Virus record (IMG/VR): IMGVR_UViG_3300007735_000777
Span: 1-64,000 of that record
Direction: 5' to 3' (one strand)
Length of the DNA: 64,000 bases
Origin: a virus
Each line of letters begins with the position of its first letter. Position 1 is the stretch's first letter. The position numbers and the translations under genes are program-made. The notes under the pieces are model-generated. The model was given only the letters and a program-made list of their open reading frames with translations, was not told the DNA's origin and searched no databases. Shown one piece after another: positions 1-64,000 of this stretch.

Positions 1-500
1 GCGCGGTAATGAGTTCAATGGCTTCCAGCGTGATTACGTCGAGTACTGCGCAAGCATCTACCAGTGGTACAAGCATTGACTTTACAGGGTTGCCTGCTTG
101 GGTAAAACGAATTACGGTGATGTTTAACGGCGTGAGTACAACTGGAACAAGCATTATTCAAGTTCAATTTGGCACGGGTTCTACAACATACACAACAACT
201 GGTTATTTGGCAATTGCTATGGGTTTTGGCCCTACTGCTGGAGCTGCTTCTGCAATAACAACAGGTTTTGGCTGTGCTGACGGTAATGTTGCAACAAATA
301 CACATTCTGGAAATTACGTTTTTACAAACGTAACAGGTAATACTTGGACTTGTACGGCTCAGGTTTATAGAAACTCAACCGCTATTGGCTTTGGAGCAGG
401 TTCCATCACGTTGGGCGCTGTTCTTACCGCAGTACGCATCACCACCGTAAACGGCACAGACACCTTTGATGCTGGTTCAATCAACATCCTTTACGAGTAA
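1..500 (+). CDS. Tail fibre/tail structural protein, 5' end missing
   Basis: The frame is open from base 3 with no upstream stop, so this is probably the C-terminal part of a longer gene; an ATG at 9 would give 163 residues. The product is rich in Thr, Ser, Gly and Ala with alternating hydrophobic positions, typical of beta-structured tail proteins, and has no catalytic motif. It ends 6 bases before the next fibre gene. Role inferred from composition and position among fibre and lysis genes. Confidence 0.6.
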   Translation, partial: AVMSSMASSVITSSTAQASTSGTSIDFTGLPAWVKRITVMFNGVSTTGTSIIQVQFGTGSTTYTTTGYLAIAMGFGPTAGAASAITTGFGCADGNVATNTHSGNYVFTNVTGNTWTCTAQVYRNSTAIGFGAGSITLGAVLTAVRITTVNGTDTFDAGSINILYE

Positions 501-505
501 ACACC

Positions 506-1486
506 ATGACAGCAAAAATTGATGGCACAAACGGCGTACTCCAGCAGTACGACTACCAAGTCCCAACAACTGGGTTCTCATATACCTTCGCTGCTGGAAC
601 AACTGTTCTGGTGATGAACCCTGCGGGTACGCTGGCAACAGGCACAATCACAATGCCTGCGGCTCCTGCTGATGGCATGACCATCTCATTCAGTTCAACC
701 AAACAAATCACAGCACTGACAGTTGCAGGAAACACAGGTCAAAGTATTGTTGGCAACCCAACTACCATGCTGGCTGGTGGCGCTGCCACTTTTGTTTACC
801 GATTGTCAAATACCACTTGGTATGCACAAGTAAATACAGCGGGTATTGGGTTAACTACCGGCGCTCCTGTTTTGAACGTATATACATCATCAGGTACTTG
901 GACAAAACCAGCAACAGTTAAAGCAATTAAAGTGACTGTTGTGGGTGGCGGTGGTAATGGAGGGCCGGGTGTTGGGACAACAACTCCACAACCAATTGCT
1001 CCTATAAGCACCACCACAAGCGGAAGCGGAGGAGGGGGAGGAGGAATGTCGCAAAAAATTTATCCTGCTCCTTCTTTACCCGGGCCACAACCTTATACGG
1101 TAGGCGCGGCAACTGCTTCTTCGTCTTTTGGGGTTGCTCCTGCAACAGTAATTACAGCAACATCTGGTAGTAACGGTGCAAATTCTCCCGCACCTAGTGT
1201 GGCGCTAGGAGGTAATGGTGGGGTTGGTTCTGGGGGTGATATTAATCAAAATGGAAATCCGGGCATTTTAAGTAATGGTGCAGCCTCTTCAGGCTCTGGT
1301 GGCGCATCAGCGTTTGCTGGGGGTGGTGGAGCAGCAGTAAGCTCTCCTGGCCCGGTGGGGGCAACTGGAGGTACTGGCGGCGCTTACGGAGGTGGTGGTG
1401 GAGGTTCATTAAAAGCGGGTGGCCCAGCAACCACCCCCGGTGGTTCTGGTGCGGCTGGCGTAGTTATTGTTGAGGAGTTTTATTAA
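506..1486 (+). CDS. Glycine-rich tail fibre / receptor-binding protein
   Basis: 326 residues. The N-terminal half is beta-rich (Thr/Val/Ala). At about residue 130 a segment WTKPATVKAIKVTVVGGGG begins a long Gly/Ser/Ala-rich domain with many GGGG runs, ending VVIVEEFY. This matches the glycine-rich domain found in phage tail tips and adhesins. The C-terminal EEF codons (gaggagttt) also serve as the SD site of the next gene, which starts at the last base. A shorter paralogue lies at 3325-4026. Receptor binding is inferred from family and context. Confidence 0.75.
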   Translation: MTAKIDGTNGVLQQYDYQVPTTGFSYTFAAGTTVLVMNPAGTLATGTITMPAAPADGMTISFSSTKQITALTVAGNTGQSIVGNPTTMLAGGAATFVYRLSNTTWYAQVNTAGIGLTTGAPVLNVYTSSGTWTKPATVKAIKVTVVGGGGNGGPGVGTTTPQPIAPISTTTSGSGGGGGGMSQKIYPAPSLPGPQPYTVGAATASSSFGVAPATVITATSGSNGANSPAPSVALGGNGGVGSGGDINQNGNPGILSNGAASSGSGGASAFAGGGGAAVSSPGPVGATGGTGGAYGGGGGGSLKAGGPATTPGGSGAAGVVIVEEFY

Positions 1487-1734
1487 TGAAAGCACTTATT
1501 TCAACTACTGAACCTCGTGAAACAGGTTATCGAGTAGCACAAGTTGTTGCTGACGGGCAAACTTTTCCCGTTTCAGACACAATGTTTTGGACTGATTTTC
1601 CTTCTGATCTTGATCCATCACTTGTGCCTGATGACAAGTATTGGTATGACCCGTCTGATCAAACAATTAAATTGATCCCAGAGCCAGTCATGACGTTTGA
1701 CAATCTTGTTCCGTCAAATCAACTTCCTTATTGA
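1486..1734 (+). CDS. Small fibre-associated protein (copy 1)
   Basis: 82 residues, starting ATG at the last base of the fibre gene with SD gaggag. It has a near-identical partner at 4026-4229: both share ALIST-EPRETGYRVAQVVA and then F/YWYDPSDQ-IK-IP. Each copy follows a Gly-rich fibre gene, so fibre plus small protein is a duplicated two-gene cassette. It could be a fibre chaperone or a fibre subunit; no known motif was recognised. Confidence 0.7.
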   Translation: MKALISTTEPRETGYRVAQVVADGQTFPVSDTMFWTDFPSDLDPSLVPDDKYWYDPSDQTIKLIPEPVMTFDNLVPSNQLPY

Positions 1735-1736
1735 TT

Positions 1737-2210
1737 ATGGATGTTATTAAACAAGCTAAAGATTTGTTCTATGAAAACATTTCTTTGACTGAAAAATGTA
1801 AAAATGACAATAATCTTTTGTATTTGACAAAACTAAATCATGTTCCGCAGTTCATCAAAGATGCCAGAAAAGAAATGATTAATCAATATGACTTGCATGA
1901 CTCATTTAACTGCCCAGATCTTCAAGATTTTATTTTTGAAGCAAAGCCCGGTAAGTATTTATCCCCGCACACCGATCATTTACCAAGTTTAAAAGAAATC
2001 AATTACATGCACTTTAGGGCAAATTGGGTTATTCAAGCGCCAGAAAATGATGTTTTTATATTTGGGAATGACGGTGATTTGTATAAAATTGAAGAAAACA
2101 AATTTTATTTGATAGATGCACTTAAACCGCATGGAATTTCAAAGATAAAGGGAGAAAAGTCTTTGTTGCTTTATTCATTTGGTTTTATAAAAAAGGATAA
2201 CAATGTGTGA
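1737..2210 (+). CDS. Putative 2-oxoglutarate/Fe(II) oxygenase-like (double-stranded beta-helix) protein
   Basis: 157 residues from the ATG at 1737. It has an H-x-D pair (PHTD, His78 and Asp80) and a distal His in KPHG (about residue 132), spaced as in Fe(II)-binding double-stranded beta-helix enzymes. No clear 2-oxoglutarate-binding Arg was seen after the distal His, so activity is uncertain. Base use is distinctly more AT-rich than the flanking genes, suggesting recent acquisition. It overlaps the start of the next oxygenase gene by 8 bases. Confidence 0.6.
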   Translation: MDVIKQAKDLFYENISLTEKCKNDNNLLYLTKLNHVPQFIKDARKEMINQYDLHDSFNCPDLQDFIFEAKPGKYLSPHTDHLPSLKEINYMHFRANWVIQAPENDVFIFGNDGDLYKIEENKFYLIDALKPHGISKIKGEKSLLLYSFGFIKKDNNV

Positions 2211-3315
2211 CCAACTCAGCCAATTTGTTGTTGAAAAATATGTCCACCTCAAGGACTTCCTTGACAAGGACAACTGCCGTGAATTGACCAACGAACTCAA
2301 GCGTCTGGTTGCAGAACAGAAGACTGTCAAAGACGATCAATGCCCGATATCTGAATCCGTGCATGGCGCTATGGTTTTTGACAGCCTATTGGTTCAACTG
2401 TTGCCGCATTTTGAGCGTGCCTCTGGCAAGCGTTTACATCCAACATACAGCTACGCCCGTTTATACGCGCCCGGCGAAGAGTTGGTCATCCACACCGACC
2501 GTGAATCTTGCGAGATCAGTGCCACCTTGACTCTTGGTTTTGATGGTGACGTATGGCCCATCTACATGGGCGACGAAGGCAAAGCAAACGCATCAGAAAT
2601 CAAAATGGCTGTGGGCGATGCCGTCATGTACCGTGGCATGGACAAGCACCACTGGCGTGAAAAGTACACCGAAGGCAAATGGCAGGCGCAGGTATTTCTG
2701 CACTACGTCGATGCTGACGGCCCGCACAAAGAATGGAAGTTCGACAAGCGCCCCGGTTTAAACCTGCCGCAAGAAGAACTGCGCTACCGTGTGTTTCAGG
2801 ATGTCCTGACACCTGAAGCCTGCGACATGTTGATTAAGCTGTACACCAGCGACAAAACAGAAAAGCAACCGCCCGTAATTGGCACAGGAGAAGGCGCAAT
2901 TGACAAGTCCATCCGCAATGTTGAGCGTGTGATGCTGCCGACCTACAAAGATATTGGCGGTCGTCTGGCGGCTGTTGGTATGGCAGCAAACCATGCCGCA
3001 TGGCAGTTTGACATTACCCATTCCAACCAAGCAGAGTTCTTGATCTACCCCGCAGGCGGACGCTACCAAGCGCATGTTGACACGTTCTTAAAGCACGGCG
3101 AAGATTGCCGCAAGCTGACAGTGCTGGCCTTCCTGAACGACGACTTCAAGGGTGGCAAGTTCTTCATCCAAGACGGTCAAAACAAACATTACCCACCACA
3201 GACCAAAGGCACAATTTTGGTGTTTCCATCGTTCATCATGCACGGCGTGGAAGACATTGAAGAAGGTGAGCGTTGCTCCGTTGTGTGCTGGATGGTCGGT
3301 AAATTCTTCAAATAA
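2203..3315 (+). CDS. Tandem-domain 2OG-Fe(II) oxygenase (prolyl-4-hydroxylase-like)
   Basis: 370 residues with two oxygenase domains in one chain. Domain 1 has H97-T-D99 and a distal His at 149/150 (DKHHW) followed by basic residues. Domain 2 has H291-V-D293, distal His347 (MHGVE) and Arg357. Both metal triads look intact. The family hydroxylates protein or nucleic-acid substrates using Fe(II), O2 and 2-oxoglutarate. It lies between two Gly-rich fibre cassettes, so the fibres are a natural candidate substrate (inference). SD aaagga precedes the ATG. Confidence 0.85.
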   Translation: MCDQLSQFVVEKYVHLKDFLDKDNCRELTNELKRLVAEQKTVKDDQCPISESVHGAMVFDSLLVQLLPHFERASGKRLHPTYSYARLYAPGEELVIHTDRESCEISATLTLGFDGDVWPIYMGDEGKANASEIKMAVGDAVMYRGMDKHHWREKYTEGKWQAQVFLHYVDADGPHKEWKFDKRPGLNLPQEELRYRVFQDVLTPEACDMLIKLYTSDKTEKQPPVIGTGEGAIDKSIRNVERVMLPTYKDIGGRLAAVGMAANHAAWQFDITHSNQAEFLIYPAGGRYQAHVDTFLKHGEDCRKLTVLAFLNDDFKGGKFFIQDGQNKHYPPQTKGTILVFPSFIMHGVEDIEEGERCSVVCWMVGKFFK

Positions 3316-3324
3316 GGAGTTGAT

Positions 3325-4026
3325 ATGGCAACAACAATCAGCGGCGGCGCAACGGGTGTAAATACCGCAGCAGCCACAGTAGGCCCGGCAGGCATCACCT
3401 TTGGGGATTCAACAGTTCAGACTACTGCGGCTGTGACGGCTCCGGGCATTCCTGTTTTAAACGTCTACACCTCGCCCGGTACTTGGACAAAACCAGCAAC
3501 AGTAAAAGCAATTAAAGTCACTGTTGTTGGTGGAGGTGGCGCTGGTGGTGGTGTACCCGGTAATCCGACTGGGGCTAGTGCTGCTGGTGGTGGTGGTGGT
3601 GGAACTTCTATATTTATTTATCCAGCACCATCATTACCGGCAAGCGCAATTCCTTATACAGTAGGCGCAGCGGCGGCAAGTTCATCTTTTGGCGCTGCAC
3701 CGTTAACGGTTATCACAGCAACGGGAGGCGCTACTTCTGCTTCCGCAATATCTGGAACGGCTGGGAGTGGAGGAATTGGGAGCGGAGGAACATTAAATAT
3801 TGGCGGCGGAGGCGGCGGTTCAGCCGGAAATCCTACAGGATTTGGTGGGAATGGTGGAAGCTCTATGTTTGGTGGTGGTGGCGCGGCTAGTCAAGGGGCT
3901 ACTAACGGTAATGCAGGACAGGTATATGGCGGCGGAGGCGGCGGCGCTTCAAAAGCAGCTAACACCGCTAGTTTTTCTGGCGGCGCAGGCGCTCAAGGTG
4001 TAGTTATTGTTGAGGAGTTTTACTGA
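3325..4026 (+). CDS. Glycine-rich tail fibre protein (shorter paralogue)
   Basis: 233 residues, SD aaggag. It repeats the organisation of the fibre at 506-1486: LNVYTSPGTWTKPATVKAIK, then a Gly-rich domain with YTVGAAAASSSFG and the same end VVIVEEFY. It lacks the longer N-terminal beta region of copy 1, so this may be a variant or alternative tip. The C-terminal EEF codons again carry the SD for the following small gene. Confidence 0.72.
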   Translation: MATTISGGATGVNTAAATVGPAGITFGDSTVQTTAAVTAPGIPVLNVYTSPGTWTKPATVKAIKVTVVGGGGAGGGVPGNPTGASAAGGGGGGTSIFIYPAPSLPASAIPYTVGAAAASSSFGAAPLTVITATGGATSASAISGTAGSGGIGSGGTLNIGGGGGGSAGNPTGFGGNGGSSMFGGGGAASQGATNGNAGQVYGGGGGGASKAANTASFSGGAGAQGVVIVEEFY

Positions 4027-4229
4027 TGAAAGAAGCATTGATTTCAACTATTGAACCCCGTGAAACGGGCTATCGTGTGGCTCAGGTTGTCGCAGAGGGT
4101 GAAACATTCCCTGTGGCTCCTGCATTGTTCTGGACACCATGTGCAGATGATGTTGTGGCAGATCAGTTCTGGTACGACCCGTCTGACCAACAGATCAAGC
4201 CAATTCCGCAGCCTGAACCGACTGTTTAA
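4026..4229 (+). CDS. Small fibre-associated protein (copy 2)
   Basis: 67 residues, paralogue of the 82-residue protein at 1486-1734 and shorter at the C-terminus. It starts with a TGATG overlap with the upstream fibre gene. Shared blocks are EPRETGYRVAQVVA and WYDPSDQ-IKPIP. No domain recognised; fibre assembly or fibre part inferred from the duplicated context. Confidence 0.68.
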   Translation: MKEALISTIEPRETGYRVAQVVAEGETFPVAPALFWTPCADDVVADQFWYDPSDQQIKPIPQPEPTV

Positions 4230-4231
4230 AC

Positions 4232-4927
4232 ATTGACCCGATCAGCCTTCTCTTTGCTGCAAATGCTTGCGTTGCCGCCATCAAAGAAGGTTGCGAGCTA
4301 TACAAGCAGGCTAAGACATCTTTCATGGAGGTCAAGGCAACGGTTGACGAGGCTGTTGGAATTGCACAGGAGGTATATGGCTTTTGGGGCAAGCTGGCAA
4401 GTATGTTTGGCGGTACGCCAAAGCCGACCCAAAGCAAGCCTGTGGCGAAAAAGAAGGAGAAGTTCGTTGCCGTCGATGAAACCAAAGTCATGGTCGATGT
4501 CGTCAAGCAACTCACTGAGTTCTTCAAGATTCAAGAACAGTTAGCAGCACACATTCGGGAGGAAGAAGAGAAGTCCAGAAACGTCTACGAGCCTGACCAG
4601 AACCAAATGGAAGCCGCACTGAAGCGGGTCATGGCGATGGATCAGATGGCGGAACTGGAAGTGACGATCAGGGAAACGATGGTGTACCAAAGCCCTCCTG
4701 AGATGGGTGCGCTGTACAGCAAGGTGTTTGAGATGCGGGATGTCATCGCCGCTGAACAAGAAGCTGCCAGACTGGCGCAGGAACAGCGGGAGAAGAGGCT
4801 CAGATGGCAACGTCACCAAAGGCAGGCAGACCGAAACCTCAAAGCCGGAGCAGCCGTCCTAACCCTGATCCTTATCGCATACCTGTGGACATGGTTCCTC
4901 TGGTTGAGTCAACTGAGGAAAGCATAA
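4232..4927 (+). CDS. Coiled-coil protein with C-terminal membrane anchor; possible ATT start
   Basis: The first ATG in frame is at 4325 (200 residues), but the frame stays open and protein-like upstream to an ATT at 4232, 2 bases after the previous stop; an in-frame TGA at 4214 limits it and no ATG, GTG or TTG lies between. The extra 31 residues start DPISLLFAANACVAAIKEG, a plausible conserved N-terminus. The middle is highly charged and helical (coiled coil), and a hydrophobic segment near the end (AAVLTLILIAYLWTWFLWL) should anchor it in the inner membrane. Position before the lysis genes suggests a lysis or membrane role; function unknown. Confidence 0.65.
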   Translation: MDPISLLFAANACVAAIKEGCELYKQAKTSFMEVKATVDEAVGIAQEVYGFWGKLASMFGGTPKPTQSKPVAKKKEKFVAVDETKVMVDVVKQLTEFFKIQEQLAAHIREEEEKSRNVYEPDQNQMEAALKRVMAMDQMAELEVTIRETMVYQSPPEMGALYSKVFEMRDVIAAEQEAARLAQEQREKRLRWQRHQRQADRNLKAGAAVLTLILIAYLWTWFLWLSQLRKA

Positions 4928-5187
4928 TGGGTGTGTTGGGATGGGTTGCTGCTGTTGTTCTGGTTGCGCTGATGCTGCCATTGCTTGCGTTCCTGTACTT
5001 GGATGTGCTGGAAACCAAACACGAAGCCAAAGCGCAGATGGAGAAGGTCGAAAAGCTACGCCGGGAAATTGAGAGGAAGAACCGTGATAAAGAGCCTACT
5101 AATTTTGATGACAATCCTGTTTTTGACAGGGTGCGAAGACCGCTTTCGCTACCCTTGCCAAAATCCAAAGAACTGGGAGAACCCTGA
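4927..5187 (+). CDS. Membrane-anchored coiled-coil protein (spanin-like)
   Basis: 86 residues starting in a TAATG overlap with the preceding gene, SD gaggaa. The N-terminal transmembrane segment (about residues 4-26, GWVAAVVLVALMLPLLAFLYL) is followed by a charged helix to about residue 57, the layout of an inner-membrane spanin subunit. A lipoprotein gene is nested in another frame over its 3' half, as in Rz/Rz1 pairs. A second and clearer Rz/Rz1 pair lies downstream, so the role here is uncertain. An earlier ATG at 4804 overlaps the upstream gene deeply and is not favoured. Confidence 0.6.
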   Translation: MGVLGWVAAVVLVALMLPLLAFLYLDVLETKHEAKAQMEKVEKLRREIERKNRDKEPTNFDDNPVFDRVRRPLSLPLPKSKELGEP

Positions 5188-5257
5188 GTGCAAGCCCCCT
5201 ATTTGCACTGCGACAGGAACTTGCCCTGAACAACTCATCGCACCGGAGAAAAAATAA
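5084..5257 (+). CDS. Small cysteine-rich lipoprotein nested in the preceding gene
   Basis: 57 residues from a GTG at 5084, SD gaggaa. The N-terminus VIKSLLILMTILFLTGC is a lipoprotein signal with lipobox LTGC at about residue 17. The mature part is short with several Cys and Pro residues (CEDRFRYPCQNPKNW, then CKPPIC). It begins inside 4927-5187 in a different frame and ends on the holin-like gene start. It may be an outer-membrane spanin partner or an independent lysis or exclusion lipoprotein. Confidence 0.65.
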   Translation: MIKSLLILMTILFLTGCEDRFRYPCQNPKNWENPECKPPICTATGTCPEQLIAPEKK

Positions 5258-5580
5258 TGCCGACCATCGTTCGTAACAACTCCAACCGCCTGACCGCAGA
5301 AGAAATTGAAGTCCGTGTCTGGGCTTTTGTCATTGTGGTTTTGGTCACCATCCTGCTTGGCGCAATGGCGATGTTTTTGTATTCTGTGACATACGTGACT
5401 CAGCCAATGAACGGGCAGATGGCGGCGATTGATAAGGTTTACACAAGCCAGATTTCCACCATCATGGTGTTCATTACCGGCGTACTGGGCGGTGTAGCAG
5501 GCAGATCGGGCATCAAAGCTGTAGCCAATGCAGTCGCCAGTGCGCAGTCAACCGACATTGATGAGCCGCCCAAGCCATGA
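5257..5580 (+). CDS. Holin-like membrane protein
   Basis: 107 residues with two hydrophobic segments (about residues 21-45, VWAFVIVVLVTILLGAMAMF, and about 66-85, STIMVFITGVLGGVAG) and a polar tail. Size, two membrane spans and its place between spanin-like genes and the endolysin fit a holin, which would permeabilise the inner membrane at lysis time. No family-specific motif; call rests on topology and context. Confidence 0.65.
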   Translation: MPTIVRNNSNRLTAEEIEVRVWAFVIVVLVTILLGAMAMFLYSVTYVTQPMNGQMAAIDKVYTSQISTIMVFITGVLGGVAGRSGIKAVANAVASAQSTDIDEPPKP

Positions 5581-6038
5581 GCTTGTTCAACCCTTACGTC
5601 CTGCTTGGCATCGTCTTGACGATGCTTCCTGCCTTTGGCGGCGGGTACTGGAAGGGCAAGCATGATGAGAACACCCGTCAGCAGATTGAAATTGCTGCTG
5701 CAAACGCCAAGGCCAGAGAAACAGAACAAAACATGGCGGTGGTCGCCAACACCTACGCCACAACCTTGAGGAATGCGCAAAATGCTGCAAGAGCTAAAGA
5801 AACTAAGTTACGGGCTGATGCTGCCACTGGTGCTTTGCGCCTGTCAATCCCCACCCAAGCCCCCGTATGTCCCACCGCAGATACCGCCCCTGCCGCCGGA
5901 GATAGCCGAGAAACAAGAGCCGAACTTGACAGATCGGTTGCTGAAGCTCTTATCGCCATCACAGCAGACGGAGACGCAGCCATCCGCAAGCTCAACGCCT
6001 GTATCGACACCTACGAAAAAATGAGGAGCATGAAATGA
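5577..6038 (+). CDS. Rz: Rz-like inner-membrane spanin subunit
   Basis: 153 residues, ATGA overlap with the holin-like gene. The N-terminal signal anchor (VLLGIVLTMLPAFGGGYW) is followed by a long Ala/Glu/Lys/Arg-rich helical periplasmic region, as in lambda Rz. A lipoprotein gene with Rz1 features lies entirely inside it in another frame. Rz and Rz1 bridge the inner and outer membranes and fuse them at the last step of lysis in Gram-negative hosts. Confidence 0.8.
   Translation: MSLFNPYVLLGIVLTMLPAFGGGYWKGKHDENTRQQIEIAAANAKARETEQNMAVVANTYATTLRNAQNAARAKETKLRADAATGALRLSIPTQAPVCPTADTAPAAGDSRETRAELDRSVAEALIAITADGDAAIRKLNACIDTYEKMRSMK
5782..6024 (+). CDS. Rz1: Rz1-like outer-membrane spanin lipoprotein, nested in Rz
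   Basis: 80 residues from the ATG at 5782; SD gagga is 8 bases upstream, while the ATG at 5773 lies too close to it. The signal LSYGLMLPLVLCAC ends in a lipobox with Cys at about residue 18, and the mature protein starts QSPPKPPYVPPQIPPLPPE, the Pro-rich pattern typical of Rz1. It is wholly contained in the Rz gene in a different frame, the classical nested Rz/Rz1 arrangement. Confidence 0.85.
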   Translation: MLQELKKLSYGLMLPLVLCACQSPPKPPYVPPQIPPLPPEIAEKQEPNLTDRLLKLLSPSQQTETQPSASSTPVSTPTKK

Positions 6039-6499
6039 ACCTGACAGCCAACTTTTCCCTGCACGAATTAACCAAATCCGAAACTGCCCTGCGCATGGGC
6101 TTGGACAATACCCCCGGCCCAGTGGAGACTGAGCATCTCAAGATACTGGCTGAGCGTGTTCTCCAGCCTGTGCGTGACCATTACGGCAAGGGTGTCAAGG
6201 TGAACTCAGGCTACCGCAGTCCTGAATCCAATGCCGCCGTGGGCGGAAGTCGTACCTCAGACCATTGCAAGGGCCAAGCAGCCGACATTGAAATCCCCGG
6301 CGTACCCAACGCCGAGCTTGCTCAGTGGATCATGGATAACTTAGAATACACCCAACTCATCCTTGAGTTTTACACCCCCGGCATCCCTGACAGCGGCTGG
6401 GTGCATGTCTCATACGACCCAGACAATCTGAAGAAGCAGGAATTGACTGCAATGAAGGTGGCTGGTAAAACGCAGTATGTTCCCGGACTTGTAGCCTGA
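6035..6499 (+). CDS. Endolysin, peptidase M15 (D-Ala-D-Ala carboxypeptidase type)
   Basis: 154 residues, ATGA overlap with Rz. The zinc site is visible: S-x-H-x(6)-D with His77 and Asp84 (SDHCKGQAADIE), and W-x-H with His124 (GWVHVS). SGYRSPESN (about residue 58) is another family hallmark. This M15 family cleaves the peptide part of peptidoglycan. There is no signal peptide, so release depends on the holin. It closes the lysis block. Confidence 0.92.
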   Translation: MNLTANFSLHELTKSETALRMGLDNTPGPVETEHLKILAERVLQPVRDHYGKGVKVNSGYRSPESNAAVGGSRTSDHCKGQAADIEIPGVPNAELAQWIMDNLEYTQLILEFYTPGIPDSGWVHVSYDPDNLKKQELTAMKVAGKTQYVPGLVA

Positions 6500-6503
6500 T
6501 GCC

Positions 6504-8876
6504 ATGCCATTACAAAAAGTACTGTTTAAACCCGGTGTAAACAAAGAAAACACCCGATACACCAATGAGGGTGGCTGGTATGACTGCGACAAAATTCGCT
6601 TTCGTCAAGGCACGCCTGAAAAGATTGGTGGCTGGACTCGGATTTCTTCTTACACCTACGTTGGCCCGTGCAGATCATTGTGGTCTTGGGCTTCTCTCTC
6701 CAGTATTGTCTATATTGGAGTAGGCACGTACTTGAAGTTTTACATTGAGCAGGGCGGGGCGTACAACGACATTACCCCAATTCGTGACTATGGCACGGGG
6801 CTGAGTGGCCCATTTGCCGCCACTGCAAACTCAACCACTGTAACCGTGACGGACGCATCACATGGTGCGCTGGATGGAGACTACGTCACTTTCTTTGGTG
6901 CTGTAGCACTCAGCACGCAGACGTTTACACGCACGACAGCAACCAACTTTGCCCTGACAACCGCGCTTGCAGCCAACACTCCTGTGGTGCTTACCGTGTC
7001 GTCTGGCGGCTCCTTGCCGACTGGATTGATTACCGGCTATCAGTACTACATCAAAGTTGTGTCTGGCACGACAGTGCAGTTTGCCAACGTGCCAAACGGT
7101 GCGGCAGTCAGTACATCAACGGCTGGCTCCGGCACGTTCTCGCTGTATGTAAACAGCGGCCTGACAGCAGATGTGTTGAACCAAACATTTGCTGTTACGG
7201 TTATTGATGGCAACACATACACCATCACTACACCAGTGGCGGCAGGAACATACGACACAGGCAATGGCGGCACAGTCAACGCCTACTATGAAATCCACAT
7301 TGGCTCAGACAATGCCCAGCCTATTACTGGCTGGGGTACAGGCACATGGGGTTCATATTCATGGGGTACTGGGCAGTCTGGCACTGCTGCGGCGCGGCTT
7401 TGGTATCAAAACAATTTTGGTCAAGACTTGGTATTTGGCTACCGTGGTGGCCCCTTGTATTACTGGAATGCGTACATTGGCACACAGCCAAAATCTTTCA
7501 CAATCACAATCGCAGCACCCGGTGTTGTGACGCTTGGCAGCGGGTCATTGATCGACGGCACAGCCGTTGTCTTGGAATCCACCGGCTCTTTGCCGACTGG
7601 CCTGACCATTGGCACAACCTATTACACCGGCGGCGCTTCCGGTAGCACTTGCAAGCTGGCAACGTCCTACGCAAATGCGTTGGCTGGCACATTCATCACA
7701 ACCTCTGGCTCGCAGTCTGGCACACATTACATTCTGCCCAATGGCATCCCCGTGACTTCACTGGGCGGCGCGTCCGATGTTCCGGCCTACGTAAATTTCA
7801 TGATGGTGTCTGATGCCAGCCGGTTCACGATTGCCTTTGGCTGCACGCCTTACGGCGGCGGAGATTTAGACCCAATGTTGATTCGCTGGTCTGACCAAGA
7901 ATCTGTGGTGAACTGGACTCCTGCGGTGACCAATCAGGCTGGTTATGTTCGACTGTCGCATGGCTCTCAAATCCTGACGGCAGTTCAGGCTCGTCAAGAG
8001 ATTGTGGTCTTCACCGACACTTCCATCTATTCAATGCAGTACCTTGGCCCACCGTATATCTGGGGTACACAGCTTTTGGGTGACAACGTGTCCATAGCCG
8101 GATACAACACCGCCATCATTGCGTCTGGTGTCATCTACTGGATGGGCGTGGACAAGTTTTACAAATACGATGGTCGGGTTGCCACCCTCCGCTGCGACTT
8201 GCGCCAGTTCATCTACGGCGACATCAATCTTGACCAGCAGGTTCAGTTCTTTGCTGGAACAAACGAAGGCTTCAATGAAGTCTGGTGGTTTTATTGCACA
8301 GCAAACTCTACGGTCATCGACCGGTATGTTGTGTACAACTACGCCGAGGACATCTGGTACTACGGCTCAATGGGTCGCACGGCTTGGTTGGACTCTGGCC
8401 TGACCAACTACCCGTTGGCAGCAACGTACAACTACAATTTGGTGTTCCATGAAAATGGAATTGATGACAATGCCACTGGCACAACTCAAGCGATTGAGGC
8501 ATACATCACATCATCGCAGTACGACATTGGTGACGGACACAACTTTGGGTTTGTCTGGCGCATCGTGCCTGACCTTACCTTCCGTGGGTCATCTACTACA
8601 GGGGAAACCCCGCAAGTCACTATGCAGTTGCTTCCTCTCCAGAATTCTGGATCAGGCTACAACAACCCAGTGGAATCAGCCAACCAGTCGGTTGGCGGGG
8701 TGAGCTACGCCAACGTAGATCGTGTTGGCACATACACCGTGGATCAGTTCACTGGACAGGTTTACACGCGAGTGCGTGGTCGTCAGATGGCGATGAAGAT
8801 TTCATCCAATCGTATTGGTACAACATGGCAGCTTGGTGCGCCTCGTATTGATATTCGTCCTGACGGTAGACGCTGA
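6504..8876 (+). CDS. Large tail structural protein (tail hub/stabilisation type)
   Basis: 790 residues, no enzyme motif. The N-terminus contains VLFKPGVNKENTRYTNEGG followed by DKIRFRQGTPEKIGGW, a pattern I associate with podovirus tail/packaged-DNA-stabilisation proteins. The rest is Thr/Ser/Gly-rich beta sequence with repeated 'LPTGL' turn motifs, consistent with a beta-propeller or hub. It overlaps the next structural gene by one base (TGATG). Confidence 0.65.
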   Translation: MPLQKVLFKPGVNKENTRYTNEGGWYDCDKIRFRQGTPEKIGGWTRISSYTYVGPCRSLWSWASLSSIVYIGVGTYLKFYIEQGGAYNDITPIRDYGTGLSGPFAATANSTTVTVTDASHGALDGDYVTFFGAVALSTQTFTRTTATNFALTTALAANTPVVLTVSSGGSLPTGLITGYQYYIKVVSGTTVQFANVPNGAAVSTSTAGSGTFSLYVNSGLTADVLNQTFAVTVIDGNTYTITTPVAAGTYDTGNGGTVNAYYEIHIGSDNAQPITGWGTGTWGSYSWGTGQSGTAAARLWYQNNFGQDLVFGYRGGPLYYWNAYIGTQPKSFTITIAAPGVVTLGSGSLIDGTAVVLESTGSLPTGLTIGTTYYTGGASGSTCKLATSYANALAGTFITTSGSQSGTHYILPNGIPVTSLGGASDVPAYVNFMMVSDASRFTIAFGCTPYGGGDLDPMLIRWSDQESVVNWTPAVTNQAGYVRLSHGSQILTAVQARQEIVVFTDTSIYSMQYLGPPYIWGTQLLGDNVSIAGYNTAIIASGVIYWMGVDKFYKYDGRVATLRCDLRQFIYGDINLDQQVQFFAGTNEGFNEVWWFYCTANSTVIDRYVVYNYAEDIWYYGSMGRTAWLDSGLTNYPLAATYNYNLVFHENGIDDNATGTTQAIEAYITSSQYDIGDGHNFGFVWRIVPDLTFRGSSTTGETPQVTMQLLPLQNSGSGYNNPVESANQSVGGVSYANVDRVGTYTVDQFTGQVYTRVRGRQMAMKISSNRIGTTWQLGAPRIDIRPDGRR

Positions 8877-9547
8877 TGGCTACCTTTGATCCCAAAGTAA
8901 CTGACTTCCGCAACCCGGTAGCGCCAAACCTGCCACTTGCACCGGGGGAGTATGAACGTCAGTTTCAAGATCAGTTTGAGAATATTCTGCGGCTGTACTT
9001 TAATCAGCTTGATAACGCCTTTGGCTCTTTGCTTGGCCCGACCGGCGGCAAGTACCTGAAGTTCCCGTATGGCGCGTTCTCCAGCGATCAATCACAGACC
9101 ACCACGGCAAATACAGCTACGCTGATGACTCTGAACACCACGGACTTTTCCAATGGCGTTTCAATCACTTCGTCCAAAATCACAGTCGCCAACGCAGGTA
9201 TATACAACTTGCAGTTTTCAGCGCAATTACAGTCAACAGATGTTGCCCCACAGGACATTTATATTTGGTTGCGTCAGGGTAATGATGGGGGTTCTTCCGC
9301 AGATATTACGGGTTCAACCGGAAAGGTAGGCTTGCCTGCTAGAAAAACTCCAACAGACCCATTCCATGACATCAAAGGCTGGAACTACTTCCTCTCTATG
9401 AATGCCAACGACTACGTCCAAATCTACTGGTCAACTACCAGCGCTAACGTGTCAATCCAGTATTACGCCGCCTCTGGAAGTCCGACAAAGCCTTCCACCC
9501 AGTCGGTGGTTGCCACGCTTTCCTTCGTCTCAAGACTACCCACATGA
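8876..9547 (+). CDS. Virion protein with C1q/TNF-like jelly-roll end
   Basis: 223 residues. The N-terminal third (to about residue 65) is Pro-rich then helical (APGEYERQFQDQFENILRLY), suitable for virion attachment. From about residue 90 alternating beta sequence includes ITVANAGIYNLQFSAQLQ and later WNYFLSMNANDYVQIYW, a C1q-like jelly-roll signature seen in phage fibre tips. Follows the large tail protein directly, so likely a short fibre or tail appendage. Confidence 0.6.
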   Translation: MATFDPKVTDFRNPVAPNLPLAPGEYERQFQDQFENILRLYFNQLDNAFGSLLGPTGGKYLKFPYGAFSSDQSQTTTANTATLMTLNTTDFSNGVSITSSKITVANAGIYNLQFSAQLQSTDVAPQDIYIWLRQGNDGGSSADITGSTGKVGLPARKTPTDPFHDIKGWNYFLSMNANDYVQIYWSTTSANVSIQYYAASGSPTKPSTQSVVATLSFVSRLPT

Positions 9548-9592
9548 ACCTGAAAATGGTACTATCAACCACCCCGTTTAAATGAGGCAAAA

Positions 9593-11365
9593 ATGAGTCT
9601 CCAGCTTGCTGCCCAACACATTCAACAGCATGGACGCAATGGCGACTCCATGCTTGTCCACATGTCCCCCAAGGAAGTCAAAAGCCTGAATGACTTGGCG
9701 ATGGCTCATGGCGGTCAACTGTCAATCAATCCGCATACGGGTTTACCCGAAGCAGGCTTTCTTTCTTCAATCCTACCAATGGTCGCGGGTTTTGCACTTG
9801 GCCCTGCTGGATTTGGTCTTTCTCAGATGGAAGCAAGTTTGGCCAGCGGCGCATTAAGTATGGCCTTGAACCCCGGCGGCGGGTTGATGGGTGGTTTGAT
9901 GGCGGGTGTGGGCGCATACGGCGGTGCTGGTCTGGGGCAATCATTGGCTCAACAAGGTATGCAGGCCGAAGCACAGGCCGCACAGCAAGCAGCGGAAGCC
10001 GCTAAATTACCTCAGTCAATTATCACTCAAGCACCGATGGCACAGGCTGCTACAGGGGCAAACCCAACTTTATTGTCTAGCTTAGGAATGCCGCCGGATG
10101 CTACACAGTCTGTTTTGGCAAATGTAAAACCAGTATCAGAAGCCATTACTGCTTCTTACCCCTCATCTGCTTTGAATTTAGGCGCTCCAATAACAGCGTC
10201 AAATACATTGGTTAGCGACCTCACCCCTATGCAAAACGCTAATTATGCTCTTCAAGGAGTTAAAACGCTTGGAACAAAAGAAGGTTGGAGCCAATTAGCA
10301 GATAACGCAGGCGGTGTGGGGCAGTTGGCTAAATATGGGCTTTCTGCGGCGGCTCCTGTAATTGCTGACGCATCGCGTAAAACTGTACCTACTCAAGAAG
10401 AAGATAAAGACATGGGGCAGCGGTACACATTTGCTTATAACCCTACTAACCCAACACCCACAGCAGATATATACGGGCGTGAGCAACGGTACTTTAAACC
10501 TCAGTACACCCCAGTAAGTAACCAGACAGCCAAAAACATTTTTGGTTTTGCTTCTGGTGGTTTAGCTGAGCCGGGAACTCCCACACAGTATTCCTACGAC
10601 CCTACAGCGCAAACATACGACAGGATTGATACTCCAGCAAGTACTCAGCCTAGGTCAGCAAACCAAGCAAATTACCCCAACGGCGGCGGTAGAGGGCCGG
10701 AAGGAAGAACAGATGCTCAGCAGGCTCAAGCCGAGGCAAATGCTCAAGCTCTTGGCATGGATACGTCAAACCCAATGGGAATGGTTGCTCAGGCTCTCAT
10801 GGGGCTTACACCGCTTGGCCCCGTTATTTCTCTTGCAAAAATGATGGGGTTGACAGGAGAAAATGGTGGGGTGTCTTCTGGAATTGGCCCTTCATCAAGC
10901 GCAGGGGAATCTGCCTCATCAAGCACAGGCTCAGGCAATCAAGCATCAAAAGCAGGGGCAATTGCGGCGGGAACTGGTAATGTTGGCCTTGGCCCCGGCC
11001 CCGGCGCAGGTAATGCTGCTGGCACTCCCGGTGTTGGAGCTAGTGGGTATGCCACCGGCGGTATTTCTGATGCCCAATATAACCTTGGCGGCTACTCAGA
11101 TGGCGGCAGATTGCTGCGCGGCCCCGGAGATGGTGTGTCCGACTCCATTCCCGCAACGATTGGCCACAAACAGCCTGCTCGGTTGGCTGATGGCGAGTTT
11201 GTCGTTCCTGCTCGTATCGTCTCTGAATTAGGCAATGGCTCTACTGACGCTGGGGCGCGTAAACTGTACGCCATGATGGACAGAATTCAGAAGGCTCGCG
11301 GCTCCACTGTGGGTAAAGGTAAAGTTGCAAAGAACAGCAGGGCTGAACAGTATTTGCCAGCATGA
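9593..11365 (+). CDS. Internal virion / DNA-ejection protein (Gly-Ala rich)
   Basis: 590 residues. Starts with helical sequence, then a hydrophobic Gly/Ala-rich stretch (about residues 55-120, with GFALGPAGFG and GGGLMGGLMAGVGAYGG) that could enter a membrane, a central Ala/Gln-rich part, and near the C-terminus GDGVSDSIPATIGHKQPARL-ADGEF, a motif I recognise from internal virion proteins of podoviruses. SD gagg precedes the ATG. Likely ejected with DNA; inferred from composition and neighbours. Confidence 0.6.
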   Translation: MSLQLAAQHIQQHGRNGDSMLVHMSPKEVKSLNDLAMAHGGQLSINPHTGLPEAGFLSSILPMVAGFALGPAGFGLSQMEASLASGALSMALNPGGGLMGGLMAGVGAYGGAGLGQSLAQQGMQAEAQAAQQAAEAAKLPQSIITQAPMAQAATGANPTLLSSLGMPPDATQSVLANVKPVSEAITASYPSSALNLGAPITASNTLVSDLTPMQNANYALQGVKTLGTKEGWSQLADNAGGVGQLAKYGLSAAAPVIADASRKTVPTQEEDKDMGQRYTFAYNPTNPTPTADIYGREQRYFKPQYTPVSNQTAKNIFGFASGGLAEPGTPTQYSYDPTAQTYDRIDTPASTQPRSANQANYPNGGGRGPEGRTDAQQAQAEANAQALGMDTSNPMGMVAQALMGLTPLGPVISLAKMMGLTGENGGVSSGIGPSSSAGESASSSTGSGNQASKAGAIAAGTGNVGLGPGPGAGNAAGTPGVGASGYATGGISDAQYNLGGYSDGGRLLRGPGDGVSDSIPATIGHKQPARLADGEFVVPARIVSELGNGSTDAGARKLYAMMDRIQKARGSTVGKGKVAKNSRAEQYLPA

Positions 11366-11823
11366 GTTACATCATCACTTTGGAAAAATTCACTGACACG
11401 TACCGAGAACTCGAACCCTTGTACCGTCAGCACTACAAAGAGATGACCGACCGGTTAAATGCTGAAGGCTTTGAGTACTCGCCGTACAACCCAAGACTGG
11501 ACGAATACGGTAAGGCTTGCGAAAATGGTAGTTTGCTGACTTTCGTGCTTCGGCTTGAAGGTGTTGCTTGCGGATACATCAATGTGTACATCACAAACGA
11601 TATGCACAATCAAGACTTGATTGCACAAGAGGACACAATTTTTGTGGTCAAAGAGCACCGCAACGGAGTGGGCAAAAAACTTGTCCAGTTCGGCTTGGAA
11701 GAGTTAAAACGCCGTGGTGTAAAGCGGTTGCATGTGTCAGCAATGACTGACTTGAGGGTAGCAAAACTTTGGAGCCGAATGGGTTTCAAAGAAGCCGCTA
11801 CTCAAATGATTTACAGATTTTGA
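11362..11823 (+). CDS. GNAT-family N-acetyltransferase
   Basis: 153 residues, ATGA overlap with the internal virion gene. The acetyl-CoA loop is R100-N-G-V-G-K105 in VVKEHRNGVGKKLVQFGLEE, preceded by DTIFV, and the C-terminal LWSRMGFKEA fits motif B. Such enzymes transfer acetyl groups to amines. Its place between virion genes suggests action on a virion protein or co-delivery, but the target cannot be read from the sequence. Confidence 0.85.
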   Translation: MSYIITLEKFTDTYRELEPLYRQHYKEMTDRLNAEGFEYSPYNPRLDEYGKACENGSLLTFVLRLEGVACGYINVYITNDMHNQDLIAQEDTIFVVKEHRNGVGKKLVQFGLEELKRRGVKRLHVSAMTDLRVAKLWSRMGFKEAATQMIYRF

Positions 11824-11832
11824 GGTTTAACC

Positions 11833-14046
11833 ATGTGCCAATCATCCGCACCAGCACCATCTTCTAGTTCAACTTCGGTTGCAGAACTTCCCGAATGGGC
11901 TAAGCCATACGCTAAAGAGTCTTTGGCAAAAGCCGCTGCTTTAACCGACATAAATAAAAACCCATACCAAACTTATGGCGGGCAACGTGTTGCTGGCTTT
12001 CAGCCTTTACAGCAACAAGCGTTTAAAACTATAGGTGGTCTTGATGCTGGCCCTGATGCGTTTGCACAAGGTATTAACAGTTACATGTCGCCTTACATGC
12101 AGAATGTGGTGGACATTGAGAAGCGTGAAGCTGCTCGACAGTCGGGTATTGCTGGTACTCAGCAGCAGGCTCAGGCAACGCAGGCTGGTGCTTTTGGTGG
12201 CGGTCGGGATGCAATCATGCGAGCGGAGCGTGAACGCAACCTTGCCCAACAAATGGGCGATATTCAAGCCAAAGGATCGCAGGCAGCCTACGAGCAAGCT
12301 GCAAACCAATTTCGTCAGGGTATTACTCAGCAGTCCGGGCTTGCTCAACTTCAAGGTGTATTGGGTCAGCAGCAACAGCAGCAAGAGCAGCGCCCATTGG
12401 ATGTTGCGTATCAAGATTTCTTGAATCAAAAGAATTATCCGTACCAACAGTTGGGCTACATGTCCGACATTATTCGTGGGTTACCACTTGGGCAAAAATC
12501 AACACGCTCTATATATGAAGGCGCTCCATCCCCAATACAAACTATTGGTGCGTTGGGTGCGGGTGCGTACGGCATACCAAAAGTATTTGGCGCTAAAGAT
12601 GGTGGTTTGATGCACTCTTACGCTATTGGGGGTGTAACAAACCCAATGGACAATTTGCCAAAAATGGCAAAAGAAGTTGCAAAACTCACAGACGAACAAC
12701 TACAACAAATCATCCAGCATCCAGCTAGTGCAGCGGAGTTGCAAGCCGCCAAAATGGAATTAGCTACCCGTGCTTCAGAACACCGAGGCTTAGCCAGTGC
12801 GTACAACGCTATGCCACAACAAGAAGAACAAACAATGTATGCCGCAAATGGCGGGATTGTGGCATTTGCGGGTGATGGTGAAAGCCTCGTAACGGATGAT
12901 GAAAACGAAGATGGGGATCAGGTTGCTGGACTTAGCACCGACCAACTTATCTCTGGGAGTTATTCACCCGGTGACCAACAAAAATATGATCTATGGAACC
13001 AGCGATTAGCCGACGCATTTGAGCAGGTAAGCAACTATCGACCATCTGCGGCCATGACAGAAGATCAACGCCGAGCAGAAACGCTTAAAAATTATGAAGA
13101 AGTTAAGCAAATGGCTGGCCCTTCCCCTTACAAAGCTCAATCTGAGCGTATATCGGGGCTGGAAGAACAACAGGCTGGTAACTTAGAACAACAAAAAGGA
13201 TTGGCTGCGCTTGCTGCAATACCTGAAATACTCAAAGGAACCAGCGGAATTCGTGGTATTGCTGCGGGTACAGGAGCTTTTGCAAATCTATACGGGCAAG
13301 CTGTACAAGCTGATCGCGCCGAAAAACGTGCGCTCATGAGCATGAAAAACAACTTGGAGGAAGCGCAATACAAAATGCGGGTCGGTATGGTTGGTGATGC
13401 GCGTCAACTTACTGCTGAAGCTCGTAGAGATAAGCAAGCCGCAGATGCTGCGAATATTGCGAAACAAAAAGCAATGGGTGTGTTGGCTGGGGAAGCCGCA
13501 CGACTCAACAAACCACAACGTCCCTTGGCGCAAAAAACTCCACCATCACCGAAAGTCAATGAACAGTTGGCTGCTGCGGAGATTGCAGCGCAAACAAACC
13601 CAACACCCGCAAATATGGCCAAGGTTGAAGCCCTGCGCCGTACGGTAGACCGAATCAGAACTTCTGATGTTGGCCCAACTAAAGCCGGTGCTGTTGAATC
13701 TCAACTTGGTAGTAAGGAAACATTGGCTGCCGCCTCTGCCGCCAAGAAAGCTGCTTTGCGTAATGAAGACTGGCAGAATGCTGCTACTCAAGCGGAAAAA
13801 GATGAGATTGAGCAACGTCTGTACGAAGCAGAGTTGGAAAAAATCCGCACCGGCAAACAAAAACTTGGCGAGAATAAACCTTCAGTGGCCAAGCCGACTC
13901 CAACAGAAAAAGCACCACCTTCGGCTGTACAACCATTACCCGCTAACCCGAAAGCCAGCGACTTAAAAGATGGAGTCGTATATAGTACGCCAAGGGGTAA
14001 CGCCAAATGGAATGCAAAGACACAAAAATTCACGCCTGTACCATAA
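11833..14046 (+). CDS. Internal virion protein, coiled-coil rich
   Basis: 737 residues, mostly helical and rich in Ala, Gln, Glu and Lys, with Gln-rich runs near residues 175-190. It carries two 'dispersed glycine' patches (GGLMHSYAIGGV and AANGGIVAFAGDGES) also typical of podovirus internal proteins, and a Pro/Lys-rich C-terminal tail. It sits between the acetyltransferase and the giant protein. No catalytic motif seen; role in genome ejection inferred. Confidence 0.55.
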   Translation: MCQSSAPAPSSSSTSVAELPEWAKPYAKESLAKAAALTDINKNPYQTYGGQRVAGFQPLQQQAFKTIGGLDAGPDAFAQGINSYMSPYMQNVVDIEKREAARQSGIAGTQQQAQATQAGAFGGGRDAIMRAERERNLAQQMGDIQAKGSQAAYEQAANQFRQGITQQSGLAQLQGVLGQQQQQQEQRPLDVAYQDFLNQKNYPYQQLGYMSDIIRGLPLGQKSTRSIYEGAPSPIQTIGALGAGAYGIPKVFGAKDGGLMHSYAIGGVTNPMDNLPKMAKEVAKLTDEQLQQIIQHPASAAELQAAKMELATRASEHRGLASAYNAMPQQEEQTMYAANGGIVAFAGDGESLVTDDENEDGDQVAGLSTDQLISGSYSPGDQQKYDLWNQRLADAFEQVSNYRPSAAMTEDQRRAETLKNYEEVKQMAGPSPYKAQSERISGLEEQQAGNLEQQKGLAALAAIPEILKGTSGIRGIAAGTGAFANLYGQAVQADRAEKRALMSMKNNLEEAQYKMRVGMVGDARQLTAEARRDKQAADAANIAKQKAMGVLAGEAARLNKPQRPLAQKTPPSPKVNEQLAAAEIAAQTNPTPANMAKVEALRRTVDRIRTSDVGPTKAGAVESQLGSKETLAAASAAKKAALRNEDWQNAATQAEKDEIEQRLYEAELEKIRTGKQKLGENKPSVAKPTPTEKAPPSAVQPLPANPKASDLKDGVVYSTPRGNAKWNAKTQKFTPVP

Positions 14047-14055
14047 GGGGTCACT

Positions 14056-17000
14056 ATGGCTAAAGACTTTTCACTGGAAGAGGCGCTGACCCCACCGCTT
14101 CAAGAAGAGTTCGGGCTTTCCGATCTGTTCCCGCAAAAAACCCCTGCTGTTGCAAGTTCGCCATCAACGCCGGTTAAAGATAAACGGAACAATCTACCTC
14201 CTGAGTCTGGTGTTATGGGTGGCGAAGACGTTTGGGCACCTGTTGTTGAAGCGCAAAAGCCCGCTCCAAGCATCATGGAAGGACGGAAGATTCCTGAACT
14301 TCCAACCGAAGACCGCGCTGTTGTAAACCCCAAGTTTGTGACTGCGGTTGAAGCGCAACTCAACGCATTACCCGCCGATCAGCGTCAAGCTGCACTCGAC
14401 AAAATGACTCAACGGCCTGATGTATATGGCCGTGCTGCTCGTGCTATTGCTGGTCGGTATGCGGCGATGGATAAATCGTTTGATCTTCCAACGGCGAGGA
14501 AGTTTGATCCCCGTCTTGAAGCTCAGACCGAGCGGTTTGCAGAACAAGGGCTAGAACGCCCAGAAGATTACGCCAAAGCCCAAGCATTGAGTGGGCAATT
14601 GATGCCTGATTTGCAGCAAATGACTGCTGATGTGGTGGGCGAGCAAGCCGACGTTGAAGCACAAAAACGTGCCAAAGAACTTGCCGATGCTGGATTCATG
14701 GGGCGTGTTGGTGCTGGAGTTAGGTCGCAATACACTAAAGCAGGGTTGGGATTACTTCAAGCCTACGCAGATTTAACAGGCGATGAACAATTCAGCAAAA
14801 ATTTAAATAGCGCACGGCGTATTGAGGACGCTAGAGAAGGCGTTATACCCCAAGGTGAAAGCATATTTGAAAAGTCGTTCCAAGGGGCGATGACAAGTTT
14901 AGGCACACAAGCGCCATTTTTAATCGTAAGTGGATTGACTGGTACTTCCGTACCGGTGTTAACCCAAGCTGCAATTCAACAGTTTGGAGATTCATATTCT
15001 GAAGGCCGAGCCGCTGGTTTGTCTGGCTCAGCAGCAGCAGCCCGTGCTGTGCCAACAGCCGCAGCCGAAGTATTTTTTGAGCGTTTTGGTATGACCAAAG
15101 CTCTTGCCGGACTGAAAGCCCATGTTGCCAAGTATGGCGTAGATAGCGTACCCAAGTATGTAGCGGAAGCGATTGCGCATGAACTGCCTTCCGAGTTGGC
15201 AACTACTGCTACGCAATACGGAATTGACGCACTTCCTGAAATTGGGTTGAACAAAAACCCAAATCTGGTTGACCTGTACAAACAGCTTGAAGAAACTTTA
15301 CGCCAAACAATTTTGCAGTCGGGTGTAACCGCAGGCGCGACCATTGGAGTCACCAAAGGTATACAAAAAACTGCGCAGCTACTCGGCCCGCGCAAAGATG
15401 CGTATCAGCAAGACAAAAGCTACGAAGGGTTAGCTGAACTAATTGCTCGGTCAAAAGGGTTTTTAACTCCCGAAGAACGCCAGCAAAGACAACAAAAAGA
15501 AGAATTTGATTTAGGCGATCTTGGCGAAGTAAGTCCCAAAGCTCAACAAGAAGAAGAGTTTAGCTTGGACGATATTGGAGAGACACGCCCCGGTGTTGAG
15601 TTGACGGAAACAACCCCAACCAAGGAAGCCGCTCTTGAAGCGCCAGCAAAGCCTGATCGTGAACAGCGTATCAATATATTGGCGACGCAAATTGTTGAAG
15701 AACAGGGTATCCCTGATGAAGACGCACGCCGTATTGCTACAACCCAAGTAATTGGGCAAGAGATTAAAGAGAAAGAAGCCGCCGCTGCTTTGGCTACAAA
15801 ACCGCAAACGGACAAAGTAAGAGAACGTGCGCAAGAGTTATTGTCAGAAGGTGTAACACTCAACCCTACTGAGGCTATAGATATAGCCACAAAAGAAATT
15901 CAAGAACAGGAAGAAGCGGATGCGCTTGCTGCAAGCGAAGCACAAGGAGAAACAAATGCTGGACAGATTGACACCACAACAAGTGGAGCAGGCATTTCAG
16001 TGGCTGGACAGCCCGGTACAAACGCCCCCACCGCAGGACTTGGAGTCGCTGACACAAGTGGAGTGGTTCCTGCTGGACAGAATGTTGCAGGGGCTACTAA
16101 ACGAAAAAGAACAAAACCGAGTGCAGTAGAAACATACAAAGTTGCCGAAAATAATTTAGACAAAGCTAGACAAGAATTAGATGCCGCTAAAAAAGAATTA
16201 GACGACGCTGGGTATAACGCTACCCCTGAAATGCAGGTACGTCTATCTAAAGCGGAAGAAAATTATCAAATAGCAGATCAACAAGCTAAAGAAGCTTTTG
16301 CCGCAACCCAAGGACAAGTCGCCCCTGCCAAACCTCGTGGCGCACCAGTCAGGCTAACCCCGGAACAAAGAAAACAAAAACTTGCTGAGAATGCACCGGT
16401 GCAAGCAGAAAAAGCTCGTGCTGAACGTGCCCTTGCTCGTATCAACAATACTCTTGATGCGGTGGCCAAACCATTAACTGAAAATGAGTTTGAGTCAGAG
16501 TCTGCGTACAACGACGCAGTACAAGCAACAAGGGCTAAACGCCGCGACGCAATTAAAGAATTACTCATATTGAAAGGTAATCCCGCCCTGCGGGGAACCA
16601 AAGTTGGTGAACGTATCAATGCTGCTTTGTCACGCCCTGATATTTCTGCAAAAGAAAAAGCTGAAATACAAGCTGGCATTGACGCAGTCAACAAAGCCAA
16701 ATTGTCTGGCCCAACTGCGTCGGTTACTACCAAAGAACCAGCAGACGTCAGATACAACAAATTCACCACCGGCGTGCAAGCGGTGTCCCACATTGCTAAG
16801 ACAGGCACAAAGTTTCAACAACGCTTGGCCAAACGCCTTCGCGGGTTTGTAACCAAGGTTCGGTTTGTGGTTCTTGAAGAAGGTCAAGAAGTACCTGAAC
16901 AATTAAAGACACCACGGAATGCCGCTGCATGGGATCGCTCAATTGCGCTTTACGTCGAAAACTACAAGACAGGTGACCAAGTCATATACGTCCGTGGGGC

Positions 17001-20000
17001 ATCTTTTGGCGTCGATCAAGGTATAAACAACCTCACCATCTTGCACGAACTACTGCACGCAGCAACAAACCGCAAGATTGCTTTGGCCAAAGCGTTCATA
17101 GACAAGGGCATCAATCTAAACAGCCCAGTCGTAAAAGCATTCCAAGACCTCATCCGCACAATGAATAGTGCTGGGCGTGCGTACGAAGAATTGGCCAGAC
17201 AAAACAAGTTGCCCATGCACATGGTCAAACTGCGGTACGACGGCGACATCTTTTCTGACCCCCGCGAGTTTGTTGCCTACGGCATGACGGATGAGGTTAT
17301 GCAAGACTTCCTCATGAAGGCTCAAGGTTACGAGGAAGAAGGATCTTATTTCAGCCGGTTTGTTAGAGACTTGCTCAACTTTTTTGGTTTGGGTGATGGC
17401 GACACAAATGCGTTGATAGATTTGGTTGTGGTCACCGACAGTATTCTAAAGAGCCGCCCACCAAAACTCAGGGGTAGAGGCGAACAAGTCAGTCGAACAA
17501 GCAAGGACACAACCCCTGATGTGCAGGGGGAGACCATATCTGCCATGCCAAGTGTCAATCAGAAACGACTAAGCAAAATGCTTGGCACTAAACTGTATGG
17601 TTCACCTGAAAATATTGGTGCGGTATCCATCAAAGAGTTGTTTCAAAATGGTTTTGACGCAATCAAAGAAGGAATGGAAAAAGGGCAGATTACAAAAGGT
17701 AAGGTTGACATAAAGTTAGACGACAGCAACCGCACCATAAGCGTGGTTGATAACGGCCCCGGTATGCCGACCAGCGTGATGGGTAATCAGTTTTTGCAGA
17801 TTGCGGGTACTGTCAAAGGTACTAAGCGTGCATCAGGCGGTCTTGGTGTTGCCAAGATGCTGTTCTTGTTTGAAAACAAAAAACTAGAAATTGTGTCTTT
17901 GCGCGATGGTGTGTTGTCACGTATGGTAACAACTGGGGATGATTTAAAAGAAGCGTTTGATGGTTCTGGGCCTGCTCCACAGATTACCACTTCATCCAAT
18001 CCCGACACTGTCGAGCAATATAAATCCTTGTTTCCCGATGGTCACGGTACGGCTGTGGTTATCCAAGTACCAGAAACATATACGGATACATCTACTGGCG
18101 AAGAAAAGAAAATTAAATTTGATGCGTACGATTTAGAAGATGTTCCAGTCTTAGAGTTCAGTCCTTTATTTGATGACATAGATGTAACGGTAACAAGAAA
18201 TGGGCGTAAAAAAACTTTAAACCTTGGAAACAATTTTCCAATCCAAGACTACACTCCTTTTGCAAATGTAAATTTTGCTTGGGGCACTGCACGTATCTAC
18301 GTAACAAAAGAAAAGGCAAGCCCCCCATACAAAGGCAATACACATATATTGTCAAATGGTTTGTGGCAATTTGATACCAACCTAAAAGATAGACCGGGTT
18401 GGGAAGGTAAGCAAATCCAGCGTACTTTCTACATTGATGTATCCCCTGCCCCTGATGTAAAACCAGAAGACGCTGCGTACCCGTTTGATTTAAACCGGCA
18501 AAATTTTTCACAGCAAGCTGGGCAAGATTTCCAGAAAATCTTTAACTACATCACCGCCATATACGGCCAACTTGATTTAGCCGCAAGCGTAAAGAACTTT
18601 GGTACTGTTCAATATGTGAACAGCGATGGTTCGTTGACTACCGCAGAAACATTGGAGCCTAACGCCCCAATGACAGACAACGCCTTTACGCTTATCAAAC
18701 CCGGCGATGAAGTTGAAGTTAGAGATGGTGTGCTGTATGTCAATAACCGTGGACTTCCTGAGTTGTCTATTGACGACTTAAAAAATACTGCGCCACGTCT
18801 TGAAGAATTAACCATACCGCAAGATCAAATTGACCCACAAAAGGTCATGGTTCATGACAACACCACATATGTAAGAGTTAGTTCAGACCCTGTAGATACG
18901 TTACTTGACTTTACACTTAGCCCAGAAGCAGGGGAAGAGTTTCTACTCAAATTTGATTCAAACAACAAAGTAATTGGGCTTGATGTTTTTAGCCTTGATA
19001 AAGATGGATATAGAACTTTTGTAGAAAGAACATTAACGGGTGATGCTAAATCCCTTTTAAACCAATTAGAAAACCTTGGGTGGTTGCCTGAGTCAATGAA
19101 GAGTGGGGGCGAGTCTCTCTCAGACAAAGCACGTGCGCAGTTTGGTGACAAACGCTACGATAGATACTTGGCAACGATTGGAAAGACTTTCCAAACACTT
19201 CGTAATGCCTTGGTTGCTTCTGGGAATGAATACGGTTCTCTTGCCGAAGAAGCAATCGGCACAAGTATTGACAACGAATATTATGGTGTCAGCATCATAG
19301 TACCGTTCCGTGGTATGTTCATCAACCCCGCAACAACTGATTTGCGTGGTAGCCCGGCTGAGATTGCGCTGTCTATGATTGGCACAATGATTCATGAGTT
19401 GGCGCACTTTAGGGTACGCAGTCACGGTGCTGATTTTGCAAGCGAAATGCAGCGCGTAATGGTGCTGTTGAAGACTTCTCCAAACATCAACTTGGATTCA
19501 CTGGAGAAAAATTTAACCGCCCATATCAAAGCCAACCAAGATATTTTTGATTTTCTAAACAAGGAGTTCCGTGATGGAAATCTCAAGCCTCGTGGAAACC
19601 GCTTCAAAGACTCTGGCGGGTACCAGCAAATCGAGAATGAAGGCTCTCCTAAGCCAATGGAAAGCACTGGCGGAACAGGAGACGAATGGCGACCCAGCTT
19701 ATCCGCAAGCACTGGGCAAGGCACTGGGGGTGCTGGAAAAGTCGGCATCGGTCAAGGACTTAATAACGAAGCTCAAGAAGTCGGAGATGCAGTAAGGACT
19801 CAGAAAGAAGTTGATGCGGCGGTCAAGGTTGCTGCCGAACAATTTGTTGAGTCCAAAAAAGGATACGACTTCTCCAAAGCCGTAACTGCGCTTCAGATGC
19901 TGCAACACCCAACTGAGGTCATACCCGCGCTTAAAGCTCTTTGGAAACGCGCAACATTGGCGCAACGTAACGCTTTGGTCAAACTACCCACTACTGAATT

Positions 20001-22719
20001 CTTAGCCGACTGGGGTGGAGATGCGGTGCCAGAGTTGAAAAATACTTCCCGCCTATTGCGTTTGATGAACGGCATGACACTTCAGTTGCTGAAGTCGGCT
20101 GGAGAATTGACCAAAGAAATTGAACGAGCATTCCGTGCCGACCACACACTACGGGCTAAGTTGGACAAAATCACAATTACGTCTACGCTTGCGGAAGTAG
20201 ACCCATCTGACCCATTGGCCAAAGTGCGTAATGCCGAGTTGGACAAACAATATAAAGAACTTGGGGCGGACGGCCAACGTGTGTACAAACGTGTCAAAGA
20301 ACATTTTGAACGCTTGTCTCAGTACTTTACCCAGTTACTTGACGATCAGATCACCGACTCTAAATTACCAATTGCAGAAAAAGCAAACCTGATGAAAAAA
20401 ATCAGGTCAATCTACGAAACCGGTAGCAAAATTACACCGTACTTCCCTTTGGTGCGTGTTGGAGACTTTTGGTTATCAATTGGCAAAGGTAAAACCCGTA
20501 AGTTCTTCATGTTTGAAACGGCTGAAGAACGTGATAACGCCATGCAAAAGTTTGCGGATGAGCGCATCAAACAAAAGCCGGATGAGTCCAACTCGCAATT
20601 TGAAGAACGCCGTGCTGACAATTTGTTGGAGTTGCTGACCGATCAAGAATTTGTGCACGGCAACAATATCGCTGACTTGCGTAACCGCAGTGCAGACAGC
20701 AGTGCGCTGTTGATGGAAATTTTTAACGCAATCGACAGTGCTAACCTTGGTGAAACTGAAGCAAAAGAAACGCTCAAGGATGCGGTGTATCAGGTGTACT
20801 TGCAGTCGATGCCAGATCAAAGTTTTCGCAAGCAGTTTATTCACCGCAAAGGTATTACGGGTTTCCGCCCAGACCTTTTGCGCAACGTGGCGCATACCAC
20901 CGCAAAAATGGCAACTCAGCTTGCGCGTATCAAGTACGCTCCCTTGCTGCGCAATTCTATGTCGGCGGCTAGAGATTCAATTTCAAACCGACCAACGTAC
21001 GAACCATTTGTTACCGAAATGGGTAACCGAGTACGTGCATCTTTGGGGGCATTCCAACAAGGTACAGCAGCTAAGATTGTTGGGCTGATTAACAAAGCTT
21101 CATACATTTTCTACTTGAGTGGCGCAAGTTCCGCGCTGTTGCAGCCGTTGAGTATTTTTCAGACTGGTATGCCGGTGCTATCTAGGTATGGAACGGTCAA
21201 CGCCACCCGTGAGATGGGGCGTATGATGAAAGTGTGGCAACAGTTTGGCGCATACAAAGACAACAAAGATGGCACTAAATCATGGGTTGCCCCTTCTATT
21301 GAGCATTCAAAAGCGTTGACCCCAGAGGAACGCCGAGCAGTTCGTGAGATGCTGGCTCGTGATGTAACCACGTCTACGTATGCCAGCGCAGTGTTTGAGT
21401 ACAAGAAAACCCCGACTGAAAACTTGTCATCTCCCATAGCGAGCTTTAGCAAGTCAACAGTGGATATGCTGGTACTTGGTGGGTTGATGCACTCAACCGA
21501 ACGGCTCTCTCGTGAGATGATGTTCATGTCTTCTTTCCGTTTGAACCGTCAGGCGGGTAAAACTTTTGAACAGGCCATTGAGCAAGCGACATACGACACC
21601 AATGAAGCTCTTGGCAACTATGGCGACTACAACCGTCCGGGCTTCATGCGCAGTCTACCGGGCAAGGTGCTGACTCAGTTCATGATGTACCCGCTGCATG
21701 TGACTTTGTTTATGCTGAAGAACTTTAAAGAAATGGCCATCCCAATGGATGGGCGCACCCGTGCGGAAGCGGCTAAGAAATTCTTTGGCACTATGGGTAC
21801 ATCGTTTGTTCTTGCTGGCGCTGTCGGCCTCCCCATGTTCAGCGTAGTCATGGGCTTGCTTGGTTGGGCATGGGAAGCGATGAAAGACGATGACTGGCCA
21901 GAAGATATGAAGTCTATGGACTTTGAGTTCTGGTTCCGTACCGTTTGGCTTGAAGAGCAGCTTGGTGGCGTAAGAATTGGGGATAAAAAACTCTCAGACA
22001 TTGTGGAGCGTGGAGTTGCAAACGCTTTGACTGGGCTTGATATTTCAGGTCGTACCAGCCTCAATAATTTGTGGATACGTGAGCAGAAAGAAACTAAAGG
22101 GGTCAAAGACGAGATTATGGCGCTTGCTTTGGAAAAAGCTGGCCCCGGCGTAAACATGTTTGTGTCTCTGGCTGAAGGCATAGAAGCGTTTTATCGTGGT
22201 GACATCAACAAGGGAGTACAGAAGACAACCCCTGCTGGATTTCGCAATTTCAAAACTGCATACGACTTGTTTACTGAAGGCGCAAAGGACAACAAAGGAA
22301 CAAAGATTCTGTCTAAAGATGCGTTCAGTACCGGCGTGTTGATCGGGCAGGCCGTCGGCTTCCGTTCTGATCTGCTGGCCAATACCCAGTATGTCAACTT
22401 CAAAGTAATTGGTTTGCAGCAGAAGATTGAGAACGAACGCACTCGGTTGATGAACGACGTCGAAAAACAATTCCGCAATAAGGAGTTCAAGAAGTTTAAT
22501 GAGCTTGTAAACAAAGACGTGATTAAGTTCAACAAACGCTACCCCACGTTTGAAATCACAGACGAAGAAATATTGGCTTCGATTGAAAAACGCGCAGAGC
22601 AACGTGCCGAGTCGTGGCGCGGGGTGTCGCTCACCGACAAGAACGCAACCTTGTTTACCAAAGCCCTCAAACCTTCTCGCCAAGCGGCTAAAGAAGCAGA
22701 ACAGGCAGGGCGCAAATAA
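14056..22719 (+). CDS. Giant polyvalent internal virion protein with zincin and GHKL ATPase domains
   Basis: 2887 residues, the largest gene here. Visible parts: a hydrophobic patch near residues 277-310; Glu/Lys-rich linkers; HELLH at 997-1001 (zinc protease-like); a GHKL ATPase domain with Asn1198 (N box, ELFQNGFDA), DNGPG at 1232-1236 and GGLGVAK at 1261-1267; HELAHFRVRSH at 1780-1790, an SprT/WLM-like zinc motif; and C-terminal hydrophobic stretches near 2340-2375 and 2577-2612 of the type found in large polyvalent phage proteins. Such proteins are thought to be packaged and ejected into the host. Two linkers (about 634-691 and 1840-1914) are low-complexity and overlap possible nested genes. 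Confidence 0.85.
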   Translation: MAKDFSLEEALTPPLQEEFGLSDLFPQKTPAVASSPSTPVKDKRNNLPPESGVMGGEDVWAPVVEAQKPAPSIMEGRKIPELPTEDRAVVNPKFVTAVEAQLNALPADQRQAALDKMTQRPDVYGRAARAIAGRYAAMDKSFDLPTARKFDPRLEAQTERFAEQGLERPEDYAKAQALSGQLMPDLQQMTADVVGEQADVEAQKRAKELADAGFMGRVGAGVRSQYTKAGLGLLQAYADLTGDEQFSKNLNSARRIEDAREGVIPQGESIFEKSFQGAMTSLGTQAPFLIVSGLTGTSVPVLTQAAIQQFGDSYSEGRAAGLSGSAAAARAVPTAAAEVFFERFGMTKALAGLKAHVAKYGVDSVPKYVAEAIAHELPSELATTATQYGIDALPEIGLNKNPNLVDLYKQLEETLRQTILQSGVTAGATIGVTKGIQKTAQLLGPRKDAYQQDKSYEGLAELIARSKGFLTPEERQQRQQKEEFDLGDLGEVSPKAQQEEEFSLDDIGETRPGVELTETTPTKEAALEAPAKPDREQRINILATQIVEEQGIPDEDARRIATTQVIGQEIKEKEAAAALATKPQTDKVRERAQELLSEGVTLNPTEAIDIATKEIQEQEEADALAASEAQGETNAGQIDTTTSGAGISVAGQPGTNAPTAGLGVADTSGVVPAGQNVAGATKRKRTKPSAVETYKVAENNLDKARQELDAAKKELDDAGYNATPEMQVRLSKAEENYQIADQQAKEAFAATQGQVAPAKPRGAPVRLTPEQRKQKLAENAPVQAEKARAERALARINNTLDAVAKPLTENEFESESAYNDAVQATRAKRRDAIKELLILKGNPALRGTKVGERINAALSRPDISAKEKAEIQAGIDAVNKAKLSGPTASVTTKEPADVRYNKFTTGVQAVSHIAKTGTKFQQRLAKRLRGFVTKVRFVVLEEGQEVPEQLKTPRNAAAWDRSIALYVENYKTGDQVIYVRGASFGVDQGINNLTILHELLHAATNRKIALAKAFIDKGINLNSPVVKAFQDLIRTMNSAGRAYEELARQNKLPMHMVKLRYDGDIFSDPREFVAYGMTDEVMQDFLMKAQGYEEEGSYFSRFVRDLLNFFGLGDGDTNALIDLVVVTDSILKSRPPKLRGRGEQVSRTSKDTTPDVQGETISAMPSVNQKRLSKMLGTKLYGSPENIGAVSIKELFQNGFDAIKEGMEKGQITKGKVDIKLDDSNRTISVVDNGPGMPTSVMGNQFLQIAGTVKGTKRASGGLGVAKMLFLFENKKLEIVSLRDGVLSRMVTTGDDLKEAFDGSGPAPQITTSSNPDTVEQYKSLFPDGHGTAVVIQVPETYTDTSTGEEKKIKFDAYDLEDVPVLEFSPLFDDIDVTVTRNGRKKTLNLGNNFPIQDYTPFANVNFAWGTARIYVTKEKASPPYKGNTHILSNGLWQFDTNLKDRPGWEGKQIQRTFYIDVSPAPDVKPEDAAYPFDLNRQNFSQQAGQDFQKIFNYITAIYGQLDLAASVKNFGTVQYVNSDGSLTTAETLEPNAPMTDNAFTLIKPGDEVEVRDGVLYVNNRGLPELSIDDLKNTAPRLEELTIPQDQIDPQKVMVHDNTTYVRVSSDPVDTLLDFTLSPEAGEEFLLKFDSNNKVIGLDVFSLDKDGYRTFVERTLTGDAKSLLNQLENLGWLPESMKSGGESLSDKARAQFGDKRYDRYLATIGKTFQTLRNALVASGNEYGSLAEEAIGTSIDNEYYGVSIIVPFRGMFINPATTDLRGSPAEIALSMIGTMIHELAHFRVRSHGADFASEMQRVMVLLKTSPNINLDSLEKNLTAHIKANQDIFDFLNKEFRDGNLKPRGNRFKDSGGYQQIENEGSPKPMESTGGTGDEWRPSLSASTGQGTGGAGKVGIGQGLNNEAQEVGDAVRTQKEVDAAVKVAAEQFVESKKGYDFSKAVTALQMLQHPTEVIPALKALWKRATLAQRNALVKLPTTEFLADWGGDAVPELKNTSRLLRLMNGMTLQLLKSAGELTKEIERAFRADHTLRAKLDKITITSTLAEVDPSDPLAKVRNAELDKQYKELGADGQRVYKRVKEHFERLSQYFTQLLDDQITDSKLPIAEKANLMKKIRSIYETGSKITPYFPLVRVGDFWLSIGKGKTRKFFMFETAEERDNAMQKFADERIKQKPDESNSQFEERRADNLLELLTDQEFVHGNNIADLRNRSADSSALLMEIFNAIDSANLGETEAKETLKDAVYQVYLQSMPDQSFRKQFIHRKGITGFRPDLLRNVAHTTAKMATQLARIKYAPLLRNSMSAARDSISNRPTYEPFVTEMGNRVRASLGAFQQGTAAKIVGLINKASYIFYLSGASSALLQPLSIFQTGMPVLSRYGTVNATREMGRMMKVWQQFGAYKDNKDGTKSWVAPSIEHSKALTPEERRAVREMLARDVTTSTYASAVFEYKKTPTENLSSPIASFSKSTVDMLVLGGLMHSTERLSREMMFMSSFRLNRQAGKTFEQAIEQATYDTNEALGNYGDYNRPGFMRSLPGKVLTQFMMYPLHVTLFMLKNFKEMAIPMDGRTRAEAAKKFFGTMGTSFVLAGAVGLPMFSVVMGLLGWAWEAMKDDDWPEDMKSMDFEFWFRTVWLEEQLGGVRIGDKKLSDIVERGVANALTGLDISGRTSLNNLWIREQKETKGVKDEIMALALEKAGPGVNMFVSLAEGIEAFYRGDINKGVQKTTPAGFRNFKTAYDLFTEGAKDNKGTKILSKDAFSTGVLIGQAVGFRSDLLANTQYVNFKVIGLQQKIENERTRLMNDVEKQFRNKEFKKFNELVNKDVIKFNKRYPTFEITDEEILASIEKRAEQRAESWRGVSLTDKNATLFTKALKPSRQAAKEAEQAGRK
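15956..16129 (+). CDS. Possible overprinted small gene inside the giant gene (57 residues)
   Basis: Lies in the +1 frame of the giant gene. A strong SD (AAGGAG, 15944-15949) is 6 bases before the ATG. The product is ordinary protein-like (LTPQQVEQAFQWLDSPVQT, then VEWFLLDRMLQGLL), helical and well composed, whereas the giant frame across the same bases is low-complexity Gly/Thr/Ala linker. That combination is what overprinting predicts. I have an impression of similar free-standing small phage proteins but could not check it. Confidence 0.55.
   Translation: MLDRLTPQQVEQAFQWLDSPVQTPPPQDLESLTQVEWFLLDRMLQGLLNEKEQNRVQ
19574..19795 (+). CDS. Possible second overprinted gene inside the giant gene (73 residues)
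   Basis: Also in the +1 frame, with SD AAGGAG at 19561-19566 and 7 bases to the ATG. The product (MEISSLVETASKTLAGTSKS, then KALLSQWKALAEQE) is amphipathic and helical with a Lys-rich end. The giant frame here is again low complexity (GSPKPMESTGGTGDEW, GTGGAGKVGIGQG). Function unknown. It could alternatively be a chance frame left by biased codon composition. Confidence 0.48.
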   Translation: MEISSLVETASKTLAGTSKSRMKALLSQWKALAEQETNGDPAYPQALGKALGVLEKSASVKDLITKLKKSEMQ

Positions 22720-22743
22720 AAAACCCCCGCACACAGGCGGGGG
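22717..22743 (-). terminator. Rho-independent terminator of the leftward replication operon
   Basis: A 7-bp perfect stem (CCCCCGC/GCGGGGG) with a 6-base loop; read on the - strand it is followed by seven T. On the + strand there is no T tract, so it mainly stops leftward transcription, just inside the end of the convergent giant gene. Confidence 0.85.
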
Positions 22744-22788
22744 AAAAGGAGGTATCGAAAGGAGCTAACTTTCAGGTGTGAGTTTAAC
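22744..22788. other. Convergent gap between giant gene and replication operon
   Basis: Short gap between the terminator and the end of the last leftward gene. On the + strand it holds aaaggagctaac, the same SD-like string seen before several leftward genes, but no + strand gene follows it. Confidence 0.4.
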
Positions 22789-22983
22789 TCAGGTGCGCCA
22801 AATCCGTAGCCCTTTCACGCCATCCACAATCACAACCTTCGTAATTGTGGATATTTTTAACCTTTTTGTTACAGCGGCAAGCGCTTTCCTCGCCGCAACA
22901 TGGTCAATGCAGGGTACAAATACGGATTGGCCGACACGGAATTTGCTCCAATCAAGCTGATACGAGACTGTCTCGATCTTCAT
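22789..22983 (-). CDS. Small conserved-looking protein, last gene of replication operon
   Basis: 64 residues from the ATG at 22983, overlapping the end of the primase gene by 32 bases. Sequence is mixed and protein-like (YQLDWSKFRVGQSVFVPCID, then RKALAAVTKRLKI), with a basic helical middle. No SD is strong. Function unknown; position after the primase-helicase suggests a DNA-related accessory. Confidence 0.6.
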   Translation of the reverse strand: MKIETVSYQLDWSKFRVGQSVFVPCIDHVAARKALAAVTKRLKISTITKVVIVDGVKGLRIWRT

Positions 22984-25807
22984 CAATGCCCAATATCACG
23001 TCAATGCGCAGGAACTCAGACTTCGATGCGTCAAACTTCAGGGTACGTATCGGCGGGGACACAATCTTCATACCCTTGGACATGCGCTTGTTGCAGGCTT
23101 CGGTGAACACTTCAAGGTCGCCCAACTGCTTGAGCAAGTTTTTGTAATTGACCTGCTGCTTGACGCAGAAGTCTTTAAATTGCTTGGCTGCGACGTAAAC
23201 GTGCTGTGTATCTGGCTCGTAACGTACCAGCAACTCCCCTCGGGGTTCTTGGGTTGGCATGGCCGACAGATTACTTCGAGAATCTACCTCGCCGTTGACC
23301 ACCAAGGTGTTTATTACATGGCTGTTGAGGAACTCACCCAGCGTGATGACTGGGGTTGACTGCGGCGGTTTCACATCATGGCGCATCTCACTCAGCATCC
23401 CCTTGAGCCATTCATAGACTGCGGCCATATCGTAGTCGTGCAAACCAAGGTGACGTGCAATCAGGCCACCAGCAATGTTGCAAGCGGCTGTGGCTGACCA
23501 GAAGCGCTCCCGTGCGGTGAACTGAACTTCCTTGTCCAGTCGGGCCTGAACCTTCTTCACCAGATCAATGGCTTCTTCCAGATTGTTCACCAACCATGAA
23601 ATGTAGATTTCCCCTGCGTGGCCGTAGTTGTTGTTCAGTTGGTGATCGAACATCTCTTTGCCCTTGGCCACACCGATCAAGTCGTTCGGCTCAATTTTGT
23701 ACTCAAGTAAGCGCACTGATTCACCATCGGGGGTATTTTTCAGCGCCGTTAATTTTTCATAGAAGCTGGCATTGGCCGAGCACAATGTCATGTTTTGCCA
23801 AGATGCGTTGTTGACCCGCAAAGAATTCTCTTGGCTCTTTTGGCGATTCTTACCTCGGCCTTGGCTGATGCCGTATGACAAGTCTGAAAACTCGTCGGGC
23901 TTCATGTTGGTGATCTCGTCAATCGTATTGGGCAGGCTGTTCATCACACCCAGTTGAGTCATCTTGGCGTTGAGCGTATCCTTTTGAATCGCCATCAGTT
24001 CGTACGGCATTCCATACACGCTGTTGCACATGCGCAAAATGGTTGATTTTCCTGATCCGGCGAATTCGTAAATCACGTTTATGATCGCGCCCTTGAGTCC
24101 GGTGAACTTCATCAGTGGTGAACCAAACGCTGTCAGCGCCCCGAACGCATGTGGCTCCATGCCCTTTATCCCGTACAGGTTGAACACCTCTTTCCACTTC
24201 TCCATATCACCTTTGACGTGAATCTTCTCGGCGAAGAATTCTGTTGTCAATGACGGGGGGCTATAGAACGTGCCGTCCTTGGTAATCTCCTTGTCCCCCA
24301 TGATGAACTTACTGTCGTTCTCGACCCATCCAAATTGTGTTCTCATTGTTTCTGCCTTCTTCGTGTACTGCAAATTTTTAACTGACGTGACGACGTACGT
24401 TGCAAGGTTCTCGTACTGCTTGTGGTGCGCCATTACGCCTTGCTGTGCAAGCTGTTTGCGTAGCTCGTCTTTCGATGAGATCGCCGCTGTTGTGACCGCG
24501 AACTCTTTCATGCCGTCATGCGGTAGGTGAAGCCTGAACAGTGCAAGCTCACCAAGCTCTTTGTCCTTCATCCGCTTGACCACATACAGGTCGTGCTCGT
24601 AAACCAACTTCGGCTCAGACTCTTCGTCCTCGGCGGGGCGTACATACACACCGCCCTTCTTGCCCCTGAAAAATGGAAATGGATACTCAGGGATTTGGTA
24701 TTTGGTTTCTCCTGCCTCAGTCTCAACCACGACTTCGTTGTCGGCTTCTTCCGCCGCTTCTATTTCTATACCTAACACGATAGGTGAAGTAATCTTGCCC
24801 TTGTGCAAACACCCATCACACCCACCGGGGTTACGTTCTTCAAATGTTGTGCAGTGGTGCGGCCCACCGCGCTTGCGAATATTCCTGAGCTTGTTGTCCA
24901 CCTCAGCGGGGTCGTACTCAGGGTGCTGATCGGACATTTTGTGCGCCGCCTTGTCTCCATCTGTGCAGAACGCTGGAATCGACAGGGCTGACATCCACAA
25001 CGGCTCGTCAACCTCGGCTTGGTTTGTGAAACAGTAGTTGAGTTGTAAACAACCGTTCTCGGCCTTGAGCATGATGTTCTTGAACTTTTTGACCTTGTTG
25101 GCCATCAGTGCTTCCATCATTGGACTCATTGACGCAGGTACGAAGTCGGGCTTTTCTTCTTCTACCTTGGGTGCTGGTGCACCCAATAACTCACGCATCT
25201 GCTCAGCGGTAATCCTCGCTGAGTTCTCGTTCCAAATCTCCACAGGTTTGGGGTTGCTTGGGTCTTTAAAGTTGAACGAGTGCATCGGGCGCAGGACGCG
25301 GGATGCTTCAAATACTTTGTCGTCAACAATCAGGCCGTGCTCTTTGCACAGTTGTTTAAGCCGCTTGGCCAAAGGCTCCCACTCATTGCGGGACAGCGTT
25401 TCTTCAAGTAGCCAGTAGGCGTGAATCCCGTTTCCAGAATTCACCAAAATTGGTTGCGGTAGGCCGACAGCTTTGCAAAACTTTTTGAATTCAGCCAGCC
25501 CAATGTGCTGGTCAAGATAGCCTTCGATTTTCCCTTTGGAGTTTGGTACACCCTTGGTCGGGCCGCAATCAATGTCCATCCACAGTGCGCGGAAGTACTT
25601 GGCGTTATTGTGCGTACGGTCATCTGCTTCACCGAACTTGGCACATCCAAAATAAACATCAATCTTCTTGCTGACAAACTCCTGAATGATCTCTTCAGCT
25701 TCTTCTCTGGTATCTGCAAATCTTTGGTCTGGGAACCGACCTATGCCAATCACACAGTATCGTCCTTCCGTTGGGAGAACGGTGTCGAGCAGATCGAATG
25801 TGGACAT
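22952..25807 (-). CDS. Primase-helicase (AEP-type primase plus DUF927-like ATPase)
   Basis: 951 residues. N-terminal archaeo-eukaryotic-type primase: metal-binding ALWMDID (Asp78, Asp80) and SGNGIHAYW (124-132, the s-x-H motif). A Cys cluster near the middle (CTTFEERNPGGCDGCLH) could bind zinc. The C-terminal half has a Walker A, FAGSGKST (about residue 582), in a DUF927/SF3-like helicase context. It would prime and unwind DNA at the phage fork, working with the family A polymerase in the same operon. Confidence 0.85.
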   Translation of the reverse strand: MSTFDLLDTVLPTEGRYCVIGIGRFPDQRFADTREEAEEIIQEFVSKKIDVYFGCAKFGEADDRTHNNAKYFRALWMDIDCGPTKGVPNSKGKIEGYLDQHIGLAEFKKFCKAVGLPQPILVNSGNGIHAYWLLEETLSRNEWEPLAKRLKQLCKEHGLIVDDKVFEASRVLRPMHSFNFKDPSNPKPVEIWNENSARITAEQMRELLGAPAPKVEEEKPDFVPASMSPMMEALMANKVKKFKNIMLKAENGCLQLNYCFTNQAEVDEPLWMSALSIPAFCTDGDKAAHKMSDQHPEYDPAEVDNKLRNIRKRGGPHHCTTFEERNPGGCDGCLHKGKITSPIVLGIEIEAAEEADNEVVVETEAGETKYQIPEYPFPFFRGKKGGVYVRPAEDEESEPKLVYEHDLYVVKRMKDKELGELALFRLHLPHDGMKEFAVTTAAISSKDELRKQLAQQGVMAHHKQYENLATYVVTSVKNLQYTKKAETMRTQFGWVENDSKFIMGDKEITKDGTFYSPPSLTTEFFAEKIHVKGDMEKWKEVFNLYGIKGMEPHAFGALTAFGSPLMKFTGLKGAIINVIYEFAGSGKSTILRMCNSVYGMPYELMAIQKDTLNAKMTQLGVMNSLPNTIDEITNMKPDEFSDLSYGISQGRGKNRQKSQENSLRVNNASWQNMTLCSANASFYEKLTALKNTPDGESVRLLEYKIEPNDLIGVAKGKEMFDHQLNNNYGHAGEIYISWLVNNLEEAIDLVKKVQARLDKEVQFTARERFWSATAACNIAGGLIARHLGLHDYDMAAVYEWLKGMLSEMRHDVKPPQSTPVITLGEFLNSHVINTLVVNGEVDSRSNLSAMPTQEPRGELLVRYEPDTQHVYVAAKQFKDFCVKQQVNYKNLLKQLGDLEVFTEACNKRMSKGMKIVSPPIRTLKFDASKSEFLRIDVILGIDEDRDSLVSA

Positions 25808-25809
25808 TG

Positions 25810-26049
25810 TTATTTGCGCTTTTTGTGTCGTGCCATGAAACGCTCAATCTGCTCCGAGTAGGCAGGAGATGGGGCAAACTCACCCCAGAACCAGTTGTAA
25901 ACCGTCATGCGGCTCACACCAAGCTCCACTGCCACCTTCGTGGCAGTAATCTCCCTCTCGATGCAGAAGCGGCCCAAGGCTACGCCCAAAGATTCAGCAT
26001 CAGCCTTTGCATTGGCGTCAACTAACTTTTGGCTGTAACCGTAGGACAT
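25810..26049 (-). CDS. Small helix-turn-helix DNA-binding protein
   Basis: 79 residues. A HTH is visible at about residues 35-58 (ITATKVAVELGVSRMTVYNW), of the Cro/CI (XRE) or resolvase-like kind, with a basic C-terminus (ARHKKRK). SD gagga; start overlaps the upstream gene region closely. It is a candidate regulator for the palindromic operators near this operon, but the pairing is inference. Confidence 0.8.
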   Translation of the reverse strand: MSYGYSQKLVDANAKADAESLGVALGRFCIEREITATKVAVELGVSRMTVYNWFWGEFAPSPAYSEQIERFMARHKKRK

Positions 26050-26052
26050 GCG

Positions 26053-26949
26053 TCATTCCTCGTCTGTTGACCATGCCGCCGCGACAGAGGCAAGGCTCTT
26101 CTTGGCAGTCGGTGTTGCAGGCTCGGCGGCTTTCTTGGACTCACGCTTCTTCGGTGCTTCCTCAGCTTCAGGCTCAGGGGCTGATGCCGCAGGCTTAGGT
26201 GCTTCCAACTTCGCACGGCCAGACGTATCGGCTTGGTACGGAGTCATCACAACCAGCTTCTGTGTTTCAGGCAAGACAGAGGCTTTACTGGTCACTGTGT
26301 ACTCATCCTTATTGATGAAACGCACAGGCGTGAACAGGATGGACTGGTTGTCATTGTCTTCGTTGAAGCTCAACTTGGTAACAACGTAGTCCAAGCTCTT
26401 GCCATTGTTGGCCAAGTACTTGGTGTAGCTCTCAAAGGGGTGAGTGTTGTCACCGACACTATCGCCAAACAAAGACTTGGAAGCCAAGTTCATTTGGTAC
26501 ACAGAACCTTCAAGCGAAGTACCGAAGTCTTCTTCCAACGTCACAGCGATGCGGCGTGAGTAGCGGCAAGCCTTGGAGTTGCCCATGCCTGAACCCTTGA
26601 TGTTTTGCTCGCATGTGTCGCAACGATCAGACTGAGCATTGGTAGAACCAGCGTCAGGCACGTTGCCGTCATTTGAGAAACAGTCGGGTGCAGTCGGCTC
26701 AGCTTCAGGAGTCCACTGCTTGGCGTAAAAGATACGACCAACTTTGGGTGAAGCATTGATGATGACAACATTCAAGTCGCCTTTGACTTTGCCCATTTCT
26801 TCACCACCCACAACTTTACGGAAGATTCCGTTTTTGGGGACGATGCGTTTAACGCCAGTGCGACCGGCGAGGTTTTTTGTAAGCTCACTGACTCCAGCGG
26901 TTTGCAGGAAGTCGGGGAGGTCTTGGTTGAGGATGGTGAGGTTACTCAT
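26053..26949 (-). CDS. Putative ssDNA-binding/replication protein with zinc site
   Basis: 298 residues from ATG 26949 (SD aagga; nine upstream codons are not favoured). A likely zinc site is Cys90, Cys110, Cys113 and Cys128 (CDTCEQN... GNSKACRYSRR). The C-terminus is Ala/Pro/Glu/Lys-rich and ends acidic (WSTDEE), as in single-strand DNA-binding proteins that recruit partners through their tails. Similar proteins occur in replication operons of podoviruses. Exact activity not proven by sequence. Confidence 0.6.
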   Translation of the reverse strand: MSNLTILNQDLPDFLQTAGVSELTKNLAGRTGVKRIVPKNGIFRKVVGGEEMGKVKGDLNVVIINASPKVGRIFYAKQWTPEAEPTAPDCFSNDGNVPDAGSTNAQSDRCDTCEQNIKGSGMGNSKACRYSRRIAVTLEEDFGTSLEGSVYQMNLASKSLFGDSVGDNTHPFESYTKYLANNGKSLDYVVTKLSFNEDNDNQSILFTPVRFINKDEYTVTSKASVLPETQKLVVMTPYQADTSGRAKLEAPKPAASAPEPEAEEAPKKRESKKAAEPATPTAKKSLASVAAAWSTDEE

Positions 26950-26950
26950 T

Positions 26951-27385
26951 TCAGTTTTCCTTAGAACGTCTAACAACCACGGTGTATTCGCTTTCTACGT
27001 TCAAGCCCATAGGAAGCAGGTCGGGATTCTCGGAAAGAAACTCTTTCATGTGTGTTTGATGAAGTCTCTTTTCCAGCAGGCCATACGCATCGTTTTCTTT
27101 GATGAAGCGATACATAGAATCCCAATCGTTCGTCCAATACCGTGACTTTATTGAACGGATGATCGTGCCAGCTTTTGTACGAATGCTGTCTGCATTCATT
27201 GTTTTGCATGTCTCAAGCATCTCAGCTTCAAGTACGCCCATCTGTTCTTCCAGATCAGCGTATTGCTGTTTGTAGTCTGCTGTGAGTTTGTCCTTGGCGT
27301 CGCGTATCTTGATGTAGATACCGGCAAGTCTGTCGAGGGGTAAGGAATGGGTGGGTTCTCCATCCTGAACTTCTAATGCGTCCAT
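26951..27385 (-). CDS. Helical hypothetical protein, first gene after an operator-promoter
   Basis: 144 residues. Central coiled coil (DAKDKLTADYKQQYADLEEQ) followed by DSIRTKAGTIIRSIKSRYW and a C-terminal globular part. SD ggag with the leader ctaact before ATG. It directly follows the promoter at 27412-27439. Could be a nuclease inhibitor or DNA-metabolism accessory from its place; no family recognised with confidence. Confidence 0.65.
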   Translation of the reverse strand: MDALEVQDGEPTHSLPLDRLAGIYIKIRDAKDKLTADYKQQYADLEEQMGVLEAEMLETCKTMNADSIRTKAGTIIRSIKSRYWTNDWDSMYRFIKENDAYGLLEKRLHQTHMKEFLSENPDLLPMGLNVESEYTVVVRRSKEN

Positions 27386-27411
27386 AGTTAGCTCCGTTTG
27401 TTTGGGGGGTC

Positions 27412-27441
27412 AGTCTATCACAGAACTTGACATTGTCAAGT
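27412..27441 (-). promoter_or_regulatory. Leftward promoter overlapped by palindromic operator
   Basis: -35 TTGACA (27434-27439), 16-base spacer, -10 TAGACT (27412-27417). The -35 lies within the palindrome CTTGACATTGTCAAG (27426-27440), which also overlaps the stop codon of the upstream helicase gene. Same palindrome at 33312 and 46366. Confidence 0.7.
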
Positions 27442-28824
27442 ACCTTCAGAAATTATTTCTTGTCGGTATAAGTCAATTATTTGGCTGTGATTGTTTACAT
27501 TGCCTCGCAAGAGGCCGTACATCCTTGTCTCTATCGGACTGCCATTTATATGCACGACTGTCATTGGGTTGACTTGGCCGGGGCGGTCAATTCGTGCGTT
27601 GGCTTGGAGGTATGTTTCTACGCTGGTACAAGGAGCGTACCAGACGATTGTGTCGGCAGCAGTTAGGGTTAATCCGTGGGATGCTGCTTGCGGTTGGATG
27701 ATGAGAACTTTGGGTTCAGGGTTGGCTTGAAACCGCTGAACAATGTCTGATCGTTTGTTGACGCTCACTTCGCCGTTGATGACTTCGCACGTTATTTTGT
27801 GCTTTTCCAAGTGCGCTTTTAGCAAAGCGATGGTATGTGTAAATGGTACAAACACCAGCACCTTATTACTGCTTTCGTCAATCACTTCGCGCACCACGTT
27901 CATGCGTTTGGACACATCAAAGTCAATCACTTCACCAGTGTCGGTATAGATTGAGCCACACGCTATTTGCAGTAGCTTGCTGACCTTGACAGCGGCGTTG
28001 ACCGCAGAGATTTCTTCGCCGTCTGCCTCGATCAACATCTGGGATTTCAACAGCTTGTAGAAGCCCATCTGCTGTGTCGTCATCGGTGCATCACGGTCAA
28101 CAAACGTCACCGGAGGCAAGTCAATGCACTGCCGCTTCTCAAACCGAATGGCGGGTTGAAGAGCCTTGTGAACAATGTGCTTGGCCTCGGGGCGGGGTAT
28201 CCATTTGAACTCACTGATCTTGTACATCACCTGATCTCTAAACTGACCATAGAACATCGGGATACCGTGGGGGTTAATCAGCTTTGCCAATCCGTAAGCA
28301 TCCACAGGCGACTGAGCCGCTGGGGTTCCGGTCAACATCCACAGACCCTTGATAACTTTTGTTAGGTCGCGCAAATCTTTCCAACGATCTGTCTGAGAAT
28401 TCTTATACGCTGACGCTTCATCAACCACAATCAAATCAAAGCCGCTCTTGAGCAGTTCACTCTTAACGATTCCAACACCATCGAAATTGATAATGACAAA
28501 CTCTGACCCCGCATTGATGATCTCTTTGCGTTTCTTGGCAGAGCCATGCGCTACAGATACCGTGCGATGTATTGCAAACTTGAACAAGTCTTGTTGCCAT
28601 GCCGACTTCATGATCGACAGTGGGCATATCACTAACACACGCTTGACTACACCTAACTGCATCAAATAATCTACTGCCCAAATCACTGATGCTGTCTTGC
28701 CTGTACCCTGCTCGTTGAAGCAGAATGACTTCGGGTTGTTGACAAGAAATTCTGATGTTGTCTTCTGATGCTCGAACGGGGTGAACCCCGGTGGACGAGG
28801 CCACTCATACTCTGATATGTTCAT
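27436..28824 (-). CDS. SNF2/DEAD-like superfamily 2 helicase
   Basis: 462 residues. Walker A NEQGTGKT (37-44), motif II VDEAS (134-138), motif III-like LTGTPAAQSPVD, and in the C-terminal domain VLVFVPFTHTIALLKAHL, then ANARIDRPGQ (motif VI type). Order and spacing fit the short phage SNF2-like helicases. It probably remodels protein-DNA complexes or replication intermediates. ATGA overlap with the HNH gene upstream. Confidence 0.9.
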   Translation of the reverse strand: MNISEYEWPRPPGFTPFEHQKTTSEFLVNNPKSFCFNEQGTGKTASVIWAVDYLMQLGVVKRVLVICPLSIMKSAWQQDLFKFAIHRTVSVAHGSAKKRKEIINAGSEFVIINFDGVGIVKSELLKSGFDLIVVDEASAYKNSQTDRWKDLRDLTKVIKGLWMLTGTPAAQSPVDAYGLAKLINPHGIPMFYGQFRDQVMYKISEFKWIPRPEAKHIVHKALQPAIRFEKRQCIDLPPVTFVDRDAPMTTQQMGFYKLLKSQMLIEADGEEISAVNAAVKVSKLLQIACGSIYTDTGEVIDFDVSKRMNVVREVIDESSNKVLVFVPFTHTIALLKAHLEKHKITCEVINGEVSVNKRSDIVQRFQANPEPKVLIIQPQAASHGLTLTAADTIVWYAPCTSVETYLQANARIDRPGQVNPMTVVHINGSPIETRMYGLLRGNVNNHSQIIDLYRQEIISEGT

Positions 28825-29096
28825 TTTTTTGGTTTGTTAATTTTGACCGTGTGGTCTGAGTTACGGGTGAACGAGCGATTGGCGCTCGGGCTTTTGAGTT
28901 TAAGATTTCCTTTAGCATTTGTTCCCCCTTTGGACAATGGAACCACATGGTCGATGTCCTTTCCAGTACGGTCAATGCCCTTTTTGTCCATCTCGTTTCT
29001 TGCACGTTGTCTATCCATCCTGTCTTCATGTTCACCGCGAGCTTTTTGCTGTTGGTATTCTTTTTTGTATGGTCTTGGTTTGTTTACGTAGGGCAT
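28821..29096 (-). CDS. HNH endonuclease
   Basis: 91 residues from ATG 29096 with SD caggag. The catalytic core is IDHVVPLSKGGTNAKGNL (Asp49-His50, Asn60/Asn64) followed by SANRSF, the usual HNH layout. Very basic. Lacks zinc-knuckle Cys pairs. Located between a helicase and a RecB-like nuclease in the replication operon, so a recombination, packaging or homing role is possible. Confidence 0.85.
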   Translation of the reverse strand: MPYVNKPRPYKKEYQQQKARGEHEDRMDRQRARNEMDKKGIDRTGKDIDHVVPLSKGGTNAKGNLKLKSPSANRSFTRNSDHTVKINKPKK

Positions 29097-29098
29097 GA

Positions 29099-29761
29099 TT
29101 AACTCCTGTTGTATTCGCACTGTTTGATTGCGCAGAACTTGCACAGTGGGCCGCTTACCGGATTCCACACCCCATTTTCCAACGCCGCCTCAATCCTTGC
29201 AACGTCTTTTGCTGGCTGTTCTAAATACTTTGGCATCATTTCTCGGTAGTGCGTAGCCTGTACAAACTCCTTGGACACCGTGAATATCAGCGCAGACTTC
29301 ACTTTGTTGATCTTTGGAAACTTGGCGAATATACCTGCCGCCACAAGGTCAAGTTGTTTGGTGTCGGCGTACCGTGCGCTCTTGCTGGTCTTGTAGTCGG
29401 CAGAGTGCGCCAACCCCTTCGCTTCGTTCAGCACAACCAAGTCGGCAATACCGTGCCACCAAACATCGGGTGCATGGAACTCGCAAGCCTTTAAATCTTT
29501 GGTCAGTCCAAGTTTGACCTCGCACAGCTTTTCCCCCTCTATGTTCTTCAGTACGTCCAAGGTGTCTTGCATGTACTCAAACGCAGGAGGGATGGGTTTG
29601 TCGTCACGGATGTATTCCTCGGCAACTGTGTGTGCCGTCTTGCCGTACAGCGTTGCCTGTGTATCAGGCTCAACAACGTCCTTGGCTATCTTGGTGTGAT
29701 AGTACTTCTTGGGGCACTGTTGAAATGTTTTCAGGCTACTGAACGACCAGACGATACTCAT
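29099..29761 (-). CDS. PD-(D/E)XK nuclease, Cas4/RecB-like with probable Fe-S cluster
   Basis: 220 residues. N-terminal SLKTFQQCPKKYY, nuclease residues Asp107 (GIADLVV) and Asp122-Tyr-Lys124, then Gln136 region (TKQLDLVAAG). Cys16 with Cys207, Cys210 and Cys215 (LCKFCAIKQC) matches the four-Cys Fe-S arrangement of Cas4/AddB nucleases. Likely an exonuclease for recombination or DNA processing. Confidence 0.9.
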   Translation of the reverse strand: MSIVWSFSSLKTFQQCPKKYYHTKIAKDVVEPDTQATLYGKTAHTVAEEYIRDDKPIPPAFEYMQDTLDVLKNIEGEKLCEVKLGLTKDLKACEFHAPDVWWHGIADLVVLNEAKGLAHSADYKTSKSARYADTKQLDLVAAGIFAKFPKINKVKSALIFTVSKEFVQATHYREMMPKYLEQPAKDVARIEAALENGVWNPVSGPLCKFCAIKQCEYNRS

Positions 29762-29763
29762 TT

Positions 29764-29985
29764 TTATTCCTTTTCCTTAATTGTGTCTGCTAAATACATG
29801 ATTGCATTAGCAATACCATCAAGCGAATACGCTAATCCATCTAAAGAATTGCTTATCCCTTCCATGCCCTGATACGATTTCAAACCGTGGGCTTCTATTG
29901 CCCCCATTGGTGTGCTTGCATTGCCGTTACCCAGCATGGAAGCGGCTCTTAAAATTGCGGCGGCGATTACTTCTTCGTCTATCAT
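29764..29985 (-). CDS. Small hypothetical protein
   Basis: 73 residues, SD aagga, ATGA overlap with the upstream gene. Ala/Gly/Ser-rich helical sequence with a heptad-like C-terminal part (SNSLDGLAYSLDGIANAI). No domain recognised. Part of the replication transcript. Confidence 0.6.
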   Translation of the reverse strand: MIDEEVIAAAILRAASMLGNGNASTPMGAIEAHGLKSYQGMEGISNSLDGLAYSLDGIANAIMYLADTIKEKE

Positions 29986-30251
29986 GTGAGTCCTTTAACA
30001 GTTAGGATGGTTGAGATGCACTCGGCAAGTGTTTGATCGTCAGGAACAATAAACAACTCGCTTGTCCAGTCAGAGCCATGTGGGTTGCGTTTGAACGTGG
30101 ACATCTCCAATATACGCCCATTTGATGCGGCGATCACACCAAGCCGAAATGAGGCTTGAGGGCGGTCTTGGTCTAATTCAACCGGAGATGGTATTCCTCG
30201 TGACCGTTCTTCCATCACCCACAACATAAATTTTTTAAGCAGTTTTTTCAT
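29982..30251 (-). CDS. Small hypothetical protein downstream of DNA polymerase
   Basis: 89 residues from ATG 30251, which overlaps the polymerase stop (TAATG). A basic amphipathic N-terminus (MKKLLKKFMLWVMEE) precedes a beta-rich part (SELFIVPDDQTLAECISTI). A longer frame to 30335 lies inside the polymerase gene and is not favoured. Function unknown. Confidence 0.6.
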   Translation of the reverse strand: MKKLLKKFMLWVMEERSRGIPSPVELDQDRPQASFRLGVIAASNGRILEMSTFKRNPHGSDWTSELFIVPDDQTLAECISTILTVKGLT

Positions 30252-32071
30252 TAACAATCTCCATAACTTCTGCCGTACCCTGCTTCGCAGTTCAGCGGTA
30301 ACTCGGTTGCCCATGATGGGCGTAGGCGCATACATAGTTCAACAAACTCTTTACCTGTTTCCGCCTCGGATGTGGGCACAATGCAAGCAATGGCATCATG
30401 CACCGTCATGACCACACGATACTTCTTGGCCACCATCAACATCTGCTCACCTATCACAATACGTGCAAGTGCTTGGCATACGTTCTCGATGATCTTGCCG
30501 CCGTAGATTCGGTTGGGGACGGTTGTCTTGCCCTTCTTAGTGTCATACACAAATTGAGGCTTACCGTTTTCTTCCATCTCCACCCAGCGCAAGTTGGGGT
30601 ACTTCAAGCGCAGTCCATTGGGCAACAAAATACCCTCTGACCCGTCTACTTTAAGTATGTCATCACGCCCAAACGCCGTCGTTTGCTCGCCGATAATCGC
30701 AGGGAGGACATTCGCCGCAGACTTCCACAGTGCAGTAATTTTCGGATACGTAGCTCTGTACGTATTGATAATTCGTTGCGCTTCTTCAAGCGTAACTTCA
30801 ACACCAAAATTTTTAAGTTGCGCCTTAAACTTTGCCGCGCCCATGCCGTAGCCTGCGCCAAGAATCGTCGTTTTACCGACAAACCTCTCATCGGCGGTAA
30901 TCTTTTCGACAGCCTTGCCATAGATAGCAGACGCCATGATTCTGTATACATCTTCGCCCCTTTCAAATGCTTCAACCAAATCGTCTTGACCAGCCAGCCA
31001 TGCCAGCGTCCGTGCCTCAATCTGCGATGAATCTGAATCAACTATCACGTAGCCAAACGGTGCAAGGATGGCTTTCTTCAGTGGTGACTTGCGTTGCAAA
31101 TTCTGCAAGTTGATCTTGTCATCACCACCCCACCGTCCGGTGTGGGCGGCGTAGTAGCGCAGGGGAACTGGCATTGGGCCTCGCTCGGCAATTCCAATGA
31201 ACCGCTCAGTTCGCGTTTCCTCAATGGTTGACTTCGTACCCAGCCGGGCCGCAACTAATGCCTGTACCCGAGTATCCTCATGCTCCAACAGGGCCTTGAA
31301 CTCTTCGTCTGTCTTAGAGAACGCAAAGGTCTGCTTGCCAGTGGTTGGGCTTTTCTTCATGGGCGGCGTGACCCCAAACGATGCCAGCAGGTCAGCAAAC
31401 TGCGGGTTGCTCATCAAGGTGTCTTTGTCGAAGTTCTCCAATAGCTCAGCCTTGCGTTGCTTCTCCGTTAGCAAATGATTCTTCAGCAAGTCTTTGTCCA
31501 ACTGCAACACTGGCTCGGTGAACATGCGAATGGTCAGGTCGATCAAACGTAGCTCAACTGCGGGAAACCCTTGGCTCATGTGCCCATACAAGTCCCACGT
31601 CAGCCGCACGTCGTTCTTGCAGTACTCACCGTACCGCGCCAACTCCTCTTTGGTAAAGTCCTTGCGGAATTTATTGATGGCGTTGAGTACCTCCGTGCCT
31701 TTCTCCCCAATACCGTAGTGCTGGGCCAGCACCGCAAGGCTTCCACCCACTTGCGTACCGTGAAGCGCACGTCCCATGCTCAATGTATCAAGCCAACCCT
31801 TGGGGGCGATACCAAACTGCCAATTCAAAATAGCCCCATCGAACACAGCGTTGTGCGCTAATGCAATCGAGTTCTTCCAGTCGTACTTGTTCAAGAACTG
31901 CCATGTCTTTTGGTGCGTACCGCTGAACCACTCCGGTTCGCCATCGTTTACCTGTACTGCGACACCGACAACTTCAAAGCGCCGATCCCGAATGTATTCC
32001 TCAGTGGTCTGCTTGGCAAACCCAAGGTCGCCGCCATAGGCGGTTTCAAAGTCAATCGTGATGATGTTCAT
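30251..32071 (-). CDS. Family A DNA polymerase with 3'-5' exonuclease domain
   Basis: 606 residues. DnaQ-like exonuclease start with D7-F-E9 and later HNAVFDGAIL. Polymerase motif A is VDSDSSQIEAR (about 342); motif B is R-x3-K-x3-L-x3-YG (RFVGKTTILGAGYG, about 395), so the residue equivalent to E. coli Pol I 762 is Leu; motif C is VHDA (about 555), with Ala in place of the usual Glu of VHDE. It is the replicative polymerase of the phage. No 5'-nuclease domain, and no separate one was recognised. Confidence 0.95.
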   Translation of the reverse strand: MNIITIDFETAYGGDLGFAKQTTEEYIRDRRFEVVGVAVQVNDGEPEWFSGTHQKTWQFLNKYDWKNSIALAHNAVFDGAILNWQFGIAPKGWLDTLSMGRALHGTQVGGSLAVLAQHYGIGEKGTEVLNAINKFRKDFTKEELARYGEYCKNDVRLTWDLYGHMSQGFPAVELRLIDLTIRMFTEPVLQLDKDLLKNHLLTEKQRKAELLENFDKDTLMSNPQFADLLASFGVTPPMKKSPTTGKQTFAFSKTDEEFKALLEHEDTRVQALVAARLGTKSTIEETRTERFIGIAERGPMPVPLRYYAAHTGRWGGDDKINLQNLQRKSPLKKAILAPFGYVIVDSDSSQIEARTLAWLAGQDDLVEAFERGEDVYRIMASAIYGKAVEKITADERFVGKTTILGAGYGMGAAKFKAQLKNFGVEVTLEEAQRIINTYRATYPKITALWKSAANVLPAIIGEQTTAFGRDDILKVDGSEGILLPNGLRLKYPNLRWVEMEENGKPQFVYDTKKGKTTVPNRIYGGKIIENVCQALARIVIGEQMLMVAKKYRVVMTVHDAIACIVPTSEAETGKEFVELCMRLRPSWATELPLNCEAGYGRSYGDC

Positions 32072-32541
32072 TTGAATAAACCTCCAAGCCCAATAGCACT
32101 CATAAGCCCACCACCTGTGTTGTCGGTTGTGGTTATGTACCCCCCATTGTGTAATGGCTGAATTTGTTGGTTTTGTAGCGGCGGCACCATTGGTGATGAG
32201 TAGTACTGCTGTTGGCGTTTTATTCGCTCTTTCTGGCGCTCAATGTATTGTTCATCGAACACCCGCTCCATGATTTCCTTATCGAACTTGGCTCGCTTCA
32301 TTTCCTTGAACCCATCAAGCAAGGCTTGGCGCTCCTCTTTAGTGAAATACTGCCAGTCTGGCCACGGTCTATTTTTGTCCTGCTTGCCAATAACCATATC
32401 GTCCATTGACTGCGCAAATCTGTAGAAGCGGCCTTGTACAGCTTGGTCGTTAGCCATGTCGTATTCAATCATTTCAAAGTCCTCGGGGTTGGACTTCATG
32501 CGCTCCAACAGAATTTTTACCCCCGCACAGAATTCGCTCAT
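32068..32541 (-). CDS. Hypothetical protein, paralogue of the next gene (A)
   Basis: 157 residues. Shares with 32538-32954 an N-terminal block (GVKILLERMKSNPEDF here), a charged helical middle and a C-terminal LFK after a Gly/Asn/Gln-rich region. The pair is a tandem duplication just upstream of DNA polymerase. Charged helices with a Q/P/G-rich tail (PPLQNQQIQPLHNGG). Function unknown. Confidence 0.65.
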   Translation of the reverse strand: MSEFCAGVKILLERMKSNPEDFEMIEYDMANDQAVQGRFYRFAQSMDDMVIGKQDKNRPWPDWQYFTKEERQALLDGFKEMKRAKFDKEIMERVFDEQYIERQKERIKRQQQYYSSPMVPPLQNQQIQPLHNGGYITTTDNTGGGLMSAIGLGGLFK

Positions 32542-32954
32542 TTGAATAAGCTCGGTGATGTGGTTGTTTCTTTCATTCTTTTAATGTCCTGTTCGGTCAG
32601 GTTTTGCTTGCCAATTTGCAAGCTGTTACTGATTACGTTGGATTCAATAAAGTTGTACCCAACAGCCGTATTCCCTGTAATACCGTTACCAACTTGCGGG
32701 GATGTGTAATAGCCCTCTTTGATCTGATTCTCCACGTTGTCCTTCAGCAGTTCGCGCATGACCTTCTCGTCAAACTCTTTGCGCCGTACTTCTTTCAGTG
32801 CTTCATGCAACGCACCCTTCTCAGGCTCGGTCAGCACCTCACGGAAATTGGCGGAGAACATGAACCGCCATTTCTCGGCCTCGCCATAAAACTCACTGGG
32901 GTTGGACTCCATACGCCCTACTAGCGCACGTACACCTGTGGATAATTCAGCCAT
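32538..32954 (-). CDS. Hypothetical protein, paralogue of the previous gene (B)
   Basis: 138 residues from ATG 32954, chosen for its strong SD (AAGGAG, leader ctaacg). Shares GVRALVGRMESNPSEF and a C-terminal LFK with the tandem partner at 32068-32541. ATGA overlap between the two. Helical; could act with the polymerase, but this is position only. Confidence 0.65.
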   Translation of the reverse strand: MAELSTGVRALVGRMESNPSEFYGEAEKWRFMFSANFREVLTEPEKGALHEALKEVRRKEFDEKVMRELLKDNVENQIKEGYYTSPQVGNGITGNTAVGYNFIESNVISNSLQIGKQNLTEQDIKRMKETTTSPSLFK

Positions 32955-32965
32955 CGTTAGCTCCT

Positions 32966-33268
32966 TCATTGTTTCATCAGTTGAATAAGTTGTTCAAGGT
33001 ATCCGAGTTCGAGTTGCTCTTCGGCAATCACGACAGCCGTGCCGCCGGATTCTTTTATCTCTCGGATGTTCTTGTCTTGCAATGCTGTGGTCGTGCCTTT
33101 ACCTGCCTTGGCTTCAATGGCAAGGAAGTGTCCGTTGACACAACAAAGAAAGTCGGGGACTCCTGAACTGCCGTAGCCAGTGCCGATTGGCATGGCGAAA
33201 TAGACGTTGTTGTCTTTCAGGATTTTTTTGATCTTGGCCTTGACTTTGGCCTCTGGGGTTGCCGCCAC
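32966..33268 (-). CDS. VRR-NUC family nuclease
   Basis: 100 residues from a GTG at 33268 (SD ggag, 6 bases away). The longer frame to 33337 would run through the promoter at 33298-33326, so GTG is preferred. Active-site pattern: GVPDFL (Pro38-Asp39), IEAKAGKG (Glu52, Lys54) and Gln64. VRR-NUC enzymes are Holliday-junction or structure-specific nucleases. First gene of the replication transcript. Confidence 0.85.
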   Translation of the reverse strand: MAATPEAKVKAKIKKILKDNNVYFAMPIGTGYGSSGVPDFLCCVNGHFLAIEAKAGKGTTTALQDKNIREIKESGGTAVVIAEEQLELGYLEQLIQLMKQ

Positions 33269-33297
33269 TAACTGCTCCAATTTATTTTCGAGCAGCG

Positions 33298-33326
33298 ATA
33301 ATAACACACAGCTTGACTTTGTCAAG
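33298..33326 (-). promoter_or_regulatory. Leftward promoter with palindromic operator, replication operon
   Basis: -35 TTGACA (33320-33325), 16-base spacer, -10 TATTAT (33298-33303). The -35 is within CTTGACTTTGTCAAG (33312-33326), the second copy of the long palindrome. It lies between a terminator and the VRR-NUC gene, so it is likely the main start of the replication operon. Confidence 0.75.
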
Positions 33327-33334
33327 TACAAACG

Positions 33335-33358
33335 CAAAAAAGCCGCCCGAAGGCGGCT
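33335..33358 (-). terminator. Rho-independent terminator ending the small-gene early operon
   Basis: Stem AGCCGCC/GGCGGCT with a 4-base loop, followed on the - strand by a run of T. It separates the DUF3310 gene from the replication promoter. Confidence 0.88.
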
Positions 33359-33369
33359 AGGACTTACCC

Positions 33370-33381
33370 TAACAAATGTTA
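33370..33381. repeat. Start-associated dyad, copy 1
   Basis: TAACAAATGTTA on the + strand. Its end forms the TAA stop of the DUF3310 gene. Leftmost copy; ATG is not in the sense direction here. Confidence 0.8.
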
Positions 33382-33858
33382 GAGTTGGGTGATTTCACGT
33401 TGGATGTACCAGACCGCTTTCTCCAAGTCTTGTTTCTTGTTGCCTTTGTGGTCGGCTCGGCTGATGTACTTCACGGCGTTACCCATGTTGTAGTTCAGCT
33501 TTTTGGCTTCAATGAAGTCGATGGTCTCGATTCCACCTACTTTGTAATGGTAGGGGTGATTCACTGGGTCAGGTTGCGGTTCAATCATTGTGATGGCTTC
33601 TGGTACAGGTACAGGTACAGGTACAGGTAACAACTCGGGAGGTTGCCACAGGGTGGGTTTGCGCTTGCGCCCCTTGGTCAACTTGTATATCTGTTGAGCG
33701 TCTTTTAAACGCTTATCCATCGTTTTCCTACACATGTACGCGATCTGGTACGTGGTGTTGAACTTCTTGGCTACTTCACTAGCCGTAGCTGTTGGGTTTG
33801 CGGTGAAGTACTCACGCATCTTTGCGGCGCGGCTTGCGGTTGCTTTCTTAGTTGCCAT
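33379..33858 (-). CDS. DUF3310 protein with N-terminal HTH-like part
   Basis: 159 residues; SD AAGGAG with leader ctaaca. Basic N-terminus, then a HTH-like segment (TASEVAKKFNTTYQIAYM), a short PVPVPVPVPE repeat from a repeated ggtaca hexamer (33601-33630), and the C-terminal DUF3310 domain (PVNHPYHY, IETIDFIEAKKL, NAVKYISRADHKG, AVWYIQREI). DUF3310 is common in phages and related to nucleotide kinases or pyrophosphatase-like helical proteins; its role is unproven. Confidence 0.85.
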   Translation of the reverse strand: MATKKATASRAAKMREYFTANPTATASEVAKKFNTTYQIAYMCRKTMDKRLKDAQQIYKLTKGRKRKPTLWQPPELLPVPVPVPVPEAITMIEPQPDPVNHPYHYKVGGIETIDFIEAKKLNYNMGNAVKYISRADHKGNKKQDLEKAVWYIQREITQL

Positions 33859-34045
33859 TGTTAGCTCCTTGCTGTTGGCTGTTTACATACTCGGTAAGAA
33901 TTTCACGAATCTTGGCTTGCTTTGAATACGGATGGTGGGTGTTGAAATAGTCCATCACCTCCCTCGATAGTCGCAAGCTCGTATTGAAAAGGGTTGGCTT
34001 CTTACTTGGGCCTCGTCCTTTTCGTTTTTTAATTTCTTCCATCAT
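33848..34045 (-). CDS. Ribbon-helix-helix (Arc/BrnA-like) DNA-binding protein
   Basis: 65 residues. A basic N-terminus (KKRKGRGPSKK) is followed by TLFNTSLRLSREVMDYF and IREILTEYV, the strand-helix-helix pattern of the MetJ/Arc fold. RHH dimers bind short palindromes with half-sites of about 5 bp, matching the TAACA/TGTTA dyads upstream, so this is the leading candidate for their binding protein (inference). Starts in an ATGA overlap. Confidence 0.75.
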   Translation of the reverse strand: MMEEIKKRKGRGPSKKPTLFNTSLRLSREVMDYFNTHHPYSKQAKIREILTEYVNSQQQGANNGN

Positions 34046-34464
34046 TTCTTTGTCCCTTTATATTTACCCGTCCATTTATACGAACCACGGGTTTCTTTTG
34101 CGCCCATCTTCTTGAAGAACGTCAGCATTGATCTGTACGGTACGCCGAACTGCTCGGCAATCTGCTTCTTGGTCATACCATCCCCCAAAAGTTTCAACGC
34201 CCTACGCTCGTCAATCTTGGGTAGCTTTCTGCCCGAACCTACTCTCGCCCCGCCCATCATGGACGGCGGTGTTGTGCTTATGTTCTTATTTGTTATCCCA
34301 AAAACTGTTCCGTGGCTTGGCTTTGTTTTGCGTAGCTTATGGATGCCCTCGGTTACGCTTGCGCTGATAACTGCATTACGTTTAATGTCGGCAAATGGGT
34401 CGCCCCTCTTGGCGTGTTCCTCGTCTGTGTATGCCTTCCAATTAAATGCGTTCACTGCACTCAT
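34042..34464 (-). CDS. Helix-turn-helix protein
   Basis: 140 residues. The C-terminal half has a resolvase/terminase-small-subunit-like HTH (ALKLLGDGMTKKQIAEQFG, then PYRSMLTFFKKMG) preceded by RVGSGRKLPKI, a basic turn often found before phage HTHs. Likely DNA-binding and regulatory, a second candidate for the dyad operators. Confidence 0.75.
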   Translation of the reverse strand: MSAVNAFNWKAYTDEEHAKRGDPFADIKRNAVISASVTEGIHKLRKTKPSHGTVFGITNKNISTTPPSMMGGARVGSGRKLPKIDERRALKLLGDGMTKKQIAEQFGVPYRSMLTFFKKMGAKETRGSYKWTGKYKGTKK

Positions 34465-34603
34465 GGTGTTCTCCTGCTATTTTGGTTACAAATATTGTGT
34501 TGCACTTGGTGCAACGCCACAATGTGCCTTGTTCGACAACCGTCCTGCGCTCACCACGTAGGCCGCGCACTTTACCCCAAAATGTTCTGATTGCTTCAAG
34601 CAC
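34442..34603 (-). CDS. Small zinc-ribbon-like protein
   Basis: 53 residues from a GTG at 34603, SD AAGGAG inside the upstream gene. Basic N-terminal helix, then CTKCNTIFVTKIAGEHHEC: two Cys pairs or Cys/His able to bind one zinc. Probably a nucleic-acid-binding or regulator-associated protein. Confidence 0.65.
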   Translation of the reverse strand: MLEAIRTFWGKVRGLRGERRTVVEQGTLWRCTKCNTIFVTKIAGEHHECSERI

Positions 34604-34826
34604 TATTCTTCTCCTTGAGTTTGGCTTCAACTGCACGGCAGGTTTTTTGGATGCTCATGCTTATACAGTCATTGATTTCTGCATCAGTTAAGTCAATCCA
34701 TTCACGCCTGACCAGACCCAATAAATACTCAATTGCTTGCGCGGCGTGTTCTGCCGTGTTTGCTCTTGTTTTATCCTTGAGTTGTTTGGCATAAGCCTCG
34801 CATTCTTCTATGCTCCAAGGTTTCAT
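34596..34826 (-). CDS. Small early protein, LKEKN family member 1
   Basis: 76 residues. Contains LTDAEINDCI and ends AVEAKLKEKNSA. The LKEK codons (ctcaaggagaag) are the SD of the next gene. Related members lie at 34823, 35056 and 35460. Function unknown. Confidence 0.65.
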   Translation of the reverse strand: MKPWSIEECEAYAKQLKDKTRANTAEHAAQAIEYLLGLVRREWIDLTDAEINDCISMSIQKTCRAVEAKLKEKNSA

Positions 34827-35059
34827 GTGTTCTTCTCCTTGAGTTTGGCTTCAATAGCCTTAGAAAAATGCAACCAGCCCCATGTTTTTAAGAATCCATC
34901 TAGCATATTCGGCATAGATTCAAAAGCCGCTTGTCTATCCTCATCCGTCAGCCCTGCCCACTCACGCTCAGGCAATGGATGCCCTGCGTGTTTATACGCT
35001 TCCTCACGCCAACGCTTTGCTCGGGCTTTGTGGTACTCACAGTTTGGGCAGTCTTTCAT
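34823..35059 (-). CDS. Small early protein, LKEKN family member 2
   Basis: 78 residues. N-terminal CPNC pair with a nearby His (NCEYHKARAKRW), then EWAGLTDEDRQAAFESM and the shared end AIEAKLKEKNT, whose codons supply the next SD. Similar WxGLT(D/V) blocks in sister genes suggest tandem duplication. Confidence 0.65.
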   Translation of the reverse strand: MKDCPNCEYHKARAKRWREEAYKHAGHPLPEREWAGLTDEDRQAAFESMPNMLDGFLKTWGWLHFSKAIEAKLKEKNT

Positions 35060-35271
35060 GTGTTCTTCTCCTTGTATGCCATGTGTCTGTCGTACATTTC
35101 TAAAAGCGTTTCGCGGTCAATGTAGTAGTCACGCACCAACGCAAGTCGCATGATGTTGCCTATCAATGCCGCCATTGCACTCTTGTGGTGCTTGTCATCA
35201 ATGTCGTAGTCTTCCACCAACTTGGCTCGCCATGCTGTCTCGTTTCCATGTACTCGTAGATGCCTAAGCAT
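35056..35271 (-). CDS. Small early protein, LKEKN-type end
   Basis: 71 residues from ATG 35271 (SD gaaggag). Helical, beginning MLRHLRVHGNETAWRAKLVE, and ending AYKEKNT, where the same aaggagaagaacac string provides the next SD. Winged-helix-like appearance at the N-terminus, but not assignable. Confidence 0.62.
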   Translation of the reverse strand: MLRHLRVHGNETAWRAKLVEDYDIDDKHHKSAMAALIGNIMRLALVRDYYIDRETLLEMYDRHMAYKEKNT

Positions 35272-35467
35272 TCTGTTGCTCCTTCCATCGTTCACACATC
35301 TGTTTCACCGTCTTGGTTTTCTTTTTCTTGTCGCACACTGCGCTCATGGATTTGTATACCGCCTTGGCGTGTAGTGTCGGCGGTGCTGGCGGCGCGGGAG
35401 GGTCAGGAAACAATCCGTTCCAACCTACTGTACCTAGCACAGCACTGAGAACGAGTCGGTCAAGCAC
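35264..35467 (-). CDS. Small Pro/Lys-rich early protein
   Basis: 67 residues from GTG 35467 with SD AAGGAG. N-terminal hydrophobic stretch (LVLSAVLGTVGW), then PDPPAPPAPPT, then a Lys-rich segment (CDKKKKTKTVKQMCERW). Could be a membrane-tethered or secreted small protein; unknown. Confidence 0.55.
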   Translation of the reverse strand: MLDRLVLSAVLGTVGWNGLFPDPPAPPAPPTLHAKAVYKSMSAVCDKKKKTKTVKQMCERWKEQQNA

Positions 35468-35846
35468 AATTCTTCTCCTTCAACCTTGCTTCTAACTTCT
35501 CGGCAAAAGGCAGTACGCAGTCATGAAAGTCACCTGCTTCTACTTTTCGCCAAATCGTTTCAATCTCATCAACCGTCAGCCCTACCCATGTGCGCTGTGG
35601 TGAAGTGATGTAGAGAAGATTGCGTCCAACAGGCAGATCATGCCCCCAATCGTCAAACTCTCTCTCGCCAATTCCAGAGATAAAGATTGACGCTACAGGC
35701 TCCTGCTCTGGCTGTGCCAAGGCTTCTTTGCATTTGTCAATGACCGCTTCGTACATCAACAAATATTCACGGCGTTCGTTTTCAATAATATAGTGCTTGT
35801 TGTCTTCCAAAAACTCAAGTGCCAGCTTCAATGCTTCATCAGTCAT
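35460..35846 (-). CDS. Early protein, LKEKN family member with longer N-terminus
   Basis: 128 residues. N-terminal helix (EALKLALEFLEDNKHYI), a middle with GEREFDDWG-H and YITSPQRTWVGLTVDEIETI, and the shared C-terminus LEARLKEKNCA. The WVGLT(V)DE block links it to the shorter sisters, so those may be truncated copies. Function unknown. Confidence 0.65.
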   Translation of the reverse strand: MTDEALKLALEFLEDNKHYIIENERREYLLMYEAVIDKCKEALAQPEQEPVASIFISGIGEREFDDWGHDLPVGRNLLYITSPQRTWVGLTVDEIETIWRKVEAGDFHDCVLPFAEKLEARLKEKNCA

Positions 35847-36058
35847 GCGTAGTCTCCTTCTTCTGTATGTTCAAGTAGCCGCTTTTGCAAACGGGCTATG
35901 CGCTTCTCGTTGTACTGCACTATAGACACTGCGTATTCCACAGCAGACTCAGCTTCAAGTTTTTTCTGGTGCGCTTCACGCAGTTCTTTGGCAATGATCT
36001 CCCGCAGGGTACGGGAGCGCAGAACTTCACGGATGAACTTGCTGATGGCTTCTCTCAT
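35843..36058 (-). CDS. Small coiled-coil early protein
   Basis: 71 residues from ATG 36058 (SD ggagg). Almost wholly helical and charged (REIIAKELREAHQKKLEAES, then RIARLQKRLLEHTEE). The end EEGDYA carries the SD gaaggag of the next gene. Likely dimeric coiled coil. Confidence 0.65.
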   Translation of the reverse strand: MREAISKFIREVLRSRTLREIIAKELREAHQKKLEAESAVEYAVSIVQYNEKRIARLQKRLLEHTEEGDYA

Positions 36059-36273
36059 TCTGTACCTCCATACATACTCCACTCCTCTGCCTTCTTCGCC
36101 ATGAACAAGCCTTCTGCTCTGGTCATCTTGGATGAGCGAATAAACAACTCCCCCTCAAAGTCGTACCCAATAACCATAACATCTGTTAGCTCCATTTGCA
36201 GTGCGGACTGCAACGCTTGTTCAGCCGTGTAGTTTTCGGATGCTGGCAAAGAGATTACGTTTTCGTTGTTCAT
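36055..36273 (-). CDS. Small early protein, RRM-like beta/alpha pattern
   Basis: 72 residues. LTDVMVIGYDFEGELFIRSS then TRAEGLFMAKKAEEW: a compact alpha/beta protein seen in many phages. A variant dyad (36177-36188) lies inside its coding sequence at Leu-Thr-Asp-Val. ATGA overlaps on both sides. Confidence 0.65.
   Translation of the reverse strand: MNNENVISLPASENYTAEQALQSALQMELTDVMVIGYDFEGELFIRSSKMTRAEGLFMAKKAEEWSMYGGTE
36177..36188. repeat. Start-associated dyad, variant inside a gene
   Basis: TAACATCTGTTA; one base off the main form. Encodes LTDV in the 72-residue protein. Confidence 0.55.
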
Positions 36274-36446
36274 CGCTTCATCCCCCTAATAAAAGTTGCA
36301 AACGAACTGATGGTGTCACTGCCAAAACCCTTCATCTTCTCGATGGCTTGCGCTGTCTCTTCCAGTACGCTGTTACGCAGTTCATCGTAGAACTCCTGTT
36401 GTGTCTTGGCTTTGCCTAGCTCTGTTGGTTTGTTGAAGTCACTCAT
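36270..36446 (-). CDS. Small helical early protein
   Basis: 58 residues (MSDFNKPTELGKAKTQQEFY...). Start and stop overlap neighbours by ATGA. SD aaggag. Amphipathic helices, no motif. Short of the usual ORF cut-off but well placed in a gene chain with no gaps. Confidence 0.65.
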   Translation of the reverse strand: MSDFNKPTELGKAKTQQEFYDELRNSVLEETAQAIEKMKGFGSDTISSFATFIRGMKR

Positions 36447-36667
36447 GCTTGTCTCCTTTTCAAAATATGTGCAACGCTTTCATGGTTAGGGTAGTGGTCA
36501 ATCAACACTCGACAACACCTGTCGCACAGACCATCATGGTTATGCAGTCCCTCGTGTGTGTAGTGCCAGCACCGTGGGCACTTGGTGTAGTCGGGGTCAT
36601 TTGCCAAAGACCGAACAACGACAGTTGGTTGCGGAGAACTTAACCGCTCATACTGCTCGTCAGTCAT
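36443..36667 (-). CDS. Zinc-finger protein
   Basis: 74 residues. CPRC (about 30-33) and CDRC (about 48-51) separated by HYTHEGLHNHDGL, a treble-clef/FPG-IleRS-like zinc finger. May bind nucleic acid or a host protein. Gene overlaps neighbours at both ends. Confidence 0.75.
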   Translation of the reverse strand: MTDEQYERLSSPQPTVVVRSLANDPDYTKCPRCWHYTHEGLHNHDGLCDRCCRVLIDHYPNHESVAHILKRRQA

Positions 36668-36878
36668 TTTTCATTTCCCTTGTGATCTTTGGCTTCCTGC
36701 CCATGACATAGAGCCAGTATGTGAATGACTTATGCCCTGCTCTCCATGCGCCAATGTTTAAACGGACTGCGTACAAAAAAATGCCCCACTTGTAAGCCCA
36801 AGCAAGTTCTTTCTGCATTGAATCCCAATCAACATAGTTGCCGTTGCTGTATGTGATTCTGTATTTGTACGTACTCAT
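36660..36878 (-). CDS. Small early protein
   Basis: 72 residues from ATG 36878 (MSTYKYRITYSNGNYVDW...). The start overlaps the stop of the 38-residue membrane protein (ATGA), which rules out the longer upstream frame. Beta-strand N-terminus, then an aromatic helix (AWAYKWGIFLYAVRLNIGAW) that might be membrane-associated. Confidence 0.65.
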   Translation of the reverse strand: MSTYKYRITYSNGNYVDWDSMQKELAWAYKWGIFLYAVRLNIGAWRAGHKSFTYWLYVMGRKPKITREMKND

Positions 36879-36991
36879 TCTTCGCCTCCGTCTTGTATCC
36901 AAAAAATCGCCCATATAAAAATTGCCCCCGCAGCGATGCCTACGAAGCCGCCCAATGCAAGTACTGCAATCCAAGTAAGCGCATCTAACAT
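36875..36991 (-). CDS. Single-span membrane protein starting in a dyad
   Basis: 38 residues: MLDALTWIAVLALGGFVGIA and a further hydrophobic stretch, ending DGGEE. Nearly all of it is one membrane helix. Its ATG is the ATG in dyad 36986-36997, with SD aagggga ahead. Not long enough for routine ORF calling; could be an exclusion or lysis-control peptide (inference). Confidence 0.7.
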   Translation of the reverse strand: MLDALTWIAVLALGGFVGIAAGAIFIWAIFWIQDGGEE

Positions 36992-36997
36992 TTGTTA
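36986..36997. repeat. Start-associated dyad giving stop and start
   Basis: TAACATTTGTTA (+). On the - strand its TAA ends the 184-residue gene and its ATG starts the 38-residue gene. Confidence 0.9.
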
Positions 36998-37549
36998 TCC
37001 CCTTTTCGTTTCTCTGCGTACATACCCACGCTTGGCAAGCTCCTCGGTTACGCTAGTACCACCACGCAGTGCGTTCTTAGCCGCCGCCATGACCTCATCA
37101 TTGATTATGTTGTCGTGCGATAACATAAGTGTCTTAGCCAACTTAGCCGTTTCTTTCTTGACCCAGTCGAACGTGCGGTACACACCCTTAGTTAACCGCG
37201 CAATATCTGGCGGATACCCACTTGCAATCTGCCGTATGTATAGCATCGGAACCAAGTCGTCTGCATGAGCGCAGTCAAACCCAAACCATTTGCGCCCATC
37301 CATCTTGTCGCCAAAGGTCAGCCCACCGTGCGCGTACACACCAATTTCATCCGCATCTTGGTAGCTCATGCCATGTAGTTTGTGCCCTATGGGTACTGCA
37401 ACATACCCACACAGACTCAGCGTACTCATGTTGCGTTTGACACGGCAATGGTATCCCGTCTTTTTGTCTACCCACTCCTCAAAGTCAGGCTCGTTCTCCC
37501 ACGGCCTGTGTTCTATGAGTAGCTTTGCTTTTTGCATGTCATCTAACAT
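36995..37549 (-). CDS. Conserved-looking early protein (184 residues) starting in a dyad
   Basis: Starts MLDDMQKAK at the dyad ATG with SD gaggagg. The middle (YHCRVKRN, LCGYVAVPIGHKLHG, YAHGGLTFGDKMDG, WFGFDCAHADDLVP) is a pattern I recall from uncharacterised phage and plasmid proteins. Conserved His, Asp and Cys (CGYV, HGG, FDCAHADD) could form a metal or catalytic site. Function unknown. Confidence 0.75.
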   Translation of the reverse strand: MLDDMQKAKLLIEHRPWENEPDFEEWVDKKTGYHCRVKRNMSTLSLCGYVAVPIGHKLHGMSYQDADEIGVYAHGGLTFGDKMDGRKWFGFDCAHADDLVPMLYIRQIASGYPPDIARLTKGVYRTFDWVKKETAKLAKTLMLSHDNIINDEVMAAAKNALRGGTSVTEELAKRGYVRRETKRG

Positions 37550-37555
37550 TTGTTA
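37544..37555. repeat. Start-associated dyad giving stop and start
   Basis: TAACATTTGTTA. Stop TAA of the 289-residue gene and start ATG of the 184-residue gene. Confidence 0.9.
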
Positions 37556-38422
37556 TTCCTCCTCTACCAACACGAACGTCTCATCATTCACCCTGCACCC
37601 TGTGCCTGATACAAATTGCTCGGCTTGTACAAGTTTGAGCATACCTAGTTTGCCACGCATCCACTCGGGGAGCGTATTATCATCAAACAAGTCCACCTTG
37701 TCACCTATCTTGACTAGGTAACTACCCCCATCTTTGATAACCAGTGCGGTCTTACCCGCCTCGAACGCAGTCTTAGCTTTCTCAATGGTCATCATCTCAT
37801 CGGTCAGGCGTTCCCTCTCCTGCATAGCGTTCTTAACTTTATTGCGCTCATTCTCTGCACATGTTTCAATATGCTCAAGGAACAAATGAAAGCCAGTTCC
37901 CATGATGAAATCCTGCGCGGCAACTTTGACAGTGCTATCAACGGCGTAGTGATCGCGCTCCTTCAGCCGCTTCTGCTTGTTAATAACTGAACCCGCATTC
38001 TCAATAGCCTTCTCGATACGCTCGTTGGGCTTGAGTTTGAAGAACATCTTCTTCGCCATGAGCACGGCTTTGCTCGCATCTTCCGTGCGATACCCCCTTG
38101 CGCGTTCCCGCGTCTTGGCAATCCGAGCATTGGAAATACAGATTACTTCCCTGTTGCCCAGCCGTTCTTTGTCAATCGTGCCTATCTGTTCCCCATGCTC
38201 AAGTACGCTGAATGATATAAGCGCTAGTCTGTCGCTACCACCCCACACCCATTCAGTGGCAACGAATCTCCACAGTGGGTTCAAAGTGGCCAGCCGTTGA
38301 ATGACTGGGTCTAGTAGCCTATGTACATACGTACTGGAAATGTCGCCCGTGGATTTGCGCCGCTCCAACTCGGTTTGCAACTTCGCGCTGATCTCTACGT
38401 TGCTCAGTTCTAATGTGTTCAT
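37553..38422 (-). CDS. Early protein of the MoxR/VWA neighbourhood (289 residues)
   Basis: N-terminal helices, a central mixed domain (LNPLWRFVATEWVWGGSDR, then REVICISNARIAKTRERARG), a coiled coil (ENERNKVKNAMQERERLTDE) and a C-terminal beta part (KTALVIKDGGSYLVKIGDKV). SD aggag lies just after dyad 38433-38444. No family recognised. Confidence 0.65.
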   Translation of the reverse strand: MNTLELSNVEISAKLQTELERRKSTGDISSTYVHRLLDPVIQRLATLNPLWRFVATEWVWGGSDRLALISFSVLEHGEQIGTIDKERLGNREVICISNARIAKTRERARGYRTEDASKAVLMAKKMFFKLKPNERIEKAIENAGSVINKQKRLKERDHYAVDSTVKVAAQDFIMGTGFHLFLEHIETCAENERNKVKNAMQERERLTDEMMTIEKAKTAFEAGKTALVIKDGGSYLVKIGDKVDLFDDNTLPEWMRGKLGMLKLVQAEQFVSGTGCRVNDETFVLVEEE

Positions 38423-38432
38423 GTTCTTCTCC

Positions 38433-38444
38433 TAACAAATGTTA
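38433..38444. repeat. Start-associated dyad in leader
   Basis: TAACAAATGTTA (+). Sits directly after the stop of the DUF3150-like gene and before the SD of the 289-residue gene; inverted relative to most copies. Confidence 0.85.
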
Positions 38445-39296
38445 TTACCACTCGAAACGCTTGAGGATGTCGTCCACCTTGGACTTCAACTCGCTACGTG
38501 AATCTGCATGTTCCTTGATGTCCTCAATGTCAGCAGTCACCATCGCCAACTCCAACTGTCTACGTGCTTCTTCCAGCTTGGGGTCGTTGGTCACGTTCAG
38601 CTTGGTCAGCAAAGAACAAAGTTCGAGAGGATTGGATACCAACGTATCGTGGTAACGCTTCTTGCCGTCACCATCCTTGTCGGTCAGCTTCTCAGAGATA
38701 CCAACCAACATCTCGTGCAGTCTGTCCCACGGCTCACGCATGGCCTCGGCCAGCTTGCGATCTTGCTGTGCCATGAACTCGCTACGCATCTCCTCCAAGT
38801 CGTACGCAGGAATGTCTAAGCGGAAGTCGCCCGCTTCGGGCACGGGCTTGACCGTGCGCTTGAACCCGAACTTCAACCTAACATCTGTTATGTCGGGGTA
38901 GTCCTCGGCCTTGTACATAGTGCCTAAGTTAATAGGTGCTTCTGCAACCAGACGCGGGTACTCGATGAAGAAGTTGTCGCACATCATGTTGAATGTCTGC
39001 TCAAACCCATTCATGGTCTGCTTGTAGTCCATGAACAACGCAGTCGGTAACATACGCTCGCCCTTGTCAGCCCACGGCAGTGTGTGCTTGTTGTGATACA
39101 GACGAACCCTTGCGGCGAAGTCTGATATGTCTTTGCGTAGCGAAGTACCTGCAAACAGATTCTTCTTGGTCTGACTCGCACCACGAACCGCAGACGCATC
39201 GCTGTTCACCTTGTCGGTGATCTCCCTGTCCAACTTGGACGCAGGCCATACGCTGATATTCAATTCCACTAACAATGCTGATGAACTAATACTCAT
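38445..39296 (-). CDS. DUF3150-like protein, partner of MoxR ATPase
   Basis: 283 residues. Begins SISSSALLVELNISVWPASK, with later LPTALFMDYKQTMNGFE and a long helical C-terminus ending KVDDILKRF. The opening and layout resemble DUF3150 proteins, which in plasmids and phages are encoded beside MoxR/CobS-type ATPases and VWA/CobT-type proteins, as here. Function unknown; probably part of the same complex. Confidence 0.6.
   Translation of the reverse strand: MSISSSALLVELNISVWPASKLDREITDKVNSDASAVRGASQTKKNLFAGTSLRKDISDFAARVRLYHNKHTLPWADKGERMLPTALFMDYKQTMNGFEQTFNMMCDNFFIEYPRLVAEAPINLGTMYKAEDYPDITDVRLKFGFKRTVKPVPEAGDFRLDIPAYDLEEMRSEFMAQQDRKLAEAMREPWDRLHEMLVGISEKLTDKDGDGKKRYHDTLVSNPLELCSLLTKLNVTNDPKLEEARRQLELAMVTADIEDIKEHADSRSELKSKVDDILKRFEW
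38879..38890. repeat. Start-associated dyad, variant inside a gene
   Basis: TAACATCTGTTA inside the DUF3150-like gene, encoding ITDV. Confidence 0.55.
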
Positions 39297-39305
39297 GATT
39301 TCCCC

Positions 39306-39467
39306 TTAGTTAAAAATTTCTTCGACTGACTCAACACGCCAACTACCATCTGCCTTCGATGATTCAACAGACCTTGCCGCAATCACTTCCGCCTCATCTT
39401 CGTTCTCGGCTTCCACTGTTATAGTTATGTACGACGTGTACTCCAACTCCACTTCATAGGTTTTCAT
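39306..39467 (-). CDS. Small acidic early protein
   Basis: 53 residues, MKTYEVELEYTSYITITVEA then ENEDEAEVIAARSVE: a beta-beta-alpha unit common in small phage proteins. SD aagga, ATGA overlap with the gene upstream. Unknown. Confidence 0.68.
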   Translation of the reverse strand: MKTYEVELEYTSYITITVEAENEDEAEVIAARSVESSKADGSWRVESVEEIFN

Positions 39468-39619
39468 TGTCCTTCTCCCAAAAGTCTTAAATATGTTTCC
39501 GCTAACGCCTTGGTGTTGACCTTAATCAACACTGTGTTGGTATGGGTGTCGATTACTCTCCACTTACCATACCTCCACTTGATTTTGTACCGGTCTATGT
39601 ACACCCACTGCCCTAACAT
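39464..39619 (-). CDS. Small basic early protein starting in a dyad
   Basis: 51 residues, MLGQWVYIDRYKIKWRYGKW then RVIDTHTNTVLIKVNTKALA. The ATG is the one in dyad 39614-39625. No strong SD is visible upstream, so the start is less certain than in other dyad genes. Beta-rich basic protein, perhaps nucleic-acid binding. Confidence 0.6.
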   Translation of the reverse strand: MLGQWVYIDRYKIKWRYGKWRVIDTHTNTVLIKVNTKALAETYLRLLGEGQ

Positions 39620-39625
39620 TTGTTA
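39614..39625. repeat. Start-associated dyad at gene start
   Basis: TAACATTTGTTA; ATG starts the 51-residue gene. Confidence 0.85.
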
Positions 39626-39628
39626 TGT

Positions 39629-40846
39629 TCAGTCTTTGATGTGGATGGTCTTGCCATTGCCAGCCTCACCATCGAAGTAGTCACCGACAATGCACCACAG
39701 CGTAGGTGCAGTCCATTCACTGCCCCAGTCATCGCCCACGCAACCATCGGTCAGGATGATGACGCACTCGGGCTTGATGTTCTTCTCCTTGAGATACTCT
39801 GATACACAGCTTGGGCTTGTGCCACCGCCACCCTTGGGGCGTGTTGAGTTGATGATGTTGGCGGCTTCACCGTCACCATAAGTCTCGTGCCCCACCACAC
39901 TGCTACCCCAATACAGCAAGTCCACACACGCAGGGTTTACTTCTTCTGCGATACCCTTAACCTCGGACAAGAACTCGGCAAGCTCGCCATCACCCACCGA
40001 ACCCGATGTGTCCACCGCGATAACCAAGTGGCCTACCTTCTCACCAATCAGCGTCGGCATGTACATGCCTGTGGATAAGAACCTACGGTTAACCCTGCGC
40101 CATGACGATGCGTCCTTGGAATTGCAGATTGATTTGACAAAGTCACGCAGGACTTCGCGCCAGTTGACCTTCGGCTCCATCAGGTCGGCAAGCTCACGGT
40201 CTGACCCATCTGCTCCAGTACCAGCAAGTTTCTGTCGTGCCATCATGCCTTGGCGTATCGCTTGGTCGATCTCGCGCTCAAGCTCACGCTTCTCTTCCTC
40301 GGTCATGTTCTTGGCATCTTCCCAATCGTGGTCGTCAAAGTCACCATCGCCATCACCTTCGCCGTTGCCACCACCGCCATCCTTCTGCTCCTGCTTGAGA
40401 ATGTCGAACACTTGCTTGGTATTCAGGCCACGGAATCGCTCGTCAATGAAGCCCATCGCCTGACCTGCCATCTTGTGCCCCTTGGGGTAGCGCGGCATCG
40501 CAATGAACTTCTCATCGGGGTCGAGGTCTCTGAGCATCAGGTTAATAACGTAGTCACAAGCACGGTTAGCCAGCTTGTGGTTCTCGTCATGCAACTTCCT
40601 CCATGTGGTCAGGTGTCGGTACATCTTGTGCGATGCTTCGTGCGCAATCAAGAACCCAAGCTCTGGGTCACGCAAATCTGCTACGAACTTGCGCCCATAC
40701 TTCTCGTCACGCCCATTGGTACTTGCGGTCGGGATGTTATCCACTACGCTCGTACGTCCAACCATCAACACGCCAGACAGCAATGCGAACTTGGGGTTAC
40801 GCATCAACATGATCTTGGCCTTCTGAACTTTTCTTTCTTCTAACAT
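39629..40846 (-). CDS. VWA-domain putative metallopeptidase (DUF2201/CobT-like)
   Basis: 405 residues; ATG in dyad 40841-40852, SD ggag. N-terminal zincin motif HEASH (69-73) with KMYRHL; an acidic Asp/Glu/Gly-rich linker (about 160-185); C-terminal VWA-like domain with the MIDAS motif DTSGS (about 281-285), and later ILTDG. Matches the metallopeptidase-plus-VWA proteins that pair with MoxR ATPases. The partner ATPase is two genes upstream. Confidence 0.85.
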   Translation of the reverse strand: MLEERKVQKAKIMLMRNPKFALLSGVLMVGRTSVVDNIPTASTNGRDEKYGRKFVADLRDPELGFLIAHEASHKMYRHLTTWRKLHDENHKLANRACDYVINLMLRDLDPDEKFIAMPRYPKGHKMAGQAMGFIDERFRGLNTKQVFDILKQEQKDGGGGNGEGDGDGDFDDHDWEDAKNMTEEEKRELEREIDQAIRQGMMARQKLAGTGADGSDRELADLMEPKVNWREVLRDFVKSICNSKDASSWRRVNRRFLSTGMYMPTLIGEKVGHLVIAVDTSGSVGDGELAEFLSEVKGIAEEVNPACVDLLYWGSSVVGHETYGDGEAANIINSTRPKGGGGTSPSCVSEYLKEKNIKPECVIILTDGCVGDDWGSEWTAPTLWCIVGDYFDGEAGNGKTIHIKD

Positions 40847-40852
40847 TTGTTA
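40841..40852. repeat. Start-associated dyad giving stop and start
   Basis: TAACATTTGTTA. TAA ends the 75-residue gene; ATG starts the VWA gene. Confidence 0.9.
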
Positions 40853-41077
40853 GCTCCCTTCGTTTAACATATCTGCAATCTTCTGACACACATTGTGTTC
40901 CTTGTGTTGGAACACGGTCGGCCATCCACTGATGTCTCTGTCTCTCACACAGTGCCCCAATACATCAATGATGTGGTTGTTGGAATCAAACTTAGTTACC
41001 CACTGCACAAAGTACCGCGCTCTCAACTGCTCACGCAGTCTCTTGTTCGTGGGGTGGTCAACGCTTGTTGTGCTCAC
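40850..41077 (-). CDS. Small early protein between VWA and MoxR genes
   Basis: 75 residues from a GTG at 41077 with SD aggagg, overlapping the upstream gene by 20 bases; an ATG at 41095 is the alternative. Contains LREQLRARYFVQWVTKFDSN and HKEHNVCQKIADML. No motif; may be an adaptor of the MoxR/VWA pair. Confidence 0.6.
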   Translation of the reverse strand: MSTTSVDHPTNKRLREQLRARYFVQWVTKFDSNNHIIDVLGHCVRDRDISGWPTVFQHKEHNVCQKIADMLNEGS

Positions 41078-41360
41078 GCTGTGCCTCCTCCTCAATGTTT
41101 ATCAGCATGAACATCGCTGACTCCATCTGCTCCAAGTCCTTGGTCTCAAGGACTACGGTTTGTTTCTTCTCCCATGTGTTCGGGTCTTGCCGCCACTTCA
41201 CTAGGGTGAACTCAAACTCTGCCATGTACAGCAACTCAAACATGCGTTTCTTGATGAGAAGTTGGTAGGCAGAGTCGAGTCTTTTCAACTTCTTCCCCAA
41301 CCATTCCAACTTCTCAAGCCTCAACGGCAGTTCGCGTTTGTTTTCAATGTGTACGTACAT
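41058..41360 (-). CDS. Early helical protein (100 residues)
   Basis: ATG at 41360 (MYVHIENKRELPLRLEKLEW). The start is immediately after, and overlaps the last base of, the dyad; the dyad's own ATG gives only a 14-codon frame. Helical, with QTVVLETKDLEQMESAMFM. Function unknown. Confidence 0.65.
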   Translation of the reverse strand: MYVHIENKRELPLRLEKLEWLGKKLKRLDSAYQLLIKKRMFELLYMAEFEFTLVKWRQDPNTWEKKQTVVLETKDLEQMESAMFMLINIEEEAQREHNKR

Positions 41361-41371
41361 AACATTTGTTA
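41360..41371. repeat. Start-associated dyad at gene junction
   Basis: TAACATTTGTTA. TAA ends the MoxR gene; the following gene's ATG overlaps its final base. Confidence 0.88.
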
Positions 41372-42430
41372 GAGCAGGTCTTGGTTCTTGGCTACCCAAT
41401 TACTGAACGCCTTGGAACTGAACGCAATCGCTTGCTTGTCCTTGGCCTTGGCGATGTTGATAGCGAACACGGCTTGCCACTCGGCATCGAATCGCTCAAG
41501 GTATTCCATGAACGGTGTAATCGTGTCCTTGGTGATACGTGAGATAGCGCCAAACACCACAATCGCACACGCGCCCGGACTTGTCGGTATCTTCGTAGTC
41601 TTAGGATGCTCGATGGTTGACTCCCATGTCGGCAGTTGATCTGCAAACTCGATGTACGCCTGCATGTCCCGCGCACCTGATTCACCCAACGCACCAGCCA
41701 ACGCCGCAATCACCGCATCGGGGTCGTTCTCTCTACGTGTTCGGACAATGTTGCTTGCAGTTGCCAGAGAACGTGGAGATACGAACGCACGCTGTGGTTT
41801 CTTGGGGTTGAAGATGTACGGGTTGTCGCCATGCCCATCGGTGTAGCTCGCCAGTACGTGAGGGAATCGGCTCACCCATGCACAGACTTCAGGCTCAATA
41901 CCGTTAGGGATAGCCCATTCCAACCATTGTTCTGCGGTCGGCTTGGCAATGGTTATGGGTACTAAGCGATTGGCACTGTGTTGTTTCAGCGAGTCTCCGA
42001 CACCGTCAGTGGTCAAGTTGCCAGTCAGGAACACAATGGTGTTCTTGTCCAGTGAAATGTCACCGAGTCGCGGGTTGGCCTTCTCGAACATGGGGTGAAG
42101 CATATTCTTCACAGGGTCTGCGCCCTTGGTGTACTCGTCAAGCATGATGACCACGGGCTTGTGCTCATGCACCTTGAACCGAGCGTTGGGGTAGTAGCGT
42201 GTGGTCTTGGTCTCGTGGTCGATCACAGGCATTGCAATGTCGCCCAAATCCATATTGGGTACGTCAATATACGCATGGTCGTAGCCCAGACCACCTGCCA
42301 CCTGCTCAAGTAGGGAGGACTTGCCGATGCCCGGCTCGCCTTGCAACAAGAAGATGGTCTCGGGGTTGGTACGGATAAGCGTTGCCGCTTGCTTCAAAGT
42401 CACTGACTTACCAAATTTAACTTCTGACAT
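41369..42430 (-). CDS. MoxR-type AAA+ ATPase (CobS-like)
   Basis: 353 residues from ATG 42430, preferred because SD caggag lies 8 bases ahead; an in-frame ATG at 42457 in the dyad has no SD. Walker A GEPGIGKS (31-38), Walker B VVIMLDEY (93-100), sensor-like IVFLTGNLTTDGVG. MoxR ATPases act as chaperones that activate a VWA partner, here probably the 39629-40846 product. Confidence 0.88.
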   Translation of the reverse strand: MSEVKFGKSVTLKQAATLIRTNPETIFLLQGEPGIGKSSLLEQVAGGLGYDHAYIDVPNMDLGDIAMPVIDHETKTTRYYPNARFKVHEHKPVVIMLDEYTKGADPVKNMLHPMFEKANPRLGDISLDKNTIVFLTGNLTTDGVGDSLKQHSANRLVPITIAKPTAEQWLEWAIPNGIEPEVCAWVSRFPHVLASYTDGHGDNPYIFNPKKPQRAFVSPRSLATASNIVRTRRENDPDAVIAALAGALGESGARDMQAYIEFADQLPTWESTIEHPKTTKIPTSPGACAIVVFGAISRITKDTITPFMEYLERFDAEWQAVFAINIAKAKDKQAIAFSSKAFSNWVAKNQDLL

Positions 42431-42451
42431 TTCTGATACTCCTGATGTGCC

Positions 42452-42463
42452 TAACATTTGTTA
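42452..42463. repeat. Start-associated dyad in MoxR leader
   Basis: TAACATTTGTTA, between the promoter at 42504-42532 and the SD of the MoxR gene. Its ATG is in frame with MoxR. Confidence 0.88.
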
Positions 42464-42503
42464 TGTTTCGGCGGTTGAAAAAACTTTCCCACTCGCAACC
42501 TAT

Positions 42504-42532
42504 ATTATAACACAAAGTTACATATAAGTCAA
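42504..42532 (-). promoter_or_regulatory. Leftward sigma70 promoter for the MoxR/VWA segment
   Basis: -35 TTGACT (42527-42532), 17-base spacer, -10 TATAAT (42504-42509). The spacer and start region (taactttgtg before the -10) match the promoters at 45822 and 46168. Confidence 0.9.
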
Positions 42533-42537
42533 GTTGT

Positions 42538-42723
42538 TTACCCAATGTTCCGCTTGAACTCCTCAAACTCGGCAACCACCTTGTCACGCACACTCTTGTT
42601 CTCAATCAGTACACGAGCGAAGAAATTGGCACCCTCGGCTTGTGCCTTGTACTTAAGTGCGTACCCCGTAGCGAGTACGGCCCAGCAGAACAACACAATC
42701 TCCATCAACGAAAACTCAATCAT
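42538..42723 (-). CDS. Small membrane protein
   Basis: 61 residues from ATG 42723 (SD AAGGAG). N-terminal membrane helix (EIVLFCWAVLATGYALKY) followed by a charged helix (VRDKVVAEFEEFKRN). It ends right before the promoter. Could be a membrane-anchored regulator or superinfection factor; unknown. Confidence 0.68.
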   Translation of the reverse strand: MIEFSLMEIVLFCWAVLATGYALKYKAQAEGANFFARVLIENKSVRDKVVAEFEEFKRNIG

Positions 42724-42739
42724 TTCTTTCTCCTTTGTA

Positions 42740-42751
42740 TAACATTTGTTA
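42740..42751. repeat. Start-associated dyad at gene junction
   Basis: TAACATTTGTTA. TAA ends the 323-residue gene; the SD and ATG of the small membrane protein follow. Confidence 0.88.
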
Positions 42752-43720
42752 TTCCCAACTCTGCATCCAGTGCTCATAGATGCCGCTCGACACCTTGCCC
42801 ATCGGCAACTCGTAGCGCACCAGCACCTGATCTGCGTACAGCATAAACAATACATCATCAAGCAGTGGCACGATATGCTTGGACTGCGCATAGACCTGAT
42901 CGGTGCGAATGTCCATCTCATCGGTCTCCAACTTGGCGATCAACACCAACGCCGCCTTGTAGAAGTTCGTATGCTTGTCCTCCTCGGGTTGGTCGGGGCG
43001 AATCAAATACTCGAACGCCTTGACTGATGCCTCGTACTGGTCAGGTCTGACTGCGCTGTAATTCATGCTCTGTTTGCCGCGCTTGTCCATGTACTTGTAC
43101 TCACGTATGGATGCTAGACTACCTTGTCCGAACGCTGACTTCAATTCCTCTCTCGGTATGACAACGTAGTTCTTCTCAGGTTGCCAACGATTTGGTTTTG
43201 CCGCTTCGGTGCGTAGGTTCACGAACCCTTTCAAGTACTTGTAGAACTCACCGTACCTAGACCTAACATTTGTTATTTCTTTGCGGTTGAGCTTCCATCC
43301 CCATTGCGTCTTGGCATTCAGGACATGCCAGTTCCCCTCCTCCATACGCAGACGCAACTTGTCCTTGTCGGCAAGCGTGTACTTGCCGCCGCCGATTGTC
43401 AGCACAGTCGTGCGCCGTGCACCGTGCGCACTGATACCCAACACTTGCCCGATGAACTGATGCGTGGATACGGAGTTGTACCCATCAATGAATACCACCA
43501 CGTCCCCATCTGGCTCGAACGTAACGACCGGAGTCTTATATAACACCAACTCAATCGCATCCCCATTCTTGCGTATGTGGTACGTGTCTGCATCCCGTCG
43601 GTCACCCAACGGCCTGACTTCAGGCACACGCCCACGTATGGGCTTGCTGTTGTTGAATATGCTCAGTGCCTCTTGGTAGTACAGCACTCGCGGTACTCGT
43701 CTAACTGTTGCATGTCCCAT
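42749..43720 (-). CDS. Large early protein of unknown function (323 residues)
   Basis: Beta-rich N-terminal half (VVTFEPDGDVVVFIDGYNS, then VLTIGGGKYTLADKDKLRLR), helical C-terminal half with MEIRT-like charged blocks. A full dyad occurs inside the gene at 43264-43275 (Ile-Thr-Asn-Val). No catalytic signature. Co-transcribed ahead of the MoxR set, so it may act with it. Confidence 0.7.
   Translation of the reverse strand: MGHATVRRVPRVLYYQEALSIFNNSKPIRGRVPEVRPLGDRRDADTYHIRKNGDAIELVLYKTPVVTFEPDGDVVVFIDGYNSVSTHQFIGQVLGISAHGARRTTVLTIGGGKYTLADKDKLRLRMEEGNWHVLNAKTQWGWKLNRKEITNVRSRYGEFYKYLKGFVNLRTEAAKPNRWQPEKNYVVIPREELKSAFGQGSLASIREYKYMDKRGKQSMNYSAVRPDQYEASVKAFEYLIRPDQPEEDKHTNFYKAALVLIAKLETDEMDIRTDQVYAQSKHIVPLLDDVLFMLYADQVLVRYELPMGKVSSGIYEHWMQSWE
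43264..43275. repeat. Start-associated dyad inside a gene
   Basis: Perfect TAACATTTGTTA within coding sequence (ITNV), away from any start. Confidence 0.75.
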
Positions 43721-43721
43721 C

Positions 43722-43949
43722 TCACACCACCTTATTCAGTTTCTCTAACACATACTCACGCATCAGTGCGTAAGCCTCGTCCTTGCGACCCTCTCGGTCG
43801 TGTCGCCATATCTTGGTCAACGTCTCAGCATCGTCAAAGCTCACGCCTTGCGTACCTCGTTCTTTCAACTCCTCCACCAAGTCCTCGGTGTCAAAGTCGC
43901 TCAAGTCCACGTCTACATCTACTTCAGTCGTTATTGTTTTGTATCCCAT
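43722..43949 (-). CDS. Small acidic early protein
   Basis: 75 residues from ATG 43949 (SD ggagg; TGATG overlap). Starts with a beta strand of Val-Asp repeats (TEVDVDVDLSDFDTEDLVEE) then helices. Unknown. Confidence 0.68.
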   Translation of the reverse strand: MGYKTITTEVDVDVDLSDFDTEDLVEELKERGTQGVSFDDAETLTKIWRHDREGRKDEAYALMREYVLEKLNKVV

Positions 43950-44110
43950 CACACACCTCCAATCGTTTTGTATGCCTTGATCTTTTTCAGCGATGGATGG
44001 GAAGTCTTGAACCTCTCCTTCGCCAGCTTCATGTTCTTGGCTACGATACTCTCGGCAACCCAGTTGCTGAATCTATCGCACCATCCTGTTACGTAGTATC
44101 TACCTAACAT
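43949..44110 (-). CDS. Small basic early protein starting in a dyad
   Basis: 53 residues, MLGRYYVTGWCDRFSNWVAE then KLAKERFKTSHPSLKKIKAY. ATG from dyad 44105-44116, SD aagggggg. Basic helical; probably nucleic-acid or protein binding. Ends GGV, whose codons contain the SD of the next gene. Confidence 0.7.
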   Translation of the reverse strand: MLGRYYVTGWCDRFSNWVAESIVAKNMKLAKERFKTSHPSLKKIKAYKTIGGV

Positions 44111-44223
44111 TTGTTAGCCCCCCTTTGCTTGAGAATCCGCATCCAATCAATGCGGGACAAAAACCATCTGAACAATGGTGTCGAACAGTCTTGGCAGAGC
44201 ACCCGCAAGTTGTCCCCGTTCAT
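44104..44223 (-). CDS. Tiny Cys-containing early protein ending in a dyad
   Basis: 39 residues, MNGDNLRVLCQDCSTPLFRW and onward to GANKC. One CxxC pair. Its last codons (AAC AAA TGT TAG) are the dyad itself, so it overlaps the next start by 7 bases. ATGA overlap upstream. Short, but placed without gap in the gene chain. Confidence 0.58.
   Translation of the reverse strand: MNGDNLRVLCQDCSTPLFRWFLSRIDWMRILKQRGANKC
44105..44116. repeat. Start-associated dyad at gene start
   Basis: TAACATTTGTTA. ATG starts the 53-residue gene; the same bases encode the end of the upstream 39-residue gene. Confidence 0.88.
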
Positions 44224-44408
44224 AACCTCACCTCTCTTTGTTTCACCTTCACCTCATACCCAAGCATCTGTATGCGCTTGATGTCTGGTGGTAGCAGTGT
44301 CTTAGTACCTGCAATGTCTGCGAATATCTGTGCCTTGTCACACACTGGATACACCTTGGGCTGTCCGTACACGTCTTTGATTTCAATGGTTATTGTTTGC
44401 TCTAACAT
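44220..44408 (-). CDS. Small early protein starting in a dyad
   Basis: 62 residues, MLEQTITIEIKDVYGQPKVY..., beta-rich with KTLLPPDIKRIQMLGYEVKV at the end. ATG from dyad 44403-44414, SD aagga. Unknown. Confidence 0.7.
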   Translation of the reverse strand: MLEQTITIEIKDVYGQPKVYPVCDKAQIFADIAGTKTLLPPDIKRIQMLGYEVKVKQREVRL

Positions 44409-44414
44409 TTGTTA
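44403..44414. repeat. Start-associated dyad giving stop and start
   Basis: TAACATTTGTTA between the 65- and 62-residue genes. Confidence 0.9.
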
Positions 44415-44609
44415 TTCCTTTACTTCAATGTCTTTGTTTACTAACTTCTGAAACCTTTCGAGAACCTCTCGGTCGTCATGGTCGAGCACGAACTCAAGCA
44501 CGAACCCATGCCCAAGGTTGTCGTTAGCCTCCATGAATGAGTATGTGTCGCGGTCGTACAGATACAGCGAACCCGAATCTATACCCCGCAACAATACGAA
44601 CTTCTTCAT
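44412..44609 (-). CDS. Small early protein
   Basis: 65 residues, beginning MKKFVLLRGIDSGSLYLYDR and ending in a charged helix (REVLERFQKLVNKDIEVKE). ATGA overlap upstream. Alpha/beta, no motif. Confidence 0.66.
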   Translation of the reverse strand: MKKFVLLRGIDSGSLYLYDRDTYSFMEANDNLGHGFVLEFVLDHDDREVLERFQKLVNKDIEVKE

Positions 44610-44812
44610 TCCTCCATCTCAAAGTAGTCGTAGTCACGCTCAGCACCGGCATGGCGCTCCACATCCAACAAGTCCATCGCCTCGGTTATCAGGCAGTGGG
44701 TATCCTCCAAGTACGATGCTTGGTACTCGGCAGGGTTCTTCAGATAGTTGCGTAGGTCTAACTCCACTGCAACCAACAGCTTCATGGCTTTCTCGTAGTC
44801 GTGCTCAGTCAT
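44606..44812 (-). CDS. Small acidic helical early protein
   Basis: 68 residues from ATG 44812 (SD AAGGAG). Helical (YEKAMKLLVAVELDLRNYLK) with a strongly acidic end (YDYFEMEE). Longer upstream frame overlaps other genes and is rejected. Confidence 0.66.
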   Translation of the reverse strand: MTEHDYEKAMKLLVAVELDLRNYLKNPAEYQASYLEDTHCLITEAMDLLDVERHAGAERDYDYFEMEE

Positions 44813-44969
44813 GGCTCTCTCCTTTGATGTAGTTCTTGAGCGTTTGGATGTAGAAGAATATGTGGTCGTCAGGGTTGCCGCCCATCTCCACAAACACTTT
44901 GCAGTCATCCTCCTCTTCGGCAAGGTAATCAATTACTGTCTTTAATGCGGTCAATTCTTGGTTAGTCAT
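44805..44969 (-). CDS. Small early protein
   Basis: 54 residues from ATG 44969 (SD AAGGAG). MTNQELTALKTVIDYLAEEE then DDHIFFYIQTLKNYIKGE. Unknown; co-translated with neighbours. Confidence 0.65.
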   Translation of the reverse strand: MTNQELTALKTVIDYLAEEEDDCKVFVEMGGNPDDHIFFYIQTLKNYIKGESHD

Positions 44970-45138
44970 CGTTGTTCTCCTTGATTTCAACCATGCGCAA
45001 CACACCCTCTGGTGCAGTTGCAACCACCTTGTCGTATTGCTCCCATGCCTGACAAGCAGGGCACTCGGCATCGTGCTTGGGGCAACGCTCGCCCCAATAG
45101 AACACCATCGCTTCATGTATTGCGTTACCCTCAGTCAT
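44962..45138 (-). CDS. Small early protein with Cys/His cluster
   Basis: 58 residues from ATG 45138 (SD gaggag). CPKHDAECPACQAW is a possible zinc site (C-x6-C-x2-C with His). Unknown. Confidence 0.65.
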   Translation of the reverse strand: MTEGNAIHEAMVFYWGERCPKHDAECPACQAWEQYDKVVATAPEGVLRMVEIKENNDD

Positions 45139-45295
45139 CTTCGCTCTCCTCAACTTCAATGAACTCATTGCACTCAGCCATGTCTTTCACATCGACCTCG
45201 CTCATGTACCCAAGGCAAGCCTTGGCGATGGACTCCCACGACACCACGCCTTCCTCGGCGAGTTCGTACAGTTTGTTTGTCGCTTCTCTGCTCAT
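45131..45295 (-). CDS. Small acidic early protein
   Basis: 54 residues, MSREATNKLYELAEEGVVSW... ending EVEESEDD. The acidic tail codons include the SD of the next gene. Overlaps neighbours at both ends. Unknown. Confidence 0.65.
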   Translation of the reverse strand: MSREATNKLYELAEEGVVSWESIAKACLGYMSEVDVKDMAECNEFIEVEESEDD

Positions 45296-45522
45296 GTTCT
45301 CAACTCCTTTTGGTTAGTTTGCTTCAAGGTTGTGGGTGCTTGAGTAGGTGTTACCAACTGATACGGCCCTTTGCCGTACTCTTGCACGATGCACCAGCTT
45401 GATCGGGCTTCGGATGCGGCGTGTTCACGGTCACGCTCGCAGAACAAACAGAATGCTTGGTATCTTGAAGCGGGTACATCGTCACCGCAGTCAACGCATA
45501 TCTTCCAGTCAAAATCTAACAT
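45292..45522 (-). CDS. DksA/TraR-like zinc-finger protein starting in a dyad
   Basis: 76 residues. CVDCGDDVPASRYQAFCLFC (about residues 9-28) is the C-x2-C-G...P..R....C-x2-C zinc finger of the DksA/TraR family. The coiled-coil part of DksA is missing, as in short phage TraR-like proteins. TraR can bind RNA polymerase and mimic DksA/ppGpp, so a host transcription role is possible. ATG from dyad 45517-45528, SD gggagg. Confidence 0.7.
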   Translation of the reverse strand: MLDFDWKICVDCGDDVPASRYQAFCLFCERDREHAASEARSSWCIVQEYGKGPYQLVTPTQAPTTLKQTNQKELRT

Positions 45523-45528
45523 TTGTTA
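45517..45528. repeat. Start-associated dyad giving stop and start
   Basis: TAACATTTGTTA between the 76-residue genes 45526-45756 and 45292-45522. Confidence 0.9.
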
Positions 45529-45756
45529 CCCCTCCCGTGATTCTTGGTTGTGGTTAGCATAGTATTGGGTTATCTTGCTCAGTTCTTGAGCAAGCGTGTT
45601 GAGCACCACATGAAGCGCAGTGGTGACAGCCGCAGGGTTGTTGCTACCCTTGGCGATGTCGTAGGCGTAGGAGATGGACTCCCTGATGGAGTCCTTGGTT
45701 GCAAACAGTGGGTTGTACAAACCCGATGCAAGTTGGGCGATTTCTTTATCTAACAT
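45526..45756 (-). CDS. Small early protein starting in a dyad
   Basis: 76 residues, MLDKEIAQLASGLYNPLFAT..., helical (AVTTALHVVLNTLAQELSKI). ATG from dyad 45751-45762, SD agagg. First gene after the promoter at 45822-45850. Unknown. Confidence 0.7.
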   Translation of the reverse strand: MLDKEIAQLASGLYNPLFATKDSIRESISYAYDIAKGSNNPAAVTTALHVVLNTLAQELSKITQYYANHNQESREG

Positions 45757-45762
45757 TTGTTA
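45751..45762. repeat. Start-associated dyad at gene start
   Basis: TAACATTTGTTA; ATG starts the first gene of the 45.8-kb transcript. Confidence 0.9.
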
Positions 45763-45821
45763 CCTCTGACCTTTCTGATTTTGGGTTTGGCTGAGAGACG
45801 GTTTTCTCCCAACCAGCTTAT

Positions 45822-45850
45822 ATTATACCACAAAGTTATGATATAGTCAA
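45822..45850 (-). promoter_or_regulatory. Leftward sigma70 promoter
   Basis: -35 TTGACT (45845-45850), 17-base spacer, -10 TATAAT (45822-45827). The region from the spacer through the start and about 15 bases beyond is nearly identical to the promoter at 46168. Confidence 0.92.
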
Positions 45851-45878
45851 GTTTATTGACGTGGTGTTGGCGCAGTGT

Positions 45879-46082
45879 TCAGCCATGCAAGCACTCGAAG
45901 TATTGACCGATGATTGCGGTGTCCTCGAAGTTGTTGGTGTCGGTTTGCAGTTGGTCAGCGTCATGGTCTTGGAACCACAGGGTGTCATCGGTGTTGTTAC
46001 ACCTCACCTCGTATGCCCAGCCGTTGCCGTAGCTTTTGATGTTGTACTTGCCATCGTGTGTGTCGAACTCGTTTGTCGTCAT
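45879..46082 (-). CDS. Small early protein
   Basis: 67 residues, MTTNEFDTHDGKYNIKSYGN then WAYEVRCNNTDDTLWFQDHD. Beta-rich, Asp/Asn/Thr-rich. SD aaagg. Single gene between two promoters. Unknown. Confidence 0.68.
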   Translation of the reverse strand: MTTNEFDTHDGKYNIKSYGNGWAYEVRCNNTDDTLWFQDHDADQLQTDTNNFEDTAIIGQYFECLHG

Positions 46083-46104
46083 GGTGTACCTTTCTGATTG
46101 AACC

Positions 46105-46116
46105 TAACATTTGTTA
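46105..46116. repeat. Start-associated dyad in leader
   Basis: TAACATTTGTTA between promoter 46168 and the 67-residue gene, upstream of its SD. Confidence 0.88.
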
Positions 46117-46167
46117 TGTTTTCGGGGTTTTGGCAGGGCTGTTTTTGTTTTTTCCCAACCAGCTTAT

Positions 46168-46196
46168 ATTATACCACAAAGTTACATGAATGTCAA
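46168..46196 (-). promoter_or_regulatory. Leftward consensus sigma70 promoter
   Basis: -35 TTGACA (46191-46196), 17-base spacer, -10 TATAAT (46168-46173): both hexamers match consensus. Sister of promoters at 42504, 45822 and 47637. Confidence 0.93.
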
Positions 46197-46349
46197 ATTT
46201 TTAGGCGGTGTGTGGTGTTATAAAAGTTGGTAATGTTATGAGGGGTTTTTGGGTTTGTAACGCAAAAACATAACGCAAAAAAATCAATGGAATCAATAGG
46301 TTAGGAAAGAAAAAATTGAATATGTTATAATGTTATGAGAAAAAAAGTA

Positions 46350-46383
46350 TATATAGCGCCGTGAACTTGACATTGTCAAGTTC
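46350..46383 (-). promoter_or_regulatory. Long palindromic operator with possible leftward promoter
   Basis: The most complete copy of the palindrome around CTTGACATTGTCAAG (core 46366-46380, symmetric out to 46363-46383). A -35 TTGACA (46374-46379) with 18 bases to TATATA (46350-46355) would read leftward. Confidence 0.6.
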
Positions 46384-46524
46384 TGGGTATGTGTGATGTT
46401 ATGCACTTGCTGTGTTGCGCATTTTGGCGGGTTCTCACTATACCCGTGTAACATTGTAACATATAACAATGCTTTAAAATCAACAACTTGCGTGTGATAC
46501 GATATAACATTACCCTTCAAAACA

Positions 46525-46536
46525 TAACATTTGTTA
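46525..46536. repeat. Start-associated dyad without a gene
   Basis: TAACATTTGTTA between the AT-rich region and the first 27-base direct repeat. Confidence 0.82.
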
Positions 46537-46540
46537 GGTT

Positions 46541-46567
46541 CGAGGCTACCCCCGCGCAGGGAACTGG
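46541..46567. repeat. 27-base direct repeat, copy A
   Basis: Contains GGCTACCCCCGCGCAG; matches copy B at 46643-46669 with two mismatches. Non-coding. Confidence 0.8.
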
Positions 46568-46601
46568 TCTTGTCTAAGGGTTTGTCCCTATGGAAAAAGC
46601 C

Positions 46602-46634
46602 AAAAAAAAATGAGACACTGCGTGCAGTGTCTCA
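46602..46634 (-). terminator. Rho-independent terminator (1 of 3)
   Basis: Perfect 10-bp stem TGAGACACTG/CAGTGTCTCA, 4-base loop, followed on the - strand by nine T. Strong. Confidence 0.92.
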
Positions 46635-46642
46635 CTTAATCG

Positions 46643-46669
46643 CAAGGCTACCCCCGCGCAGAGAACTGG
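46643..46669. repeat. 27-base direct repeat, copy B
   Basis: Second copy, 102 bases from copy A and directly upstream (leftward sense) of the strong terminator, so a short RNA could run from here. Confidence 0.8.
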
Positions 46670-46693
46670 CATTCGGGAAAAGTCGGGCGAAAC

Positions 46694-46724
46694 AAAAACC
46701 CGTCATAACAAAAGTTATGACGGG
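46694..46724 (-). terminator. Rho-independent terminator (2 of 3)
   Basis: 11-bp stem CCCGTCATAAC/GTTATGACGGG, loop AAAA, five T on the - strand. Confidence 0.85.
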
Positions 46725-46731
46725 CAGACGC

Positions 46732-46756
46732 AAAAAAGCCCGCATGAAGCGGGCTT
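46732..46756 (-). terminator. Rho-independent terminator (3 of 3)
   Basis: 8-bp stem AAGCCCGC/GCGGGCTT, then six T on the - strand; the first stop after the 46776-46973 gene. Confidence 0.88.
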
Positions 46757-46775
46757 AGTGTTAAGAGGGTAAGGG

Positions 46776-46973
46776 TTAGTCTGTTAGTAGGGCAGTATGC
46801 ACAACCCCGCGACCACGCGCCAAAATCATTTCTTGAATGATGGCTTCGCGCAATTCATTGATTAAGCGGTGTGCATCAAACTTTGGGCTTTCCTTGAAAT
46901 CAAACCCGTTCAAGTAAGCGCATTCGACCATGAGTTGCAGTTGTTGCAGTTTTTTCTCTGTGCTGTGCATCAT
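46776..46973 (-). CDS. Small helical early protein
   Basis: 65 residues from ATG 46973 (SD cggag), MMHSTEKKLQQLQLMVECAY.... An ATG at 46991 overlapping the dyad would add six residues but has no SD. Helical with a short Gly-Arg-Gly segment. Followed by three terminators, so expression downstream is tightly cut. Confidence 0.68.
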   Translation of the reverse strand: MMHSTEKKLQQLQLMVECAYLNGFDFKESPKFDAHRLINELREAIIQEMILARGRGVVHTALLTD

Positions 46974-46990
46974 TTTGAATTCTCCGAACA

Positions 46991-47002
46991 TAACAAATGT
47001 TA
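46991..47002. repeat. Start-associated dyad in leader
   Basis: TAACAAATGTTA (+), inverted relative to most; upstream of the 65-residue gene. Confidence 0.85.
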
Positions 47003-47008
47003 TAAATA

Positions 47009-47028
47009 GGGCAGGGTAAACCCTGCCC
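47009..47028 (-). terminator. GC-rich hairpin between genes, possible attenuator
   Basis: GGGCAGGG/CCCTGCCC with loop TAAA. No long T tract follows on the - strand, so termination would be partial. Confidence 0.5.
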
Positions 47029-47035
47029 TGCCCGA

Positions 47036-47557
47036 TTAACCTAATTCATCGATGTTGCCACCGAGAATCGCGTAAGCAGTCATAAGCTCGCCCTTGACCT
47101 CAGACGCCTTGCACTCAGTGCCCGCTTCCTCAGCCTTGAATATCCGATTGATAAGGGTTTTCAATTCGGCAAGGGTTTTCGCGTCAACATCCTGCGAACC
47201 ACCGGATACCTTGTTACCCGCTGTCACGTACCCGCTCGCTTCCTTGACACGTTGCCAGTAGACGTTGATTGTGGCTTCACCGAAACCCTCATCCTTGAAT
47301 GCTTGGACGAACAGCTTGCGCTCATCATTCACACCGGCTTTGAGCTTACCCTTAAGCTCGTACCACTTGCTCGTTACGTTGCCCTCATTGTCAACAAGGT
47401 CAAAGGCTGAGCAAAGGCCGTTAGCATAAGCGCTGAGCACTTGGCCGGTTTTCTTGGCCGACTTGACTAGATCGGTGCGAAGCTCGAACAAGGGGACAAC
47501 CGGAGTGACGCCGACTTGTGTGACAACCGCGCCTGCTACCTGAGTGAGTGTATTCAT
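47036..47557 (-). CDS. First leftward early protein (173 residues)
   Basis: SD gaaagg. Ala/Val-rich N-terminus (MNTLTQVAGAVVTQVGVTPV), then a helical region with RTDLVKSAKKTGQVLSAYAN and ERKLFVQAFKDEGFGEATIN, and a C-terminal acidic helical part. The first gene after the promoter at 47637, so probably expressed immediately. A host take-over or regulatory role is plausible by position only. Confidence 0.7.
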   Translation of the reverse strand: MNTLTQVAGAVVTQVGVTPVVPLFELRTDLVKSAKKTGQVLSAYANGLCSAFDLVDNEGNVTSKWYELKGKLKAGVNDERKLFVQAFKDEGFGEATINVYWQRVKEASGYVTAGNKVSGGSQDVDAKTLAELKTLINRIFKAEEAGTECKASEVKGELMTAYAILGGNIDELG

Positions 47558-47591
47558 TTTCTAACCTTTCAAAAACATCTAACATGAAACA

Positions 47592-47603
47592 TAACATCTG
47601 TTA
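47592..47603. repeat. Start-associated dyad, variant, in first-gene leader
   Basis: TAACATCTGTTA between promoter 47637 and the 173-residue gene. Rightmost good copy. Confidence 0.75.
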
Positions 47604-47636
47604 TGTATGCAACCGATTATCCGTTTGCATGGGTAT

Positions 47637-47665
47637 ATTATACCACAAAATAATAGACAATGCAA
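47637..47665 (-). promoter_or_regulatory. Leftward sigma70 promoter, outermost early
   Basis: -35 TTGCAT (47660-47665), 17-base spacer, -10 TATAAT (47637-47642), with TTTGTGG before the -10 as in its sisters. Confidence 0.85.
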
Positions 47666-48060
47666 ATACAGCGTAAACAATAAATAAAAGAATATTCTAG
47701 TATGGGGACGGGCCTAACAATAGTTAGATTATCAAATTGATAAACCCCACCACCCCAAAAAATAGGAAAAGGGAGGTGCCGCACTTACACTGTGCGGAAC
47801 ACACCCGGTACCAACATCCATACTTTTTATAACAATACCCCCCTCCCCCCTTTAAGTTTCCAGTCGGCCCTAATAAGTATCCATCCACAGAAACACCCCC
47901 CGTCACTTTTTATTTTGGGTTCCCGTTGCCCCCTATATATTTTTCTGTTACAGTCCGGCCAGTTGGTGGAAACGGTTTGGCTCCGTAAAGGTTTTCGTTG
48001 AATTGCACCTTTGAACCCTGCCTTATGGGAGCCACCAACAACCCCTCTTAACGGAGTGCC
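47666..48060. other. Divergent control region with structured leader for late genes
   Basis: No gene. A degenerate dyad TAACAATAGTTA is at 47715-47726 and a small hairpin CCGCA/TGCGG near 47779-47797. The rightward leader can fold: GTTGGTGG (47962-47969) and GGCTCC (47979-47984) pair with GGAGCCACCAAC (48028-48039), leaving a 9-base bulge. It ends 20 bases before the terminase small-subunit ATG. No clear rightward promoter was identified; TATATA near 47934 is a weak candidate -10. Confidence 0.5.
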
Positions 48061-48705
48061 ATGATTCCACTTGAACCTACGTCGGAACACCCTGTTCCTT
48101 TTGATCTATCCAACGAGCAGCCAAAAACTCATGCGGATAGCGTAGCTGTCGCTGTAAATACAGTTGACCTCCTGAATAGCCTCGGTGCAAGCATTGACTT
48201 CAACAACGAAGACCTGCACAAAGCTGCTGATCTCATAACCGGCGCAGCCAAACCCAACGCCCCCCGTACTATTTCAAAGTCTGCTGAAGCAGCCGCAGCC
48301 CACCATTTGGTAAAGCGGTTTGACTTCCAAGCGTTCTCGGATGCGTTGCAAGCCAGAAACTTCATCACGAACAAGTTGATCGAGTTGGCTGACAATGGCG
48401 ACCCGAAGATTGAATTGAAAGCCCTTGAACTTCTGGGCAAGCACTCGGACATCGGCCTCTTCACAGAACGCAGCGAGATCACCGTCCACCACACAACTTC
48501 CACATCGCTTGAGAATTCAATCAAGGACAGGATCAAGCGCCTCCTCAATTCGGATGTGTCTGATGTCACTCCTTTGGATGATCTGGATGCTCAGTTGGGG
48601 ATGCACAAAGCTCAAGTAGATGTAGTAGAAGAAGAACCGGCAATAAGTATTGAAACTGTAGCGGAAGACAAAACCCCGGAAACCGAGGTACAAAAAGATG
48701 AGTGA
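48061..48705 (+). CDS. terS: Terminase small subunit
   Basis: 214 residues, first gene of the rightward packaging-head operon. The middle is helical (FDFQAFSDALQARNFITNKL, then PKIELKALELLGKHSDIGLF), a pattern found in Terminase_2-like small subunits, which bind phage DNA and load it on the large subunit. SD cggag. It overlaps terL by 8 bases, supporting the call. Confidence 0.75.
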   Translation: MIPLEPTSEHPVPFDLSNEQPKTHADSVAVAVNTVDLLNSLGASIDFNNEDLHKAADLITGAAKPNAPRTISKSAEAAAAHHLVKRFDFQAFSDALQARNFITNKLIELADNGDPKIELKALELLGKHSDIGLFTERSEITVHHTTSTSLENSIKDRIKRLLNSDVSDVTPLDDLDAQLGMHKAQVDVVEEEPAISIETVAEDKTPETEVQKDE

Positions 48706-50221
48706 CATCTCCCTCAAGGATATTGAGGCGCTCATACATGCGGGGAAACTGAGCGAAGCGGACTTACGGGTACTAGAGGCTCAGCTAACTAAGTTGGAGA
48801 AGCTCAAAGAACGTGAGCTTGCCCAGAAAAAGTTCATTAAGTTTGTGGAGAGGGTCTGGCCAACCTTCATTTCGGGTGCGCACCATAAAAGAATGGCCGA
48901 AGCGTTCGAGCGGGTGGCCAACGGGACGTGCAAACGGCTCATCATCAACATGCCACCCCGACATACTAAGTCCGAGTTTGCTTCATACCTGCTCCCAGCT
49001 TGGTTCTTGGGCAAATATCCGGGCAAAAAGGTGATTCAAGCCTCTCACACGGCTGAATTGGCGGTGGGCTTCGGGCGAAAAGTACGAAATCTTGTGGATT
49101 CTGACGTTTACCATGAGATTTTTCCCGAGTTAAGCTTGCAAAGTGACTCAAAAGCGGCTGGCCGGTGGAACACATCCAAGGGTGGTGACTATTTTGCGAT
49201 TGGTGTGGGCGGTGCGGTGACCGGTAAAGGCGCGGACGTGCTGATTATTGACGACCCGCACTCAGAACAAGAGGCGGCGATGGCCGCAAGCAACCCAGAA
49301 GTGTACGACAAAGTTATAGAATGGTACACATCAGGGCCACGGCAGCGTTTGCAGCCGGGCGGAGCCATCGTAATTGTGATGACGCGCTGGTCTCAGCGGG
49401 ATTTGACCGGCCAAGTGCTGAAATCTGCGGCACAACGCTCGGGCGAAGACTGGGAAGTAATTGAATTTCCGGCAATTTTGCCTTCCGGAAACCCGCTTTG
49501 GCCCCAATTTTGGTCGTTGGAAGAGCTTGAAGCCCTCAGAAATGAGCTTCCAAACGCCAAATGGCAGGCTCAGTACCAGCAAAACCCCGTGGGCAACGAG
49601 AGTGCGATCGTCAAGCGCGACTGGTGGCAGATATGGGAAGAAGACCGGCCACCAGCGTGTGAATACATCCTCCAGACATGGGACACGGCGTTCGAGAAGA
49701 ACAACCGGGCCGACTATTCTGCTGGCACAACGTGGGGCGTGTTCAAAAACGACGAAGACCACGGTAACACCAACCTGATCCTGCTCAATACATATAAGAA
49801 GAGGGTTGAGTACCCGGACTTGAAGCGTGACGTGCTCAAGGAGTACAACATGTACGAGCCGGACGGAGTCCTTATAGAGAAGAAGGCATCGGGTGCTCCG
49901 TTGATCTACGACCTACGTGCGATGGGCATACCTGTGCAGGAGTTCACACCGGGCAAAGGACAAGACAAAGTTGCTCGTCTCAACGCAGTCTCAGACATAA
50001 TCGCGTCTGGGAAAGTATGGGTGCCAAACACTAGGTGGGCTGAGGAGTTGGTTGACGAAATTGCAGAATTTCCGTCAGGTGAACACGATGACTTGGTGGA
50101 TGCGACCACACTGGCGCTCATGAGATTTAGACAAGGTGGGTTTCTGCGCTTACCCAGCGACGAGCCTGAAGACATTCGGTATTTCAAAGGTCACCGCCGT
50201 GAGCGGTTCTACACAGTTTAA
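48698..50221 (+). CDS. terL: Terminase large subunit
   Basis: 507 residues. ATPase domain: Walker A MPPRHTKS (85-92), Walker B VLIIDDPHSE, and a coupling segment VIVMTRWSQRDLTG. C-terminal RNase H-fold nuclease: WDTAFEKNNRADYS, VLIEKKASGAP and HDDLVDA supply the metal-binding acids. It cuts concatemers and pumps DNA into proheads through the portal encoded next. Confidence 0.96.
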   Translation: MSDISLKDIEALIHAGKLSEADLRVLEAQLTKLEKLKERELAQKKFIKFVERVWPTFISGAHHKRMAEAFERVANGTCKRLIINMPPRHTKSEFASYLLPAWFLGKYPGKKVIQASHTAELAVGFGRKVRNLVDSDVYHEIFPELSLQSDSKAAGRWNTSKGGDYFAIGVGGAVTGKGADVLIIDDPHSEQEAAMAASNPEVYDKVIEWYTSGPRQRLQPGGAIVIVMTRWSQRDLTGQVLKSAAQRSGEDWEVIEFPAILPSGNPLWPQFWSLEELEALRNELPNAKWQAQYQQNPVGNESAIVKRDWWQIWEEDRPPACEYILQTWDTAFEKNNRADYSAGTTWGVFKNDEDHGNTNLILLNTYKKRVEYPDLKRDVLKEYNMYEPDGVLIEKKASGAPLIYDLRAMGIPVQEFTPGKGQDKVARLNAVSDIIASGKVWVPNTRWAEELVDEIAEFPSGEHDDLVDATTLALMRFRQGGFLRLPSDEPEDIRYFKGHRRERFYTV

Positions 50222-50230
50222 GGAAAAATC

Positions 50231-52732
50231 ATGGCCACGAGTTCAATGGACAAAGCACTTTACCAAGCCCCTATGGGCCTCTCTGATCTGGCTGTACAGC
50301 CCGACATCGAAGTCGAGATTGAAGACCCCGAGGCAGTAAACCTGCACATGGGTGACATTGAGATTGACTTGAAGCCACGCAAAGAAACGTCAGAAGACTT
50401 CGATGCCAACCTCGCTGAGTACATGGACGATGGTGAGTTGGACTCGCTTGGCCAAGAGTTGGTTGAGGACTTTGGCAAGGACATCAACGACCGCAAAGAC
50501 TGGATACGCACGTACGTGGATGGTCTAAAACTACTGGGCCTACAGTACGAAGAGCGCACCGAGCCGTGGCAGGGCGCGTGTGGTGTGTTCCACCCGATGC
50601 TGACCGAGTCAGTAGTTAGGTTCCAGAGCGAGGCGATGATGGAGACGTTCCCAGCGATGGGGCCAGTCAAGACCCAGATTGTAGGAGCCATCGACCTGCT
50701 ACGTGAAGAAGCCGCTGCTCGCGTGCGTGAGGACATGAACTATCAGTTGACCGAGGTGATGGTCGAGTACCGGCCAGAGCACGAGAAGATGTTGTGGTCA
50801 CTACCGCTGGCGGGTTCTGCGTTCAAGAAGGTGTACTACGACCCGAGCAAAGGTCGTCAGGTGGCGGTGTTCATTCCAGCCGAGGACATAGTCGTGCCGT
50901 ATGGTGCGAGTAATTTGGAGTCAGCGGAGCGGGTTACCCATGTGATGCGCAAGACCGAGAACGAGGTCAAGAAGTTGCAGGAAGCTGGGTTCTATCTCGA
51001 TGTGGACTTGGGTGAGCCGACGCATGAGTTGGACGACATCGAGAAGCAGAAGGCTGAAGAGCAGGGCATGTCTGCACTCAATGACGAGCGCTTCCGTTTC
51101 CTTGAGATGCACGTTGATTTGGACTTGACTGGGTTCGAGCATACCGACAAGAAAGGCAAGCCCACGGGTATTGCGCTACCATACGTGGTGACAGTTGAGA
51201 AGGGCACGCGCAAGGTCTTAGCAATCCGCAGAAATTGGTACGAAGATGACAGACTCCACACCAAACGACAGCACTTTGTTCACTACCAATACATCCCCGG
51301 TTTTGGCTTCTATGGTTACGGTCTTATCCACCTTATCGGTGGGTACGCGAAGAGCGCTACGATGCTCATCCGTCAACTCGTGGATGCGGGAACACTTTCG
51401 AACTTACCCGGGGGTCTCAAGTCTCGTGGTCTCCGCATCAAAGGCGACGATACACCTATCCAGCCCGGAGAGTTCCGAGACGTAGACGTCCCAAGCGGCT
51501 CAATCAGGGACAACATCCTGCCCCTGCCGTACAAGGAGCCATCACAGGTTCTGTTTGCTCTGTTCCAAAACATTGTGCAAGAAGGCCGTGCGTTCGCCTC
51601 CAGCGGCGACATGAACGTGTCTGACATGAGCACAAACGCACCGGTGGGTACCACGTTGGCGTTGTTGGAGCGCACCTTGAAAGTGATGACGGCAGTTCAA
51701 GCCCGCCTGCACTACACCATGAAGCAAGAGTTCCGCCTCTTGAAGACCATCATCGCTGACTACACCCCCGAGGAGTACGACTATGAGCCGGAAGACGCAG
51801 GGCGTAAAGCCAAGAAATCGGACTATGACAGCACAGATGTTATTCCTGTCAGTGATCCAAATGCAGCAACAATGGCACAGAAAATTGTGCAGTATCAAGC
51901 TGTTCTTCAGTTGGCTCAGTCTGCACCACAACTCTATAACTTACCTCTGTTGCATCGCCAGATGATTGAGGTGCTGGGTATCAAGAATGCCAGCAAACTT
52001 GTGCCGGTGGAAGATGATGCGGTGCCAACCGACCCAGTGCAGGAGAACCAGAACCTCCTCATTATGAAACCGGTCAAGGCGTTTATCGAGCAGAACCACG
52101 AGGCTCACATCCAAGCGCACATGGCAGCGATACAGAACCCCAAAATTCAGCAGTTGATGCAGATGAACCCACAGGCTCAAGCGATCATGGCCGCAGCGAT
52201 GGCGCACATCAACGAGCACATTGCGTTCGAGTACCGCAAACAAGTGGAGATGGCCATCGGTACACCGCTGCCAACAGAGGAGCAGAACAAACAGATTCCT
52301 CCAGAGTTGGCAGACAAGATAGCCATGATGACCGCTCAAGCATCACAGCAGTTATTGCAGCAGGCCCAACAACAGGCGCAGCAACAGCAAGCTCAACAGC
52401 AGATGCAAGACCCGATTGTTCAGATGCAGATGCAAGAGCTTCAACTCAAACAGCAGGACTTGCAGTTGAAGCAGCAAAAACAGGCGGCGGATGCAGCGGC
52501 CAAGGCCGACCAGTTGGAGATCGAGAAAGCACGCATCGTGGCTCAAAAAGAGATCGCTGCAATGCAGGTCAGCGCTACCGCCGCTGCTAAACGAGATCAA
52601 CTCAACAAACAGCAGTACACAGAAGGAGTTCGTATGGGCATCGACGCTGCGAAGCACAAGGCGCAGATGGCTGTACAGATGGCGCAACGGGCGGCGCAAA
52701 AACCGCCTAGCAACAAAAAGGAAAACAAGTGA
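50231..52732 (+). CDS. Portal protein
   Basis: 833 residues, larger than most portals. Acidic N-terminus, central portal core (SATMLIRQLVDAGTLSNLPG, then GDDTPIQPGEFRDVDVP, and ALFQNIVQEGRAFASSGD), C-terminal Gln-rich coiled coil (about 690-780). Forms the dodecamer at the capsid vertex. The long Q-rich tail resembles P22-type portal barrels. Confidence 0.9.
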   Translation: MATSSMDKALYQAPMGLSDLAVQPDIEVEIEDPEAVNLHMGDIEIDLKPRKETSEDFDANLAEYMDDGELDSLGQELVEDFGKDINDRKDWIRTYVDGLKLLGLQYEERTEPWQGACGVFHPMLTESVVRFQSEAMMETFPAMGPVKTQIVGAIDLLREEAAARVREDMNYQLTEVMVEYRPEHEKMLWSLPLAGSAFKKVYYDPSKGRQVAVFIPAEDIVVPYGASNLESAERVTHVMRKTENEVKKLQEAGFYLDVDLGEPTHELDDIEKQKAEEQGMSALNDERFRFLEMHVDLDLTGFEHTDKKGKPTGIALPYVVTVEKGTRKVLAIRRNWYEDDRLHTKRQHFVHYQYIPGFGFYGYGLIHLIGGYAKSATMLIRQLVDAGTLSNLPGGLKSRGLRIKGDDTPIQPGEFRDVDVPSGSIRDNILPLPYKEPSQVLFALFQNIVQEGRAFASSGDMNVSDMSTNAPVGTTLALLERTLKVMTAVQARLHYTMKQEFRLLKTIIADYTPEEYDYEPEDAGRKAKKSDYDSTDVIPVSDPNAATMAQKIVQYQAVLQLAQSAPQLYNLPLLHRQMIEVLGIKNASKLVPVEDDAVPTDPVQENQNLLIMKPVKAFIEQNHEAHIQAHMAAIQNPKIQQLMQMNPQAQAIMAAAMAHINEHIAFEYRKQVEMAIGTPLPTEEQNKQIPPELADKIAMMTAQASQQLLQQAQQQAQQQQAQQQMQDPIVQMQMQELQLKQQDLQLKQQKQAADAAAKADQLEIEKARIVAQKEIAAMQVSATAAAKRDQLNKQQYTEGVRMGIDAAKHKAQMAVQMAQRAAQKPPSNKKENK

Positions 52733-52926
52733 ACGAGACGCAAATACTGCAATACATCGTAGATGCAATCGAGAAATTACGCAGGGACAACGAAGGTTTC
52801 CTTGCTGCTGGAAGAGCTGACGGTTTCGATGAGTACCGTCATGTCTGCGGGGTGATTCGGGGTCTAACCTTCGCAGAAAGCATCATCAAAGACCTTGCAC
52901 AAAAACTGGAGTTAGCCGATGACTGA
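52729..52926 (+). CDS. Small head-region protein
   Basis: 65 residues from a GTG at 52729 overlapping the portal stop. Helical (TQILQYIVDAIEKLRRDNEG) with RADGFDEYRHVCGVIRGL. Seen near portals in related phages; function unknown. Confidence 0.65.
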   Translation: MNETQILQYIVDAIEKLRRDNEGFLAAGRADGFDEYRHVCGVIRGLTFAESIIKDLAQKLELADD

Positions 52927-53329
52927 ATTTGATACCGCTGCCGTTGATCTGACCGGCATTCTGAACAAGAGTGCCGAAGAGAAAGCCAAGCAGTTGCCTG
53001 ATCCAAAAACCTTCCGCCTTTTGTGCGTTGTTCCTGAAGCGATGGAAGAGTATGCAGACAGTGAAGTTGGTCTCATCAAAGCCGACAAAACTATGCACTA
53101 CGAAGAGGTACTGACCCCAGTCCTGTTCGTCATCAAGTTAGGCCCTGATGCCTATAAAGACACCGCCCGGTTCCCCAGTGGGCCGTCGTGCAAGGAGGGT
53201 GACTTCGTCATCGTCCGACCCAATTCAGGCACCCGCCTGAAGATTCATGGCCGTGAATTCCGCATCATCAACGATGACTCGGTTGAAGCAGTTGTGGAAG
53301 ACCCGCGTGGCATCACCCGCGCAGCATAA
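52919..53329 (+). CDS. GroES-like co-chaperonin (capsid assembly)
   Basis: 136 residues. The C-terminal two thirds reads like a GroES/Cpn10 fold: ADKTMHYEEVLTPVLFVIKL, PDAYKD..FPSGPSCKEGDF, VRPNSGTRLKIHGREFRIIN and a last strand DDSVEAVV. A phage co-chaperonin would cap the host GroEL to fold the capsid protein, as T4 gp31 does. It lies between portal and scaffold, where capsid-folding help is needed. Call from pattern memory, not alignment. Confidence 0.65.
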   Translation: MTEFDTAAVDLTGILNKSAEEKAKQLPDPKTFRLLCVVPEAMEEYADSEVGLIKADKTMHYEEVLTPVLFVIKLGPDAYKDTARFPSGPSCKEGDFVIVRPNSGTRLKIHGREFRIINDDSVEAVVEDPRGITRAA

Positions 53330-53339
53330 GGAGTAATAC

Positions 53340-54341
53340 ATGGCAACAAGATTTGGTGACGACACCTTTGAGTTTCCCGACGAGATAGAAGCCAAGAAAG
53401 CTGCTGCTGAAAGCAAGATCGAGATTGAGATCGAAGACGATACTCCCCCGGAAGATCGTGGTCGCAAGCCCATGAAAGAACCGGTGGAAGACCCGACCGA
53501 AGAGGAGTTAGCCTCCTACGACGAGAAGGTTCAGCAACGGATCAAGAAGTTCACCCGTGGTTACCACGATGAGCGGCGCGCAAAAGAACAAGCTTTGCGT
53601 GAGCGTGAAGCTACTGAAGCTTACGCACGACAGATCATTGAGGAAAACAAACGCCTTCAACAACAGCTTTCTAGTGGTAGTAAAGTGTTCATTGAGCAGT
53701 CGCAATCCAGCGCTCAGATTGAACTTGAATCCGCCAAGAAAAAGTACAAAGAAGCCTACGAAGCGGGCGATGTAGATGCCTTGACCGACGCCCAAGCAGA
53801 AATTGCTGAAGCTACGTTAAAGCTCGACAAGACCCGTGGCATGAAGCCCATCGAGGTTGAGGATAAAGAGTACACACCTGCACAACCCGAGCAACCTAAG
53901 ATTTCCCCGCGCACTCAAAAGTGGGTCGAGCGCAACAGCGATTGGTGGGGTAAGGATGACGAAATGACAATGGCCGCTATGGGCATTGACAGGAAGTTAC
54001 AGAAAGAGTATGGTGCGGACTATGTAGGTACTGAAGAGTACTTCAAAACCATCGACAAAACGATGCGCAAAAGATTTCCTGAGCACTTTGAAAGTGAACA
54101 GAGCTACGAGGATGACGAACCGCCTCCAAAGAAAAGAACGTCAGAACCGGTTGACGAGGATGATGAAGATGATCCGCCGCGCCGTGCAACAAAAATTACT
54201 TCGCCTGTGGCTCCAGCCACACGGAGTACACCACCTAGTCGTATTCGTCTAAAAGCATCAGAAGCCGCGCAAGCGCGTCGCCTTGGGGTGCCCATTGAAG
54301 AATATGCGAGACAGGTTGCTTTACTTAGAAAAGGTGCTTAA
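53340..54341 (+). CDS. Head scaffolding protein
   Basis: 333 residues, extremely charged: Asp/Glu-rich N-terminus, a central coiled coil (about 75-165, ERRAKEQALREREATEAYAR), an acidic segment with runs of Asp/Glu (about 262-280), and a basic C-terminal helix (RIRLKASEAAQARRLG) likely to bind capsid protein. Directly upstream of head genes. Typical scaffold composition. Confidence 0.78.
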   Translation: MATRFGDDTFEFPDEIEAKKAAAESKIEIEIEDDTPPEDRGRKPMKEPVEDPTEEELASYDEKVQQRIKKFTRGYHDERRAKEQALREREATEAYARQIIEENKRLQQQLSSGSKVFIEQSQSSAQIELESAKKKYKEAYEAGDVDALTDAQAEIAEATLKLDKTRGMKPIEVEDKEYTPAQPEQPKISPRTQKWVERNSDWWGKDDEMTMAAMGIDRKLQKEYGADYVGTEEYFKTIDKTMRKRFPEHFESEQSYEDDEPPPKKRTSEPVDEDDEDDPPRRATKITSPVAPATRSTPPSRIRLKASEAAQARRLGVPIEEYARQVALLRKGA

Positions 54342-54343
54342 TC

Positions 54344-54820
54344 ATGGAAACAGTAGATACAAAAAAACCGCAGAATCGTTTGGATCGTGCGTTGGACAGC
54401 CGGGTGCAAACCCACAGACCTTCCTTTTGGCAGGCCCCTGAAGCGCTACCTATGCCTGACGAACGCCCCGGTTGGAAACACCGCTATATCCGCTTGAGCA
54501 CCTTGGGAACTGCTGACCCCAGCAATATTTCCTCTAAGTTACGTGAAGGATACGAACCCGTGAAAGCGGAAGAATATCCCGAACTCATGATGCACGCTGC
54601 CACCGAAGGCCGCTTTAAGGGCGGCATTGAGATTGGCGGGCTGTTGCTCTGTCGTATCCCTGCCGAGTTCATGGAACAACGTGCGAAGCACTTTGAAGGC
54701 CTGAGCAAGCAACAAATGGATTCGGTGGACAACAATTTCCTTCGTGAAAGGGACGCTCGATCTAATATGGCGTTATTCGCTGATAAGAAGTCGAAAGTCA
54801 CTTTCGGTTCTGGTTCTTAA
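54344..54820 (+). CDS. Conserved head-region protein
   Basis: 158 residues. PGWKHRYIRLSTLGTADPSN then KLREGYEPVKAEEYPELMMH, and a charged helical C-terminus. I recall similar proteins ahead of the capsid genes in environmental podoviruses. May be a minor head or assembly protein; unknown. Confidence 0.65.
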   Translation: METVDTKKPQNRLDRALDSRVQTHRPSFWQAPEALPMPDERPGWKHRYIRLSTLGTADPSNISSKLREGYEPVKAEEYPELMMHAATEGRFKGGIEIGGLLLCRIPAEFMEQRAKHFEGLSKQQMDSVDNNFLRERDARSNMALFADKKSKVTFGSGS

Positions 54821-54835
54821 ATTGGAGTTTCAAAA

Positions 54836-55441
54836 ATGGCATACCCCACGGTAAGCGCCCCTTACGGGCTGAAGCCAATCAATGCGATTGGTGGTCGTGT
54901 GTACGCTGGTGCAACTCGTCAATACCAAATCGCCTCTGGCGATTCCACTGGCATTTTTTACGGCGATGCCGTGAAATTGACCAATGCAGGTGTAGTGACG
55001 AAAGACACCATGACTACAGCGGCCTCTGGTTCTACGATTGGTGTTTTCACCGGCTGTTCTTACGTTAACGCGCAAGGTCAGACCATCTACTCGCAGTATT
55101 TCCCTGCGTCAACCACTGCCCCCACAGGCACAGTCATCACCGCTTACGTGATTGATGATCCCGATGTCTGCTTCAAGGTAGCTTATGTTTCCAGCGGCAC
55201 AACTGTCGCCTTTATCGGTCGTACCGTTATCGGCAACAACTTGGCTCTGGTGCAGAACTCTGGCTCTACCACCACTGGCGACAGTGCTGTGGCAGTTTCC
55301 AGCGAAGCAACCACAAGTACCCTCCCCATCCGTGTTGTTGATGTTGTCCCCGAGACAGCCAACTCATCTGGGAATTTCTGTGAACTGATTGTCAAGTGGA
55401 ACTTCGCTATTCACTTCAATCAAATCGCCACTGGCGTTTAA
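54836..55441 (+). CDS. Capsid decoration/structural protein
   Basis: 201 residues, beta-rich and Thr/Ser/Val/Ala-rich (MAYPTVSAPYGLKPINAIGG at the start). No charge clusters and no motif. Its place directly before the major capsid gene, and the composition, suit a head decoration (cement) protein. Confidence 0.65.
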   Translation: MAYPTVSAPYGLKPINAIGGRVYAGATRQYQIASGDSTGIFYGDAVKLTNAGVVTKDTMTTAASGSTIGVFTGCSYVNAQGQTIYSQYFPASTTAPTGTVITAYVIDDPDVCFKVAYVSSGTTVAFIGRTVIGNNLALVQNSGSTTTGDSAVAVSSEATTSTLPIRVVDVVPETANSSGNFCELIVKWNFAIHFNQIATGV

Positions 55442-55451
55442 GGAGCAATAA

Positions 55452-56363
55452 ATGGCTATTTCACGCGCACAACTGCTGAAAGAGTTGCTCCCCGGACTGA
55501 ACGCATTGTTCGGTATGGAGTACGCACGCTACGGCGAAGAGCACAAGGAAATCTACGAAACCGAGACTTCCGAGCGTTCATTTGAAGAAGAAACCAAGCT
55601 GTCTGGTTTCTCTGCTGCACCGGTCAAAAACGAGGGTTCTGCCATCGCTTATGACAATGCACAGGAAGCATGGACAACCCGCTACAACCACGAAACCATC
55701 GCCTTGGGTTTCTCAATCACTGAAGAAGCGATTGAAGATAACTTGTACGACAGCTTGTCTGCTCGTTACACCAAGTCTCTGGCTCGTGCAATGGCATACA
55801 CCAAACAGGTCAAGGCTGCTGCCGTCCTGAACAACGGCTTCTCCGGCACCTACCCCGGTGGTGATGGCGTGTCTTTGTTCAACGCCAACCACCCCCTGAT
55901 CTCTGGTGGTGTCAACAGCAACACTCCTTCCACTCAGGTTGACCTGAACGAGACTTCCTTGGAAGCCGCCGTTATTCAGATCGCCGGTTGGACAGACGAG
56001 CGTGGCTTGTTGATCGCAGCAAAGCCTGTGAAGATGATTGTTCCCCCGAACTTGATGTTCGTCGCCAAGCGTCTGTTGGACACCGAACTCCGTGTGTCTA
56101 CTGCCGATAACGACATCAACGCCATCAAGCAAATGGGCGCAATCCCCGGTGGTTACGCTGTCAACCACTTCTTGACAGACACCAATGCTTGGTTCCTGAC
56201 TACAGACGTGCCTAACGGTCTGAAGCACTTCGTTCGTTCTCCGCTGGCTAACAGCATGGACGGCGACTTCGACACCGGCAACGTCCGTTACAAGGCCCGT
56301 GAGCGTTACAGCTTCGGCTGGTCTGACCCATTGGGTATGTGGGGTTCTTCAGGTTCGTCCTGA
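55452..56363 (+). CDS. Major capsid protein (Mu T-like)
   Basis: 303 residues, SD aaggag. EETKLSGFSAAPVKNEGSAI, then NHETIALGFSITEEAIEDNL, LFNANHPLISGG and LDTELRVSTADNDINAI are hallmarks of the Mu gpT-like HK97-fold capsid family, with a C-terminal ERYSFGWSDP. Terminated by a strong hairpin, consistent with high expression. Confidence 0.9.
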   Translation: MAISRAQLLKELLPGLNALFGMEYARYGEEHKEIYETETSERSFEEETKLSGFSAAPVKNEGSAIAYDNAQEAWTTRYNHETIALGFSITEEAIEDNLYDSLSARYTKSLARAMAYTKQVKAAAVLNNGFSGTYPGGDGVSLFNANHPLISGGVNSNTPSTQVDLNETSLEAAVIQIAGWTDERGLLIAAKPVKMIVPPNLMFVAKRLLDTELRVSTADNDINAIKQMGAIPGGYAVNHFLTDTNAWFLTTDVPNGLKHFVRSPLANSMDGDFDTGNVRYKARERYSFGWSDPLGMWGSSGSS

Positions 56364-56397
56364 TAGCTGGACTGGGAGTTTCCCGGTCGTCCACGGA

Positions 56398-56424
56398 AAG
56401 GCTCCTTCGGGAGCCTTTTTATTT
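56398..56424 (+). terminator. Rho-independent terminator after capsid gene
   Basis: Stem AAGGCTCC/GGAGCCTT with a TTCG loop and a T tract (tttttattt). Confidence 0.93.
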
Positions 56425-56425
56425 G

Positions 56426-56454
56426 TTGCATACCATTTTCTTTTGGTGTATATT
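56426..56454 (+). promoter_or_regulatory. Rightward promoter after the capsid terminator
   Basis: TTGCAT (56426-56431), 17-base spacer, TATATT (56449-56454). It restarts transcription for the connector/tail genes. Confidence 0.7.
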
Positions 56455-56475
56455 GCACTCATTCCGGGGTTCTCC

Positions 56476-56520
56476 GGTGTATCAAACAGTCCCGGCTGAC
56501 GACATGCAGATTGATACACC
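56476..56520 (+). promoter_or_regulatory. Long-arm inverted repeat in 5' leader
   Basis: GGTGTATCAA (56476-56485) and TTGATACACC (56511-56520) are perfect inverted repeats around a 25-base loop containing cggctgacgac. It lies between the promoter and the gene at 56545 and could regulate RNA stability or translation. Confidence 0.6.
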
Positions 56521-56544
56521 CCAACTTGCATGTAAGGAAAAAAC

Positions 56545-57084
56545 ATGGCACGCACTACGTTTCAAGGCCCAGTCCGGTCGCTCAATGGTTTTTACACTCA
56601 AGGCCCCGGCGCTGTTCTGGCAATTACTTCATCTACCACTCTCAGCCCTGCTGTTCATGGTGGTCGCATCCTCACAATCGGTGGTTCACTGGCAGCAAAC
56701 GTCGTTTTGACTTTGCCAACGATTAACGCCTCTTCTGACCCTAGCTCATCCGGCCCCGGCTCAGACCCCAATACCCTGAACAACGAAGGCGTTGTGTACA
56801 CAATTTGGGTTCCCACAACCATTTCCACAAGCTCGTTGAAGATTGGTACCGACGGTACTGACAAGTATGTTGGCTCTGTTTTGTCAATCGACACCGACTC
56901 TTCAAACGTGACTGTTGGCTTTGTCCCCGCAGCATCCAACGACTTCATCAACTTGAACGGTGGAACCACCGGCGGTGTTGCTGGTACTTGGGTTCAGATT
57001 GTTGCTGTTGCTGCGTTGAAATACATGGTTACCGGCACTGTGCTGGGTACAGGCGTTGTAGCTACACCGTTTGCAGATTCCTGA
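56545..57084 (+). CDS. Beta-rich structural protein
   Basis: 179 residues, SD aagga. MARTTFQGPVRSLNGFYTQG at the start, then Gly/Ser/Thr/Val beta sequence. No charged helices. Probably a head or tail surface protein expressed from its own promoter. Confidence 0.62.
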   Translation: MARTTFQGPVRSLNGFYTQGPGAVLAITSSTTLSPAVHGGRILTIGGSLAANVVLTLPTINASSDPSSSGPGSDPNTLNNEGVVYTIWVPTTISTSSLKIGTDGTDKYVGSVLSIDTDSSNVTVGFVPAASNDFINLNGGTTGGVAGTWVQIVAVAALKYMVTGTVLGTGVVATPFADS

Positions 57085-57097
57085 TTAGGAGCCAAAC

Positions 57098-57388
57098 ATG
57101 GCGATGCAATATGACGTTAAGTCAACGCATTTGAACGCATCTGGCTCGATCTTCTCGGGCCGGGCGCGTATCAAAGGCTTCTCCATCTGCGCTACGGCGA
57201 GTACTGCCGGTACGCTTCAGTTGAAAGATGGCGGTTCCGGTGGAACCGTTATGGTTGAAATTGACATCCCATCCAACTCCAACCCCAATTCGTTCTACGT
57301 CTTGGTTCCCGGAGAAGGTGTTTTGTGTTCAACCAGCATCTATGCAACTATGACAAACATCGCCAGTGTGACGGTGTTTTATGGCTAA
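57098..57388 (+). CDS. Small beta-structured virion protein
   Basis: 96 residues. Alternating beta sequence (ARIKGFSICATASTAGTLQL, then SVTVFYG at the end). Probably a head or neck protein; overlaps the next gene by 8 bases. Confidence 0.6.
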   Translation: MAMQYDVKSTHLNASGSIFSGRARIKGFSICATASTAGTLQLKDGGSGGTVMVEIDIPSNSNPNSFYVLVPGEGVLCSTSIYATMTNIASVTVFYG

Positions 57389-57695
57389 GTCACCCGCATG
57401 GCAACGGTCGGAAGGGAAGAACCCAAATGGCGGCTTGAACGCCAAAGGGCGAGCCTCTGCGAAGAAAGAAGGGCACAACCTGAAACCTCCGCAGCCAGAG
57501 GGCGGCAGTCGCCGCGACTCTTTTTGTGCCCGGATGAAGGGCATGAAAGCGAAACTTACGAGCGCCAAGACCGCAAACGATCCAGATTCGAGGATTAACA
57601 AGAGCCTTCGAGTTTGGAACTGTGCTGATGGCGGGTATGTGTCACAAGCAGATGGTTGCGCTACCAAGGGCAAAACAAAAGGCAGGTTTGTGTAA
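57381..57695 (+). CDS. DUF6321-like basic protein with ADG-RGKTKG-type tail
   Basis: 104 residues, very basic. PAWQRSEGKNPNGGLNAKGR is the DUF6321-type opening; the end QADGCATKGKTKGRFV belongs to the motif family shared with 57880, 58360 and 60205. Likely DNA-binding or packaged with DNA. Confidence 0.75.
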   Translation: MAKSPAWQRSEGKNPNGGLNAKGRASAKKEGHNLKPPQPEGGSRRDSFCARMKGMKAKLTSAKTANDPDSRINKSLRVWNCADGGYVSQADGCATKGKTKGRFV

Positions 57696-57899
57696 ATGGC
57701 TGAACACGATCACGAAACAATAAAGCACATCCTTGATGGTGCATCTTTAATCACCGTCATAGGAACGCTTGTGGAATTCTTACCTGCCGTCTCCGCGCTG
57801 CTCAGTATTATCTGGTTGGCAATCCGCATCTACGAAACTGAAACCGTACAAAAGCTTGTGAACCGCAAGAAAGACGACGATGCCAGCAACAAGCCTTAA
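57696..57899 (+). CDS. Small membrane protein
   Basis: 67 residues, beginning MAEHDHETIKHILDGASLIT; hydrophobic region about 15-45 (VIGTLVEFLPAVSALLSIIW), then a charged tail. Commonly seen small holin-like or membrane protein in such phages; its function here is uncertain since a holin-like gene is already in the lysis block. Confidence 0.65.
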   Translation: MAEHDHETIKHILDGASLITVIGTLVEFLPAVSALLSIIWLAIRIYETETVQKLVNRKKDDDASNKP

Positions 57900-58350
57900 A
57901 CAAAAGAAATTCATGGATGCTGCGGCGCACAATCCAGCGTTTGCGCAGCAAGCTGGTATCCCACAAAAAGTAGCACAAGATTTCAGCAAGACCAGTAAGG
58001 GAATGAAATTTGGTGCCCCAAGGTCAGTTGTAACCCGCGCAGACCGTCAGACTATCAACAGCCCCAAAACCAATCAAGGTAAAGGGGAACTTTTTAAGAA
58101 AGGTGGAAACACTATGGCAACGAAAAAAATGATGGCTTTTGAAAAATCCGGTAAAGATGTTGAAATGAAGGGCGTGAAAGAAGGCTCTAAAGCTGACATG
58201 GCTATGGACAAAAAACAAATGGCTATGAAAAAAGGCGGCGGTGTTAAAAAGATGGCTTCTGGCGGCTCAGCTTCTGCCCGCGCTGATGGTGTTGCTCAAC
58301 GCGGCAAAACCAAAGGAAAAATGTTGGCCAAAGGCGGAAAAGCCTGCTAA
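57880..58350 (+). CDS. Basic head-associated protein with DUF3008-like start
   Basis: 156 residues. MPATSLKQKKFMDAAAHNPA opens as DUF3008-like proteins do. The second half is Lys/Met/Gly-rich and ends with ARADGVAQRGKTKGKMLAKG. Overlaps the membrane protein gene by 20 bases. Probably packaged; an internal ATG near 58113 (MATKKMMAFEK, SD aggtgg) could make a shorter product. Confidence 0.68.
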   Translation: MPATSLKQKKFMDAAAHNPAFAQQAGIPQKVAQDFSKTSKGMKFGAPRSVVTRADRQTINSPKTNQGKGELFKKGGNTMATKKMMAFEKSGKDVEMKGVKEGSKADMAMDKKQMAMKKGGGVKKMASGGSASARADGVAQRGKTKGKMLAKGGKAC

Positions 58351-58359
58351 GGAGTACTC

Positions 58360-58593
58360 ATGATGTACGACGATTTGGAAAAGAACAAAGCGGCCCCTCA
58401 AGAGCCTGATGACGCATCGGCTGGCCGCAAGTTCAAAAAAGATGAACCCGGTATGCCCGAGCAGCCCGGTCAAGACATTCGTGTTGATGGTAAGCCGGTG
58501 AAGCCCGCCAAGAAGATGGCCGGTGGTGGCTCCGCCTCCAGCCGCGCCGATGGTATCGCTCAACGCGGCAAAACCCGTGGAGTAATGATCTGA
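58360..58593 (+). CDS. Basic protein with RADG-RGKT motif
   Basis: 77 residues. N-terminus charged and Pro-rich, C-terminus GGSASSRADGIAQRGKTRG, nearly the same as the preceding gene, so the pair shares a mobile C-terminal motif. Confidence 0.68.
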   Translation: MMYDDLEKNKAAPQEPDDASAGRKFKKDEPGMPEQPGQDIRVDGKPVKPAKKMAGGGSASSRADGIAQRGKTRGVMI

Positions 58594-58871
58594 TGATGGC
58601 TTCTCGCGGCATGGGGGCCATCAACCCGTCAAAGATGCCGGGTAAGAAGACGATCACCCGCAAGGATGATCCGAACAAGGTCGCCATGTACGCAGAGGGT
58701 GGCAAAGTCAATGCCGCTGGTAACTACACCAAGCCTGAACTGCGCAAGCGGATTGTGGCTCAGGTAAAAGCAGCAGCCACCCAAGGCACTGGCGCAGGCC
58801 AGTGGTCAGCAAGGAAAGCGCAGTTGGTGGCCAAGAAGTACAAGGCTGCTGGCGGGGGTTACCGCGATTGA
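58593..58871 (+). CDS. Basic virion-associated protein
   Basis: 92 residues. NPSKMPGKKTITRKDDPNKV then YAEGGKVNAAGNYTKPELRK; the latter helical part is common in these phages. Overlaps neighbours. Likely binds DNA inside the head. Confidence 0.65.
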   Translation: MMASRGMGAINPSKMPGKKTITRKDDPNKVAMYAEGGKVNAAGNYTKPELRKRIVAQVKAAATQGTGAGQWSARKAQLVAKKYKAAGGGYRD

Positions 58872-59101
58872 AAGCGCCGCAGCAATCCCTCAAAGATTGG
58901 ACGGCCCAGAAATGGCGTACCAAGTCTGGCAAGCGGTCGTCTGACACGGGTGAGCGGTATTTGCCAGAGAAGGCAATCAAGGCTTTGAGTTCTGCCGAGT
59001 ATGCGGCAACGACAAGAGCTAAGAGAGCGGGGAAAGCGGTGGGGAAACAGTTTGTAAAGCAACCACCCAAGGTGGCAAAGAAAACAGCGGGGTACAGATA
59101 A
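58868..59101 (+). CDS. DUF5872-like basic protein, TTG start
   Basis: 77 residues from a TTG at 58868, overlapping the upstream stop (ATTGA). Reads KAPQQSLKDWTAQKWRTKSG, then GERYLPEKAIKALSSAEYAA, matching DUF5872-type proteins I recall. No ATG is available in frame after 58802. Basic Lys-rich end. Confidence 0.7.
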   Translation: MKAPQQSLKDWTAQKWRTKSGKRSSDTGERYLPEKAIKALSSAEYAATTRAKRAGKAVGKQFVKQPPKVAKKTAGYR

Positions 59102-59274
59102 TGGCTGAGAAGTGGATTCAGAAGGCGATCAAAAAGCCCGGCGCGTTACGTGCCGAATTGGGCGTGAAGGGCGACAAACCTATTCCCGCCAAAAAGCTGG
59201 CCGCAGCCGCCAAGAAGCCCGGTAAGTTGGGCCAACGTGCGCGTCTGGCCGAAACCCTCAAGAAAATGAAGTGA
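59101..59274 (+). CDS. Small very basic protein
   Basis: 57 residues, MAEKWIQKAIKKPGALRAEL then KKLAAAAKKPGKLGQRARLA. TAATG overlap with the upstream gene. Histone-like composition; probably binds packaged DNA. Confidence 0.72.
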   Translation: MAEKWIQKAIKKPGALRAELGVKGDKPIPAKKLAAAAKKPGKLGQRARLAETLKKMK

Positions 59275-59275
59275 C

Positions 59276-60202
59276 ATGGCAAATACTTCCGGTGCAGTCA
59301 GTTTTAACCTCGACCTAGTTGAATTGGTTGAGGAAGCGTATGAACGCGCCGGTAGTGAGTTGCGCACTGGTTACGACCTGAAGACAGCAAGGCGCAGCTT
59401 GAACATCATGTTCGCTGACTGGGCCAACCGTGGTATCAACCTGTGGACGATTGAGCAAGGCACGATTGACTTGGTGCAGGGGCAGAATACCTACCCGCTG
59501 CCCAACGACACCATCGACCTGTTGGAGCATGTCATTCGCACTGGTGCGAACGTGGCTTCGACTCAGGCTGACCTTACCATCACCCGCATCAGCGTCTCCA
59601 CCTACGCTACGATCCCCAACAAGATTACGCAGGCCCGCCCAATCCAGCTTTGGATTCAACGGTACAACGGCCAGACTTCACCGACAGGACTGGCCCTGAA
59701 CGGAGCAATCACCAGCACCGACACTCAGATCACACTGGACTCCGTGGTTGGCCTACCCGCCGCTGGATTTGTAAAGATTGACAGCGAGATCATCAACTAC
59801 AGTTACATCGAGGGCAACGTCCTCTACAACTGCTTCCGCGCCCAGCAGAACACCACAGCAGCCAGCCACACAAGCGGTACAGCCGTTTACTGGCAACAGG
59901 TTCCCGCCGTGACTGTTTGGCCAACCCCCGACAATGCCCAGACCTATCAGTTGGTGTACTGGCGACTACGCCGCACACAAGACGCTGGTGGTGGTGTGAA
60001 CATAATGGACGTACCGTTTCGTTTCATCCCTTGCATGGCCGCTGGCCTGTCGTATTACATCGCTGGGAAGATTCCCACCGGCATGGAGCGCTTGCCTGTG
60101 CTGAAGCAGCAGTACGACGAGGCTTGGGAGTTGGCTGCGTACGAAGATCATGAGAAGGCCGCGCTGCGTTTGGTGCCCCGTCAAACCTACATTGGGAGGT
60201 AA
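59276..60202 (+). CDS. Head-tail connector / tail accessory factor (P22 gp4-like)
   Basis: 308 residues. ELVEEAYERAGSELRTGYDL and SLNIMFADWANRGINLWTIE are typical of gp4-like connectors, followed by a beta-domain insertion (ITSTDTQITLDSVVGLP) and a C-terminal helical part. Would bind below the portal and seal the head. Confidence 0.75.
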   Translation: MANTSGAVSFNLDLVELVEEAYERAGSELRTGYDLKTARRSLNIMFADWANRGINLWTIEQGTIDLVQGQNTYPLPNDTIDLLEHVIRTGANVASTQADLTITRISVSTYATIPNKITQARPIQLWIQRYNGQTSPTGLALNGAITSTDTQITLDSVVGLPAAGFVKIDSEIINYSYIEGNVLYNCFRAQQNTTAASHTSGTAVYWQQVPAVTVWPTPDNAQTYQLVYWRLRRTQDAGGGVNIMDVPFRFIPCMAAGLSYYIAGKIPTGMERLPVLKQQYDEAWELAAYEDHEKAALRLVPRQTYIGR

Positions 60203-60204
60203 CC

Positions 60205-60678
60205 ATGCCTAAAGGTAAACCAGAACGTGGCTTAGACGAACAGCAACTTGAGGGCGGCGGTGCTGGTAGTGGACGGATGACCGTGGCGGAGCGTTGGGCC
60301 AAAAGAAGTGACCCCAATTTTGATTGGGGGTCTCTAAAAGGCCCAAAAATACCTAAAGAAATCAAAGAAGAACGCGCTGCTAGATTTAAAGCAGAACGAG
60401 AAAATTTGATAAATTTCATGAACACAATCCCAAAAAGTTTGTCTGAAATGGCAGACGCGCAAAAAGCAACGATGACGCCCGGGCAACTAAGCAGGCGTGA
60501 ACAAGCGAATAAAAATTTTGCTGAGTTGATGGATAGGAAAAATGCGCGAAAAAATACTCAGCCCGCACCTGAAACCCCCGATGAAACCCCTGACGGTATG
60601 AAAAAAGGTGGCCTGACCGCCTCTCGTCGCGCCGATGGAATCGCTTCTCGTGGTAAGACCAAGGGGAGATTTGTGTAA
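60205..60678 (+). CDS. Basic protein with RADG-RGKT motif
   Basis: 157 residues. Charged helical, ending KKGGLTASRRADGIASRGKT-KGRFV. Same C-terminal motif as at 57381, 57880 and 58360. Unknown. Confidence 0.65.
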   Translation: MPKGKPERGLDEQQLEGGGAGSGRMTVAERWAKRSDPNFDWGSLKGPKIPKEIKEERAARFKAERENLINFMNTIPKSLSEMADAQKATMTPGQLSRREQANKNFAELMDRKNARKNTQPAPETPDETPDGMKKGGLTASRRADGIASRGKTKGRFV

Positions 60679-61103
60679 TGGGTAATCGGTTTGCTTCAGG
60701 CAAACACGCAATCGCGGAGTGCGACCGCTGTGGGCAACGGTTCAAGCTGAAGGTTTTGAAGACTGAGATCATCAAGACCAAGAAGTATGACTTGCTGGTT
60801 TGCCCAGAGTGCTGGGATCCAGATCACCCGCAGTTGCAGTTGGGCATGTGGCCAGTGGACGACCCACAGGCGCTGAGGAATCCTCGCCCCGACCGTAGCT
60901 ATGTTTTGTCAGGAACAAGTGGTTTGCAGATTACACCGACTGGATCGGGTATTGATGGGACAGGAACAGTGGAAGGCGGTAGTCGAATCTTCCAGTGGGG
61001 GTGGAATCCGGTTGGCGGATCAAGGGCAAATGATGCAGCACTGACACCAAATAACTTGGTTTTGGCTGTGGAACTTGGTACAGTAACAGTTGCAACGACA
61101 TAA
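60678..61103 (+). CDS. Zinc-ribbon structural/assembly protein
   Basis: 141 residues. ECDRCGQRF and CPECWD make a C-x2-C...C-x2-C zinc ribbon at the N-terminus; the rest is Gly/Thr-rich beta. Found in similar position in related phages. May be a neck or head-completion protein. Confidence 0.68.
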   Translation: MGNRFASGKHAIAECDRCGQRFKLKVLKTEIIKTKKYDLLVCPECWDPDHPQLQLGMWPVDDPQALRNPRPDRSYVLSGTSGLQITPTGSGIDGTGTVEGGSRIFQWGWNPVGGSRANDAALTPNNLVLAVELGTVTVATT

Positions 61104-61113
61104 GGAGTCGAAC

Positions 61114-61320
61114 ATGGCAGAAAACATGAAATCAGACACAGCCCAAGACAAGGCTATGATTAAAAAAGCTTTCAAGCAGCATGATGCTCAAGAGCATAAA
61201 GGTGGCAAGGGTACATCCTTGAAGCTTGCAAAAGGTGGCAAAACCAACGCCCAGATGCTGAAGTATGGTCGCAACATGGCGAAGGTGATGAACCAACGCA
61301 GTTCTGGACGAGGCAAATAA
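61114..61320 (+). CDS. Small Lys-rich protein
   Basis: 68 residues from ATG 61114 (SD AAGGAG). MAENMKSDTAQDKAMIKKAF then AKGGKTNAQMLKYGRNMAKV. Basic and helical; probably DNA-associated. Earlier in-frame start at 61090 lies inside the upstream gene. Confidence 0.66.
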   Translation: MAENMKSDTAQDKAMIKKAFKQHDAQEHKGGKGTSLKLAKGGKTNAQMLKYGRNMAKVMNQRSSGRGK

Positions 61321-61321
61321 T

Positions 61322-61513
61322 ATGGCAACCCCTAAAAAAGCCCCCTCAGTAGTTGTTGGTGAGGCCGACAACAAGAAGTATTTGAAAGACATGAATGTGT
61401 CTGTTGCAAATACACGTAGCGGCGAATACAAGCCAACCAAGACTGACGGTATCAAAATCCGTGGTACTGGCGCGGCTACCAAAGGCGTAACTGCCCGAGG
61501 CCCGATGGCATGA
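61322..61513 (+). CDS. Small basic protein, degenerate RADG-type tail
   Basis: 63 residues. Ends TKTDGIKIRGTGAATKGVTA, a looser form of the ADG...RG..KG motif. ATGA overlap with the next gene. Confidence 0.6.
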   Translation: MATPKKAPSVVVGEADNKKYLKDMNVSVANTRSGEYKPTKTDGIKIRGTGAATKGVTARGPMA

Positions 61514-62187
61514 ACTACGCACAGCTTGTAATTGCGATTCAGGATTACACGGAGAATAGCTTCAACTATTCGACCGATCCTACGCCTATTGATACCTTCA
61601 TCAAGCAGGCGGAGCAGCGCATTTACAACTCTGTGCAGTTCCCGTCCATTCGCAAGAATGTGACCGGCGTGACAACTGCAAGCAACAAGTATTTGTCATG
61701 CCCCGGCGACTTCTTGGCTGTGTATTCAATCGCTGTTGAAACAACTGACGGGCAAGAGTTTCTCTTGAATAAAGATGTGAACTTTATCCGTCAGGCGTAC
61801 CCCAAGGCGACCGACACAGCGACCCCGAAGTATTACGCACTGTTTGGCCCGACAACCACATCAGGCGCAAGCCCTGTGGTGACAAATGAGTTGAGCTTCA
61901 TCCTTGGCCCAACGCCAGATGCTGCATACAACGTCGAGCTTCATTATTACTACTATCCTGAATCAATCGTCACCGCCAGCACGACATGGTTGGGTGACAA
62001 CTTTGATTCTGTGTTGTTGTACGGCTCACTGGTTGAGGCGTATACCTACATGAAGGGTGAGGCTGACATCATGGCGTTTTACAACACCAAGTACCAAGAA
62101 GCACTTGCGTTGGCTAAACGTCTGGGTGATGGTATGGAAAAGCAAGACCAATACAGGTCGGGTCAGTTTAGACAGGCGGTGACCTGA
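61510..62187 (+). CDS. Tail accessory/adaptor protein
   Basis: 225 residues. MNYAQLVIAIQDYTENSFNY and later FIKQAEQRIYNSVQFPSIRK are characteristic of adaptor proteins in podovirus necks; the middle is beta (YLSCPGDFLAVYSIAVETTD), and the end helical. Expected to join connector and tail. Confidence 0.72.
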   Translation: MNYAQLVIAIQDYTENSFNYSTDPTPIDTFIKQAEQRIYNSVQFPSIRKNVTGVTTASNKYLSCPGDFLAVYSIAVETTDGQEFLLNKDVNFIRQAYPKATDTATPKYYALFGPTTTSGASPVVTNELSFILGPTPDAAYNVELHYYYYPESIVTASTTWLGDNFDSVLLYGSLVEAYTYMKGEADIMAFYNTKYQEALALAKRLGDGMEKQDQYRSGQFRQAVT

Positions 62188-62609
62188 TGGCTTTCATGGG
62201 AAACTTTTCTTGCAATACGCTGCGCTCGGGGCTGGCAAACGGGTCGATCAATCTGACAACCGACACGTTTTATTTGGCCTTGTACACCAACGCAGCCACG
62301 CTTGACGAAACAACTACAGCCTACACTGCAACTGGCGAAGCCTCTGGAGGAGACTATGCTGCTGGAGGACAGGTTGTGACTGCAACAGTTTCATCTGAAG
62401 CAACATCTTCTGGCAGTGTTGTTTATGTTTCGTTCTCTTCACCATCGTGGACTGGTCAGATCACCGCTCGCGGAGCATTGATCTACAAGGCTGGAGATAA
62501 CGGGGCAGTTTGTGTTCTTGACTTTGGCAACGACAAAACATCCGCCAATACATTCACTGTGACGATGCCTGCGAACACAAGCACATCAGCACTCATCCGA
62601 CTCGTTTAA
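62187..62609 (+). CDS. Minor tail structural protein
   Basis: 140 residues, TGATG overlap with the adaptor gene. Beta-rich (FYLALYTNAATLDETTTAYT, then ARGALIYKAGDNGAVCVLDF). Similar to small tail proteins found near phage fibre genes. No motif. Confidence 0.62.
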   Translation: MAFMGNFSCNTLRSGLANGSINLTTDTFYLALYTNAATLDETTTAYTATGEASGGDYAAGGQVVTATVSSEATSSGSVVYVSFSSPSWTGQITARGALIYKAGDNGAVCVLDFGNDKTSANTFTVTMPANTSTSALIRLV

Positions 62610-62619
62610 GGAGCATTAA

Positions 62620-63201
62620 ATGTCGAACGTAGAAAAAGCCCAAGCCGCCGATACTATTGGTAGCGCACTTACCCGAACCTTGGAGGCTGGCGAGACAGCG
62701 TCTGCCAAGGGCGTTTATCACATGCAGTGCTTTGACAAAGACGGCAATTTGAAGTGGGAAGCTGAATGCCCCAATCTGGTTGTCAACGGCGGCTTGCAAG
62801 ACATGAACAACAAGTACTTCCTTGGTAGCGCATACACTGCCACTTGGTACATTGGCTTGTACGGCTCTGGTGCAACCAACAATCCCGCAGCAACAGACAC
62901 CATGTCTTCTCATGCAGGTTGGATTGAGGTTGTGCCTTACAGCCAAGCAACCCGTCCGGCTTGTTCATTTGCCACGCCGACCACAGCCAACCCGTCTGTG
63001 GCAACCAACTCAGCTTCACCTGCTGTGTTCAGTATCAACGCAACATCAACGGTTGGCGGTGCATTCCTGACCAGCAACAATACCAAGAGTGGTACGACTG
63101 GTACGCTGTACTCAGCTTCTGACTTTACTTCGCCGGGTGATCGCTCTGTTGTTTCAGGCGATACGCTCAACGTCACTTACACACTCAGCTTGGCAGGTTA
63201 A
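62620..63201 (+). CDS. Tail structural protein
   Basis: 193 residues, SD aaggag. GVYHMQCFDKDGNLKWEAEC-PNLVVN is a pattern I recall from phage tail/virion proteins, followed by Ser/Thr-rich beta sequence. Probable fibre-linked structural protein. Confidence 0.62.
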   Translation: MSNVEKAQAADTIGSALTRTLEAGETASAKGVYHMQCFDKDGNLKWEAECPNLVVNGGLQDMNNKYFLGSAYTATWYIGLYGSGATNNPAATDTMSSHAGWIEVVPYSQATRPACSFATPTTANPSVATNSASPAVFSINATSTVGGAFLTSNNTKSGTTGTLYSASDFTSPGDRSVVSGDTLNVTYTLSLAG

Positions 63202-63203
63202 TC

Positions 63204-63380
63204 ATGGCAACATTTAAAAAAGGCGACGTAGTTCGGCTGACCGGCGTTGTGCCGCTTGGCCCGGTGATCGGCATGCGCATGGATGATGATGGCAACGTGT
63301 CCTACCTGATTGAGTGGACTGACATCGAAGGCCATGTGCAACAGCGTTGGTTCGCTGAAAACGAACTGGCAGCAGTCTAA
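63204..63380 (+). CDS. Small SH3/KOW-like protein
   Basis: 58 residues: MATFKKGDVVRLTGVVPLGP then VSYLIEWTDIEGHVQQRWFA. A compact five-strand beta-barrel look. Follows the tail gene by 2 bases. Unknown role. Confidence 0.65.
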   Translation: MATFKKGDVVRLTGVVPLGPVIGMRMDDDGNVSYLIEWTDIEGHVQQRWFAENELAAV

Positions 63381-63399
63381 TATGAGTGGGGCATGACGA

Positions 63400-64000
63400 G
63401 TGTTCGGCATATCCGCATTCTCACAAGCCCCGTTTTCGTCGCTTGGTAACTCGACTTACGCAGTATTTGTAACAGAGACATCCACAGCGACGGATAGCGT
63501 TTCTTCGCTTTTAACTTTCCTTTCAGCCGTATCAGAGACATCCACTGCAACAGATGCGGTGTCTTCGCTCGTTACATTCCCAGCGGCTGTCAGTGAGACT
63601 TCGACTGCTACCAACACCTTTGCGGCGGCTCAGACATTTGGCACAGCAGTCACTGAGACTTCGACCGCTACGGATTCCATGTCCGGTGCGCAGACATTTG
63701 CCACAGCCGTCACCGAGACATCCACAGCGACAGATTCGATTGCAGGAAAACAAACCTTTGGCTCATCAATAGCCGAGACAGCAACTGCCACAGATTCAGA
63801 CGCAGTAGCTGCCAGCACCTTCAATGCGCCGGTGGTGGAGACTGCCACGGCAACAGATTCAATTTCAGCCAAGGCCACATTCCCTGCTGCGGTGAGCGAG
63901 ACAGCGACAGCGACTGACGCAGATTCAGCGGCACAAACTTTTGCCACCAATGTGGCAGAGACGGCAACAGCCACAGACTCCATCTCTGGAACTCAGACGT
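63400..64000 (+). CDS. Tail-region protein of 20-residue tandem repeats, 3' end missing
   Basis: Starts GTG at 63400 (FGISAFSQAPFSSLGNSTYA), after an in-frame TGA, and runs off the window. From 63475 it is a tandem array of ETSTATDS-type units, nine of them in view, each 20 residues (one 21) and ending TF..AV. The start is typical of phage tail-fibre or spike proteins. The repeats would form a regular beta stalk. SD-like gagtgggg ahead. Confidence 0.75.
   Translation, partial: MFGISAFSQAPFSSLGNSTYAVFVTETSTATDSVSSLLTFLSAVSETSTATDAVSSLVTFPAAVSETSTATNTFAAAQTFGTAVTETSTATDSMSGAQTFATAVTETSTATDSIAGKQTFGSSIAETATATDSDAVAASTFNAPVVETATATDSISAKATFPAAVSETATATDADSAAQTFATNVAETATATDSISGTQT
63475..64000 (+). 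repeat. 60-base coding tandem repeat
   Basis: Units begin at 63475, 63535, 63595, 63655, 63715, 63775, 63838, 63898 and 63958. One spacing is 63 bases; the rest are 60. Each encodes ET(S/A)TATD(S/A) plus a variable part. Continues past the end. Confidence 0.9.

Follow-up and report, generated by a model that had tools for sequence, protein, structure and literature searches.

Positions 15956-16129 of an uncultured phage genome very probably hold a genuine protein-coding gene, P, that lies wholly within a giant gene and is read in its +1 frame, the same DNA serving in the giant frame as a low-complexity hydrophilic linker. The window, by which we mean the whole stretch of DNA analysed, covers 64,000 of the 65,911 bases recorded for this uncultured virus. 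The virus is a tailed phage, and its genes include those for terminase, portal, capsid, DNA polymerase and proteins of the ejection type. P is encoded on the plus strand by 57 codons and a stop codon, with the translation MLDRLTPQQVEQAFQWLDSPVQTPPPQDLESLTQVEWFLLDRMLQGLLNEKEQNRVQ, and its ATG is preceded at a distance of 6 nt by the Shine-Dalgarno sequence AAGGAG (15944-15949, plus strand). A sequence-only reading of the same DNA had proposed that AAGGAG and ATG open a +1-frame gene of this length, and the open reading frame is exactly as it was described there. Its further proposal that the small gene is real agrees with the homologues, the maintained frame, the purifying selection, the drop in synonymous divergence that the giant gene shows in the overlap, and the conserved start signal reported below.

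The host gene of P (14056-22719, plus strand) encodes a polyvalent protein of 2887 amino acids, which contains two zincin-like HExxH segments, a GHKL/Hsp90-like ATPase, an LPD39-like segment and a C-terminal PLxRFG/DarB-like domain. The matches to HATPase_c (1.7e-4) and LPD39 (3e-5) are both below the Pfam cut-off; the protein matches the DarB-like family phrog_10089 with 1.3e-51, and its PLxRFG domain (NF032893) scores 339 bits, above the curated cut-off of 100. The adjacent upstream gene resembles that of a DNA ejection protein (phrog_4287, 1.1e-6). Judged by its family and by its position after this gene, the giant protein would be of the ejected type and delivered into the host together with the DNA.

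A scan of IMG/VR with P as the query matched 95 stretches, 80 of which were kept, and a degenerate DNA pattern for PPxxLxxLxxxEWxxLxxxLxxL matched at least 120 stretches. The homology search for the small product that had been suggested yielded 204 environmental loci, each with exactly one P in an HMM profile search; some loci come from the same contigs, and 136 are non-redundant. Their identity to the P of the window ranges from 82% down to 27%, and even at 27% the hydrophobic positions and the length of the protein are kept. The giant frame surrounds P at the same +1 offset in 80 of 80 loci in each of two scans and is open there for hundreds to thousands of codons. In 200 of the 204 loci it extends past both ends of P; of the remaining four, three lie at the end of a contig and the fourth is L145. 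Instead of a frame that lacks homologues or is disrupted by stops in relatives, we found a frame with many homologues that is kept throughout. In L145 (12027-12200), the sole such case among the 204 loci, P is intact and the giant frame carries one stop inside the overlap.

No stand-alone P was detected in IMG/VR, where all matches of the degenerate DNA pattern were nested, nor in 50,697 phage records, against which six family or consensus queries and one hand-made consensus were run by tblastn. In 84,980 prokaryotic genomes (257 billion bases) there was no P; the 21 matches of the pattern were all due to chance, which shows that the pattern does not itself create the family. When records were chosen by terminase similarity alone, 20 of 22 contained P, including all eight of at least 60 kb. 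The two records without P appear to be incomplete contigs: one breaks off within the gene that directly precedes the giant gene, while the second has no match to this neighbouring ejection gene and therefore probably does not cover the giant region. Across these genomes P is apparently a core, nearly universal, single-copy gene of a common group of uncultured phages.

The start signal is conserved together with the frame. Among the 136 non-redundant loci, a Shine-Dalgarno sequence of at least 4 nt with proper spacing precedes 98% of the P starts, compared with 17% of the background starts, for which 12,189 other +1-frame ATG and GTG codons in the giants were used; for sequences of at least 6 nt the values are 53% and 0.6%. 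Most P genes start with ATG and some with GTG, and a minority are ambiguous (CTG, ATA or none obvious). In L037 (at 10001) and in the P start regions of L162, L052, L054 and L068 a Shine-Dalgarno sequence is present with CTG, ATA or no clear start, which could be explained by the use of a rare start codon or by displacement of the start.

Selection was estimated from 54 independent close pairs. In the P frame pN/pS is 0.24 (bootstrap 0.20-0.29), indicative of purifying selection, whereas the giant frame yields 0.33 upstream of P, 0.38 downstream and 2.35 in the overlap. The synonymous-site constraint that was to be looked for in relatives is pronounced: the synonymous divergence pS of the giant frame falls about five-fold, from 0.38-0.43 in the flanks to 0.077 in the overlap. 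The +1 frame of the flanks, with pN/pS of 1.0-1.2, shows no selection of the P type. From the contrast in pN/pS and pS between the frames it follows that the overlap evolves as P and not as the giant gene. Substitutions are concentrated at the third position of the P codons (210, 111 and 365 at positions 1, 2 and 3). The giant frame is kept open as well: when P was redrawn synonymously in 15 divergent lineages, the giant frame escaped stops in only 0.05-19% of the draws, depending on the lineage.

In the giant frame the overlap comprises codons 634-691 (15955-16128, plus strand) and reads NAGQIDTTTSGAGISVAGQPGTNAPTAGLGVADTSGVVPAGQNVAGATKRKRTKPSAV, which is rich in Gly, Thr, Ala, Pro and Val. 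The sequence-only reading had stated that the giant protein becomes a low-complexity Gly/Thr linker at P and that the small gene shapes this linker, and the composition bears out both points. Gly, Thr, Ala, Pro, Ser, Gln and Val make up 78% of the overlap but 47% of the rest of the giants; ordinary codons for the P protein, shifted by one base, would by themselves yield 61%. Hydrophobic residues account for 4.5% of the overlap, against 16% expected from P alone. The differences between 78% and 61% and between 4.5% and 16% indicate that the giant protein's need for a hydrophilic tether in turn shapes the codon choice of P. An AlphaFold model of amino acids 480-900, based on a shallow alignment of 4 sequences, has a coil with pLDDT below 50 at amino acids 630-685 and confident helices on either side, so that the overlap is predicted to be a disordered linker. 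Apart from staying open and hydrophilic, the overlap displays no detectable amino-acid constraint in the giant frame.

The giants of different phages have little in common beyond P in this half of the protein, and no part of their N-terminal half is as conserved as the P segment. The 200-amino-acid modules upstream and downstream of P fall into many non-homologous groups that are combined in different ways. In 197 pairs, which are not fully independent, the alignment passes through P; in 66 of them the homology of the giants breaks off between -3 and +8 codons from the end of P, and in 37 of these it stops exactly at the last overlap codon. The frequent loss of homology at the stop codon of P indicates that P marks a joint at which domains are exchanged. 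This claim is based on protein alignments because an ungapped identity profile exaggerates the drop in identity at the edge of P where linkers are rich in indels. In a comparison of L062 with L067, about 147 amino acids of giant sequence are inserted exactly at the stop codon of P; this difference between close relatives reflects a domain recently gained or lost at the joint. Further clear breaks of homology at P are found between L153 and L166 and between L196 and L092. The P DNA could be either an active crossover site or a mere survivor, breaks inside P being lethal.

The Gly, Thr and Ala codons of the giant gene might simply leave the +1 frame open without a product being made. When the giant codons of the window were redrawn synonymously, the P frame did stay open in 15% of the draws, a value that applies to this window alone, and a single open alternative frame of 57 codons is here not remarkable by itself; its conservation, however, is far beyond chance. 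The 204 loci, the protein-type selection in the P frame, the synonymous constraint on the giant gene and the conservation of the Shine-Dalgarno sequence refute a chance open reading frame, which we consider practically out of the question. Ribosomes could also enter the P frame by +1 frameshifting from the giant frame, in which case a truncated N-terminus of the giant protein would be fused to P. Shine-Dalgarno-like sites can stimulate frameshifting, in many loci no stop closes the P frame for some distance ahead of P (median 22 codons), and a minority of the loci have no obvious start. Arguing against this mechanism are the Shine-Dalgarno sequences located at initiation spacing from ATG or GTG in most P loci, the in-frame stops no more than 10 codons upstream of P in 33 of 193 loci, and the constancy of P next to N-terminal giant modules that are non-homologous between loci. 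Frameshifting is therefore improbable, and these features point to translation of P by internal initiation. Even less probable is a conserved nucleic-acid element, such as an RNA structure or a packaging or recombination site, in place of a protein gene. The P segment would suit such an element in being the most conserved part of the N-terminal half and in marking module joints, but the clustering of changes at the third codon position, the low pN/pS, the hydrophobic positions and length retained by the most divergent homologues, the conserved Shine-Dalgarno sequence and start, and the lack of an Rfam match to the segment speak for a protein.

The origin of the arrangement is a separate matter. 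P may be the older gene, the giant gene having come to overprint it through a fusion, in the other frame, of the genes on its two sides; such an origin is compatible with the view that the present-day anatomy is best explained by a protein-coding P nested in a giant gene. In keeping with such a history, the product of P is normally composed and predicted to be folded, the giant overlap is an unconstrained linker predicted to be disordered, and the flanks of the giant gene are exchangeable on both sides. Synonymous codon preference nevertheless does not favour P as the older frame, P being the one nearer to the usage of the flanks in only 51 of 131 loci, and the searches for a stand-alone P were negative. 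We regard a greater age of P as rather unlikely, although it deserves consideration.

Nesting is not confined to P, as a second gene, Q, shows the same pattern. Q (19574-19795, plus strand) encodes 73 amino acids in the +1 frame, is preceded by AAGGAG (19561-19566, plus strand) and lies in the linker that follows the second HExxH/zincin segment. A scan of synonymous divergence along the giant gene revealed two equal minima, at P and at codons 1835-1891, which correspond to Q; the value at these minima is 0.075, compared with a mean of 0.40 for the giant gene. Homologues of Q were found in 12 IMG/VR loci, all nested at +1, and another occurs near the end of the giants in L122 and L161. In a third stretch of the window (18868-19038) synonymous divergence is 0.13 against the same mean, and no overlapping gene was identified there. 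In L071 (codons 747-810 of the giant frame) and L026 (codons 300-342) single close pairs revealed +1 open reading frames that are preceded by Shine-Dalgarno sequences and have low synonymous divergence; they could be further nested genes or chance occurrences.

The P product is predicted to be a small two-helix protein. Its modelled fold (pLDDT 85) is a hairpin of helices 7-18 and 34-53 with a Pro-rich loop between them. Searches of Pfam, PHROGs, NCBIfam, PADLOC and PDB sequences gave no significant match, the PHROGs hits being limited to weak ones to phrog_7471 and phrog_5825 (E 0.07-0.26). No match was obtained in cultured phages or predicted viral folds, the best E of the fold search being not below 3.8. 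In the mechanism that we propose, P would be translated by internal initiation at its own Shine-Dalgarno sequence and ATG on the giant mRNA and presumably be made together with the giant protein. Read in the giant frame, the same DNA would yield a flexible hydrophilic tether, the exact sequence of which would be unimportant as long as it stays open and avoids hydrophobic residues. As breaks in P would not be tolerated, the points at which giant domains are swapped or inserted would pile up at its edges, which would turn P into a constant joint between variable modules. Genome position suggests, tentatively, that P acts with the giant or ejection proteins as a partner in their assembly, folding or packaging; such a role is the likeliest because P is nearly universal, single-copy, always in the giant gene and presumably co-made with it. 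Nested P might even combine three roles, as a core small protein, as the tether frame of an ejected polyvalent protein and as a fixed frame-preserving homology segment for the exchange or insertion of domains, with Q as a second such joint, but to this wider scheme we give rather less than even weight.

P is absent from every annotated library searched. Since gene callers usually skip fully nested genes, P is normally missed, and an apparently core gene would thus be missing from the annotation of a common group of uncultured phages. P also provides an unusually clean data set on overlapping genes, in which one frame is constrained and the other is free save for openness and hydrophilicity, across more than 100 divergent genomes. 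The linkers of other giant phage genes are worth examining, as the synonymous-constraint scan performed here disclosed Q at once.

By terminase (49-58% identity to HTVC023P, HTVC027P, 023Pt_psg01, DSL-LC04 and MinM2) the HTVC023P-type pelagiphages and their relatives are the closest cultured or named genomes, and their genome size is similar. More distant than the records chosen by terminase similarity, they differ in that the HMM found no P in the examined stretches of these five genomes, so that P is not essential to the wider group. The paper on the HTVC023P type (PMC9599517) does not mention nested genes. With its C-terminal PLxRFG/DarB-like domain, its HExxH segments and its exchangeable domains, the giant protein resembles the polyvalent, PLxRFG (NF032893) and DarB-like antirestriction (phrog_10089) proteins. 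No P was present in the examined stretches of the DarB-like genes of phages douglas 12A4, LASTA and Atu_ph08. Polyvalent proteins of phages were described by Iyer et al. 2017 (PMC5512222), in the text of which the words "overlap" and "linker" are both absent, and no report of nested genes in polyvalent-type proteins was found in the open-access literature.

P shows no similarity to any described family by sequence search, but its arrangement has precedents. Textbook examples of overprinted or embedded phage genes are B, E and K of phiX174 and Rz1 within Rz of lambda. Like these, P is a small gene contained entire in the alternative frame of a longer one; it has a start signal of its own, and selection acts on both frames. 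Unlike these, it is enclosed by a giant gene for a domain-shuffling polyvalent protein, the sequence of which on either side of P is exchanged from one relative to another, whereas P itself persists.
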